This document shows, piece after piece, positions 1 to 36,379 of a DNA stretch of 36,379 bases. Each line of letters starts with the position of its first letter. Position 1 is the first letter of the stretch. Source of the DNA: Fidelibacterota bacterium (GTDB lineage: Bacteria; Fidelibacterota; Marinisomatia; Marinisomatales; SCKK01); the NCBI GenBank assembly GCA_004124475.1, contig SCKK01000037.1, forward strand, positions 1 to 36,379, read 5' to 3'. A model generated the notes under the pieces. The model was given only the letters and a program-made list of their open reading frames with translations. It was not told the origin of the DNA and did not search any database. The translations under genes and the position numbers were made by a program.

Positions 1-1
1 T

Positions 2-112
2 TTTAGTGTTACGCTTTTTGAGAAAGTGTCTATTTATCAACTACTTACAGAAACAGGATCCCAAAATTTGATGGGCTCTCCCTCTAACCAATTGAATTTA
101 TGGGACTTATAA
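2..112 (+). CDS. C-terminal end of an IS4-like transposase (partial)
   Basis: The open frame runs in from the left edge and ends with TAA at 110-112. Its last 36 residues include a LFEKVSIYQLL segment and end in NQLNLWDL. From memory this resembles the C-terminus of IS4-family (DUF4372-type) DDE transposases, which often end with a hydrophobic LFEK..I..LL stretch and a QLxLF/W tail. No catalytic residue is visible because only the tail is inside the window. The stop is followed at once by a sequence resembling an IS terminal repeat (113-124), as expected for the right end of an element. The family assignment is moderate: the tail is short and was recognised by pattern only. Confidence 0.55.
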   Translation, partial: FSVTLFEKVSIYQLLTETGSQNLMGSPSNQLNLWDL

Positions 113-126
113 CGGGACAGTAGTGG
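110..126. mobile_element. Probable right terminal repeat of the IS4-like element
   Basis: Read on the minus strand, the bases just after the transposase stop are CTACTGTCCCGTTATAAG. The left end of the second element at the other edge of the window reads GTAGTGTCCGGTTAAAAT. The two share a TGTCC.GTTA core, which suggests related but not identical elements. The exact outer boundary and any target duplication cannot be fixed without the other end. Confidence 0.4.
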
Positions 127-210
127 TAAATTTTATACAAATTCACTCCTCAATGATACATTTGAGATTACGCAAAATTTAAACACTGTTCTAACCAGTA
201 AGGAGGAAAA

Positions 211-522
211 ATGAGTGAAAGTCATAGAGTAAGTGCTGAAAGTGGATCAATTAATTTACCTGCATTTGAAGTAGGCTTTGCGTCAATTTGTGTAGCGATT
301 GTTGCCGGATCAATTGGAGGCAATATTGGTACATTACTTACGGATGTTTTTCCATTTTGGGGCTTACTAATATTTATCCTTGGCCTGGGTTTTATTATTC
401 CCTGGGTTGTTTGCAAATATCTCTTCAAAACAGCCCATGCCTGGTACGGGAGCAGTACTTTGAAGCATAGGCTTTACGATGGAGTCGGAATGATTTCTGC
501 CGTTGTTGCATTTTATATATAG
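211..522 (+). CDS. Small hydrophobic membrane protein, unknown function
   Basis: This 103-residue protein is not recognised. A strong AGGAGG at 201-206 sits four bases before the ATG, which supports both the gene and its start. The first 18 residues are polar. Hydrophobic stretches follow at about residues 19-40 (Gly/Ala/Ile rich), 47-72 (FWGLLIFILGLGFIIPWVV) and 90-103 at the very C-terminus, so two or three membrane spans are likely. No cysteine pair, signal-peptidase site or known motif is seen. The gene stands alone between an IS end and a convergent amidohydrolase operon, so context gives no hint of its role. The good ribosome binding site and clean hydrophobic pattern make it a probable real gene. 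Confidence 0.6.
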   Translation: MSESHRVSAESGSINLPAFEVGFASICVAIVAGSIGGNIGTLLTDVFPFWGLLIFILGLGFIIPWVVCKYLFKTAHAWYGSSTLKHRLYDGVGMISAVVAFYI

Positions 523-584
523 CGCGTAGTACTGAAGAAATTCAGCTAACACGGCGCTACACTTGACTCCAAAAGCAAGAGAAA

Positions 585-632
585 AATAAAAGGTTTTTAA
601 ATAGATCAGAGAATAAAGTACCCTTTTTTATT
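585..632. terminator. Possible bidirectional terminator between convergent genes
   Basis: AATAAAAGG at 585-593 can pair with CCCTTTTTTATT at 621-632 across a loop of about 27 bases, with small bulges. It lies between the small membrane gene and the convergent amidohydrolase operon, and runs of T or A flank the stem on both strands. The stem is AT-rich and the loop long, so this is a weak call. Confidence 0.22.
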
Positions 633-642
633 CCGAGAACTT

Positions 643-1971
643 TTATCTGATAATACCTAATTGACGGTATTTAACCTGGTATTTTTCGTAAAGTGTTTTA
701 TGTCTGTTACCCAGATCAATCCGTTTTCCCTGGATAAATTCCATTTCAACATTTGTAGTAATCTCCAATGGATCACCGTCTGTTACGATAAATGTGGCGT
801 CTTTACCTATGTCGAGAGAACCAACTTGGTCGTCGATTCCTAATATTTCTGCCGCATATAATGTAATTGATTTTAACGCCTCACTTTTGGGCAGTCCATA
901 AGCCGACGCAGTAGCTGCTTGATAGGGAAGATTCCTCTGGTGGGGAGCTTGGAAGGAACTGCTGCTTGCGGAAATACAGAATTTGACGCCAGCTTTATAC
1001 AGTTTTACAGCGGTGGTAAAAGGGGTATCGTAATCTTCGAACCTTCGTGCCGGTAAGGAGTGAATATTCTCCAGAATTACTGGAATACCGTTTTTCTTTA
1101 ATAAGTCCGACACTCGCCAGGCATCCTTCCCCCCGACCAAAACCATTTTAATTTTTTGACGATATGTCCAATCTACGGCCATTTCAATCTGTTGTATTTC
1201 ATTAGCATGAATGAAAACGGGAATTTCTTTCTCAAGGATTGGTATCATACTTTCCCAACGAAGATCGGTATCATGATGGGGGATTCCTGTTCGACCTGAA
1301 GCCTTTTTCGCCAGGAGATATCCTCGCGCTTTTTCAAAGACTTCATCCAATTCTCTAAGCTGTTTTTCCCTTTCCTCTTTCTGTTCTTCTTCACTCTTAG
1401 TAATCCTGGGAGCCCGATTGATGGTCATGCGAGGCCAGTTGAGATGGAGACCGATGGGAGCTTTCAGGGTGGCGTCTTCCCATGTCCATCCATCTAACAT
1501 CATTGCAGCGGACGTACCCGAAATGAGTCCACCCTGGGGAACTGTATGGACGACTGTAATCCCGTTTGACCGAGTGACAGGGATCAGATCGGAATCAGGA
1601 TTGTAACCCACTTCCGCCCGGATGTTAGGATTGATTCTTCCAACTTCCGTAAAATCTCTTGTCGCTCTGACTGCATTAATTTCTACCAGACCTACAGTGG
1701 TTCCTGCGGCGATCAGACCCGGATAAATGTGTTTTCCTTTCAGGCTGATGATTTCCACATCATCGGGAAGATCATGGATTTTCTTCCCTATTGCGGTGAT
1801 GACGCCATCCACAAACAGAATCTGACCATGACTAATATTTCCGGAGGAAAGAGGATGGATTGTTGCGTCTTTGATCAGGATAGGGTGAGTCTGGGGTGGA
1901 GCAGGAATCTGGTCGGATGCCCAACTCAGAGAACAAAAAACCAATAAAATCATTGAAAGAACCAGCCTCAT
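643..1971 (-). CDS. Secreted amidohydrolase-like protein with a non-canonical metal site
   Basis: This 442-residue member of the amidohydrolase superfamily starts with an N-terminal signal peptide (LVLSMILLVFCSLSWA, cleavage near residue 18). The family's beta-sandwich plus TIM-barrel layout is visible: DGVITAIGKK (sandwich strand), GKHIYPGLI at the start of the barrel, and near the end SLDIGKDATFIVTDGDPLE, the closing strand typical of imidazolonepropionase-like enzymes. Where canonical members carry an HxH metal motif (PGLIDAHTH), this one has PGLIAAGTT, so two expected ligands are missing. It overlaps the upstream 1040-residue amidohydrolase by four bases (ATGA), so the two are almost certainly translated together. 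The substrate is unknown; a periplasmic peptidase- or dipeptidase-like role is possible, or it may be a non-catalytic partner. Confidence 0.8.
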   Translation of the reverse strand: MRLVLSMILLVFCSLSWASDQIPAPPQTHPILIKDATIHPLSSGNISHGQILFVDGVITAIGKKIHDLPDDVEIISLKGKHIYPGLIAAGTTVGLVEINAVRATRDFTEVGRINPNIRAEVGYNPDSDLIPVTRSNGITVVHTVPQGGLISGTSAAMMLDGWTWEDATLKAPIGLHLNWPRMTINRAPRITKSEEEQKEEREKQLRELDEVFEKARGYLLAKKASGRTGIPHHDTDLRWESMIPILEKEIPVFIHANEIQQIEMAVDWTYRQKIKMVLVGGKDAWRVSDLLKKNGIPVILENIHSLPARRFEDYDTPFTTAVKLYKAGVKFCISASSSSFQAPHQRNLPYQAATASAYGLPKSEALKSITLYAAEILGIDDQVGSLDIGKDATFIVTDGDPLEITTNVEMEFIQGKRIDLGNRHKTLYEKYQVKYRQLGIIR

Positions 1972-4900
1972 CGAATTACCCCTTTTAGACAGTTGAAAGG
2001 ATGAGACAATTCATATTCATGTCCGCTTGGGGTCATCGTTTCCCCTTTTGAATTATCTTTAGATGAGAGAATTTTTTGGATGAGTTCATTTCTTTCCCGC
2101 TTAATTTTTTTCCTCATTTTCCGGTCTCTAATCAAATTAAAGTAGTTGATTCCATCAATCCAGGTTTGCTCACAAACAGCATATGTGGAGAGTGGGTTAC
2201 CGCTCCAGATGACAAAATCTGCATCTTTTCCTTCTTCCAAGGAACCGACCCATTTATCTATTTTTAACTGAATAGCGGGATTGAGTGTGACAAATTTTAA
2301 TGCCTCCTCTTTGGATAAGCCTCCATATTTAACTCCCTTTGCTGCTTCAGTATTTAACCGTCTTGCCAATTCATCACTATCCGAATTAAAAGATGTCACA
2401 ACTCCAACATCGTGCATCAGCGACCCGTTATAGGGAATGGCGTCAATGACTTCAATTTTGTAAGCCCACCAATCTGTGAAGGTCGAGGCGCCTGCTCCAT
2501 GTTCGGCAATTCGTTCAGCGATTTTATACCCCTCAAGGACATGTTGAAAAACACCTATCGTAAATCCAAAATCGTCGGCAATTCGGGTTAACATTAATAT
2601 TTCATCTTGTCGATAGGAATGACAATGAACCATCCGTTTCCCGTCCAGTACTTCCACAAGGGCATCCAATTCCAGATCACGCCTTGGGGGAATTTTTGTG
2701 GTCGGTTGGAAAGTACGTTTTCCATTTCTCTGAATGGTGTAGTCTTTTGCTGATACAAATGCATCCCGGATAATTTGCTCCACTCCCATCCGCGTCTGGG
2801 GATATCTTGTAGTAAAGTCATCCCCCCAGTTACTCTGTTTCACATTTTCACCCAGAGCAAATTTGATTCCCTTAGGAGCTTGTTCAAATAATAGTTCATC
2901 GGGTGAATAACCCCATCGCAATTTGATGACAGCATTCTGTCCTCCGATAGCATTGGCAGAGCCGTGAAGGATATTGGCGATTGTAAGCCCTCCTGCCAAT
3001 TCACGATATATGGCAATGTCATCGCTATCTATTACATCTTCAATGCGTACTTCAGCTGTCACAGATTGAGTGCCTTCGTTAATTGAAGCTGCAGCGGTAT
3101 GACTGTGGGCATCGATCAGTCCCGGTGTAATATGTTTGCCACGTGCGTCAATGATTACGGCGTTTTTTATTTTACCTGAAATCTTTAAATTTTTCCCGAC
3201 CCTCCAGACCTTACCTTTTTTAATCAGAAGATCGCTGTCTTCCAGAATGCCTCGTGGTCCAGATGTCCAAATGGTGGCGTTTTTCACCAGCACAATAGGA
3301 GGCTGGGTAGGGAGTGATTCCCATCCAAAGGCTCCTTCCGGATAGAGCGGTAATAGTTTGCTGGGGATAGGGGGTTGTTCATCTTTATCTTTTTTATCAT
3401 CATCCTCGATTGGGGACTCCCATTGGGCTGCCCAAACGATTTGTTTTCCGTCCGGGGTTAACCCCAACCCCTCCATATATTTTCCTTTTACGGATCCCGA
3501 CAATCTGAGTATTCCAGGGAGTCCAAGTGAATCTCCTTTTGCTACCAATGAAAATGTATTTTTTATATAAGTTATTTCATCGATGTCGATTTCCGTAGAG
3601 TCGATAATAATTTTCCCTTTTAATTTGTATTTTTCTTGGCCTTTCTTTGAAAACCAGGGTGCCTTCGTTTTCTTTCCTTCAATCTTTAAAGTGGCGAGAA
3701 TTATCTTGGTATCGATTGTTAACCGTAGCGTCCACTGACCGAGAATATCAAAATCGGACTCATAAAGAATTCGATATCGGTTTCCCTGTATCCAGACTTC
3801 CTGCACGACACTTTCTTTGTCAAAATAGTCGCCATCAGTGATGGTAAGGTTGGCAATTTTACCCCGTTCAATGGTTCCCAAACGATCTCCTATTCCTAAC
3901 TCAGTTGCAGGAATTATGGTCAGGGATGCCAGGGCGTCATCCTTTGAAAATCCCCTTTCAACCGACTGTAAAAGATTGGTCCGGAAGGACAAGCGGTCTT
4001 TCATTCCTGCGGAGGTGAGTGAGAAGCGAAGTCCCACATCACTCATCCGTTTTGGATTGTCGGGCGCCTGATCCCAATGTCGCAACTGGGCATTGGTATA
4101 TTGTAGTGCTTTTTCCCAGGTTTTGACATCAGGTTTTTTGGGGAAATTGAGGGTGAGAATAATAAAGGGGTTGAAATCTGCCAGGTCTTTTAATCGCCTG
4201 TATTCGTAGCCACTTCCTCTGAGCCATAAAGGGAAGTTGAATTCCTTGGCAATTTTTATTGCTCGAAGGGCAGCCAATTCGTCTTTGATCTCAAAACAAA
4301 AAGCGCGTTTTTTCCTTATATGATTTCCTAATACTTCCAGACTAATATTAACTTCCGGCTGTTCATTGTGTTGGGAGAATCGATTATAAATCTTCCAGGC
4401 TTTCTGATACCAATCCGCATCTAAAAATGTTTGTCGAATTAGGGCAATACAGCCGAGTAGTGAATTAGGATAGTTCTTATCTCCCCACCCTCCGTATTCA
4501 AAGGCGAGAACTTGTGTGGGACCATCCTCATCGATAATTGATGCCTGGGACCAGTCATCTAAATGAATTAATGCTGTTTTCCCACGGAATATTCCTGATT
4601 CGGGAACAAGTTGAGCTGCAGTGAAACCCAATTGATGTAAGGTTTCGAAGTCTTTTGAGTCAGGTTTATAGTTGTGAAGAACTGAATATTCGGGTTTGAT
4701 TCGAGCATTCCAGTGAGTAGTTATCGTCTGTTTTGGATCTTCATTTTTTTTATTCTTATCATGATTGTATGTGGAATCATTGTCTTTTCTGATCAAGTAA
4801 CTTTCAATGAATCCCGGGTAGACGATCTTTCCCGACAGATCAATCTCAAAGGCATCTTGGGGTACTTTTACATTTTTTCCAACGGATTCAATAATTCCAT

Positions 4901-5090
4901 CACGGATGATCAGTTCACCTCCAGATATGATTTTCCCCGGTTCGGGAATGATGGTAGCGCCTTTTAATAAAAAGACGCGGGGTGTGTTTTCGTGAAGACC
5001 TTTTGTTGGAGATACTTGGGCGGAGGTGATTTGAATGAGAAAAAGAACTGTCAACCATATTATTGAAACGCCAATGATTTTTATTTTCAT
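1968..5090 (-). CDS. Large secreted two-domain amidohydrolase
   Basis: This is a 1040-residue protein with a signal peptide (IIWLTVLFLIQITSAQ, cleavage near residue 25). It holds two amidohydrolase-like halves. The N-terminal half (about residues 40-450) has GKIVYPGFIESYLIRKD, which lacks the HxH metal motif, and closes with LGTIERGKIANLTITDGD. A beta-rich linker (about 450-600) and a low-complexity acidic stretch (DDDKKDKDEQPP) follow. The C-terminal half (about 620-1010) is canonical: PGLIDAHSHT near residue 657, then VHCHS and FQHVLEG histidines, and closing SLEEGKDADFVIWSGNPL. The natural reading is a fusion of a degenerate and an active domain. It is translationally coupled to the next amidohydrolase. 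Such pairs are known in Bacteroidota-like bacteria; the substrate is not known. Confidence 0.85.
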   Translation of the reverse strand: MKIKIIGVSIIWLTVLFLIQITSAQVSPTKGLHENTPRVFLLKGATIIPEPGKIISGGELIIRDGIIESVGKNVKVPQDAFEIDLSGKIVYPGFIESYLIRKDNDSTYNHDKNKKNEDPKQTITTHWNARIKPEYSVLHNYKPDSKDFETLHQLGFTAAQLVPESGIFRGKTALIHLDDWSQASIIDEDGPTQVLAFEYGGWGDKNYPNSLLGCIALIRQTFLDADWYQKAWKIYNRFSQHNEQPEVNISLEVLGNHIRKKRAFCFEIKDELAALRAIKIAKEFNFPLWLRGSGYEYRRLKDLADFNPFIILTLNFPKKPDVKTWEKALQYTNAQLRHWDQAPDNPKRMSDVGLRFSLTSAGMKDRLSFRTNLLQSVERGFSKDDALASLTIIPATELGIGDRLGTIERGKIANLTITDGDYFDKESVVQEVWIQGNRYRILYESDFDILGQWTLRLTIDTKIILATLKIEGKKTKAPWFSKKGQEKYKLKGKIIIDSTEIDIDEITYIKNTFSLVAKGDSLGLPGILRLSGSVKGKYMEGLGLTPDGKQIVWAAQWESPIEDDDKKDKDEQPPIPSKLLPLYPEGAFGWESLPTQPPIVLVKNATIWTSGPRGILEDSDLLIKKGKVWRVGKNLKISGKIKNAVIIDARGKHITPGLIDAHSHTAAASINEGTQSVTAEVRIEDVIDSDDIAIYRELAGGLTIANILHGSANAIGGQNAVIKLRWGYSPDELLFEQAPKGIKFALGENVKQSNWGDDFTTRYPQTRMGVEQIIRDAFVSAKDYTIQRNGKRTFQPTTKIPPRRDLELDALVEVLDGKRMVHCHSYRQDEILMLTRIADDFGFTIGVFQHVLEGYKIAERIAEHGAGASTFTDWWAYKIEVIDAIPYNGSLMHDVGVVTSFNSDSDELARRLNTEAAKGVKYGGLSKEEALKFVTLNPAIQLKIDKWVGSLEEGKDADFVIWSGNPLSTYAVCEQTWIDGINYFNLIRDRKMRKKIKRERNELIQKILSSKDNSKGETMTPSGHEYELSHPFNCLKGVIR

Positions 5091-5106
5091 GTTTTTTTAA
5101 CCTGGA

Positions 5107-5353
5107 TTATCAACAGGATTTTCCACAGGATCCTTTGGTTGAGATTTGCCACCTCCATAGGTCATAATGGACTCTCAGTAAGAGTCCCTGCGGGAAAAGA
5201 AATGAAGACACTTCCCGAAGTATCGGGATAATAATAAACAGCATAAACCAGGAAGTTTGATTAAAAAAGTTGAGATCTAATTCTTCAAATAACTTAATAA
5301 TTTTTATTCCTTTGTGACTTGTCCACAGGATCCTGCAGAGCGCCTGGTGGACA
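5107..5353. repeat. Intergenic inverted repeats between amidohydrolase and LOG genes
   Basis: This 270-base gap holds three short structures. GGACTCT (5169-5175) pairs perfectly with AGAGTCC (5181-5187) around a five-base loop. TCCCGAAGTATCGGGA (5213-5228) belongs to the dispersed palindrome family seen elsewhere in the window. TGTCCAC (5320-5326) pairs with GTGGACA (5347-5353). A TCCACAGGATCCT segment occurs both near 5122 and near 5322. None has a downstream T-run on the transcribed strand that would make a clear terminator. These look like repeat insertions rather than regulatory sites. Confidence 0.5.
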
Positions 5354-5360
5354 GATAAGA

Positions 5361-6152
5361 TTAAAAATTCCTACCTTGCAAGTGTGTTTGGGTGAGTTCT
5401 TTTGTTAAGAATGTAAATGCGTCATCTACTGAGTCGGAAAAATGGAATAGATTGAGATCTTTTCCGGAGATGGTTCCCATTTCCACAAGGAAGTTAAAGT
5501 TAATCACCTTTTTCCAGTATTTGGAATCGTAAATTACGACGGGTAATTTTTTCTTAATTTTTCCAGTCTGAATTAAGGTGGAAAGTTCCAAAAGTTCATC
5601 GAGGGTTCCGAACCCACCGGGGAAAATAACCAGCGCTTTTGCAAGGTAAAGGAACCAGAATTTTCGCATGAAAAAGTAGTGGAATTCAAAATCCAGTTCA
5701 GGTGTTGTGTAGGAATTGCCTTGAAGTTCAAAAGGGAGGCTGATATTGAGTCCTATTGCATATCCGTTGGCTTCCGAAGCTCCTCTGGCGGCTGCTTCCA
5801 TGATTCCACCACCACCTCCGGAAGTGATGATAAATCGGTGTTTTGGATCGCGGAGCGACTTGGACCAATTTGTAATCCTTCCGGCTAATTCTCGCGCATC
5901 CTGGTAATATTTTGATAGCCTGATAAGTCCATCGTGATTCTTCTTAATCCCGGATTTCATTTCTGCTACATCCTCCGGGGATGGAATTCTTGCCGAACCG
6001 AAAAATACGATGGTATCCTTAATTTTCTTTTGACGGAATCTACGCAAAGGTCCGAAATATTCCGCAAGCAGTCTGGCGGGTCTTGCATCGGGACTATTTA
6101 AGAAGTCAAGGTCTTTATAGAATTTTACTCTTTGTCTTGGTTTTTTCCCCAT
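5361..6152 (-). CDS. LOG-family (TIGR00730-type) nucleotide 5'-monophosphate phosphoribohydrolase
   Basis: This 263-residue cytosolic protein belongs to the LOG / lysine-decarboxylase-like Rossmann family, whose characterised members hydrolyse the N-glycosidic bond of (cytokinin or purine/pyrimidine) nucleoside 5'-monophosphates. The two hallmark loops are present: GGGGGIMEAAARGA near residues 112-125 and PGGFGTLDELLE near 178-189, which holds the catalytic Arg/Glu region of the family. The N-terminal 50 residues are basic and charged, an extension seen in the longer members. It is transcribed in the same direction as the two amidohydrolases but is separated from them by 270 bases of repeats, so co-transcription is uncertain. 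The function is inferred from family; the true substrate could be any NMP. Confidence 0.88.
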   Translation of the reverse strand: MGKKPRQRVKFYKDLDFLNSPDARPARLLAEYFGPLRRFRQKKIKDTIVFFGSARIPSPEDVAEMKSGIKKNHDGLIRLSKYYQDARELAGRITNWSKSLRDPKHRFIITSGGGGGIMEAAARGASEANGYAIGLNISLPFELQGNSYTTPELDFEFHYFFMRKFWFLYLAKALVIFPGGFGTLDELLELSTLIQTGKIKKKLPVVIYDSKYWKKVINFNFLVEMGTISGKDLNLFHFSDSVDDAFTFLTKELTQTHLQGRNF

Positions 6153-7018
6153 GTTAATTTAATTGTATATACAACATCCGTCAGACTTCGGCGTGAGCTC
6201 AGTCGAACGCTGACGGACTGGAATTTTCATTTTTGGTGATTTTCCATCGGTGATTCCCATTTAGACAACGAGTCAGGCGGGTCGCCGAGCAGATTCTTTC
6301 TCTTTTGAAATGTTTCGACACATCTATCTGATCACCGACCCCGACATTTCATGTACGGGGATCGGCGACAGATATTAACTCGATAACCACATATCCTTCA
6401 TTTTCAAATATTGTGAGTGCGACATTACTAAGAAGAAAATTGAAACACAAGAGAAAGCACAGTCCGATGACGTTCAGGAAAATGAATTTAAGTGTTGTCT
6501 GACCGAGAATGGTGGTCGATCATCCCGAAGTTTCAGGACAGTAACCTGGTAAGTACACATATTGCCGTCGATGATGTAGGGAAAATCGTTCAATTCAGGT
6601 CGGTGTTAGAACGTAAAGTATTGCTCAAATCTGGAAAGTTTGGGATTCGAGTAAATAAGAGTCCCGAAACTTCGGGGTTAAATTTAGGACTAAGTAACTT
6701 GGATTGCTTTGTATGGCTTTGTACTTTATTCCATTAATTTAAATACGAAGTAGGGAGGAATAGGGTATAGATTCTCAATTTAGTTCTGATTGAACATTAA
6801 TTTTTTCGAAAGATGAAAAAATATTAGTAGTATTATTATTCTATCATGCGGAAGTTTTCTCCACTAAGATTTGATTGTACATGAAATAACCTTTATTCAA
6901 TGTTTTATTATGTCAATAAAATGATTGCAAATTAATAGCGTGATAATAATTACTGATTTTAGTCAATTGTTCATTGTGACGGTAATCACATGAAATCTTT
7001 TGTTCTGATTTTTTATGA
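6153..7018. other. Gene-poor stretch with palindromic repeats
   Basis: No convincing gene is seen. The stretch contains a 39-base hairpin repeat (6178-6216), two members of the TCCCGAA..TTCGGGA palindrome family (6523-6538 and 6662-6677), and AT-rich sequence from about 6740 onward. An open frame at 6492-6737 runs through both palindromes, has no ribosome binding site and encodes no recognisable motif, so it is not called. Divergent promoters for the flanking minus- and plus-strand operons must lie here or just after. Confidence 0.6.
6178..6216. repeat. 39-base hairpin repeat, copy A
   Basis: The repeat begins CCGTCAGACTTCGG and ends CTGACGG. The terminal 7 bases (CCGTCAG / CTGACGG) and inner TTCG / CGAA pair to give a hairpin. 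The reverse complement occurs at 17085-17123 with one difference in 39 bases. It lies just upstream of the LOG gene start. Confidence 0.75.
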
Positions 7019-7047
7019 TTGACACCATTAATTTGTGTGATTATAGA
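7019..7047 (+). promoter_or_regulatory. Sigma-70-like promoter for the polysaccharide operon
   Basis: TTGACA at 7019-7024 is a perfect -35 hexamer. After 17 bases, TATAGA at 7042-7047 matches the -10 consensus in five of six positions. It points toward the phosphatase/export genes, leaving a leader of about 435 bases. The match to the general bacterial consensus, rather than the TTTG / TAnnTTTG Bacteroidota type, is worth noting. It was found by eye in AT-rich DNA, so a chance match is possible. Confidence 0.45.
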
Positions 7048-7488
7048 GTCTGAAACTCCACCGAATTATGGGTAACAGAAAAGTAATTCATCGTAATAGG
7101 ATAGTTTTAAAGGTTTCAGTACAAATACAGATCAAGGCGGTTTTACTGTAAACATAAGATTTTTACATAGGCCTTTTGCCTGTAGAATCGCTTCTCTTAT
7201 CTGAGCTTCAGACTTCTCAGTAAATACCACGTTACTACTTGGGAATCAAAGTATGTAAGTGACGTGGCGGAGCTATGCCCAGGATGATAGGCCACAGAGG
7301 ACACGGAGAACATAGAAGAACCAAGAAAAATGAACAAAAATCCAAGTATCGGGATACAATTCTCAGTGTGAAAACGGGATTACCACGGTCCACTATGTTC
7401 TGCTCGTAATAACTTAGTGTTGCTATTTTTTTCCCATAACTGATGGATTACTATCTATTACTTTTATCTTTGATTTGGGAACCAAATT
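7048..7488 (+). other. Long untranslated leader or gene-free stretch before the phosphatase gene
   Basis: No open frame with a ribosome binding site is seen. A small hairpin can form at about 7166-7182 (TACATAGGC / GCCTGTA). A degenerate member of the palindrome family (TCCAAGTATCGGGA) lies at 7341-7354. A short CACAGAGGACACGGAG stretch near 7282 resembles low-complexity dispersed repeats. If the 7019 promoter is real, this would be its transcript leader. Confidence 0.35.
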
Positions 7489-8289
7489 TTGATTGATTTT
7501 CATAATCATGTGCTTCCAAATGTTGATGATGGGCCTACATCAATGGAAATGTCTCTATCCATGCTGCAAACGGCTGCAGAGCAAGGAATTACCGATGTTG
7601 TAAACACAGTGCATTATCAGCATCCAAAAATGGGGGGGAAAGAGGTTGGAATTGATGATTTAAGATTTAAGATTGGAAATTTACTGAAAAGATCAAAAAA
7701 GAGAGGGATTGATATTAACATTCATTTGGGTGCGGAGGTTTTTTATCTTCCTAATCTGGTGAAAATTGTGGAAGATCCTCATGTAACTATGGGGAATGGA
7801 AAATATATGCTGATCGAATTTCCGTTTCACATGCTGCCGGATGGACACGAACAGGTTTTATTTGAATTAAAAATGAAAGGTATTACACCCATCATTGCCC
7901 ATCCGGAGCGTTATAGGCCTGTTCAGCAAAATTTGGAAATAGTGCGTAACTGGATTTACAGTGGCAGTTTGATACAAGTGGATGGGGGAAGTTTATTGGG
8001 ATATTTGGGTAGATCAGCAAAGGAAAGTGCCGGTAAAATTATCAGTGAAGGGCTATGCCATATAATTGGGTCTGATGTTCATGATGATAGAAGACGCAAT
8101 TTTTGTCTGGAACAAGCAGTCATCGTAGGAAAGGAACTCATAGGTGATCGAATCATGGAGATGGTGACAACTATTCCTGAAAAAATTTTAAAGGGAGAAC
8201 CCGTGGAGATTGAGGAAATAGAGGTTACCTATCATTCTCCAACATTATTAGATAAAATTAAACGTCGTTTTGATAAAATTGGGAAATAA
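7489..8289 (+). CDS. CpsB/YwqE-type tyrosine-protein phosphatase (PHP domain)
   Basis: This 266-residue cytosolic, manganese-dependent phosphatase of the PHP superfamily is expected to dephosphorylate the C-terminal tyrosines of the Wzc-like kinase encoded two genes downstream. Metal-binding motifs are visible: DFHNHVLP (H5, H7), DDG at 12-14, an HLGAEV segment, HPERY near residue 138 and GSDVHD near 194. The length fits CpsB/YwqE/CapC (about 250). The start is TTG at 7489 because the metal-binding HNH lies at residues 5-7 and no in-frame ATG precedes it; GGGA at 7477-7480 is a weak ribosome binding site. It is the first gene of the polysaccharide operon. Phosphatase plus kinase in one operon is the standard control pair for capsule assembly. 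Confidence 0.92.
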   Translation: MIDFHNHVLPNVDDGPTSMEMSLSMLQTAAEQGITDVVNTVHYQHPKMGGKEVGIDDLRFKIGNLLKRSKKRGIDINIHLGAEVFYLPNLVKIVEDPHVTMGNGKYMLIEFPFHMLPDGHEQVLFELKMKGITPIIAHPERYRPVQQNLEIVRNWIYSGSLIQVDGGSLLGYLGRSAKESAGKIISEGLCHIIGSDVHDDRRRNFCLEQAVIVGKELIGDRIMEMVTTIPEKILKGEPVEIEEIEVTYHSPTLLDKIKRRFDKIGK

Positions 8290-8327
8290 ATTCATGACAA
8301 GATAAGTGAAAAATCAGAGGTTTTATC

Positions 8328-8519
8328 ATGATGAACGATATAGAAATCAGAATGAAGGGACTTCAAATCCTTATATAATCTCTTGGTGATGTTGAAACAG
8401 AACGGTTTGTTTCCCTGATTCAAAAAGAACCCTTTGATTATACGAAGTGGCGCCAAGGATTAGATGAAAATTTGTCCCGAAGCTTCGGGAGGAATTTAGT
8501 CAAAAAGCAATGTCATTGA
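8328..8519 (+). pseudogene. Broken antitoxin-like small gene with a palindrome insertion
   Basis: An ATG at 8328 (or 8331) follows CAGAGG at 8315-8320. It opens a frame reading MNDIEIRMKGLQILI, then hits TAA at 8376-8378. The same frame resumes with SLGDVETERFVSLI and EPFDYTKWRQGLDENLS. From memory this is a common small family of about 65-70 residues (a GLQ.L...LG..E.ERF..L..REPFDYT.WR pattern) often seen beside toxin genes. After ENLS the DNA holds the perfect palindrome TCCCGAAGCTTCGGGA (8475-8490). Beyond it the expected continuation EEFSQKAMSLRNK is found in another frame. So the gene has one nonsense mutation and is disrupted by a repeat. The antitoxin role is an inference; no toxin gene is adjacent. 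Confidence 0.6.
8475..8490. repeat. Perfect 16-base palindrome TCCCGAAGCTTCGGGA
   Basis: This is one member of a family with arms TCCCGAA / TTCGGGA. Others, with one or two centre or arm changes, lie at 5213-5228, 6523-6538, 6662-6677, 13014-13029 and 13221-13236, with a degenerate copy at 7341-7354. This copy falls inside the broken small gene at 8328-8519 and coincides with a change of its reading frame. Confidence 0.75.
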
Positions 8520-8616
8520 GAAACAAAACACCGAACCAGGCACTTGAGTTGTCTGTTTTCCACTCCACTCCGCTCTATTCCAGGGGGCAACTCAGCTTAA
8601 ACGGAAGATGTATTTT

Positions 8617-9144
8617 ATGATGAAAGTATCTATATTTCGATCAGGATTGGCTGTACTTCTGTCTGTTGTAATATTGAACACGACTGTTTTCCCTCAGACA
8701 CAGTTAGAACGACAGAGATATGGCCGGCAGGATTTTCCCCGGAGCGGTGAAAAGTACATCACCGACGAATTCGGCGTGATTCGTATGTGGGTAAACGTGT
8801 GGGGGCATGTCAATAAACCGGGGAGCCATATGGTCTATGACGGAATTGATCTTGTGACACTTCTATCTGTAGCGGGAGGGAATAAAACGGGCGCTAACTT
8901 GAAAAAGGTAAGGCTCTTCAGGGAAACACCGGATAACAACGGTAAGATGATGTACGTTATTAATATGGAGCAATTTCTGAAAACGGGTGACAGGAGTGAT
9001 TTTGTAGAAGTGCTTCCTAATGATACATATATTATACCGCAGAAAGTATCTTCCTTTGTTTTTTCTCGGGCTGGTCTATTCAATACATTTCTAAGCATGG
9101 TTAACATTTACTTACAAATTCTAATATATTCTCAGAGAATTTAA
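8617..9144 (+). CDS. SLBB-domain polysaccharide export protein lacking the Poly_export domain
   Basis: The protein has about 175 residues, with an N-terminal signal or anchor (SGLAVLLSVVILNTTVFP). A single SLBB (soluble ligand-binding beta-grasp) domain follows: RMWVNVWGHVNKPGSHMV, then LVTLLSVAGG.KTGANLKKVRLFRE, and EVLPNDTYIIPQKV. A hydrophobic C-terminal segment (NTFLSMVNIYLQILIY) ends it. Full Wza-type exporters are about 350-400 residues and carry an N-terminal Poly_export domain (PF02563), which is absent here. An ATG also exists at 8608, but GGAAG at 8603-8607 is better spaced for 8617 or 8620. It overlaps the co-polymerase gene by one base (TAATG), so they are coupled. Its likely role is periplasmic or outer-membrane export together with the Wzc-like protein. 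Confidence 0.85.
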   Translation: MMKVSIFRSGLAVLLSVVILNTTVFPQTQLERQRYGRQDFPRSGEKYITDEFGVIRMWVNVWGHVNKPGSHMVYDGIDLVTLLSVAGGNKTGANLKKVRLFRETPDNNGKMMYVINMEQFLKTGDRSDFVEVLPNDTYIIPQKVSSFVFSRAGLFNTFLSMVNIYLQILIYSQRI

Positions 9145-11507
9145 TGACGGAACTTCAACAGTATAACAGTTTCAGTAACCATCAGTTCGGATTTGAAGAG
9201 TCAGAGCGGAGTCTGAAAGATATCTATTATGTACTTCGACGGAACAGTAAGGTCATATTCTGGGTGGGATTTATTGTATTTTTTGTGACAGTTCTTATGA
9301 CATTGTGGATGATTCCCGTATATGAATCCACAGCCATGATCATGGTGGAGGAACCTGACCGGGCAATGACGGTTTTTGATATCGGTTTTGGGGAAGACAT
9401 CAACCTGCTCAACAATGAGATAGAAATTCTGAAATCCCGATCTTTGGCAGAGGCGGTTGTGATGAACTTCTGGAATTCGGATCAGAGAAATAATCTGTTT
9501 CTATTTGGTACGAAGACATACCAACCGATAGGAATCAGAAGAACGGTGAGGAAGGTGCTGACCTTTGGGTTATGGGAGCCTGATGATGTTGATCTTCCTT
9601 ACTATGAGGGTGAAATCAGCGATTCTCTGTTTAATGCATTCGTAAAAGCAGTCAGGGGAAACATGACCGTTTCCAATCAGAGAAGTACGAATATTTTAAA
9701 TGTCATGTACACAAGCAGCGACCCTGTCGAGGCGGCGTTGATCTCCAATACCATCGTCAAACTCTACCAGGAGAGAGATCTGTCATTGAATGTCGGTGAG
9801 TTGATCAATCTGAGAAATTTTTTAGAAGACCAATTAGTAAAAACGGAATCAGATTTGGCTGTGTTAGAAGATTCGTTAAAGTCTTTTCAAGAAAGGGAGC
9901 AGATCTATGGATTGGAAGGAAATGCCGATCTTCTTTTAAAGCAGCTTACTGATATCGAGTCGAAGTACTTTACCACATTGGCGGAAGTAAACATCGTAAA
10001 AGAACGTATACGGTATGTAAGTAACATGTTATCCCGGGAAGAGAAAGAGTTAAAGAACAGACTCCTCAATTCCATTAATCACCGTCTTTTTGCTCTCCGG
10101 ACAGAAATAGCTCAGAATGAAGCTGATCTTATCCGGAATGCCAGTATTTATGGGGAGAATCATGAAGCTGTGAAATCAGTCAGGATTAAGATCGGAAAGT
10201 TGAAAGAGAATTTGAAATACCAGACCGAAGAGCTTATCGCTCAAGGGATCTCATTTGCTGATCCTATAAAATATCGTCAGTCGCTCATTGATACGGCACT
10301 TATCTTTGAAGCCCGGGAGGCGGGACTTATCTCCCGGGCTGGGGAATATAAAAAAGTGGTAGACTTGTACAATAATCAACTAAGTCTTTTACCGGCGAAG
10401 TCGCTCCAATATGCTCGATTAGAACGTGATCGGTCAGTCTTATCACAAACCTATCTCCTGATGCGGCAGAAGTTGGAGGAAGCAAAAATATCCCAGGCAT
10501 CACAATTGGGGAAAGTGAGAATTATTGATCCTGCTATTCCTCCTGAACATCGCACCAAGCCGAAAACGAAACTCAATCTTCTTCTGGGTTTAATCCTTGG
10601 AACGGGATTGGGTGTGGGAGGCGCCTTTTTGTTAGAGTACCTGGATAATACTGTCAAATCAGTGGAAGATATTGAGCGGAGAGGACTCACTATATTAGGT
10701 ATTATTCCAGAGATTGGAGAGCAAAAGCGGTATGGGAAGAAAAGGGGAAGAAAGAAGTCAGGAGCAGGGAATCAGCGGTCGAAGGATGGAGGTGGAAAGG
10801 AAGTATCAATAAGGATCCAACGACGATTGATTACCCATGAAGATCCCAAATCACCCATATCCGAAGCTTACCGTAGCCTCAGAACGAGCTTAATGTACTC
10901 CTCCGCTGATAAGGAGGTGAAGTCTATATTAATTTCCAGTCCGGGACCAGGTGAGGGGAAGACTACCACCGTAACCAATCTTGCTATTACCTATGCAAAT
11001 TTAGGAAAGAAGACTTTGCTTCTGGATACGGATCTGCGGAGGCCTATCCTTCATAGGGCGTTCAAACTGAAGCGCGATCCGGGGATCACCAATTATTTAT
11101 CCGGAGCAACTAAGGACTTTAACAGTCTGGTTCATGAAACTGAGGTGGGAAATCTTTTCGTTGTAACATCCGGAGTAGTACCCCCAAATCCTGCAGAATT
11201 ATTAGGGTCTAACAGAATGGTAAAATTGATGGCAAAACTGGAGAAGGAGTGGGATATAGTCCTATTGGATTCTCCGCCTCTTGTGGCTGTAACCGATGCG
11301 GCGATGATTTCCAAGGAGATAGACCAATTGGTGATGGTAGTCAAATCGGGATTCACCGATAAAGGTGCATTTAACAGAACCTTGCTTGCGATGGAAAACA
11401 TTGATGTTCCCCTGGCTGGTGTGGTGCTGAATGCGGTAACATCGAAGAATTCCTATGGGTCATATTACTACTATTATCAGTATTATCATTATTATGGGGA
11501 TAGTTGA
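9144..11507 (+). CDS. Wzc-like polysaccharide co-polymerase with BY-kinase domain
   Basis: This 787-residue inner-membrane protein governs chain length and export, and autophosphorylates on tyrosine. It has, in order: a cytosolic N-terminus, a Wzz-type transmembrane segment at about 35-57 (VIFWVGFIVFFVTVLMTLW), a long periplasmic coiled-coil region (about 190-410), a GNVR-like stretch ending in PAIPPEHRTKPK, and a second membrane span near 475-495. The kinase follows: Walker A GPGEGKTTT near 600, Walker A' LLLDTDLRRP near 625 and Walker B VLLDSPP near 705. The C-terminus is a tyrosine cluster of ten Tyr within the last 17 residues (from SYGS), the autophosphorylation target. The partner phosphatase is encoded at 7489. 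A basic linker (RYGKKRGRKKSG) sits between the membrane and kinase parts. Confidence 0.95.
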   Translation: MTELQQYNSFSNHQFGFEESERSLKDIYYVLRRNSKVIFWVGFIVFFVTVLMTLWMIPVYESTAMIMVEEPDRAMTVFDIGFGEDINLLNNEIEILKSRSLAEAVVMNFWNSDQRNNLFLFGTKTYQPIGIRRTVRKVLTFGLWEPDDVDLPYYEGEISDSLFNAFVKAVRGNMTVSNQRSTNILNVMYTSSDPVEAALISNTIVKLYQERDLSLNVGELINLRNFLEDQLVKTESDLAVLEDSLKSFQEREQIYGLEGNADLLLKQLTDIESKYFTTLAEVNIVKERIRYVSNMLSREEKELKNRLLNSINHRLFALRTEIAQNEADLIRNASIYGENHEAVKSVRIKIGKLKENLKYQTEELIAQGISFADPIKYRQSLIDTALIFEAREAGLISRAGEYKKVVDLYNNQLSLLPAKSLQYARLERDRSVLSQTYLLMRQKLEEAKISQASQLGKVRIIDPAIPPEHRTKPKTKLNLLLGLILGTGLGVGGAFLLEYLDNTVKSVEDIERRGLTILGIIPEIGEQKRYGKKRGRKKSGAGNQRSKDGGGKEVSIRIQRRLITHEDPKSPISEAYRSLRTSLMYSSADKEVKSILISSPGPGEGKTTTVTNLAITYANLGKKTLLLDTDLRRPILHRAFKLKRDPGITNYLSGATKDFNSLVHETEVGNLFVVTSGVVPPNPAELLGSNRMVKLMAKLEKEWDIVLLDSPPLVAVTDAAMISKEIDQLVMVVKSGFTDKGAFNRTLLAMENIDVPLAGVVLNAVTSKNSYGSYYYYYQYYHYYGDS

Positions 11508-11927
11508 GAATTTACAATTTTATATTGCTACGTGGTTCATGGAGGACTCCCTCCAAAGAAGACACTCTGGGTCAAGGAGAGCCCATTCGGGGAATATTGA
11601 AGATATGGAGAGAGCCAGTTTTAAAGAATAAAGATAAAAGATGTGCCACAGGCATCCCTATAGGAAAAGACAAAATATAAAAGTGAGGCGAAGTCTAATG
11701 CGGGGATGGAAGGTAGTAGGGAGATGGATGATGTGGATGGTTGATGTCGGAGCGAAGCGCCCATAAGAAGTGTTTTTAAGTGTTCTGGTGTTAAAGTGTT
11801 CAGGTGTTTCCCTCCAATGGAGACCCTATCCCAAAGGAATCCCTACGGGATGGATCGTAGGAGCTCCTATCGATGAGAATTGTCTGCCTACCGTCAGGCA
11901 GGGGGATGTTGATAAATCCTGCGACTA
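11508..11927. other. Gene-free stretch with short repeats after the kinase gene
   Basis: No gene is supported. Two adjacent copies of a 16-base unit, AAGTGTTC(T/A)GGTGTT plus one base, lie at 11778-11809. ATCCCTAC.GGGAT-type palindromic fragments occur near 11650 and 11840. A GCCTACCGTCAGGC palindrome of the GGCAGGC family lies near 11886-11899. It marks the break between the export module and the rearranged sugar section. Confidence 0.5.
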
Positions 11928-12194
11928 ATGAAGCTCCGTTTATATAGAGAAATAGTAACAGAAAAGCCATACCTATTCTGGAGTGTCGGGAATAAAAGGG
12001 GACTTAGCACAGAATCGGTAGTAGGAGCTGTGTTAAACTATGGAAATTTTGATGATGTGTTGAATTTGTTCGAGATATTAAGTATCAAACGGGTATCAGA
12101 AATTTTTTACAAACAAAGTGGGCTGAAAAGAAATAATTATAAGAAACAAACACAATATTTCTTCGATCAATATTTCAAAAAGCGTGGATTTTAA
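11928..12194 (+). CDS. Small protein preceding an AbiEii-like gene; putative antitoxin partner
   Basis: This 88-residue basic protein has a PYLFWSVGNK segment near the start, a central LNYGNFDDVLNLFEILSIKRV helix-like stretch, and a Lys/Tyr/Gln-rich C-terminus. From memory, small proteins of this type (PxLFW...; ..G...D...L...) are often encoded directly upstream of AbiEii/AbiGii-type nucleotidyltransferases, where they may act as antitoxin or partner; I do not assign a Pfam family with certainty. It overlaps the next gene by 11 bases (12184-12194), typical of toxin-antitoxin pairs. No strong ribosome binding site is seen before its ATG. Confidence 0.6.
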   Translation: MKLRLYREIVTEKPYLFWSVGNKRGLSTESVVGAVLNYGNFDDVLNLFEILSIKRVSEIFYKQSGLKRNNYKKQTQYFFDQYFKKRGF

Positions 12195-12800
12195 AGTACT
12201 AAGCTCTCATCAAATGGAATTAATACCGTTTATAAGTAGTTTTTCACCTGAATTTTATCTGGCTGGTGGTACTGCAATTGCGTTACAAATCAGACACAAG
12301 CGGTCCTTCGATTTTGATCTTATGACAGATCAAGATATTCATCATAGAAGGATAATAAATTATATTAATCGAAGTAGGTTCGAGTTAGAGGATATTCTGA
12401 CACAATCTGTTGATGAGTTGACTATTATTATCAATACGGTCAAGGTTACGTTTTTATCTTATCCTATTTGCATCCTGGCAGATGTTCCCGTGGATAGCTA
12501 TTTGTTGATGCCAGATCTGGTTCAATTAAGCGCTATGAAAGCGTATGCATTGGGATGGGACGCCGGAGTAAATGGAGGGATTATGTGGACTTGTATTTTA
12601 TTCTAAAATATCATGTATCATTTGAAAAAACAGCTCAGAAAGCAAAAGAACTTTTTGACAAGGCATTTAATGAAAAACTATTCAGAGAACAGCTGTCTTA
12701 TTATGATGACATCGATTTTTCCGAATCAGTAGATTTTTTTTCTGAATCTGAAAGTGAAAATGTAATAAAGTCTTATCTGACAAAGCTTGCGATTTCATAA
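12184..12800 (+). pseudogene. AbiEii/AbiGii-like nucleotidyltransferase, frameshifted
   Basis: The N-terminal part (GTG start at 12184) reads AGGTAIALQIRHKRSFDFDL. This is the GGTxLxLxxxHRxSxDFDLF signature of AbiEii toxins, which transfer nucleotides (to tRNA in characterised MenT-like cases). The frame continues to SAMKAYALG and then leaves the coding frame. A second frame from 12555 reads GRRSKWRDYVDLYFIL, the expected continuation of the family (KxxALxxRxxxRDxxDLYxL), and ends at 12800. The junction is an exact 5-base tandem duplication, TGGGA TGGGA, at 12551-12560. Removing one copy restores a single 204-residue protein of normal family length. It is therefore an almost intact toxin gene silenced by one recent event, unless the duplication is an assembly error. 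Confidence 0.75.
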
Positions 12801-13250
12801 TATTGGTATGGGGGATATAGTAATCTATGAAACGTAAAACGTGATGCGTGATGAGACATACGTTACGGTTTTATGCAAACATGCTGATGCTCCCCGTGCT
12901 GTCTCCTTCAGCTTACGGATCCCTACCTGTCCGCCTGTCTGCTATGTCGGTACGACAGGCAGGCCGTTTCACTCCGGCAGGCGGACGAGGCAGGCGAAAA
13001 CCATCAACGTTACCCCCGAACATTCGGGGTTACCGATAATCGAATCACCGTGGTATCTTCGGCCTTCGTTTGTCGTTTACCTACCTGAACTGCCGTGACC
13101 CATCTGCATAGCTATTACGCCGGGCAGGCGGCAGGCAGGCGACGCCCGTATGGAAATTCGGTATTCGTAAGCCGTAGTTATACTTTGTAGCTCAAGGTAG
13201 GATATGAAACCAGTAGACAGTCCCGAAGTTTCGGGACACTGAATGGGTGA
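12801..13250. repeat. Gene-free repeat region (GGCAGGC family and palindromes)
   Basis: This stretch is locally GC-rich and is built of GGCAGGC / GCCTGCC-type motifs in both orientations (about 12925-12998 and 13121-13142), with a CCCCGAACATTCGGGG palindrome at 13014-13029 and TCCCGAAGTTTCGGGA at 13221-13236. Open frames across it (for example 12841-13098) are by-products of the repeats. No promoter or RNA gene is recognised. Confidence 0.6.
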
Positions 13251-13442
13251 CTGCCACTTTTGACCCAAACGAGGGATTGCGATTTCCAGATGTCGAGTAT
13301 TAGCCTCTCCCAAGAAAAGCTGAAGGAGTACCTTACGACAGATCATGATGATTTTGATTACGATCTTATTGTGCATAGTGCAAAATGCATCATTGATACC
13401 CGGGGAGGATATCGCCATAATAAAATGGCCGTAAGAGCATGA
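13251..13442 (+). pseudogene. C-terminal remnant of a nucleotide-sugar (UDP-HexNAc type) dehydrogenase
   Basis: The frame ending at 13442 reads TQTRDCDFQMSSISLSQEKL, then KEYLTTDHDDFDYDLIV, HSAKCIIDTRGGYR and a final AVRA. In intact WecC/WbpA-type UDP-HexNAc 6-dehydrogenases the C-terminus has a matching order: ..RDYDF.M.SV.LTPE.L..YDCV.I.TDH..FDYD.IV..AKLIVDTRG..R..., usually ending VVRA or VVKA. Here about six residues (the YDCVxIx strand) appear deleted, and everything before residue ~1 of this fragment is gone, replaced by repeats. The TGA overlaps the wecB start by ATGA, so the lost gene was once coupled to wecB, as expected for the WecB-WecC pathway making UDP-ManNAcA. Confidence 0.65.
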
Positions 13443-14521
13443 AGAGAATTGATCTGGTTGTAGGTGCACGGCCCAATTTCATCAAGGCCTTTCCTGTATA
13501 TCACGCACTGGAGAGAACCGGACAGTTTTCATTGCGTCTTATCAACACTGGGCAGCATTATGATGAGAATATGGTTGCCGTGTTTTTTAAACATCTGAAA
13601 ATGAAAGAACCTGACATAAACCTTGGGATCGGTAGCGGAAGGCAGGGAGAGCAGACAGGAAGAATTCTTAAAGCAATTGAAAAGGTATTTATTGACTCAA
13701 GACCTGATTTGGTAATGGTCTTTGGTGATGTGAATTCTACTCTAGCAGCCGCACTTGCCGCAGCCAAGCTCCACATCCCTGTGGCCCACGTGGAAGCGGG
13801 GTTACGTTCATTTGATCGAAGCATGCCGGAAGAGATCAACAGGGTTCTGACTGATCAGATCAGCGACCTTCTTTTTATCACATCACCTGAGGCGGAAGAT
13901 AATCTTCTTAAGGAAGGCAGAGATAAGAATCAGATCCACTTTGTGGGCAATACCATGATAGATTCGCTGATTCGTTTCCAACCCCTTTTTGACAGTACTC
14001 ATATTAAAGATGCGTGTGGTTTACAAGACAAAGAATACATTCTTATTACGTTGCATCGGCCATCCAACGTGGATGACCCCGCGAATTTGGAGCAGCTCAT
14101 CACCTCATTGAACAGAGTTGCTGAAATAGCGCCCTGCCTCTGGCCGGTACATCCCCGCACCAGGAAAAAGGTGAAGACCATTCAGGCTAAAACTCACGAT
14201 AGACTTGTCATGACGGATCCGCTCGGTTATCTGGAATTCATGGGTCTTCAACGGGACGCGACTATGGTAATTACCGACTCTGGAGGAGTTCAGGAAGAGA
14301 GTACTTTCTTCGGAGTTCCTTGCTTAACTGTGCGGGACAACACGGAGAGGCCCATAACCATTGAGAAGGGATCTAACAGACTGGTTGGGACTCAATACTC
14401 TAATCTACCCGATGCTGTAATGGCATCTCTTGAAGAAAACACTAAAGCAAAGACACCAGAATTATGGGATGGAAAGAGCTCGGAACGGATAGCAAGTGTT
14501 TTAATGAATTATTTAAGCTGA
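13439..14521 (+). CDS. wecB: UDP-N-acetylglucosamine 2-epimerase (non-hydrolysing)
   Basis: This 360-residue cytosolic enzyme interconverts UDP-GlcNAc and UDP-ManNAc for polysaccharide synthesis. The family motifs are all present: GARPNFIKAFPV near the start, NTGQHYDENM (about 37-46), FGDVNSTLAAALAA (about 95), HVEAGLRSFDRSMPEEINR (about 115-133, with the conserved acidic residues), TLHRPSNVD (about 205), and DSGGVQEESTFFGVP followed by RDNTERP in the C-terminal Rossmann half. Length and motifs are normal and no frameshift is seen. Its usual partner, the ManNAc dehydrogenase, survives only as the remnant just upstream with an ATGA overlap. So either another dehydrogenase serves elsewhere, or UDP-ManNAc itself is the product used. 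Confidence 0.95.
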   Translation: MKRIDLVVGARPNFIKAFPVYHALERTGQFSLRLINTGQHYDENMVAVFFKHLKMKEPDINLGIGSGRQGEQTGRILKAIEKVFIDSRPDLVMVFGDVNSTLAAALAAAKLHIPVAHVEAGLRSFDRSMPEEINRVLTDQISDLLFITSPEAEDNLLKEGRDKNQIHFVGNTMIDSLIRFQPLFDSTHIKDACGLQDKEYILITLHRPSNVDDPANLEQLITSLNRVAEIAPCLWPVHPRTRKKVKTIQAKTHDRLVMTDPLGYLEFMGLQRDATMVITDSGGVQEESTFFGVPCLTVRDNTERPITIEKGSNRLVGTQYSNLPDAVMASLEENTKAKTPELWDGKSSERIASVLMNYLS

Positions 14522-14549
14522 TAACCCAAGTTCTATGCTATATGTTAAT

Positions 14550-15128
14550 ACTAACATTTCTCACTTCAAAACGTGATTTGAAAACCTTCGCCAGTTTGTA
14601 AATTCTCAATCCTGCCTGTGCTGGCACTATGGTTAGCAGGTAATCCTCTCAACACTTTGTATTCGGGAAAAAGGTAAATCCTGAAAGGATGTAATGGTTA
14701 TAGCTATTTATATAATACAAGCTGAAACCCTGAAAGGGTGAAATAAAAATCACTAACATTTTTCAAAATGAATTCTTTCCTGTCTGCCCTGCCTGACGGC
14801 AGGCAGGCGACAGGCAGGCAGTTTCTCAATAACCGTTGACATCTTCTAAAACAACCTCTTGGTACTTTTGTCTTGATACAAAAGTACCAAAAATCAAGAC
14901 CGGCTTAAAAATGTTGCTAAAATTCAATGAAAATGCCTAAAAAATAAAAACTCACTTCGTTCAAACAGTTTATTTTTCTTAACGGTCTTTTCGTAGAATT
15001 TCTTAACGCCATTTTTAAAATGGTCATTTTTCAGTTTAACCATATTTTAGCTTATTTTGAATTATCTATGTCGTTAAATGCAGATTATATTACAGTTGTA
15101 TTATTAATATGAAGTGAGAAATGTTAGT
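14550..15128. mobile_element. 579-base MITE-like element with 19-base terminal inverted repeats
   Basis: ACTAACATTTCTCACTTCA at 14550-14568 is exactly inverted at 15110-15128. TAAT directly abuts both ends (14546-14549 and 15129-15132), a candidate 4-base target duplication. No coding frame lies inside. The interior carries two mini-hairpins (ATCCTGAAAGGAT at 14678-14690, ACCCTGAAAGGGT at 14727-14739), a GGCAGGC-type patch (about 14790-14820) and a 12-base inverted repeat, TTGGTACTTTTG (14859-14870) and CAAAAGTACCAA (14879-14890). I know the last motif as a dispersed Bacteroidota-type repeat. The element fills the gap between wecB and the epimerase gene. Confidence 0.5.
14859..14890. repeat. 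Perfect 12-base stem-loop, Bacteroidota-type dispersed repeat
   Basis: TTGGTACTTTTG and CAAAAGTACCAA are separated by eight bases (TCTTGATA). The pattern 'TTGGTACTTTTG..TTGATACAAAAGTACCAA' is, from memory, frequent in intergenic regions of Bacteroidota and relatives. It is not followed by a T-run, so a terminator role is not supported. Confidence 0.7.
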
Positions 15129-15191
15129 TAATATATAATATCCAATATCTAAATTTAGGCTATAACCAGTAATTAGGCTATATGCATTCTT

Positions 15192-16169
15192 ATGAGTAGA
15201 ATACTGATCACTGGTGCCGCTGGCTTCATCGGCTTCCACCTCTCAAAATCCCTTTTGGATGATGGCTACCAGGTGCTGGGGATTGACAACGTAAATAACT
15301 ACTACGACCCAAAATTAAAATGGGCGAGACTGGATATTCTAAAGCGGTATTCACATTTCACGTTTCAAAAAATAGATATTGCAGGTAGAAAAGCCCTCAC
15401 CCAGGCATTCCAATCATTCAATCCACAAAAAGTTGTTAATTTGGCTGCCCAGGCCGGAGTGCGGTACAGCCTAACAAACCCTTACGCCTATATGTATTCA
15501 AATCTGGTTGGATTTCTCAATATCTTGGAGTTATGCCGACACAATGATGTAGAAGGTTTGATATATGCTTCCAGTTCCTCTGTCTATGGTGGTAATAAAA
15601 AAATACCATTTAGTGTAGAAGACAGAGTGGATAAGCCTATTGCATTATATGGAGCTACAAAACGGGCTAATGAACTCATGGCATATTCATATTCCCACCT
15701 CTATGGTCTTCATACAACTGGGCTACGGTATTTCACCGTGTATGGACCTTGGGGGCGTCCTGATATGGCCTACTATCTATTCACTGAAAAAATCTCCAAA
15801 GGCGAACCAATACAAGTATTCAATCATGGGAATATGAGACGTGATTTTACCTACATTGATGATATCATAGCAGGGACTCGGGTAGCTCTTGATATGAACT
15901 ACAGATGCAAGGTTTTCAACTTGGGGAACCACAAAAGTGAGCACTTGATGGATGTTGTAAGACACATCGAAGAAATCGTTGGGAAGAAAGCAGAAATTGA
16001 GTTTTTACCTATGCAGCCAGGAGATGTACCAGAAAGTTTTGCTGATATTGAAAAATCGAAACAAATGCTTGATTATCAACCAGCGATCAATATAGAGGCT
16101 GGGCTTAAGAAATTCATCGATTGGTACCTCGAATATAGTGATGAAACGAATCAATGGATTGAAACATGA
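15192..16169 (+). CDS. UDP-glucuronate 4-epimerase (SDR family)
   Basis: This 325-residue extended SDR enzyme converts UDP-glucuronate to UDP-galacturonate using bound NAD. The Rossmann motif GAAGFIG lies at residues 8-14. The stretch GIDNVNNYYDPKLKWARLD after the second beta strand is a hallmark of the CapI/LspL-type glucuronate epimerases. The catalytic SSSSVYGG and LYGATK (YxxxK near residue 152) follow, then RYFTVYGPWGRPDMA and RDFTYIDDI. Length and motifs are complete. It sits between the MITE-like element and a cytidylyltransferase remnant, whose ATG overlaps its stop by ATGA. With the two decarboxylases downstream it points to uronic acid and pentose building blocks. UDP-GlcA must come from a UDP-glucose dehydrogenase outside the window. 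Confidence 0.9.
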   Translation: MSRILITGAAGFIGFHLSKSLLDDGYQVLGIDNVNNYYDPKLKWARLDILKRYSHFTFQKIDIAGRKALTQAFQSFNPQKVVNLAAQAGVRYSLTNPYAYMYSNLVGFLNILELCRHNDVEGLIYASSSSVYGGNKKIPFSVEDRVDKPIALYGATKRANELMAYSYSHLYGLHTTGLRYFTVYGPWGRPDMAYYLFTEKISKGEPIQVFNHGNMRRDFTYIDDIIAGTRVALDMNYRCKVFNLGNHKSEHLMDVVRHIEEIVGKKAEIEFLPMQPGDVPESFADIEKSKQMLDYQPAINIEAGLKKFIDWYLEYSDETNQWIET

Positions 16170-16252
16170 AAAAAGTTTATGTTGGGATGTCCGCAGATGT
16201 TATTCATCCTGGGCATCTGAATATCATAAGCCAGTGGCTGGAAACTGGATAA
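16166..16252 (+). pseudogene. N-terminal remnant of a cytidylyltransferase (HxGH family)
   Basis: The 28-codon frame begins MKKVYVGMSADVIHPGHLNI and stops at 16250-16252. The HPGH motif within VGMSADxIHPGH is the nucleotide-binding signature of the TagD/RfaE-like cytidylyltransferase family, in particular the versions linked to phosphoenolpyruvate mutase and phosphonate decoration. Intact proteins have about 130 residues or more, so only the first fifth remains. It overlaps the epimerase stop by ATGA, showing that a coupled gene was once here. The following 170 bases hold no recognisable continuation in any frame. Confidence 0.65.
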
Positions 16253-16427
16253 AAACCTGGAATTTTAGTAAATCCAGACAGGTCGGGTACGCCAAGAAGC
16301 GTATGTTTATCTGATGGATGTGCGCAGCATGCTGGGCAAAAGACCTTTCGGGATAGAACTCATAAATGAGTCTACTCCTATCGGATACGACTCATAAATT
16401 CAAGTCAATAAATTGAGGAGATTCGTT

Positions 16428-16589
16428 ATGTATGTAATTGAACAAAAAATAAAACAATTGCCCCAGGATATGCAGCAGGAGGTCTATGATTTTATTGATT
16501 TTTTATTGACTCGAAAAAGAAAGGCGTATAAAAGTAGAAAACGATTGAAGTTGGATTGGATGGGTGGCTTAAAAGAATATCGCGAGTAA
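16428..16589 (+). CDS. DUF2281-like antitoxin
   Basis: This 53-residue protein starts at ATG 16428, with TTGAGGAG at 16413-16420 as a good ribosome binding site. It begins MYVIEQKIKQLPQDMQQEVY, continues DFIDFLLTRKRK and ends GGLKEYRE. The pattern (IxxLPxxxxxEVxDFIxFLL, basic middle, short C-terminal helix with W/LxGLK.Y) is that of DUF2281 antitoxins, which use the C-terminus to block a PIN-domain toxin. The gene is too short for many gene finders. The partner toxin starts 35 bases downstream. It likely autoregulates the pair, as is usual for type II antitoxins; no operator was identified. Confidence 0.8.
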   Translation: MYVIEQKIKQLPQDMQQEVYDFIDFLLTRKRKAYKSRKRLKLDWMGGLKEYRE

Positions 16590-16624
16590 TATACCGCGCT
16601 TGATCTGCAAAAAAAAGCTTTAGA

Positions 16625-17050
16625 ATGGAGAGATTAGTGTATCTCATTGATACAAACGTTTTTCTTGAAGGACTTTTGGAACAAGAAAATTTCGAATCAG
16701 TTCAAACGTTTTTTCAAAATGTCCCAATTGAAAATATTCATATTACCGACCTCTCCCTTCATTCTATTGGAATTATCCTGTATCAGCTCAAAAAATACGA
16801 TCTATTTAAAAGATTTATCGATGATATGATTGCTGATGGTATCAACATTCTTTCCATTTCCCCCATTGATTTAACGAACCTGAACATAACAGTTCAGAAA
16901 CTTTACCTCGATTTTGATGATGCTTACCAGTACTTCGTAGCTGACAAATATGATTTGCAGATGATTAGTTTTGATAAAGAATACTTGGATTTGATCAGTC
17001 CAAAAAACATAAAACCTTTAAATCCTCATCTGTGGAATTTGCTAAGGTAG
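16625..17050 (+). CDS. PIN-domain ribonuclease toxin (VapC-like)
   Basis: This 141-residue PIN-domain protein opens with LVYLIDTNVFLE, where the first catalytic aspartate is D9. The central acidic residues lie in LYLDFDDAYQYFVADKYDL (about 92-110), and the closing ISFDKEYLDL holds the fourth conserved acidic position. PIN toxins of this kind cleave RNA when freed from their antitoxin. The upstream DUF2281-like gene completes a standard type II toxin-antitoxin pair. The pair has no link to polysaccharide chemistry and lies in the gap between the epimerase/cytidylyltransferase remnant and the first decarboxylase, so it looks like an inserted addiction cassette. All motif residues seem intact, so it may be active. 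Confidence 0.85.
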   Translation: MERLVYLIDTNVFLEGLLEQENFESVQTFFQNVPIENIHITDLSLHSIGIILYQLKKYDLFKRFIDDMIADGINILSISPIDLTNLNITVQKLYLDFDDAYQYFVADKYDLQMISFDKEYLDLISPKNIKPLNPHLWNLLR

Positions 17051-17286
17051 GGATTCAATTAATAAGATTGGACACTGACGTGATCCGTCAGTGTTCGACT
17101 GAGCTCACGCCGAAGTCTGACGGAGAACAATTGACTCATCTACACTACGTTACCCGTCTTCACCTCAATAAATCAGGTTTACCTGTCTATGCTGTCGCTA
17201 CCTGTCTGCACTTTCGTTACAACAGACAGGCGACAGACGGACGACGGACAGGCGATGAGCAAGCCAATGGCAAGTAACAAGAAAAT
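17051..17286. repeat. Repeat-filled gap upstream of the first decarboxylase
   Basis: It contains copy B of the 39-base hairpin repeat (17085-17123) and a CTGTCTG / CAGACAG-rich patch (about 17180-17255) of the GGCAGGC-like family. A GCAAGTAACAAG motif (17264-17275) also occurs before the second decarboxylase copy. An open frame across it (17032-17277) has no family features and is discounted. Confidence 0.55.
17085..17123. repeat. 39-base hairpin repeat, copy B (inverted relative to copy A)
   Basis: Its reverse complement matches 6178-6216 at 38 of 39 positions. Ends CCGTCAG and CTGACGG pair, and inner TTCG / CGAA extend the stem. Confidence 0.75.
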
Positions 17287-18219
17287 ATGAAAAGAATCTT
17301 AGTTACCGGCGGTGCCGGCTTCATCGGCTCCCATTTATGCGAGAGATTGCTGGCAGAAGGCAACGAAGTCATCTGCGTTGACAATTTCTACACTGGGAGT
17401 AAGAAGAATATTGAGCATCTGCTAGATCACCATTATTTTGAGCTTATTCGACACGACATCACATTCCCACTTTATTTGGAGATCGACCGGATTTACAACT
17501 TAGCCTGCCCTGCCAGTCCAATCCATTACCAGCGAGATCCTGTATTCACAATTAAGACTTCTGTGCATGGTGCCATTAACATGCTAGGATTAGCGAAACG
17601 TACAAAGGCAAGAATTCTTCAAGCCTCTACATCAGAGGTATATGGAAATCCCCAAGTTCACCCACAGCCAGAAAGTTATTGGGGACATGTGAACCCCATT
17701 GGAACACGAGCGTGTTATGACGAAGGCAAGCGGGCAGCTGAAACTTTGTTTTTTGATTATCACCGCCAACATAATGTGGACATCCGAGTAGGCAGGATTT
17801 TCAACACATTTGGCCCCCGTATGGCCGAGGATGATGGTAGAGTGATCTCTAATTTTATAGTTCAAGCTTTGAGAAATGTGCCCATAACCATTTATGGGGA
17901 CGGGTCGCATACCCGTTCTTTTTGTTATGTGAATGACATGGTGGATGGGTTGATAAAGATGATGAACCAGGAAGAAATCATAGGTCCTGTTAATATTGGC
18001 AATCCCGATGAGATTTCAATAAAGCAATTGGCAGAGGAGATCGTGAGGTTGACTCAGTCCCAAAGTAAAATTGTGTATGAGTCGTTGCCTTCTGATGATC
18101 CCATGCGAAGGAAGCCTGATGTATCGCTGGCCCAAGACAAGCTAGCATGGAAAGTCAACAATCATCGGCTTAGTGGGCTGCGTAACACAATTGACTATTT
18201 CGTCAAAGTGCTGGGGTAG
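17287..18219 (+). CDS. UDP-glucuronate decarboxylase (UDP-xylose synthase type), copy 1
   Basis: This 310-residue extended SDR enzyme converts UDP-glucuronate to UDP-xylose through a 4-keto intermediate. The NAD-binding GGAGFIG lies at residues 8-14. The UXS signature [13 protein letters not shown] (about 78-90), STSEVYGNP (about 118-126), [10 protein letters not shown] (YxxxK near 143-147) and [12 protein letters not shown] are all present. It is a close paralogue of the gene at 19223, 1936 bases downstream with no length change across the aligned part. Copy 1 has two unusual replacements at otherwise conserved family positions ([10 protein letters not shown] where IGPR is usual, and [11 protein letters not shown] where copy 2 has VVRIFNT), so it may be the weaker or decaying copy. 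The start lies close after a GCAAGTAACAAG motif; there is no clear ribosome binding site. Confidence 0.9.
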
Positions 18220-18239
18220 GTAACATGCAGCTAAATAAT

Positions 18240-18412
18240 ATGAAGTGTATTCTAGTAACCGGCTGCGTCGGTTTCATCGGAGCTAAAGTCTCCGAATTCC
18301 TCCTGAATGATGGCTATACAGTCGTAGGTATGGACAATATGAACGATGCATATGAGATGAGATTAAGACATTGGCGACTGGATCAAATCATAAATCACTC
18401 AAATTTTGAATA
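18240..18412 (+). pseudogene. N-terminal remnant of a second UDP-glucuronate 4-epimerase-like SDR
   Basis: The frame starting at ATG 18240 reads MKCILVTGCVGFIG, then VVGMDNMNDAYEMRLRHWRL and DQIINHSNFEY. It then runs straight into the ribosome binding site of the next cassette. GxxGFIG plus D(N)xNDxYxxRLxxxRL is the N-terminal signature of glucuronate 4-epimerases. Only about 58 of some 330 residues remain, with no YxxxK. It is a different lineage from the intact epimerase at 15192, whose loop reads NNYYDPKLKWARL. It could be transcribed but cannot be functional. Confidence 0.75.
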
Positions 18413-18429
18413 CACAGGAAGGAGAAAAA

Positions 18430-18654
18430 ATGAGTAAAAAATTATCAATAGAAATTATAAGGAAGCGATATGATAACGAGTGGGTTCTGCTTTTGAACCC
18501 AGATGTTTCATCGGAGACTAAGATAGACGGAGGAGAAGTAGCATTTCACAGTAAGGACCGGGGAGAGGTCCACAGGAGATTATCGGATTTTGAAGGTAAT
18601 AAGGCTATTGTCTATACGGGAAAGATTCCTGAAGATGTTGAGGTTCTCCTATAG
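18430..18654 (+). CDS. Small conserved-looking partner protein of the retropepsin gene
   Basis: This 74-residue protein starts at ATG 18430; GGAAGGAG at 18418-18425 is a strong ribosome binding site, which decides against the in-frame start at 18406. It reads LSIEIIRKRYDNEWVLLLNP, then GGEVAFHSKDRGEVHRRL and ends VYTGKIPEDVEVLL. From memory this resembles a small family (DUF5678-like: '..F.NQWVLL.DPE...G.V..HSKDR.EV......I.YTG.IPED..') that is repeatedly found directly upstream of bacterial retropepsin-like genes. Its stop TAG is followed immediately by the protease ATG, so both are made from one message. Function unknown; it may be a substrate, chaperone or regulator of the protease. Confidence 0.7.
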   Translation: MSKKLSIEIIRKRYDNEWVLLLNPDVSSETKIDGGEVAFHSKDRGEVHRRLSDFEGNKAIVYTGKIPEDVEVLL

Positions 18655-19062
18655 ATGGCGTCTGTCGATTTCGATATTCATGAAAAACTAATACTTCTCG
18701 ATTTAGGAATTACCTCCTCTGATGGTTCATGGATAATGTACCTACCTGTGGTTATGGATACGGGTGCTACGAGGACAATTCTGTCCGCGGACATTCTGGT
18801 TGATTTAGGTTATGACCCTGGACACCCATCACTATCAAGGATTAGAATGATAACAGGCAGTGGTGTTGAATATGCACCATGTGTCAATGTTAGTAGCATG
18901 ATTGTGGGAGGTGAAATTATTAATGGCGTAAGCGTCTTATGCCATGATTTACCAGCTGAGGCGGGTATTGATGGACTCCTTGGTTTAAACTTCCTTAAGA
19001 ATTTCGATTTTTCTATTGAATACAGTTCGGGAAGAGTTATGTTTACGAGGATCCAGGCATAG
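18655..19062 (+). CDS. Retropepsin-like aspartic protease
   Basis: This 135-residue single-domain aspartic protease of clan AA has the catalytic DTGAT motif at about residues 35-39 (VVMDTGATRTILS). The second family signature is near 104-113 (GIDGLLGLNFLKNF), followed by a closing strand (SIEYSSGRVMFTR). As in retroviral proteases, one chain carries only one catalytic aspartate, so it must act as a homodimer. No signal peptide is seen, so it is probably cytosolic. It abuts the small gene at 18430 without a gap. The pair lies between a broken epimerase and the second decarboxylase and is unrelated to sugar chemistry, so it looks like an inserted module. The family call is strong; the biological role is unknown. 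Confidence 0.85.
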   Translation: MASVDFDIHEKLILLDLGITSSDGSWIMYLPVVMDTGATRTILSADILVDLGYDPGHPSLSRIRMITGSGVEYAPCVNVSSMIVGGEIINGVSVLCHDLPAEAGIDGLLGLNFLKNFDFSIEYSSGRVMFTRIQA

Positions 19063-19168
19063 ATGACTCACTATTTAATTGTTGTTCAAGAATTGAAACT
19101 CTCGGAAATAAAATTAATCTTTTTATACAGGCAGTTGAAGAGAGCATTGTAAGAAATAAATAAAAAAT

Positions 19169-19222
19169 GCCAGAAGCCAGAAACCAGAAGCAAGTAACAA
19201 GTAACCAGTAGCAAGTAACATT
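19169..19222. repeat. CAAGTAAC / CCAGAAGC short-repeat leader before decarboxylase copy 2
   Basis: Several degenerate copies of CCAGAAGC and CAAGTAAC follow one another up to the ATG at 19223. A shorter version of the same motif precedes copy 1 (17264-17275). It could be a remnant of the duplication or a low-complexity repeat typical of this genome. Confidence 0.45.
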
Positions 19223-20158
19223 ATGAAAAAAATTCTAGTTACAGGCGCTGCCGGCTTCATCGGATCACACTTATGTGAATGTCTTCTTGGCGAAGGCAAC
19301 GAAGTTATTTGCGTAGATAACTTCTACACTGGAAGTAAGAAAAACGTGGAACACCTCCTAGATAATCACTATTTTGAACTGATACGCCACGACATCACAT
19401 TTCCGCTCTATTTGGAAATAGACCAGATTTACAATTTGGCCTGTCCGGCGAGTCCAATCCATTACCAGCGAGATCCTGTGTTCACAATAAAAACGAATGT
19501 ACACGGTACCATAAATATGTTGGGTTTGGCCAAACGAACGAAGGCAAGAATTCTTCAAGCTTCTACATCGGAGGTATATGGAAATCCGCAAGTTCACCCA
19601 CAGCCAGAAAGCTATTGGGGACATGTAAATCCAATTGGACCCCGAGCGTGTTATGATGAAGGTAAGCGGGCAGCTGAAACCTTATTTTTTGACTATCACC
19701 GCCAGCATGGGGTAGATATCCGGGTAGTCAGGATTTTCAACACATTTGGTCCTCGGATGGCATTGAACGATGGGAGGGTAGTATCTAATTTTATTGTTCA
19801 GGCATTGAGGAACGAGCCCATCACCATTTATGGTGACGGGTCGCATACCCGTTCTTTTTGTTATATTGATGATATGGTGGATGGGTTGATAAAGATGATG
19901 AACCAGGAAGAAATCATAGGTCCTGTTAATATTGGCAATCCCGATGAGATTTCAATCAAGCAATTGGCGGAGGAGATCGTGAGGTTAACTCAGTCCCAAA
20001 GTGAAATTGTGTATGAGTCGTTGCCTTCTGATGATCCCCAACGACGGAAACCTGATATTTCCTTGGCAAAAAGTAAGCTCTCATGGTCTATAAATAATCA
20101 CAGATTAGATGGATTGAAAAATACAATAGAATACTTCAAAAAGGTGTTGAATGATTAG
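19223..20158 (+). CDS. UDP-glucuronate decarboxylase (UDP-xylose synthase type), copy 2
   Basis: This 311-residue enzyme has the same fold and motifs as copy 1: GAAGFIG (8-14), [34 protein letters not shown] with the catalytic YxxxK, and [14 protein letters not shown]. Unlike copy 1 it keeps the usual IGPR and [13 protein letters not shown], so it is probably the fully active copy. At DNA level most of the gene differs from copy 1 at many third positions, but 19874-20038 matches 17938-18102 at 161 of 165 bases, a sign of recent gene conversion. Both copies would draw UDP-glucuronate away from the 4-epimerase toward UDP-xylose, implying pentose in the polymer. Confidence 0.93.
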
Positions 20159-20604
20159 AAATAAAGCTTTAGTTACCGAATTTTATAAGCCAGGATGGTT
20201 CCTGTTTTACTGAATATTCCATGAAAAAAACAACGAAGTCCATGGCATGATGCAGCAGAATACTTCTTTAAATACCGGCAAGATTGAAACGCCTTACAAT
20301 GATTCGGTAATACTCACAAGGTACGTTTGTTCATCTATTAAGTTATAACGGATTACTAAAACATGAACTGAAAGCTGGGGAAAATTGGTACTTTACGTTT
20401 TTTGCATACATTCAATGAGACTTCACTGGAGACTAAATTCATGAATCACTTAGTAATTTTTAAGAAATCCTCCAGACTAAAAAAATAATTTTATTTCAGT
20501 TAACCGTTAGATATAGAAATATTTATTGGCCTTTAAATTAATAACCTCAAGTCTGACGAAATTGAAAAGATGGACCTGTTTTAATTATGATTAGGGAATA
20601 ACAT
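20159..20604. other. Gap with coding debris but no intact gene
   Basis: Short open fragments occur in several frames, for example PWHDAAEYFFKYRQD near 20240 and IGTLRFLHTFNE followed by FMNHLVIFKKS near 20384-20480. They look protein-like but are too short to identify and are interrupted by stops. A TTGAAA / TATGAT pair (20562-20591) lies too close to the next gene's ribosome binding site to be its promoter. The gap coincides with a rise in GC content into the next two genes, so it is probably a recombination border. Confidence 0.4.
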
Positions 20605-21345
20605 ATGGGAGAAAAAGATTATCGGGACCGCATTTATCAACATTATGTTCATTCAAGGCTAGAACCACTTGCACCGAAGAGCATTAATGAACTTAAACCG
20701 CGAGCCCCTTACCTGAGAAAACTAATTCGAAAGTGTTTCCCATCTGATAAAAATGCGAACATACTGGATCTTGGTTGCGGTCACGGAGCATTGGTTTACT
20801 TTGCTCGGACAGAGGGTTATTGCAGCGTGACGGGCGTAGACATTTCACCAGAGCAGGTTGCAGAGGCTAAACGTCTTGGCATTGAAGGAGTGGAACAAGG
20901 CGATCTCATGGAAACGCTGCGGTCATTGCCTGACGGCTCGCAGGATGTGGTTATTGCTTTTGATGTGGTAGAACATTTCACCAAGGATGAATTGGTTCCT
21001 TTTGTGGATGAGGTGTATCGCGTTTTGCGGAAGGGGGGGGGTAAATGGCTGATTCATTGTCCGAATGGCGAATCCCCTTTTGGCATGCGTATACTTTTTG
21101 GGGATTTTACTCATGAACTGGTGTTTACCCGCACATCCATTGCACAGATTATGCTTGCTTCCGGATTCAGCGGGGTGCAGTCGTATGAGGACAAGCCTGT
21201 TGTGCACGGGGCAAAAAGTCTGGTTCGCTGGTGTCTTTGGGAAACCTTCCGGCTTTTTCTTCGGCTTTATTTGGCGGCAGAGACAGGCGCCGGTGAAAAA
21301 GAGTGTATTTTCAGCCAGAATTTTTTAACTGTGGTGGTAAAATAG
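20605..21345 (+). CDS. Class I SAM-dependent methyltransferase
   Basis: This 246-residue protein has the Rossmann methyltransferase fold. Motif I is ILDLGCGHGALVYFAR (about 51-66), motif II TGVDISPEQ (about 75-83), and the post-motif stretch is VIAFDVVEHF (about 113-122) followed by RVLRKGGGKWLIHCPN. The FDVVEH with downstream VLRxGG is typical of the Methyltransf_11/23 groups found in O-antigen and capsule loci, where they methylate sugars or lipid intermediates. AGGG at 20593-20596 is a good ribosome binding site. Its TAG is directly followed by the asnB ATG, so the two are coupled. Both are visibly more GC-rich than the rest of the locus, which suggests a common foreign origin. Confidence 0.88.
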   Translation: MGEKDYRDRIYQHYVHSRLEPLAPKSINELKPRAPYLRKLIRKCFPSDKNANILDLGCGHGALVYFARTEGYCSVTGVDISPEQVAEAKRLGIEGVEQGDLMETLRSLPDGSQDVVIAFDVVEHFTKDELVPFVDEVYRVLRKGGGKWLIHCPNGESPFGMRILFGDFTHELVFTRTSIAQIMLASGFSGVQSYEDKPVVHGAKSLVRWCLWETFRLFLRLYLAAETGAGEKECIFSQNFLTVVVK

Positions 21346-23207
21346 ATGTGCGGCATTGCTGGAATCGTATCTAAAAAAAATCCTATAGAAACAAAATGCT
21401 TGCTTAGGCTCCAGGAAGCTTTATCGCATCGCGGCCCTGATGATCAAGGCATGTGGATCAACAACGATCAGACCGTTGGGCTGGCGCATACACGGCTATC
21501 CATTATCGATTTGACTCAGTCCGGTCATCAACCCATGCATACTTTGGACAGCCGCTATACTATTATTTTTAACGGCGAGATCTATAATTATCAGAAACTA
21601 AAAAAAGAAATGGAGGCGCAGGGAGAAAGCTTCTTTTCAACAAGTGATACTGAAGTTTTGCTTAAACTCTGGGTAAAGAAAGGCCGTGGCGCTCTGGATC
21701 GTGTCCGGGGCATGTTTTCAATGGTAATCTGGGATGAGGCTGAATCAAAACTTACCCTTGCCCGCGACCCTTTTGGAATCAAGCCTCTTTATTTTTCGCA
21801 AGATACCAATTATCTGGCATTTGCATCGGAGACAAGGGCGCTTAGAGCAGCCGGCTTTGGCGGCGAAATTGATCCAAAGGCCGCTGGGGCTTTTTTGAAA
21901 TGGGGTTCAATTCCTGCTCCCATGACATTTCATCAGGGAATCGAGTCTTTAATGCCTGGAGAATGGATGGAATGGGAACAGCATACAGGCAGGATTGCCA
22001 GGGGGATCTACTGGAGCTATGCCGGGCAGTTTAAAAGTGGCAACAGGTCTGCGGTGACAGATCAAAAAGAAGCTGCGGAATTGGTTCGTCAAACCTTACT
22101 TGATTCCGTTAAACACCATCTTGTGAGTGATGTCCCTGTGGGCGCGTTCCTAAGCGGCGGCATTGATTCTACCGCTGTGGTTTCTCTGATGCGGCAGGCC
22201 GGTCAGGAACGGATCACCACATTTTCCATGACATTTGACGACCATGACCTTGATGAGTCATATTACTCAAGACTGGCGGCAAGAACCTATCAGACAGATC
22301 ACTATGAGTGGCGTGTGAAAAAGGATGAATTCAGAGCGCTGAAAAATGAGTTTTTCGAGGATATGGATCAGCCAACCATTGACGGGCTGAATACCTGGAT
22401 GGTCGCCCGTTTTGCCCGGGAGCATGGCTGCAAGGTGGTAACTTCAGGAGTGGGGGGAGACGAGTTTTTTTATAGTTATGACGGCGCTTTCAACCTGCTT
22501 CCGGCCATGATGAATCGTTTGCGTATTTTTCCGTCTGTTTTAAAAAAACCTGCTGCCGGCATATTGGGTCTGCCGTTTATCAGCAAAATCCATCCTCAGA
22601 AAACAGCGAAAATAAGATCGTTTTTAGAATATACGGCAACTCTTGAACAGGGATATTTAATTTACAGGCAGTTATTTTCAAAACGTGAAATACTGGAAAT
22701 GTTCGATGATAAAGATTTTGCAAAAGAGGCTGCGTCAGTGGATATGACGGCTTTTTTGCCGCAAAGTTGCGATGATACCAACAAACAGCAAAATGTGAGC
22801 ATTCTGGAGACGTCGCGTTATCTTGGGAGTCAACTGCTTCCCGACTCTGACAAGTTCAGCATGGCCCATGCTCTTGAACTCCGCGTCCCGCTGGTGGATC
22901 GTGTGGTAGCTGAAAATCTGAGTAGGATAGATTCCGTGCTTTTTTATGACCGTAGAAACACGCCTAAAGCCTTACTTGTAGAGACTGTCGACGATATACC
23001 GGATGATATTGTGTATAGAAAAAACAGGGGTTTACAATGCCTGTGGGGAAATGGATCAAAAACAATACATGGAAACCGGTAAGTGAATTATTAAGCAGAA
23101 AAACTTGTGCCGATATTCATAATGCATTTTGTGCCGGCAGGATGCACTGGTCAAGACGGTGGAGAGTGGAGGTTTTGGATAGGTGGCTTAGATGGAACAG
23201 GACATGA
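21346..23207 (+). pseudogene. asnB: Asparagine synthetase-like glutamine amidotransferase, single-base frameshift near the 3' end
   Basis: The protein starts MCGIAGIV with the nucleophilic Cys2 of class II glutamine amidotransferases. LSHRGPDDQG and LAHTRLSIID follow, then the PP-loop AFLSGGIDSTAV near residue 270 (ATP pyrophosphatase) and GVGGDEFFYSY. Members inside polysaccharide loci often amidate uronic acids rather than aspartate. After DDIVYRKN the frame reads on to a premature stop at 23080-23082. The neighbouring frame continues the family sequence GFTMPVGKWIKN and ends at TGA 23205-23207, overlapping the next gene by ATGA. One base is missing, probably from the A-run at 23019-23024. 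The restored protein would be about 620 residues, the normal length. The shift may be real decay or a homopolymer sequencing error; the conserved downstream coding and overlap argue that it is recent. Confidence 0.85.
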
Positions 23208-24319
23208 AGAATAAAAAGAACTTGTTAGTGGTTTTGCTTTCTTGCTGGATAAGTGAAGGCGGAATTCAGCGTGTTAATAGAAGTATTTTAAAATATTTTT
23301 CTCAATCGAATTCTTTTCGTAATATATCTGTTTTAGTTCTGTTAGATAGACCCTTGCAAATTGAACAGGCGGTTCATTCCGATACACTTTACAGTCGTTG
23401 TAAAATCCAAGGATTTTCCGGTGGGAAATTGAAATTCATATTTGTCTATATTAAACGTATTTTAATCAAAAGACCTGATTTTGTATGGTTTGATCACGTT
23501 AACTCATTTCCTTTAATGGTGAGTGTAGCTGTTCTAAATATTCGCTACGGTCTGACAATCCATGGTATTGAAGTATTTAGACCAATAGGTTGCTTAAAAA
23601 AAGTAGCTTTGAAGATGGCCAAATATATAGTTTGCCCATCGGATAGTACAAAAAACGAAGCTATCAAGTATGCCCCCATTTTCAAAAAAGCAATGTTATG
23701 CCCATGGGGATTTGATGTTCAGCAACAGAACCTTATACGTAATTTACCCATTACCTTGGATTTCAAAGATCGTAAGACTATATTGATTGTAGCTCGTATG
23801 AGCAGGGAAAATGCATATTCCAAAGGTCATCAGGAGTTAATAGAGGCGGTTAAGCTTTTAAATAAAAGATTACCTGAGATACTGTTAATAATAGTAGGCC
23901 GTGGGTCATCCCAACCAATATTTGAAAAACTGGCAGTAGAAAAGAAAATACAAAATAATGTTCTATTTACAGGATTCGTTCCTGATGAAAAATTACATGT
24001 TTATTATGAACACTGTGATGTTTTTGCCATGCCGTCCCGCGGAGAGGGCTTTGGACTGGTATATCTCGAAGCAATGGCCTATGGAAAACCTTGCATTGGA
24101 AGCAATTTGGATGCTGCAAAAGAGGTGATATCAGATAGCGAAACAGGTTATTGTGTTGACCCTGACAATATTGAGGAATTGGCAGAACGATTGTTTCAAC
24201 TCTTGACAGATTCTGAATTGAGAAAAAAGATGGGGCAAGCAGGACAAAAACGATATTTAGAAAATTTTACTGAACAAAAATTTCATGAGCGGTTTATGAG
24301 GATAATTGGTGATGTTTAA
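23204..24319 (+). CDS. GT4-family glycosyltransferase
   Basis: This GT-B retaining glycosyltransferase of about 371 residues acts on nucleotide-sugar donors at the cytosolic face of the membrane. The C-terminal donor domain is clear: ILIVARMSREN..SKGH (about 199-215), LIIVGRGSSQP, VLFTGFVPDEKLHVYYEHCD, and EGFGLVYLEAMAYGKP with the EX7E motif (about 281-297). The N-terminal half has a basic, hydrophobic acceptor-binding face. An in-frame ATG exists at 23192, but ATG 23204 overlaps the restored asnB stop by ATGA, the standard coupling in this operon. The sugar specificity cannot be read from sequence. Base composition is lower in GC than in asnB. Confidence 0.9.
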   Translation: MKNKKNLLVVLLSCWISEGGIQRVNRSILKYFSQSNSFRNISVLVLLDRPLQIEQAVHSDTLYSRCKIQGFSGGKLKFIFVYIKRILIKRPDFVWFDHVNSFPLMVSVAVLNIRYGLTIHGIEVFRPIGCLKKVALKMAKYIVCPSDSTKNEAIKYAPIFKKAMLCPWGFDVQQQNLIRNLPITLDFKDRKTILIVARMSRENAYSKGHQELIEAVKLLNKRLPEILLIIVGRGSSQPIFEKLAVEKKIQNNVLFTGFVPDEKLHVYYEHCDVFAMPSRGEGFGLVYLEAMAYGKPCIGSNLDAAKEVISDSETGYCVDPDNIEELAERLFQLLTDSELRKKMGQAGQKRYLENFTEQKFHERFMRIIGDV

Positions 24320-24584
24320 ACTCGCATACTTTGTCTCCCACCCTATTCAGTACCAGGCCCCGCTTTTGAGGATGCTGGCGGGCCAACCAGAAGTAGAACT
24401 CAAGGTCTTTTTTTTGAGCGATCTATCAGTTAAGTCGTTTCGAGATAAAGGATTTGGGGTGTCTATACAGTGGGATGTACCTCTTTTGGAAGGATACTCG
24501 TATGAATTCCTGCCTTGCATAAGGGATAGAGGCACAATTGGATTTTGGAACCCTCGCAGCGAGGACATTTTTCCATGGCTCTAA
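24312..24584 (+). pseudogene. Truncated GT4-family glycosyltransferase (N-terminal fragment)
   Basis: The 90-residue frame begins with ATG 24312, overlapping the previous gene's stop. It reads FKLAYFVSHPIQYQAPLLRM, then IQWDVPLLEGYSYEFLP and stops. The intact gene at 27478 has the same blocks: LAGLFSHPIQYFVPL at the start and KWDIPLLEGYHYVFLP. Intact family members have about 380-400 residues, so about three quarters are missing, including the whole donor-binding domain. After GFWNP the sequence departs from the family. Beyond the stop the DNA becomes sharply AT-rich, so the truncation lies at a recombination border. It is not functional as a transferase. Confidence 0.78.
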
Positions 24585-24671
24585 CATACTAAATTCCAAA
24601 TAGATATGGCAAAATTAAGTGCAACTTTCGTTACCAATTACCATAATTTTTATATTTTATGAGGTATAACA

Positions 24672-25520
24672 TTGGCACGGCGGTTTTTAATTGTTAATGC
24701 TGATGATTTTGGCAGATCAAGTGATGCTAATAAAGCAATACTGAAATCAATTTCAGAAGGTATTGTAAAAAGTGTCACAGTAATGGTAAACACATCTCAT
24801 GCGTATGAGATTTGTAATATAAAAAAATTGCTTCCCAATCCAAGTATAGGATTACATGTAAACTTAACGGAAGGAAAACCAATTTCTCACCCAGACGTTG
24901 TCCCTTCACTTGTTAATTATAATGGTGAATTTTTAGGTTTTAAAGGTTTTATAAGGAATTTGGTCTCTGGTAGAATAAAAAGGGCTGATTTAAGAATTGA
25001 AATTGAAACACAGATGGATCGACTTTTTGATATTATCGGTACTGTTGACCATATTGATTCGCATAAACATATACATATATATCCATCGGTTTTAAAATCA
25101 ATGCTTTCTGCCGGTAAAAAACGCGGTATTAGTCGTATAAGAACTAATTGTCGATATTTTATTGCCAGTAAAGGTGTACAGTACCCCCAACTATTAATGG
25201 AATTTAAACATTATCGGAAGAACCCTCTTTCTATTTTTGGTAGAATTATAAAATCATTTCAATATAAACTTATAAAGAGTTATAATTTTCGTTCTCCAAA
25301 CTATTTATTAACACCACTTCCTATAATTAAATCAACATCAATAGATAATTATTTTATAGATTCTTTTCAATATGTTTTTAAATATTTACCCTATGGTATT
25401 TCGGAGTTGAACTTTCACCCAGGTAATGTTAAGGAAGAGATGGAATTACTGACCAGTAATGAAATAAGAGATACTCTTAATCGGAACCAAATACAATTGA
25501 CGAGTTATCTTAATATTTGA
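24672..25520 (+). CDS. ChbG/YdjC-family carbohydrate deacetylase
   Basis: This 282-residue protein belongs to the YdjC/ChbG family of metal-dependent N-deacetylases acting on acetylated amino sugars or oligosaccharides. The metal-binding VNADDFGRS lies at residues 8-16, followed by GLHVNLTEGKP (His) and DHIDSHKHIHI (about 127-137), which holds the HxxxH ligands. A C-terminal NFHPGN motif near 265 supplies the last histidine. The start is TTG at 24672, with GAGGT at 24661-24665 properly spaced. No signal peptide is present. It opens the AT-rich block. In this setting it probably removes an acetyl group from GlcNAc- or ManNAc-containing intermediates, perhaps of lipid-linked sugars; that role is inferred. 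Confidence 0.88.
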   Translation: MARRFLIVNADDFGRSSDANKAILKSISEGIVKSVTVMVNTSHAYEICNIKKLLPNPSIGLHVNLTEGKPISHPDVVPSLVNYNGEFLGFKGFIRNLVSGRIKRADLRIEIETQMDRLFDIIGTVDHIDSHKHIHIYPSVLKSMLSAGKKRGISRIRTNCRYFIASKGVQYPQLLMEFKHYRKNPLSIFGRIIKSFQYKLIKSYNFRSPNYLLTPLPIIKSTSIDNYFIDSFQYVFKYLPYGISELNFHPGNVKEEMELLTSNEIRDTLNRNQIQLTSYLNI

Positions 25521-25545
25521 AAAATTCCATATTATAGGGATATAA

Positions 25546-26247
25546 ATGAACCTTAATAATAAATACAACGACATAAAAATTAACATTGGCTGTGGCCAAA
25601 TTGCTGCTGATGGTTGGTTTAATTTGGATAAATCACCGAATGCGTTGTTGGCAAAACACAAAATTATTCGAAAAATTATAAAAAAATTAAGCATTGTCCC
25701 AGCTAGCGTATTCGAAGCAAATTACCGTTCTGATATTAAAATAGTAGATGTTCACAAAAGAGGTTTACCAGTACCCGATAATTCAACTAGTTGGATATAT
25801 TGTTCACATGTAATAGGTCACATGAGCCGTGATCAAGCACTAAACCTTGCAAATGAATGTTTGAGAGCCTTAAAACCAGGCGGTCGTTTACGGATTGTAA
25901 CACCAAACCTTCGCGATGTAGCAGTATCTTGGCTGGAAAAAATAGATGCTTACTTGAAGAAAAATCGGGATTATTTTTTAAAGTATGATGAACCGGATAT
26001 TGGAATTGGTGATTGTTTTGTAAAATCGATTAACCTTAATCTATACAATAGAGCAAACCTTAGTCGTATTCAAAGATTATTTGATTATCCTCTCCAGCAC
26101 TATTATGATTTGGATTCATTGACTTTATTATTAAAAATTGCCGGTTTTTCTGATGTCAAAGAATCATGTTTCAGAATAACTTCGATGCCAGATATCGAAT
26201 ATCTAGAAAAGAATGCTGAATCTTTATATGTTGAAGCAATAAAGTGA
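25546..26247 (+). CDS. SAM-dependent methyltransferase-like protein
   Basis: This 233-residue protein reads KINIGCGQIAADGWFNLDKSP at the start, the variant motif I of a methyltransferase subgroup found in polysaccharide loci ('..NLGCG....GWxNxD..'). It then has LPVPDNSTSWIYCSHVIGHM, where a serine/histidine pair replaces the usual EH.LEH, and CLRALKPGGRLRIVTPNLR, typical of the Methyltransf_11 fold. The normal CSHVLEH is here CSHVIGH, so the catalytic or binding Glu is lost; activity may be altered. TAGGGATATAA before the ATG gives a fair ribosome binding site. It lies 25 bases after the deacetylase gene and is probably co-transcribed. The acceptor is unknown. Confidence 0.8.
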   Translation: MNLNNKYNDIKINIGCGQIAADGWFNLDKSPNALLAKHKIIRKIIKKLSIVPASVFEANYRSDIKIVDVHKRGLPVPDNSTSWIYCSHVIGHMSRDQALNLANECLRALKPGGRLRIVTPNLRDVAVSWLEKIDAYLKKNRDYFLKYDEPDIGIGDCFVKSINLNLYNRANLSRIQRLFDYPLQHYYDLDSLTLLLKIAGFSDVKESCFRITSMPDIEYLEKNAESLYVEAIK

Positions 26248-26312
26248 TTATTTACTACCTTTTTATAAGATCAATATAATCTTAAACTAAAAGTAAAGGG
26301 ATAATAATACAT

Positions 26313-27290
26313 ATGAAAGCACTAGTTACTGGAGGTGCTGGCTTTATTGGCAGTCACTTATCAGAAAAATTAATTGAACAAGGAGATTATGTAACCGTAA
26401 TTGATGATCTTTCAACAGGTAATTTCAACAATATAAAACATTTAACTGATAATCCCCATTTTAATTTTGCAATTGAAACAATATTAGATGAACTTGTTAT
26501 AGACAGATTAGTAAGTGAATGTGACATTATTTATCATTTGGCTGCTGTTGTTGGGGTTGAGCTTGTGGTAAAGGAATCGGTGCGTACTATAGAGACCAAT
26601 GTATTGGGTACTACTATAATGTTGAAAACTGCAAATAGATATAAAAAAAGAATTATTTTGACTTCAACATCTGAAATTTATGGTAAAGGAGTTAATGATT
26701 CATTTGGAGAAAATGACGATAGATTAATGGGACCAATTGTAAATAGCAGGTGGATTTATGCTTGTTCAAAAAGTCTGGATGAATTTCTTGCATTGGCATA
26801 TTTTAATCAAAAGAAATTACCAGTGGTGATATGTCGTCTATTTAATACGATTGGACCTCGACAAACAGGATTTTATGGAATGGTAGTCCCACGTTTTATT
26901 CGACAAGGTTTAACTGGTAAAGATTTAACTGTATACGGAGATGGTAGACAATCTCGTTGTTTTTGTAATGTAACAGATGTGGTTGAAGCATTAATACTGT
27001 TATCAAATAGTAGTAAAGCGGATGGAGAGGTTTATAATATAGGTAGCACCCAAAGTATCACAATTTGCGATTTGGCCAAAAAAATAATTTCCTTAACAAA
27101 TAATTCTTTAAAAATAATATTCGTTCCTTATGAAGAAGCATATGGAGAAGGATTTGAAGACATGCTGAGGAGAAAACCAAACATAAAAAAAATACATAAT
27201 GCGTTTAATTGGCAGCCAAGGATCTCTCTTGATGATTCATTGCAAAGTATAATTGAATATGAAAAAGATTTATTGAATATACCCCAGTAA
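26313..27290 (+). CDS. NAD-dependent sugar epimerase/dehydratase (extended SDR)
   Basis: This 325-residue extended SDR protein has [12 protein letters not shown] at 8-19, VIDDLSTGNFNNI as the second-strand loop, YHLAAVVGVELVV near 83-95, TSTSEIYGKG (about 119) and YACSKSLDE with the YxxxK near 148. The RLFNTIGPRQTGFYGMVVPRFI segment and GDGRQSRCFCNVTD follow. The combination resembles GalE- and UXS-like enzymes; the STSEIYGKG / RLFNTIGPRQTG blocks are seen in ArnA-decarboxylase- and GalE-like subgroups of polysaccharide loci. I cannot tell epimerase from decarboxylase by eye. It is AT-rich like its neighbours, and about 35-40 percent similar to the two decarboxylases at 17287 and 19223, so it is a separate acquisition. 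Confidence 0.85.
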   Translation: MKALVTGGAGFIGSHLSEKLIEQGDYVTVIDDLSTGNFNNIKHLTDNPHFNFAIETILDELVIDRLVSECDIIYHLAAVVGVELVVKESVRTIETNVLGTTIMLKTANRYKKRIILTSTSEIYGKGVNDSFGENDDRLMGPIVNSRWIYACSKSLDEFLALAYFNQKKLPVVICRLFNTIGPRQTGFYGMVVPRFIRQGLTGKDLTVYGDGRQSRCFCNVTDVVEALILLSNSSKADGEVYNIGSTQSITICDLAKKIISLTNNSLKIIFVPYEEAYGEGFEDMLRRKPNIKKIHNAFNWQPRISLDDSLQSIIEYEKDLLNIPQ

Positions 27291-27477
27291 TTTAATGGTA
27301 AAGTTGCAGTTTAGCCACCAATGTTGTTAATTTACACATATGTCAAAATGATTAAATTGTTTACGTATTACTTTCAATCATCCAAAATGGAAAGTATTAA
27401 AGATATTTAATTTCCCCCATGAATATATATTTATTGGAAAGCAGTAAGTAACATAACAGCCCTTAGAATCCAGAAAT

Positions 27478-28680
27478 ATGAAGGAAAACTTTAAATGGGG
27501 TAAAAGAAACACGGTTATAAAATTAGCTGGATTATTTTCTCATCCCATTCAATACTTTGTGCCTTTATTCAAAGAGTTAGCATCACGCCCTGAGATTAAT
27601 TTGACTATTTATTATTGTAGCCGTCAAGGATTAGAGCCATCCTTTGATCATATGTTTGGTCAGTCTTTTAAGTGGGATATTCCCCTACTTGAAGGTTATC
27701 ATTATGTATTTCTACCGAACTTGCGTAGAAGAATATCAGTAAAGGGTTTCTTTAGCCTAATAAATCCGAGTATTATTAGAGAATTAAATAAAGGTCGTTA
27801 TGATGCTATATTAGTACATGGTTATGAACATGCCACGAAATGGATTGCTTTTTTAGCTAGCACGTTGTCAGGTATAAAGATAATGTTTCACGGTGAATCT
27901 CACCTGGAAGCACCCAGATCAAATTTAACGATTAAATTAAAAGAGATATTATTAAGACCACTTTTCCGTGGTTTTGATGTCTTTTTATATATTGGAGAAC
28001 GAAATAGAGAGTATTACAAATATTATGGGGTTAAGTATAGTCAACTCTTTTTCACCCCATATACTGTGGATAATTCATTTTTTAGAAGGGCAAAAGATAA
28101 AATTGTTGAAAAACGAAATGAAATTAGAAAAAGTTTTGGGATTTTAGATAATAATCCTGTGATTCTATTTATTGGAAAGTTATATAATGTTAAACAACCA
28201 ATTTTATTGCTTGATGCTTTTTACCGCGTAAGAAAAGAATTTCCTTGTCATTTATTGATTGTGGGGGATGGAGAATTGCGGAGTGATATTGAAGCTGAAA
28301 TTTGCAATCGAGGTATACCAGACGTAAAAATCACAGGGTTTCTTAATCAAACAAAAATACCTGAAGCCTATGTAGCAGGAGATGTCTTTGTATTACCGTC
28401 ATCTAAAGAGAGATGGGGAATTACCGTTAATGAAGCGATGAATTATTCATTGCCCATTGTGGTGAGCGATCGTGTCGGTTGCGCACCAGATCTTGTAAAA
28501 CAGGATATAAATGGATATATTGTTCAACACGATAGTGTTCATGCTCTAGCTAATGCTATTGAGAAGTTAGTGTTAAATGATAATCTAAGGAAATCTTTTG
28601 GTGAGCGTTCTTTAGAGATTATTGAGAATTGGAATATAAAGCTTACAGCTGATGGAATTATAGAGGCACTTAATTTTTGA
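27478..28680 (+). CDS. GT4-family glycosyltransferase
   Basis: This is a 400-residue GT-B enzyme. The acceptor half begins LAGLFSHPIQYFVPLFKELA and has WDIPLLEGYHYVFLPN, HGYEHATKW and FHGESHLEAPR. The donor half has VILFIGKLYNVKQP (about 222), LIVGDGELRS, ITGFLNQTKIPEAYVAGDVF and SSKERWGITVNEAMNYSLP with the EX7E motif (about 310-318). It is the intact relative of the truncated gene at 24312. This subgroup is common beside asparagine-synthetase-like and SDR genes. A gap of 187 AT-rich bases separates it from the preceding epimerase gene, and no clear ribosome binding site precedes the ATG, so the start is less sure than the frame. Confidence 0.9.
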   Translation: MKENFKWGKRNTVIKLAGLFSHPIQYFVPLFKELASRPEINLTIYYCSRQGLEPSFDHMFGQSFKWDIPLLEGYHYVFLPNLRRRISVKGFFSLINPSIIRELNKGRYDAILVHGYEHATKWIAFLASTLSGIKIMFHGESHLEAPRSNLTIKLKEILLRPLFRGFDVFLYIGERNREYYKYYGVKYSQLFFTPYTVDNSFFRRAKDKIVEKRNEIRKSFGILDNNPVILFIGKLYNVKQPILLLDAFYRVRKEFPCHLLIVGDGELRSDIEAEICNRGIPDVKITGFLNQTKIPEAYVAGDVFVLPSSKERWGITVNEAMNYSLPIVVSDRVGCAPDLVKQDINGYIVQHDSVHALANAIEKLVLNDNLRKSFGERSLEIIENWNIKLTADGIIEALNF

Positions 28681-28867
28681 TTTGAATAAGGAACCTATCT
28701 ATTTATTTTTATCCTGTAAGGAACTTTAATTTGGGATAATTTTATAATTATATATATCTAAGCTATTTTCTTAACCAATACTTTAATAAACGAATTCATC
28801 TTTAATAATTTAGTACTTAGAATACGGATTATTTCTACGCTGGAACTAAAGCATTGGATAAACTGCC

Positions 28868-29893
28868 ATGAAAATTCTCTTCATTGGTAACCTTAACAAA
28901 TATACACGCTCTTATCAACGATTTAGAGCCATGGTTGAAATGGGTTATGAGGTTAAGGGTTTATCATTCGAACCTATAGGGACTGTGGCAGGTATAACAG
29001 AAGATACCCGCACTTTATATCAAAAGGTTATGAATAAACTTGGTCACCCTTTGGATATAACAGATGTAAATGGGAAAATGATAAATGAATATAATAGGAT
29101 ACATTATGATTTGGCCTGGATTGAAAAAGGATTGATGGTAAAACCAAAAATACTTAATCAGATTAAAGAAAAGGTAAAGACAAAACTTTTGTTTTATTCT
29201 AATGACAATATGTCAAAAAAACATTATCAATCAAGATACTTTTTACAATCAATCTGTATATATGATTATATAGTTATAATAAAAGAATATAATGCAGATT
29301 TTTTCACTATTAGAGGATGTAAAAATGTTATATCAGTTGATCGTTCATATGATAAATATTATATAAAAAATCGACCTGACAATACTCCATATATATATGA
29401 TGTGGTTTTTATAGGTACTTACGAAAAACATAGGTACAAAATGTTATTGGAATTGGCGAATGAAGGAATTACTGTTACTGTTTTTGGAAACAACTGGCCA
29501 ATGTATTCAAACCCGTTTTTAAATATTATGCACAGGCCAATATATGGAGACGAGTTTATATATGTAATGCACACGTCTAAAATTATTCTTAATTTTCTTA
29601 GAAAATGTAATGATGATAAAACCACCGGTCGGACATTTGAAATCCCCGCATCTGGTTCCTTTATGCTTTCAGAAAGGACAAAAGAGCAGTTGAAATATTT
29701 TGAGGAAGGCAAAGAGTCTGAGTTTTTCGGTAGCAAAGAAGAGTTGTTAGAAAAATCAATTTATTACTTGAATCACGATGAAAAACGTGAGTCTATTGCA
29801 AGAGAAGGGAGAAAACGTTGTGTGTATAGCGGTTATAGTCACCATGATCGTTTGGAATACATATTGAGTGAAATTAACAGAACACGTAATTAG
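28868..29893 (+). CDS. CgeB-like glycosyltransferase (GT1-like C-terminal domain)
   Basis: This 341-residue protein begins MKILFIGNLNKYTRSYQRFR. It has YDVVFIGTYEKHRYKMLLEL in the middle (about 176), FGNNWP near 203, and the C-terminal EIPASGSFMLSERTKEQLKY and YFEEGKESEFFGSKEELLEK. The last two blocks are the signature of the CgeB / Glyco_trans_1_2 family (PF13524), in which G(G)FLLSe.....fFe.GkE...f.s.eEL is conserved. CgeB-type proteins take part in spore-coat and envelope glycosylation and are frequent in polysaccharide loci, but their donor and acceptor are mostly unknown. One base separates its TAG from the next ATG, so the two are co-translated. Confidence 0.82.
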   Translation: MKILFIGNLNKYTRSYQRFRAMVEMGYEVKGLSFEPIGTVAGITEDTRTLYQKVMNKLGHPLDITDVNGKMINEYNRIHYDLAWIEKGLMVKPKILNQIKEKVKTKLLFYSNDNMSKKHYQSRYFLQSICIYDYIVIIKEYNADFFTIRGCKNVISVDRSYDKYYIKNRPDNTPYIYDVVFIGTYEKHRYKMLLELANEGITVTVFGNNWPMYSNPFLNIMHRPIYGDEFIYVMHTSKIILNFLRKCNDDKTTGRTFEIPASGSFMLSERTKEQLKYFEEGKESEFFGSKEELLEKSIYYLNHDEKRESIAREGRKRCVYSGYSHHDRLEYILSEINRTRN

Positions 29894-29894
29894 T

Positions 29895-30593
29895 ATGAAA
29901 AACTTGATTAAGAAATTTTATCACGAGCATTTTATTACAGATTTAACACGTCGTTTAACAACTTTAAAGTTATTCGATGAAGTTAGGAGAGATGGGGGTA
30001 AAATTTTGATAATTGGTGCAGGTGGAATGAATGAATGGAAATTCTTTGAAAACCAATGTTTTGATGTACATGTGCTGGATTTAAGAAAAATAGAAGGGCC
30101 AAAACATTTCTATCAGCAATCAATAACAGAAAAAACACCATTCAATGATCAAGAATTTGACTACATCATAATGTCAATCGTACTAGAATACGTTATTGAT
30201 GATATTAGAGCGCTACAAGAAATATTCAGGATACTGAAAGATGGTGGGTCATTGATTATCCAAATTTATTACTATAAGGATAAAACAAATTTTCCACTCA
30301 GAATTTATTCCAGAGATACGATTACTGATATATTGAAGTATGTACAATTTAAAATAATAAGGATTTATCCCTGGGGATTTATGAACTATTTATTTTCATA
30401 TCGACTGATAAAGATATTAATCCTTTTAATGATTAAGTTTTTTATTAAGGACTTATCTGTCTGGGTAAAGATTGACAAACTGTTGTCTAAGAAATTTGAT
30501 TTTATGAGAAAATACATAAGCTTTCCAGGCGGCGGTTTTATAGTTTGCAGGAAAAACCACAGTTTGAAGTTTCAACATTATGTAGATATATAA
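29895..30593 (+). CDS. Class I SAM-dependent methyltransferase
   Basis: This 232-residue protein has KILIIGAGGMNEWKFFEN (motif I, about 37-54), VHVLDLRKIEGPK (motif II) and FDYIIMSIVLEYVIDD then IFRILKDGGSLIIQIYYY. The motif I GAGG replaces the usual GCGxG, and LEYV replaces LEH. The C-terminal third is strongly hydrophobic (LIKILILLMIKFFIK), suggesting membrane contact, as for enzymes acting on lipid-linked sugars. The start is taken as ATG 29895, just after the CgeB-like stop at 29891-29893, rather than an earlier in-frame TTG-type start that would overlap it. Very AT-rich, as the block around it. Confidence 0.78.
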   Translation: MKNLIKKFYHEHFITDLTRRLTTLKLFDEVRRDGGKILIIGAGGMNEWKFFENQCFDVHVLDLRKIEGPKHFYQQSITEKTPFNDQEFDYIIMSIVLEYVIDDIRALQEIFRILKDGGSLIIQIYYYKDKTNFPLRIYSRDTITDILKYVQFKIIRIYPWGFMNYLFSYRLIKILILLMIKFFIKDLSVWVKIDKLLSKKFDFMRKYISFPGGGFIVCRKNHSLKFQHYVDI

Positions 30594-30671
30594 AATTTTC
30601 TATTTCTGTAATTTTCAAATATTTGATTTATATTATACTCGATTATATTGTATTAATAGCACTTATCGATC

Positions 30672-32294
30672 ATGCCTGTCATTGATATTAGACAATTAGA
30701 CAACAAAAGAATCATTAATTCGGATGTATGTATTGTTGGGGGGGGTATCTCTGGCGTTATTTTGGCAGAAAAACTTAGTGAAAAGTCTAAGGTTTCTCTT
30801 ATAGAAAGTGGTGATATTAAACCAAATGATGAAATACAATCATTATATAATCTAGATTGCGTTGGTTATCCATTACGACCCGATTTTCAGAGTAGAGTCA
30901 GGCAGCTTGGTGGTAGCTGCAACTTATGGCCGGGACGATGCATGATACTCAATGAATTAGATTTCAGAAAAAGAGAGTGGGTTAATTATAGTGGGTGGCC
31001 AATCACTTATGCAGAATTGATACAATATTATCAACCTGCAGCGGTGATACTCAACTTACCTTCAATTGAATTATTTAAATCTGATTATAAATTTAATGAA
31101 TATTGTAATATTGGAAAATCTATACGATCTACTAATAAATTTATCTTTAGGAATTCCTTATGGGCAAAAAAACCAGAACGATTTGGACATAAGACAAGGC
31201 ACTGGCATACACTTAAAACAAATCAAAATATTACTATGTACATCCATGCGAACCTGAATCATATAGAATTGAGCGAATCGAAACAGGCGGTAAACAGTAT
31301 TCTGGTAAAAACCCTTAGCGAGAAATCATTCATTTTTAAAAGCAGGTTTTTGATTCTGGCCTGCGGAGGGATTGAAAACGCAAGGATTTTGTTATCGTCA
31401 AGGAGCCAGATGAAGAATGGTGTTGGTAATGACCATGACCTTGTAGGAAGGTACTATATGGATCACCCAACCGCTGTATCAACCGAAATCAAACTTAAGA
31501 AGAAAATTTTTCCTTCTTATTTGTTTGGGTTACCAATTAAAAACGGCAGGGTACAAATAGGCATAGGTTTTAATGATGATTACCAGTCAAGAAAGGGTTT
31601 GCTGAATAACTACGTTCAACTTGAACCTAAGTTTCCTCAAAAATATGAGGAAGCCTATGAGGTAATTATCAGGAACGCAAAGAAATTGTTAAGAAAAGGT
31701 TATTCAGGCCATCGATTTACTTTTGGCAACGTTGGAATTACGAAAATACCTGAAATTATATATCTTCTAACTCCCAAAGATCTAATCCCTCATTTCTTGA
31801 TCAGGTGGTATAGTGGTTGGCAGAAATTGTTTGCCAGGCCTATTGGTGCTGACCAATTGGTTATGGTACATCATTTAGAACAAGAACCAGACCCCGAAAG
31901 TAGAGTATTATTAAATCATGAAAAAGATGTGCTTGGGATGAATTGCGTTTCGCTTAATTGGAAGATTAGTAACAAATCAAAACGAACTGCAGACATCTTA
32001 CAAAGACAATTATACCAATACCTAAAACAAACAGGTTTGGTTAAAAGGAACGATACCTTTTTTAATGAGAATTTATCTGACTTTAAAGATGCTTCACATC
32101 ATATGGGAACAACCCGTATGGGTGAAAATGAAAAAACAGGTGTTGTGGACAAGAACTGTAAAGTTTTTGGTATTGATAATCTATATATTGCTGGCAGTTC
32201 CATATTTCCCACATCTGGCCATGCAAATTCGACTCTGACCATTGCAGCTTTGGCATTACGACTTGCGGAACATATACGGATGCGCATGTCATGA
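30672..32294 (+). CDS. GMC-family FAD-dependent oxidoreductase
   Basis: This 540-residue glucose-methanol-choline family enzyme oxidises an alcohol to an aldehyde or ketone using FAD. The dinucleotide-binding CIVGGGISGVILAEKL lies near 20-35 and ends with the acidic ESGD. A GGSCNLWPGRC loop near 86, LACGGIENARILL near 232 and GRYYMDHP follow. The C-terminal HHMGTTRMG (about 475) and AGSSIFPTSGHANSTLTI (about 506-523) hold the His/Asn catalytic pair. There is no signal peptide, so it acts in the cytosol. Its stop overlaps the aminotransferase start by ATGA, strongly implying successive or linked reactions, such as oxidising a sugar hydroxyl that is then aminated. GC content rises again relative to the preceding block. 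Confidence 0.9.
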   Translation: MPVIDIRQLDNKRIINSDVCIVGGGISGVILAEKLSEKSKVSLIESGDIKPNDEIQSLYNLDCVGYPLRPDFQSRVRQLGGSCNLWPGRCMILNELDFRKREWVNYSGWPITYAELIQYYQPAAVILNLPSIELFKSDYKFNEYCNIGKSIRSTNKFIFRNSLWAKKPERFGHKTRHWHTLKTNQNITMYIHANLNHIELSESKQAVNSILVKTLSEKSFIFKSRFLILACGGIENARILLSSRSQMKNGVGNDHDLVGRYYMDHPTAVSTEIKLKKKIFPSYLFGLPIKNGRVQIGIGFNDDYQSRKGLLNNYVQLEPKFPQKYEEAYEVIIRNAKKLLRKGYSGHRFTFGNVGITKIPEIIYLLTPKDLIPHFLIRWYSGWQKLFARPIGADQLVMVHHLEQEPDPESRVLLNHEKDVLGMNCVSLNWKISNKSKRTADILQRQLYQYLKQTGLVKRNDTFFNENLSDFKDASHHMGTTRMGENEKTGVVDKNCKVFGIDNLYIAGSSIFPTSGHANSTLTIAALALRLAEHIRMRMS

Positions 32295-33532
32295 GCCGAT
32301 CATCATTGATTATTTTCAGGGGTTTAAGTATTGTATACAAAATTTTCTATATACTGCAACCCGTTGAAATATTGAAGAAAGTATTAAAGGTATTATCGGT
32401 TTCTTCGGCAGTCATCAAAAATCAAACTACTTTTTATCCTAAGTTTGTCCTAGATTTTGAAAACAGTTTTGCAGAATATATTGGTTGTAAATATGGTTTG
32501 AGTTTCTGCAACGGTACGTCTTCGATTGAAGCAGCCTTATTTGCATTAAACATTGGCCCTGGTGATGAGGTATTAGTACCTTCTGCAACATTTCACGCGT
32601 CCATAAATCCTATTCTGAATGCAGGCGCTACGCCGGTGTACATAGATATTGATAAAGAAACTGTGACCATTTCACCATCAGATTTGCGTAGAAAAATAAC
32701 CACCAACTCAAAAAGCATAATGGTAGTACACCTGTGGGGCAATGTAGCAGAAATGGATGAAATCATTCAAATTGCAAAAGATCACGGGCTAAGTATCATT
32801 GAGGATGCATCCCACGCTCATGGTGCCGAGTGGGATGGGGAAAAGGTAGGGTCCCTTGGTGACATCGGTTGTTTCAGTTTGCAAGGGTCCAAACCAATAT
32901 CAGCAGGCGAGGGAGGTATGGCTGTCACAAATTCTGAAAATCTATTTTACCGGATGTCAATGTATGGGCATTTCGGTAGACATGGAACTGAAATAAATTA
33001 TCAAGACAATAATATTAGTAAAACAGGGCTGGGTACAAAAAGAAGAGCCAACCCCCTTGGGATTGCCGCTGCAAATATAGATTTACGATATAACGATTAC
33101 TATAACAGGAAGAAAAACAAGAATTGGAGAAGATTGGGAAATACAATAAATAAAATGCTGGGCTTGCAAATGTCTGAAAAATCAGCGCAAGTCTTAATGG
33201 GAGGTTATTTTGGCGGAATTCCATTACGTGTTAATAACAAAAAAGCAAGTGTGCGTACCATTATAAAACTGTTGAATCAATGCGGGATTGCTGCTCATGC
33301 TTACCCTTACCCTATGCATCATCAAATGGGTCATATGATTGATGTGGACTATCGGAATATACTTTTTAATGTGAAGGCGACCGAAAACATTGAATTTGAT
33401 TCAGTATCATTGCCAGTCACTGAAACATTGCCATCCAAATTATTGTTCCTCGATAGCAGATTTCTTGTTTTCCTTCCTTTCTGGATGAAATGGGTTTTAG
33501 CTAAAGTACTCAAACGGTCAACAACAGTTTGA
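32291..33532 (+). CDS. DegT/DnrJ/EryC1/StrS-family PLP aminotransferase
   Basis: This 413-residue PLP enzyme of the sugar aminotransferase family transfers an amino group to a keto-sugar. YIGCKYGLSFCNGTSSIEAAL near 59-80 binds PLP phosphate. GDEVLVPSATFHASINPIL and IIEDASHAHGAEWDG (PLP-ring Asp) follow, then SLQGSKPISAGEGG, where the Lys near residue 201 is the PLP-forming lysine. The N-terminus has about 45 extra residues, hydrophobic and basic (LIIFRGLSIVYKIFYILQP), which could bind membrane. An insertion of about 50 residues follows the lysine domain (YYNRKKNKNWRR). It overlaps the GMC oxidoreductase gene, so a ketone made by that flavoenzyme is a reasonable substrate; this is an inference. 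Confidence 0.9.
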   Translation: MSRSSLIIFRGLSIVYKIFYILQPVEILKKVLKVLSVSSAVIKNQTTFYPKFVLDFENSFAEYIGCKYGLSFCNGTSSIEAALFALNIGPGDEVLVPSATFHASINPILNAGATPVYIDIDKETVTISPSDLRRKITTNSKSIMVVHLWGNVAEMDEIIQIAKDHGLSIIEDASHAHGAEWDGEKVGSLGDIGCFSLQGSKPISAGEGGMAVTNSENLFYRMSMYGHFGRHGTEINYQDNNISKTGLGTKRRANPLGIAAANIDLRYNDYYNRKKNKNWRRLGNTINKMLGLQMSEKSAQVLMGGYFGGIPLRVNNKKASVRTIIKLLNQCGIAAHAYPYPMHHQMGHMIDVDYRNILFNVKATENIEFDSVSLPVTETLPSKLLFLDSRFLVFLPFWMKWVLAKVLKRSTTV

Positions 33533-33540
33533 GTAATATA

Positions 33541-34266
33541 ATGTTGAGTCAAATAATGACAGGGAATAGAGATATTGGCGTGACAAGATATGATGGCAAG
33601 AATATTTACGGGTACGGCAATGTGAGATTAGCACCGCATTATGTTATGCATCTAATAAATCCTTTATTTCCATTCTCGAGTTTGTTGGACATCGGTTGTG
33701 GAGATGGAATTGTCAAAGATTATTTACCCGAAAAAGAAAGGGGGGAGGTAGATTATATCGGCATTGATATTGGTGCCGGTATTTATGAGGAAACCAAGAG
33801 TCCTAATATAAAGTACGTACGGGACCATCAAAAGTTGTTGAATAGTATCAATGATACATATGATGTATCTATTTTGATCAATGTCCTTGAGCACACCCTG
33901 GATTTTACCAGTTTGTTTAAGATGGCATTAGAAAAGACAAAAATGTATATACTTGTTACTTTGCCGAATGCAGAAAACATTCATGAACGTTTGAGGTTTC
34001 TTTTAGGAAAAGGAATCAAAACACATATGTTGGACATGATAGGTCTTCACCCTAATCACCGCCATTTGTGGTTGATACAGATAGAAAAGGCGGTAAGGAT
34101 TCTTGAGTCAATAGCAAAAAATTATGAATTTCAATTGATTAATATAACACACTACTTAGCGTTTCCAACAACACCATGGAAAAGAATGATCTATCGATCT
34201 GTGGTTTATCCTTTGCCTTGGTCTGTCAAAGCGAGAAGTTTTGCTATGTTATTTGAAAAAATTTAA
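33541..34266 (+). CDS. Class I SAM-dependent methyltransferase
   Basis: This 241-residue protein has LLDIGCGDGIVKDYLPEK (motif I, about 44-61), YIGIDIGAGIY (motif II), VSILINVLEHTLDFTSLF (motif with LEH) and YILVTLPNAENIHERLRF. It fits the Methyltransf_11/23 groups. ATG 33541 is chosen because the upstream in-frame TTG at 33529 would overlap the preceding gene, and only nine bases lie between that stop and this ATG. It sits between the aminotransferase and a GT4 gene, so it most likely methylates the amino or hydroxyl group of the same sugar, for example an N-methylation; that is speculative. Confidence 0.85.
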   Translation: MLSQIMTGNRDIGVTRYDGKNIYGYGNVRLAPHYVMHLINPLFPFSSLLDIGCGDGIVKDYLPEKERGEVDYIGIDIGAGIYEETKSPNIKYVRDHQKLLNSINDTYDVSILINVLEHTLDFTSLFKMALEKTKMYILVTLPNAENIHERLRFLLGKGIKTHMLDMIGLHPNHRHLWLIQIEKAVRILESIAKNYEFQLINITHYLAFPTTPWKRMIYRSVVYPLPWSVKARSFAMLFEKI

Positions 34267-34280
34267 ACATCGGTTAAACA

Positions 34281-35429
34281 ATGAAAATATCAGTCAGTAT
34301 CAACGGTAGGTTTCATTTTTTTGATATCGCTGCTCAATTTCATCAACGAGGGTATTTGCAACAGTTAATTACATCATATCCAAAGTTCAAAGTAAACGAA
34401 TGGGGCGTGCCAAATACCAAGATTAAGTCCATGGTTCTTTTGGAACTTATGAATAGATCAGGAAAACATTTTGGTAATGGTAGAAAATATTTAACGTTAC
34501 TCCAAAAAAAAATGTATGGAAAATGGTCACGAATGGTCCTAGACAACGACATAGATATATTCCTTTTTTTTGCAGGTAATGGTTTTAATTCAAAGCTACT
34601 AAATGATCTTAAAGAAAAGAATGTAGTCACAGTTGCAGATGAAGGCAGTTCACATGTTTTGTATCAAAACTCGATCCTTAAGGAAGAGTCTGAGATCACT
34701 GGAATCAATTTTTTTAAGGAACCGAATAAGAAATTGGTTGATGAGACTCTACTCGAATATGATTTATCTCATTATATCTTAGTCCCTTCAATTTTTGTTG
34801 AGCGTTCATTTCTTGATCAGGGAATACCAGAAAATAAGCTGATACGCATACCTTGGGGCGTGGATTTATCCCACTTCAAACAGGTCCCAAAAGAAGATGA
34901 AACCTTCAGGATTGTTTTTGCCGGTGGTCTAACCCTGCAAAAAGGTGTACATTATCTCTTGCAGGCTTTCCACGAATTAGACCTTCCCGATGCAGAACTC
35001 TGGCTTGTGGGTGGCCCTGGATATGGAATAAAGCATTTTCTTACACAATACAACAATGGCAAGGTCAGACTTAAAGGTCGTCAGCCTCAGTCGCAGCTTC
35101 ACTGGTTTTATTCTCAGTGTGATGTCTATTGTCAACCTTCAATTCAGGATGGATTTGCAATGGTGATATCCCAGGCAATGGCCTGCGGTCTGCCAATCAT
35201 CTGCACCACCAATACAGGTGCGAAGGATTTGATTGAAGAGGGAAAAGAAGGTTTTGTGGTGCCCATCCGTGACGTGAAGGCCTTAAAAGAGAAAATCCTC
35301 TATTTGTATCAAAATCCTGATATTTGTAAGAAAATGGGATATGCCGCACGAAAAAAAATTGAGACGGGATTTACTTGGGATGATTTTGGTGATCGTTTCA
35401 TAAATGAATGCAAAAGGATTTTGGGATGA
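34281..35429 (+). CDS. GT4-family glycosyltransferase
   Basis: This 382-residue GT-B protein starts MKISVSINGRFHFFDIAAQF. The N-terminal half has DEGSSHVLYQ near 125 and YILVPSIFVERSFLDQG; the donor half has RIPWGVDLSHF, RIVFAGGLTLQKGVHYLL (about 212), LWLVGGPGYG and RLKGRQPQSQLHWFYSQCDV. The usual EX7E motif is DGFAMVISQAMACGLP, with Asp and Gln at the two Glu positions, a variant seen in some GT4 subgroups. The stop overlaps the FkbM-like gene by ATGA. It is AT-rich but less so than 24600-30600. It probably adds the decorated amino sugar made by the preceding genes. Confidence 0.88.
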   Translation: MKISVSINGRFHFFDIAAQFHQRGYLQQLITSYPKFKVNEWGVPNTKIKSMVLLELMNRSGKHFGNGRKYLTLLQKKMYGKWSRMVLDNDIDIFLFFAGNGFNSKLLNDLKEKNVVTVADEGSSHVLYQNSILKEESEITGINFFKEPNKKLVDETLLEYDLSHYILVPSIFVERSFLDQGIPENKLIRIPWGVDLSHFKQVPKEDETFRIVFAGGLTLQKGVHYLLQAFHELDLPDAELWLVGGPGYGIKHFLTQYNNGKVRLKGRQPQSQLHWFYSQCDVYCQPSIQDGFAMVISQAMACGLPIICTTNTGAKDLIEEGKEGFVVPIRDVKALKEKILYLYQNPDICKKMGYAARKKIETGFTWDDFGDRFINECKRILG

Positions 35430-36233
35430 TCAAAGAATTCAATGTTTCAAAATATCATAAGTTATTATATGGCCTGCTCTATAAGGTCAGGCCAGCTTTT
35501 CTTACTGATATATTAAAGCGATTACTACTTATTCGTAGACGTGTTTTTGTGACTAAGTATGGAAAATTATTTATTGATCCTGTTACGACTATAGGCAAGG
35601 CTCTTATACAAGATACTCAAATATGAACCCGATATGACATATTCAATAAAAACTATTCTTAACAATGGAGATAAATTCATTGATATCGGTGCCAATGAAG
35701 GGTTTTTTTCATTAATTGCATCAAGAATAGTCGGGAGTTCAGGGAAAGTCATTGCAATTGAGCCACAAAGTCGGATACAAGAAGTTTTAATAAGGAATAT
35801 ATCAGAGAACAATGCATTAAATATAGAATTACATCAAATAGTTATATCTGACAAAAAAGGAGTTGCTACCCTGCATTTGTCACCTTTAAGTATACATGGA
35901 TCTACCCCGATTTTTAAAGGATGGCAAAAATATAGTGTTTCTACTGAATATGTATTAATGACAACATTATCTGCGTTCCTATCTATGGTAAATATTAGCA
36001 AAATTAAGCTAGTGAAAATTGATGTTGAGAGTTCGGAATATGAAATAATCTTAGGATCTAAGGATGTTTTTTCAACAGGTCTCATTGAAAATATTGCACT
36101 GGAATTACACCCCGATAGGTTAAAAAAAAGAGGTAAATCAGAAAAAGAAATTATTGATTTTTTACTGTCAATCGGCTACAAACAAAACTACGCATTTAAG
36201 AATTTAATCTTATCATGGGGAATGGAACAGTGA
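35426..36233 (+). pseudogene. FkbM-family methyltransferase, interrupted by a one-base frameshift
   Basis: The first part (ATG 35426) reads MIKEFNVSKYHKLLYGLLYK, later KYGKLFIDPVTTIGKALIQD, and stops at 35624-35626. The next frame, one base offset, continues YEPDMTYSIKTILNNGD, FIDIGANEGFFSLIASRIVG (motif I), IAIEPQS (motif II) and VKIDVESSEYEIILGS, with IALELHPDRLKKRGKS at the end. These are the FkbM (PF05050) hallmarks: DIGANxGxFS and KIDVEGxEx. Removing one A from the AAA at 35619-35621 joins them into a normal protein of about 269 residues. An ATGA overlap with the GT4 gene marks the true start. It may methylate a sugar hydroxyl. The shift could be real or a sequencing error. Confidence 0.82.
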
Positions 36234-36282
36234 AGTCTTTATTATGAATAATATCAGTAGTGTCCGGTTAAAATAAGTATAA

Positions 36283-36354
36283 GGTCTGGTAATCCTCATA
36301 AAGGAGAGTAATTTCTCCTTATGAAATCATAGAATAACAGAGGAGAACCAGACC
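36283..36354 (+). promoter_or_regulatory. Nested hairpin leader covering the transposase ribosome binding site
   Basis: GGTCTGGT at 36283-36290 pairs perfectly with ACCAGACC at 36347-36354, directly before the ATG. Inside that arch AAGGAGA (about 36300-36306) pairs with TCTCCTT (about 36314-36320). The transposase ribosome binding site AGGAG (36341-36345) lies between the inner hairpin and the closing arm, two bases before the arm begins. Read-through transcripts entering from outside could therefore fold to hide translation initiation, as known for IS10 and IS50. That regulatory role is an inference. Confidence 0.5.
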
Positions 36355-36379
36355 ATGAGGCAAGTTAACACGATTATGT
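36355..36379 (+). CDS. IS4-like transposase, first codons only (partial)
   Basis: ATG 36355, preceded by AGGAG at 36341-36345, opens MRQVNTIM and runs off the window. An MRQ.NTI start is, from memory, typical of IS4-family transposases with an N-terminal DUF4372 domain. Only eight residues are visible, so the call rests mainly on the IS-like terminal sequence and leader. Confidence 0.5.

Follow-up and report, generated by a model that had tools for sequence, protein, structure and literature searches.

A gene for a GMC-family flavoprotein and a gene for a DegT/DnrJ/EryC1/StrS aminotransferase are joined by a stop/start overlap in a polysaccharide locus of a Fidelibacterota bacterium, and their context indicates that the two enzymes probably act in sequence, converting a hydroxyl to an amine. 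The gene order, the overlap and the intact catalytic motifs of both proteins were observed directly, as were the membership of the aminotransferase in a small clade and the kinds of enzyme encoded upstream of that clade. The notable part is that three unrelated types of oxidising enzyme precede a single clade of aminotransferases, a pattern based on five loci.

The flavoprotein and aminotransferase genes in their locus

The window (the whole stretch of 36,379 nucleotides that was analysed) carries the markers of a Wzc-type polysaccharide locus (Table 1); beyond position 11507 the same locus contains a UDP-GlcNAc 2-epimerase gene, several SDRs, glycosyltransferases and methyltransferases. The first-pass annotation had described a GMC gene overlapping a DegT gene by ATGA, with a methyltransferase and a GT4 gene following directly, and the open reading frames, the overlap and the downstream order were all confirmed. 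The Methyltransf_23 gene is listed with a TTG start at 33529 and has an in-frame ATG at 33541. G+C content is ~0.31 over roughly 25–31 kb, 0.37 over the GMC–DegT pair and about 0.42 earlier in the window. At the thresholds applied, 244 other genomes of the phylum (one of the same genus included) contained no match to either gene of the pair, so the two were likely acquired together; by inference, the region is likely an acquired island. Elsewhere in the window, tandem SDR genes related to UDP-xylose synthase (17287–18219 and 19223–20158; protein identity 90%, DNA identity 85.5%) have a small gag-type aspartyl-protease ORF (18655–19062) between them, and a toxin-like PIN-domain ORF (16625–17050) stands isolated amid the polysaccharide genes.

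Table 1. Features of the window discussed in the text.
Feature	Position	Strand	Remarks
CpsB/CapC, SLBB export protein and Wzz/BY-kinase genes	7489..11507	+	Wzc-type polysaccharide locus markers
SDR gene	26313..27290	+	UDP-4-keto-pentose/UDP-xylose synthase-related, below cut-off; rival keto-sugar source
Methyltransf_11 gene	29868..30593	+	adjoins GMC gene on its upstream side
GMC-family flavoprotein gene	30672..32294	+	540 aa; proposed alcohol-to-carbonyl step
ATGA stop/start overlap of GMC and DegT genes	32291..32294	+	
DegT/DnrJ/EryC1/StrS aminotransferase gene	32291..33532	+	413 aa; proposed carbonyl-to-amine step
Methyltransf_23 SAM methyltransferase gene	33529..34266	+	profile match; directly 3' of DegT gene
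GT4 glycosyltransferase gene	34281..35429	+	profile match; follows Methyltransf_23 gene
FkbM-family methyltransferase gene	35634..36233	+	next locus gene after GT4

The GMC protein matched the PF05199 (GMC_oxred_C) profile at 4.7e-25, with 89 bits against a cut-off of 24.6; no GMC_oxred_N match was reported for it at E<=0.001 in the profile search. A check of the active sites, proposed with the earlier annotation, found the expected residues of both enzymes in place. In the GMC protein the FAD site has its GxGxxG motif (G23/G25/G28) and Glu45, the catalytic pair His476/Asn519 aligns with His1147/Asn1190 of FDH, and the predicted structure (pLDDT 86) matches the FDH fold; the active site thus looks intact, as judged from sequence. 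Its best solved relatives, by both sequence and predicted fold, are FAD glucose dehydrogenase and membrane fructose dehydrogenase (PDB 6a2u and 8jej), which share the same His/Asn pair at about 20% identity, followed by pyranose and C-glycoside oxidases. In place of the original 'FAD oxidase', 'dehydrogenase or oxidase' is the safer name because the best matches are dehydrogenases. The fructose and glucose dehydrogenases form complexes with additional subunits, of which none was seen in the window. A relation to Neo11 through the label of PDB 7dve ('6'''-hydroxyparomomycin C oxidase') was set aside, the title of that entry being C-glycoside oxidase.

The aminotransferase matched PF01041 (DegT) at 3.2e-79 with 267 bits. 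Membership of DegT was judged by the family profile together with the PLP lysine, a His at that position denoting the dehydratase type; the protein has the lysine (Lys201, within CFSLQGSK) and the catalytic Asp172. It was also compared with models of named nucleotide-sugar aminotransferases (ArnB, PseC, WecE and others) carrying curated equivalog cut-offs, and reached none of these (PseC, the best, 172 versus 423.5; ArnB 145 versus 631). As the AlphaFold model had a pLDDT of 68 and weak termini, its fold alone was used; structural matches were best among sugar-active enzymes, including perosamine synthase, BtrR, WbpE/WlbE and KdnA.

Oxidoreductase genes upstream of the aminotransferase clade

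In a tree of 19 DegT proteins, the window aminotransferase grouped with those of four other loci (L050, L107, L110 and L017) in one clade with support of 100/99. Clade members have the motifs SHAHGA, CFSL, GH[FV]xR and KxRxx[PQ][LV], the last two as GHFxR and KxRAxPLG in the window; the set is diagnostic rather than any single motif, since SHAHGA also occurs in L111, outside the clade. The aminotransferases of L108 and L109, considered as further members, fell outside. In all five members the gene immediately preceding that of the aminotransferase, in the same orientation, encodes an oxidoreductase: GMC in two, BtrN-like radical-SAM in one and Gfo/Idh/MocA in two.

L050, a polysaccharide locus in a Flavobacteriaceae MAG, has a homologous GMC–DegT pair with a one-base overlap; its aminotransferase is 39% identical to that of the window, and downstream of the pair is a GT4 homologue (31% identical to the window GT4). 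The aminotransferase nearest to that of the window, at 46–47% identity, is encoded in L107 and was found by a search with the aminotransferase only. The gene order there (radical-SAM/SPASM, aminotransferase, TylF methyltransferase, GT4) repeats the oxidoreductase–aminotransferase–methyltransferase–GT4 order of the window, with different methyltransferase families and distantly alike GT4s. BtrN was the only strong PDB match of the radical-SAM/SPASM protein (8.7e-21; next match 0.023), and amino sugars may be made through radical-SAM chemistry outside butirosin as well. This four-gene cassette (L107:7039–11232; BtrN-like radical-SAM, DegT, TylF and GT4) adjoins a polyprenyl synthetase gene.

A Gfo/Idh/MocA gene is upstream of the aminotransferase gene in L110, where the two have a short overlap, and directly upstream in L017, where a GMC gene lies two genes off on the opposite strand. 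L110, which came from a second aminotransferase-only search, is on an IMG/VR 'viral' contig where a tyrosine-integrase-like ORF adjoins the Gfo/Idh and DegT genes (L110:4583–8501); the contig probably represents host DNA bordering a prophage. L050 and L017 entered the sample through their GMC gene; L107 and L110 are free of that bias, having been found via the aminotransferase alone. Searches with the aminotransferase in samples drawn from the order and the phylum of the L050 MAG gave no match beyond that MAG, so the clade is rare.

Among the 14 DegT proteins outside the clade, one (L116) is preceded directly by such a codirectional oxidoreductase gene, of a GH109-like type; the neighbours of the rest are acetyltransferase, methyltransferase, SDR or GT genes, or are divergent or unrelated. 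Fisher tests gave p=0.0005 for 5/5 versus 1/14, p=0.006 without the two GMC cases (3/3 versus 1/14) and p=0.025 for L107 and L110 on their own. Because the partner categories were set post hoc, the p values serve as no more than a guide.

The first-pass annotation had also singled out a hydrophobic N-terminal extension of the aminotransferase as suited to a lipid-linked substrate. The N-terminus is hydrophobic (best 19-residue Kyte–Doolittle mean 1.57), but it is only about 15–19 residues longer than those of the two nearest relatives ahead of the conserved FE motif, in a part of the window model where confidence is low. L050 has this hydrophobic N-terminus too and L107, the nearest relative, lacks it, so that the idea of a lipid-linked substrate gains no support from it.

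GMC relatives and their neighbourhoods

Relatives of the GMC protein at 28–45% identity are widespread, many of them within polysaccharide loci. When neighbours were tallied in a sample of GMC-relative loci, GT4, SDR and methyltransferase families were abundant and DegT was outside the 25 commonest. A DegT gene was present within the fetched flanks at 3 of 80 GMC-relative genome loci (L017, L050 and L089) and directly adjacent on the same strand at one (L050); the recurrent linkage that had been suggested as a check is thus found, but it is rare. In a GMC tree, the window protein formed one clade with L011, L012 and L014 (support 100/99), and none of these three close relatives has a DegT neighbour in its locus, indicating that this type of GMC protein is not dependent on the aminotransferase. 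Exopolysaccharide loci with a GMC relative and no DegT gene were also seen (L006, L009 and L010).

Several further associations were observed. The closest GMC relative (L011:8845–11572; 45%), in a Desulfobacterales MAG, is 88 bp downstream of a Gfo/Idh/MocA gene. Small ORFs of about 120–140 amino acids with no Pfam match adjoin several GMC relatives (L006:11587–11958, L010:9581–9973, L014:5457–5861 and L017:9535–9960); they possibly encode a partner subunit and are absent from the window. Two rhizobial plasmid loci (L008:6507–9602 and L004:8556–11755) have divergent DegT and GMC genes, a second and independent association of the two families; they were left out of the pair count because their DegT proteins fall outside the clade and the genes are not codirectional. 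Viral contigs searched with each protein singly gave no match, and phage records gave none for GMC. No description of a GMC–DegT pair in a polysaccharide locus was found in the literature, many subscription papers being outside the scope of that search.

A proposed relay, its alternatives and known systems

In the relay that we propose, the GMC flavoprotein would oxidise a single hydroxyl to a carbonyl on a sugar that may be free, glycosidic or lipid-linked, passing the electrons of its FADH2 to some acceptor, and the DegT enzyme would transaminate this carbonyl using PLP and an amino-acid donor. The Methyltransf_23 enzyme may N- or O-methylate the product, and the GT4 enzyme would put that product, or a neighbour, into surface polysaccharide. 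On this reading the aminotransferase would be the stable core of such cassettes, its oxidising partner having been exchanged for unrelated enzymes in other bacteria. The known sugar substrates of GMC enzymes are free sugars and glycosides, not nucleotide sugars, which makes a glycoside or glycolipid a plausible substrate. The oxidise-then-transaminate logic put forward in the earlier annotation is supported by the L050 pair and by the oxidoreductase upstream throughout the aminotransferase clade; its view of the pair as an unusual, flavin-linked route to an amino sugar in a polysaccharide locus is likewise supported. Several points weigh against the relay: the close GMC relatives L011, L012 and L014 have no DegT neighbour, so this GMC type has a task apart from transamination; the analysis yielded only two codirectional GMC–DegT operons of this kind, of which L050 was found via its GMC gene; the comparison of the clade covers five members and was drawn post hoc; and SDRs of the locus could supply keto sugars.

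More tentatively, the five loci may represent a family of surface-glycan cassettes with one aminotransferase clade and an exchanged oxidoreductase, either FAD (GMC), radical-SAM (BtrN-like) or NAD (Gfo/Idh/MocA), perhaps acting on a preformed glycoside and not on a nucleotide sugar. If true, polysaccharide amino sugars would be made by a flavin route (radical-SAM in the relative) where NAD enzymes are the rule, there would be a sequence signature for finding such loci, and the swapped partners, with one aminotransferase clade pairable with three kinds of oxidoreductase, make the coupling testable.

The supply of keto sugars by an SDR is the basis of an ordinary nucleotide-sugar route, in which the aminotransferase would act on a product such as UDP-4-keto-pentose, in the way that ArnB follows ArnA, with the GMC enzyme working separately. 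Nucleotide 4-keto sugars are the usual substrates of DegT enzymes in polysaccharide loci; perosamine synthase, a sugar-nucleotide enzyme, is among the best structural matches; and the SDR of Table 1 scored 176 bits against the UDP-4-keto-pentose/UDP-xylose synthase model (cut-off 294) and 168 against ArnA. This SDR is, however, several genes distant and below every curated cut-off, the aminotransferase falls far short of ArnB, and its clade is located behind alcohol-oxidising enzyme families; we therefore regard such a route as unlikely. The position of the clade also bears on whether the GMC enzyme could instead serve to decorate a polysaccharide or a lipid-linked sugar by oxidation (keto sugar, lactone or uronate), its adjacency to DegT reflecting co-location in a modular island. 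The exopolysaccharide loci with a GMC relative and no DegT, and the single same-strand adjacency in 80 genome loci, would fit this; given the stop/start overlap, the similar pair in L050 and the oxidoreductases upstream across the whole clade, it seems quite improbable. Least probable by far is amination of an inositol-like ring hydroxyl in the manner of BtrN and BtrR: the nearest aminotransferase relative does lie behind a BtrN-like enzyme and BtrR is among the structural matches, but the bacterium's own genome (about 95% complete; controls positive) had no match to myo-inositol-phosphate synthase (PF07994).

Set beside known systems, the hydroxyl-to-amine relay of the window would be a variant of the established dehydrogenase-plus-DegT relay, with a GMC protein as its oxidising half. 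WlbA/WlbE and KdnB/KdnA are dehydrogenase and DegT aminotransferase pairs for surface-glycan amino sugars; WlbA is of the Gfo/Idh/MocA family and KdnB is a metal-dependent alcohol dehydrogenase, so that neither pair includes a GMC flavoprotein, unlike the window. BtrN, a two-electron alcohol dehydrogenase of butirosin biosynthesis (PMC9012708), and BtrR (PDB 4m7t and 2c7t for the two enzymes) likewise combine a non-NAD alcohol dehydrogenase with a DegT aminotransferase in one pathway, although BtrN is a radical-SAM enzyme acting on an aminocyclitol. The BtrQ/Neo11 type had been cited as a precedent, and it is no GMC/DegT pair: the Neo11 homologue GenQ partners class III aminotransferases, GenB1–4 being of that class and resembling Neo18 (PMC4039129). 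In GenQ/GenB1 and Neo11/Neo18, as is proposed for the window, a flavin-linked dehydrogenase works ahead of a PLP aminotransferase at a sugar carbon, but the window aminotransferase is of DegT type and not of class III.

Closer in logic than Neo11/GenQ is the gentamicin system GenD2/GenS2/GenN, which carries out 3''-oxidation, transamination and N-methylation (PMC4340712). There, an oxidoreductase, an aminotransferase and a methyltransferase act in turn on a preformed glycoside, taking a hydroxyl to ketone, amine and N-methylamine, and from this third step a role may be proposed for the methyltransferase of the window. GenD2 depends on NAD(P) and belongs to an antibiotic pathway, whereas the window has a GMC flavoprotein in a polysaccharide locus and a methyltransferase whose role is predicted. 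In Caulobacter, a mutant in the GMC-family gene CC_1278 had very low holdfast staining (PMC13001252), a possible functional hint for GMC-family enzymes in surface glycans, subfamily aside.
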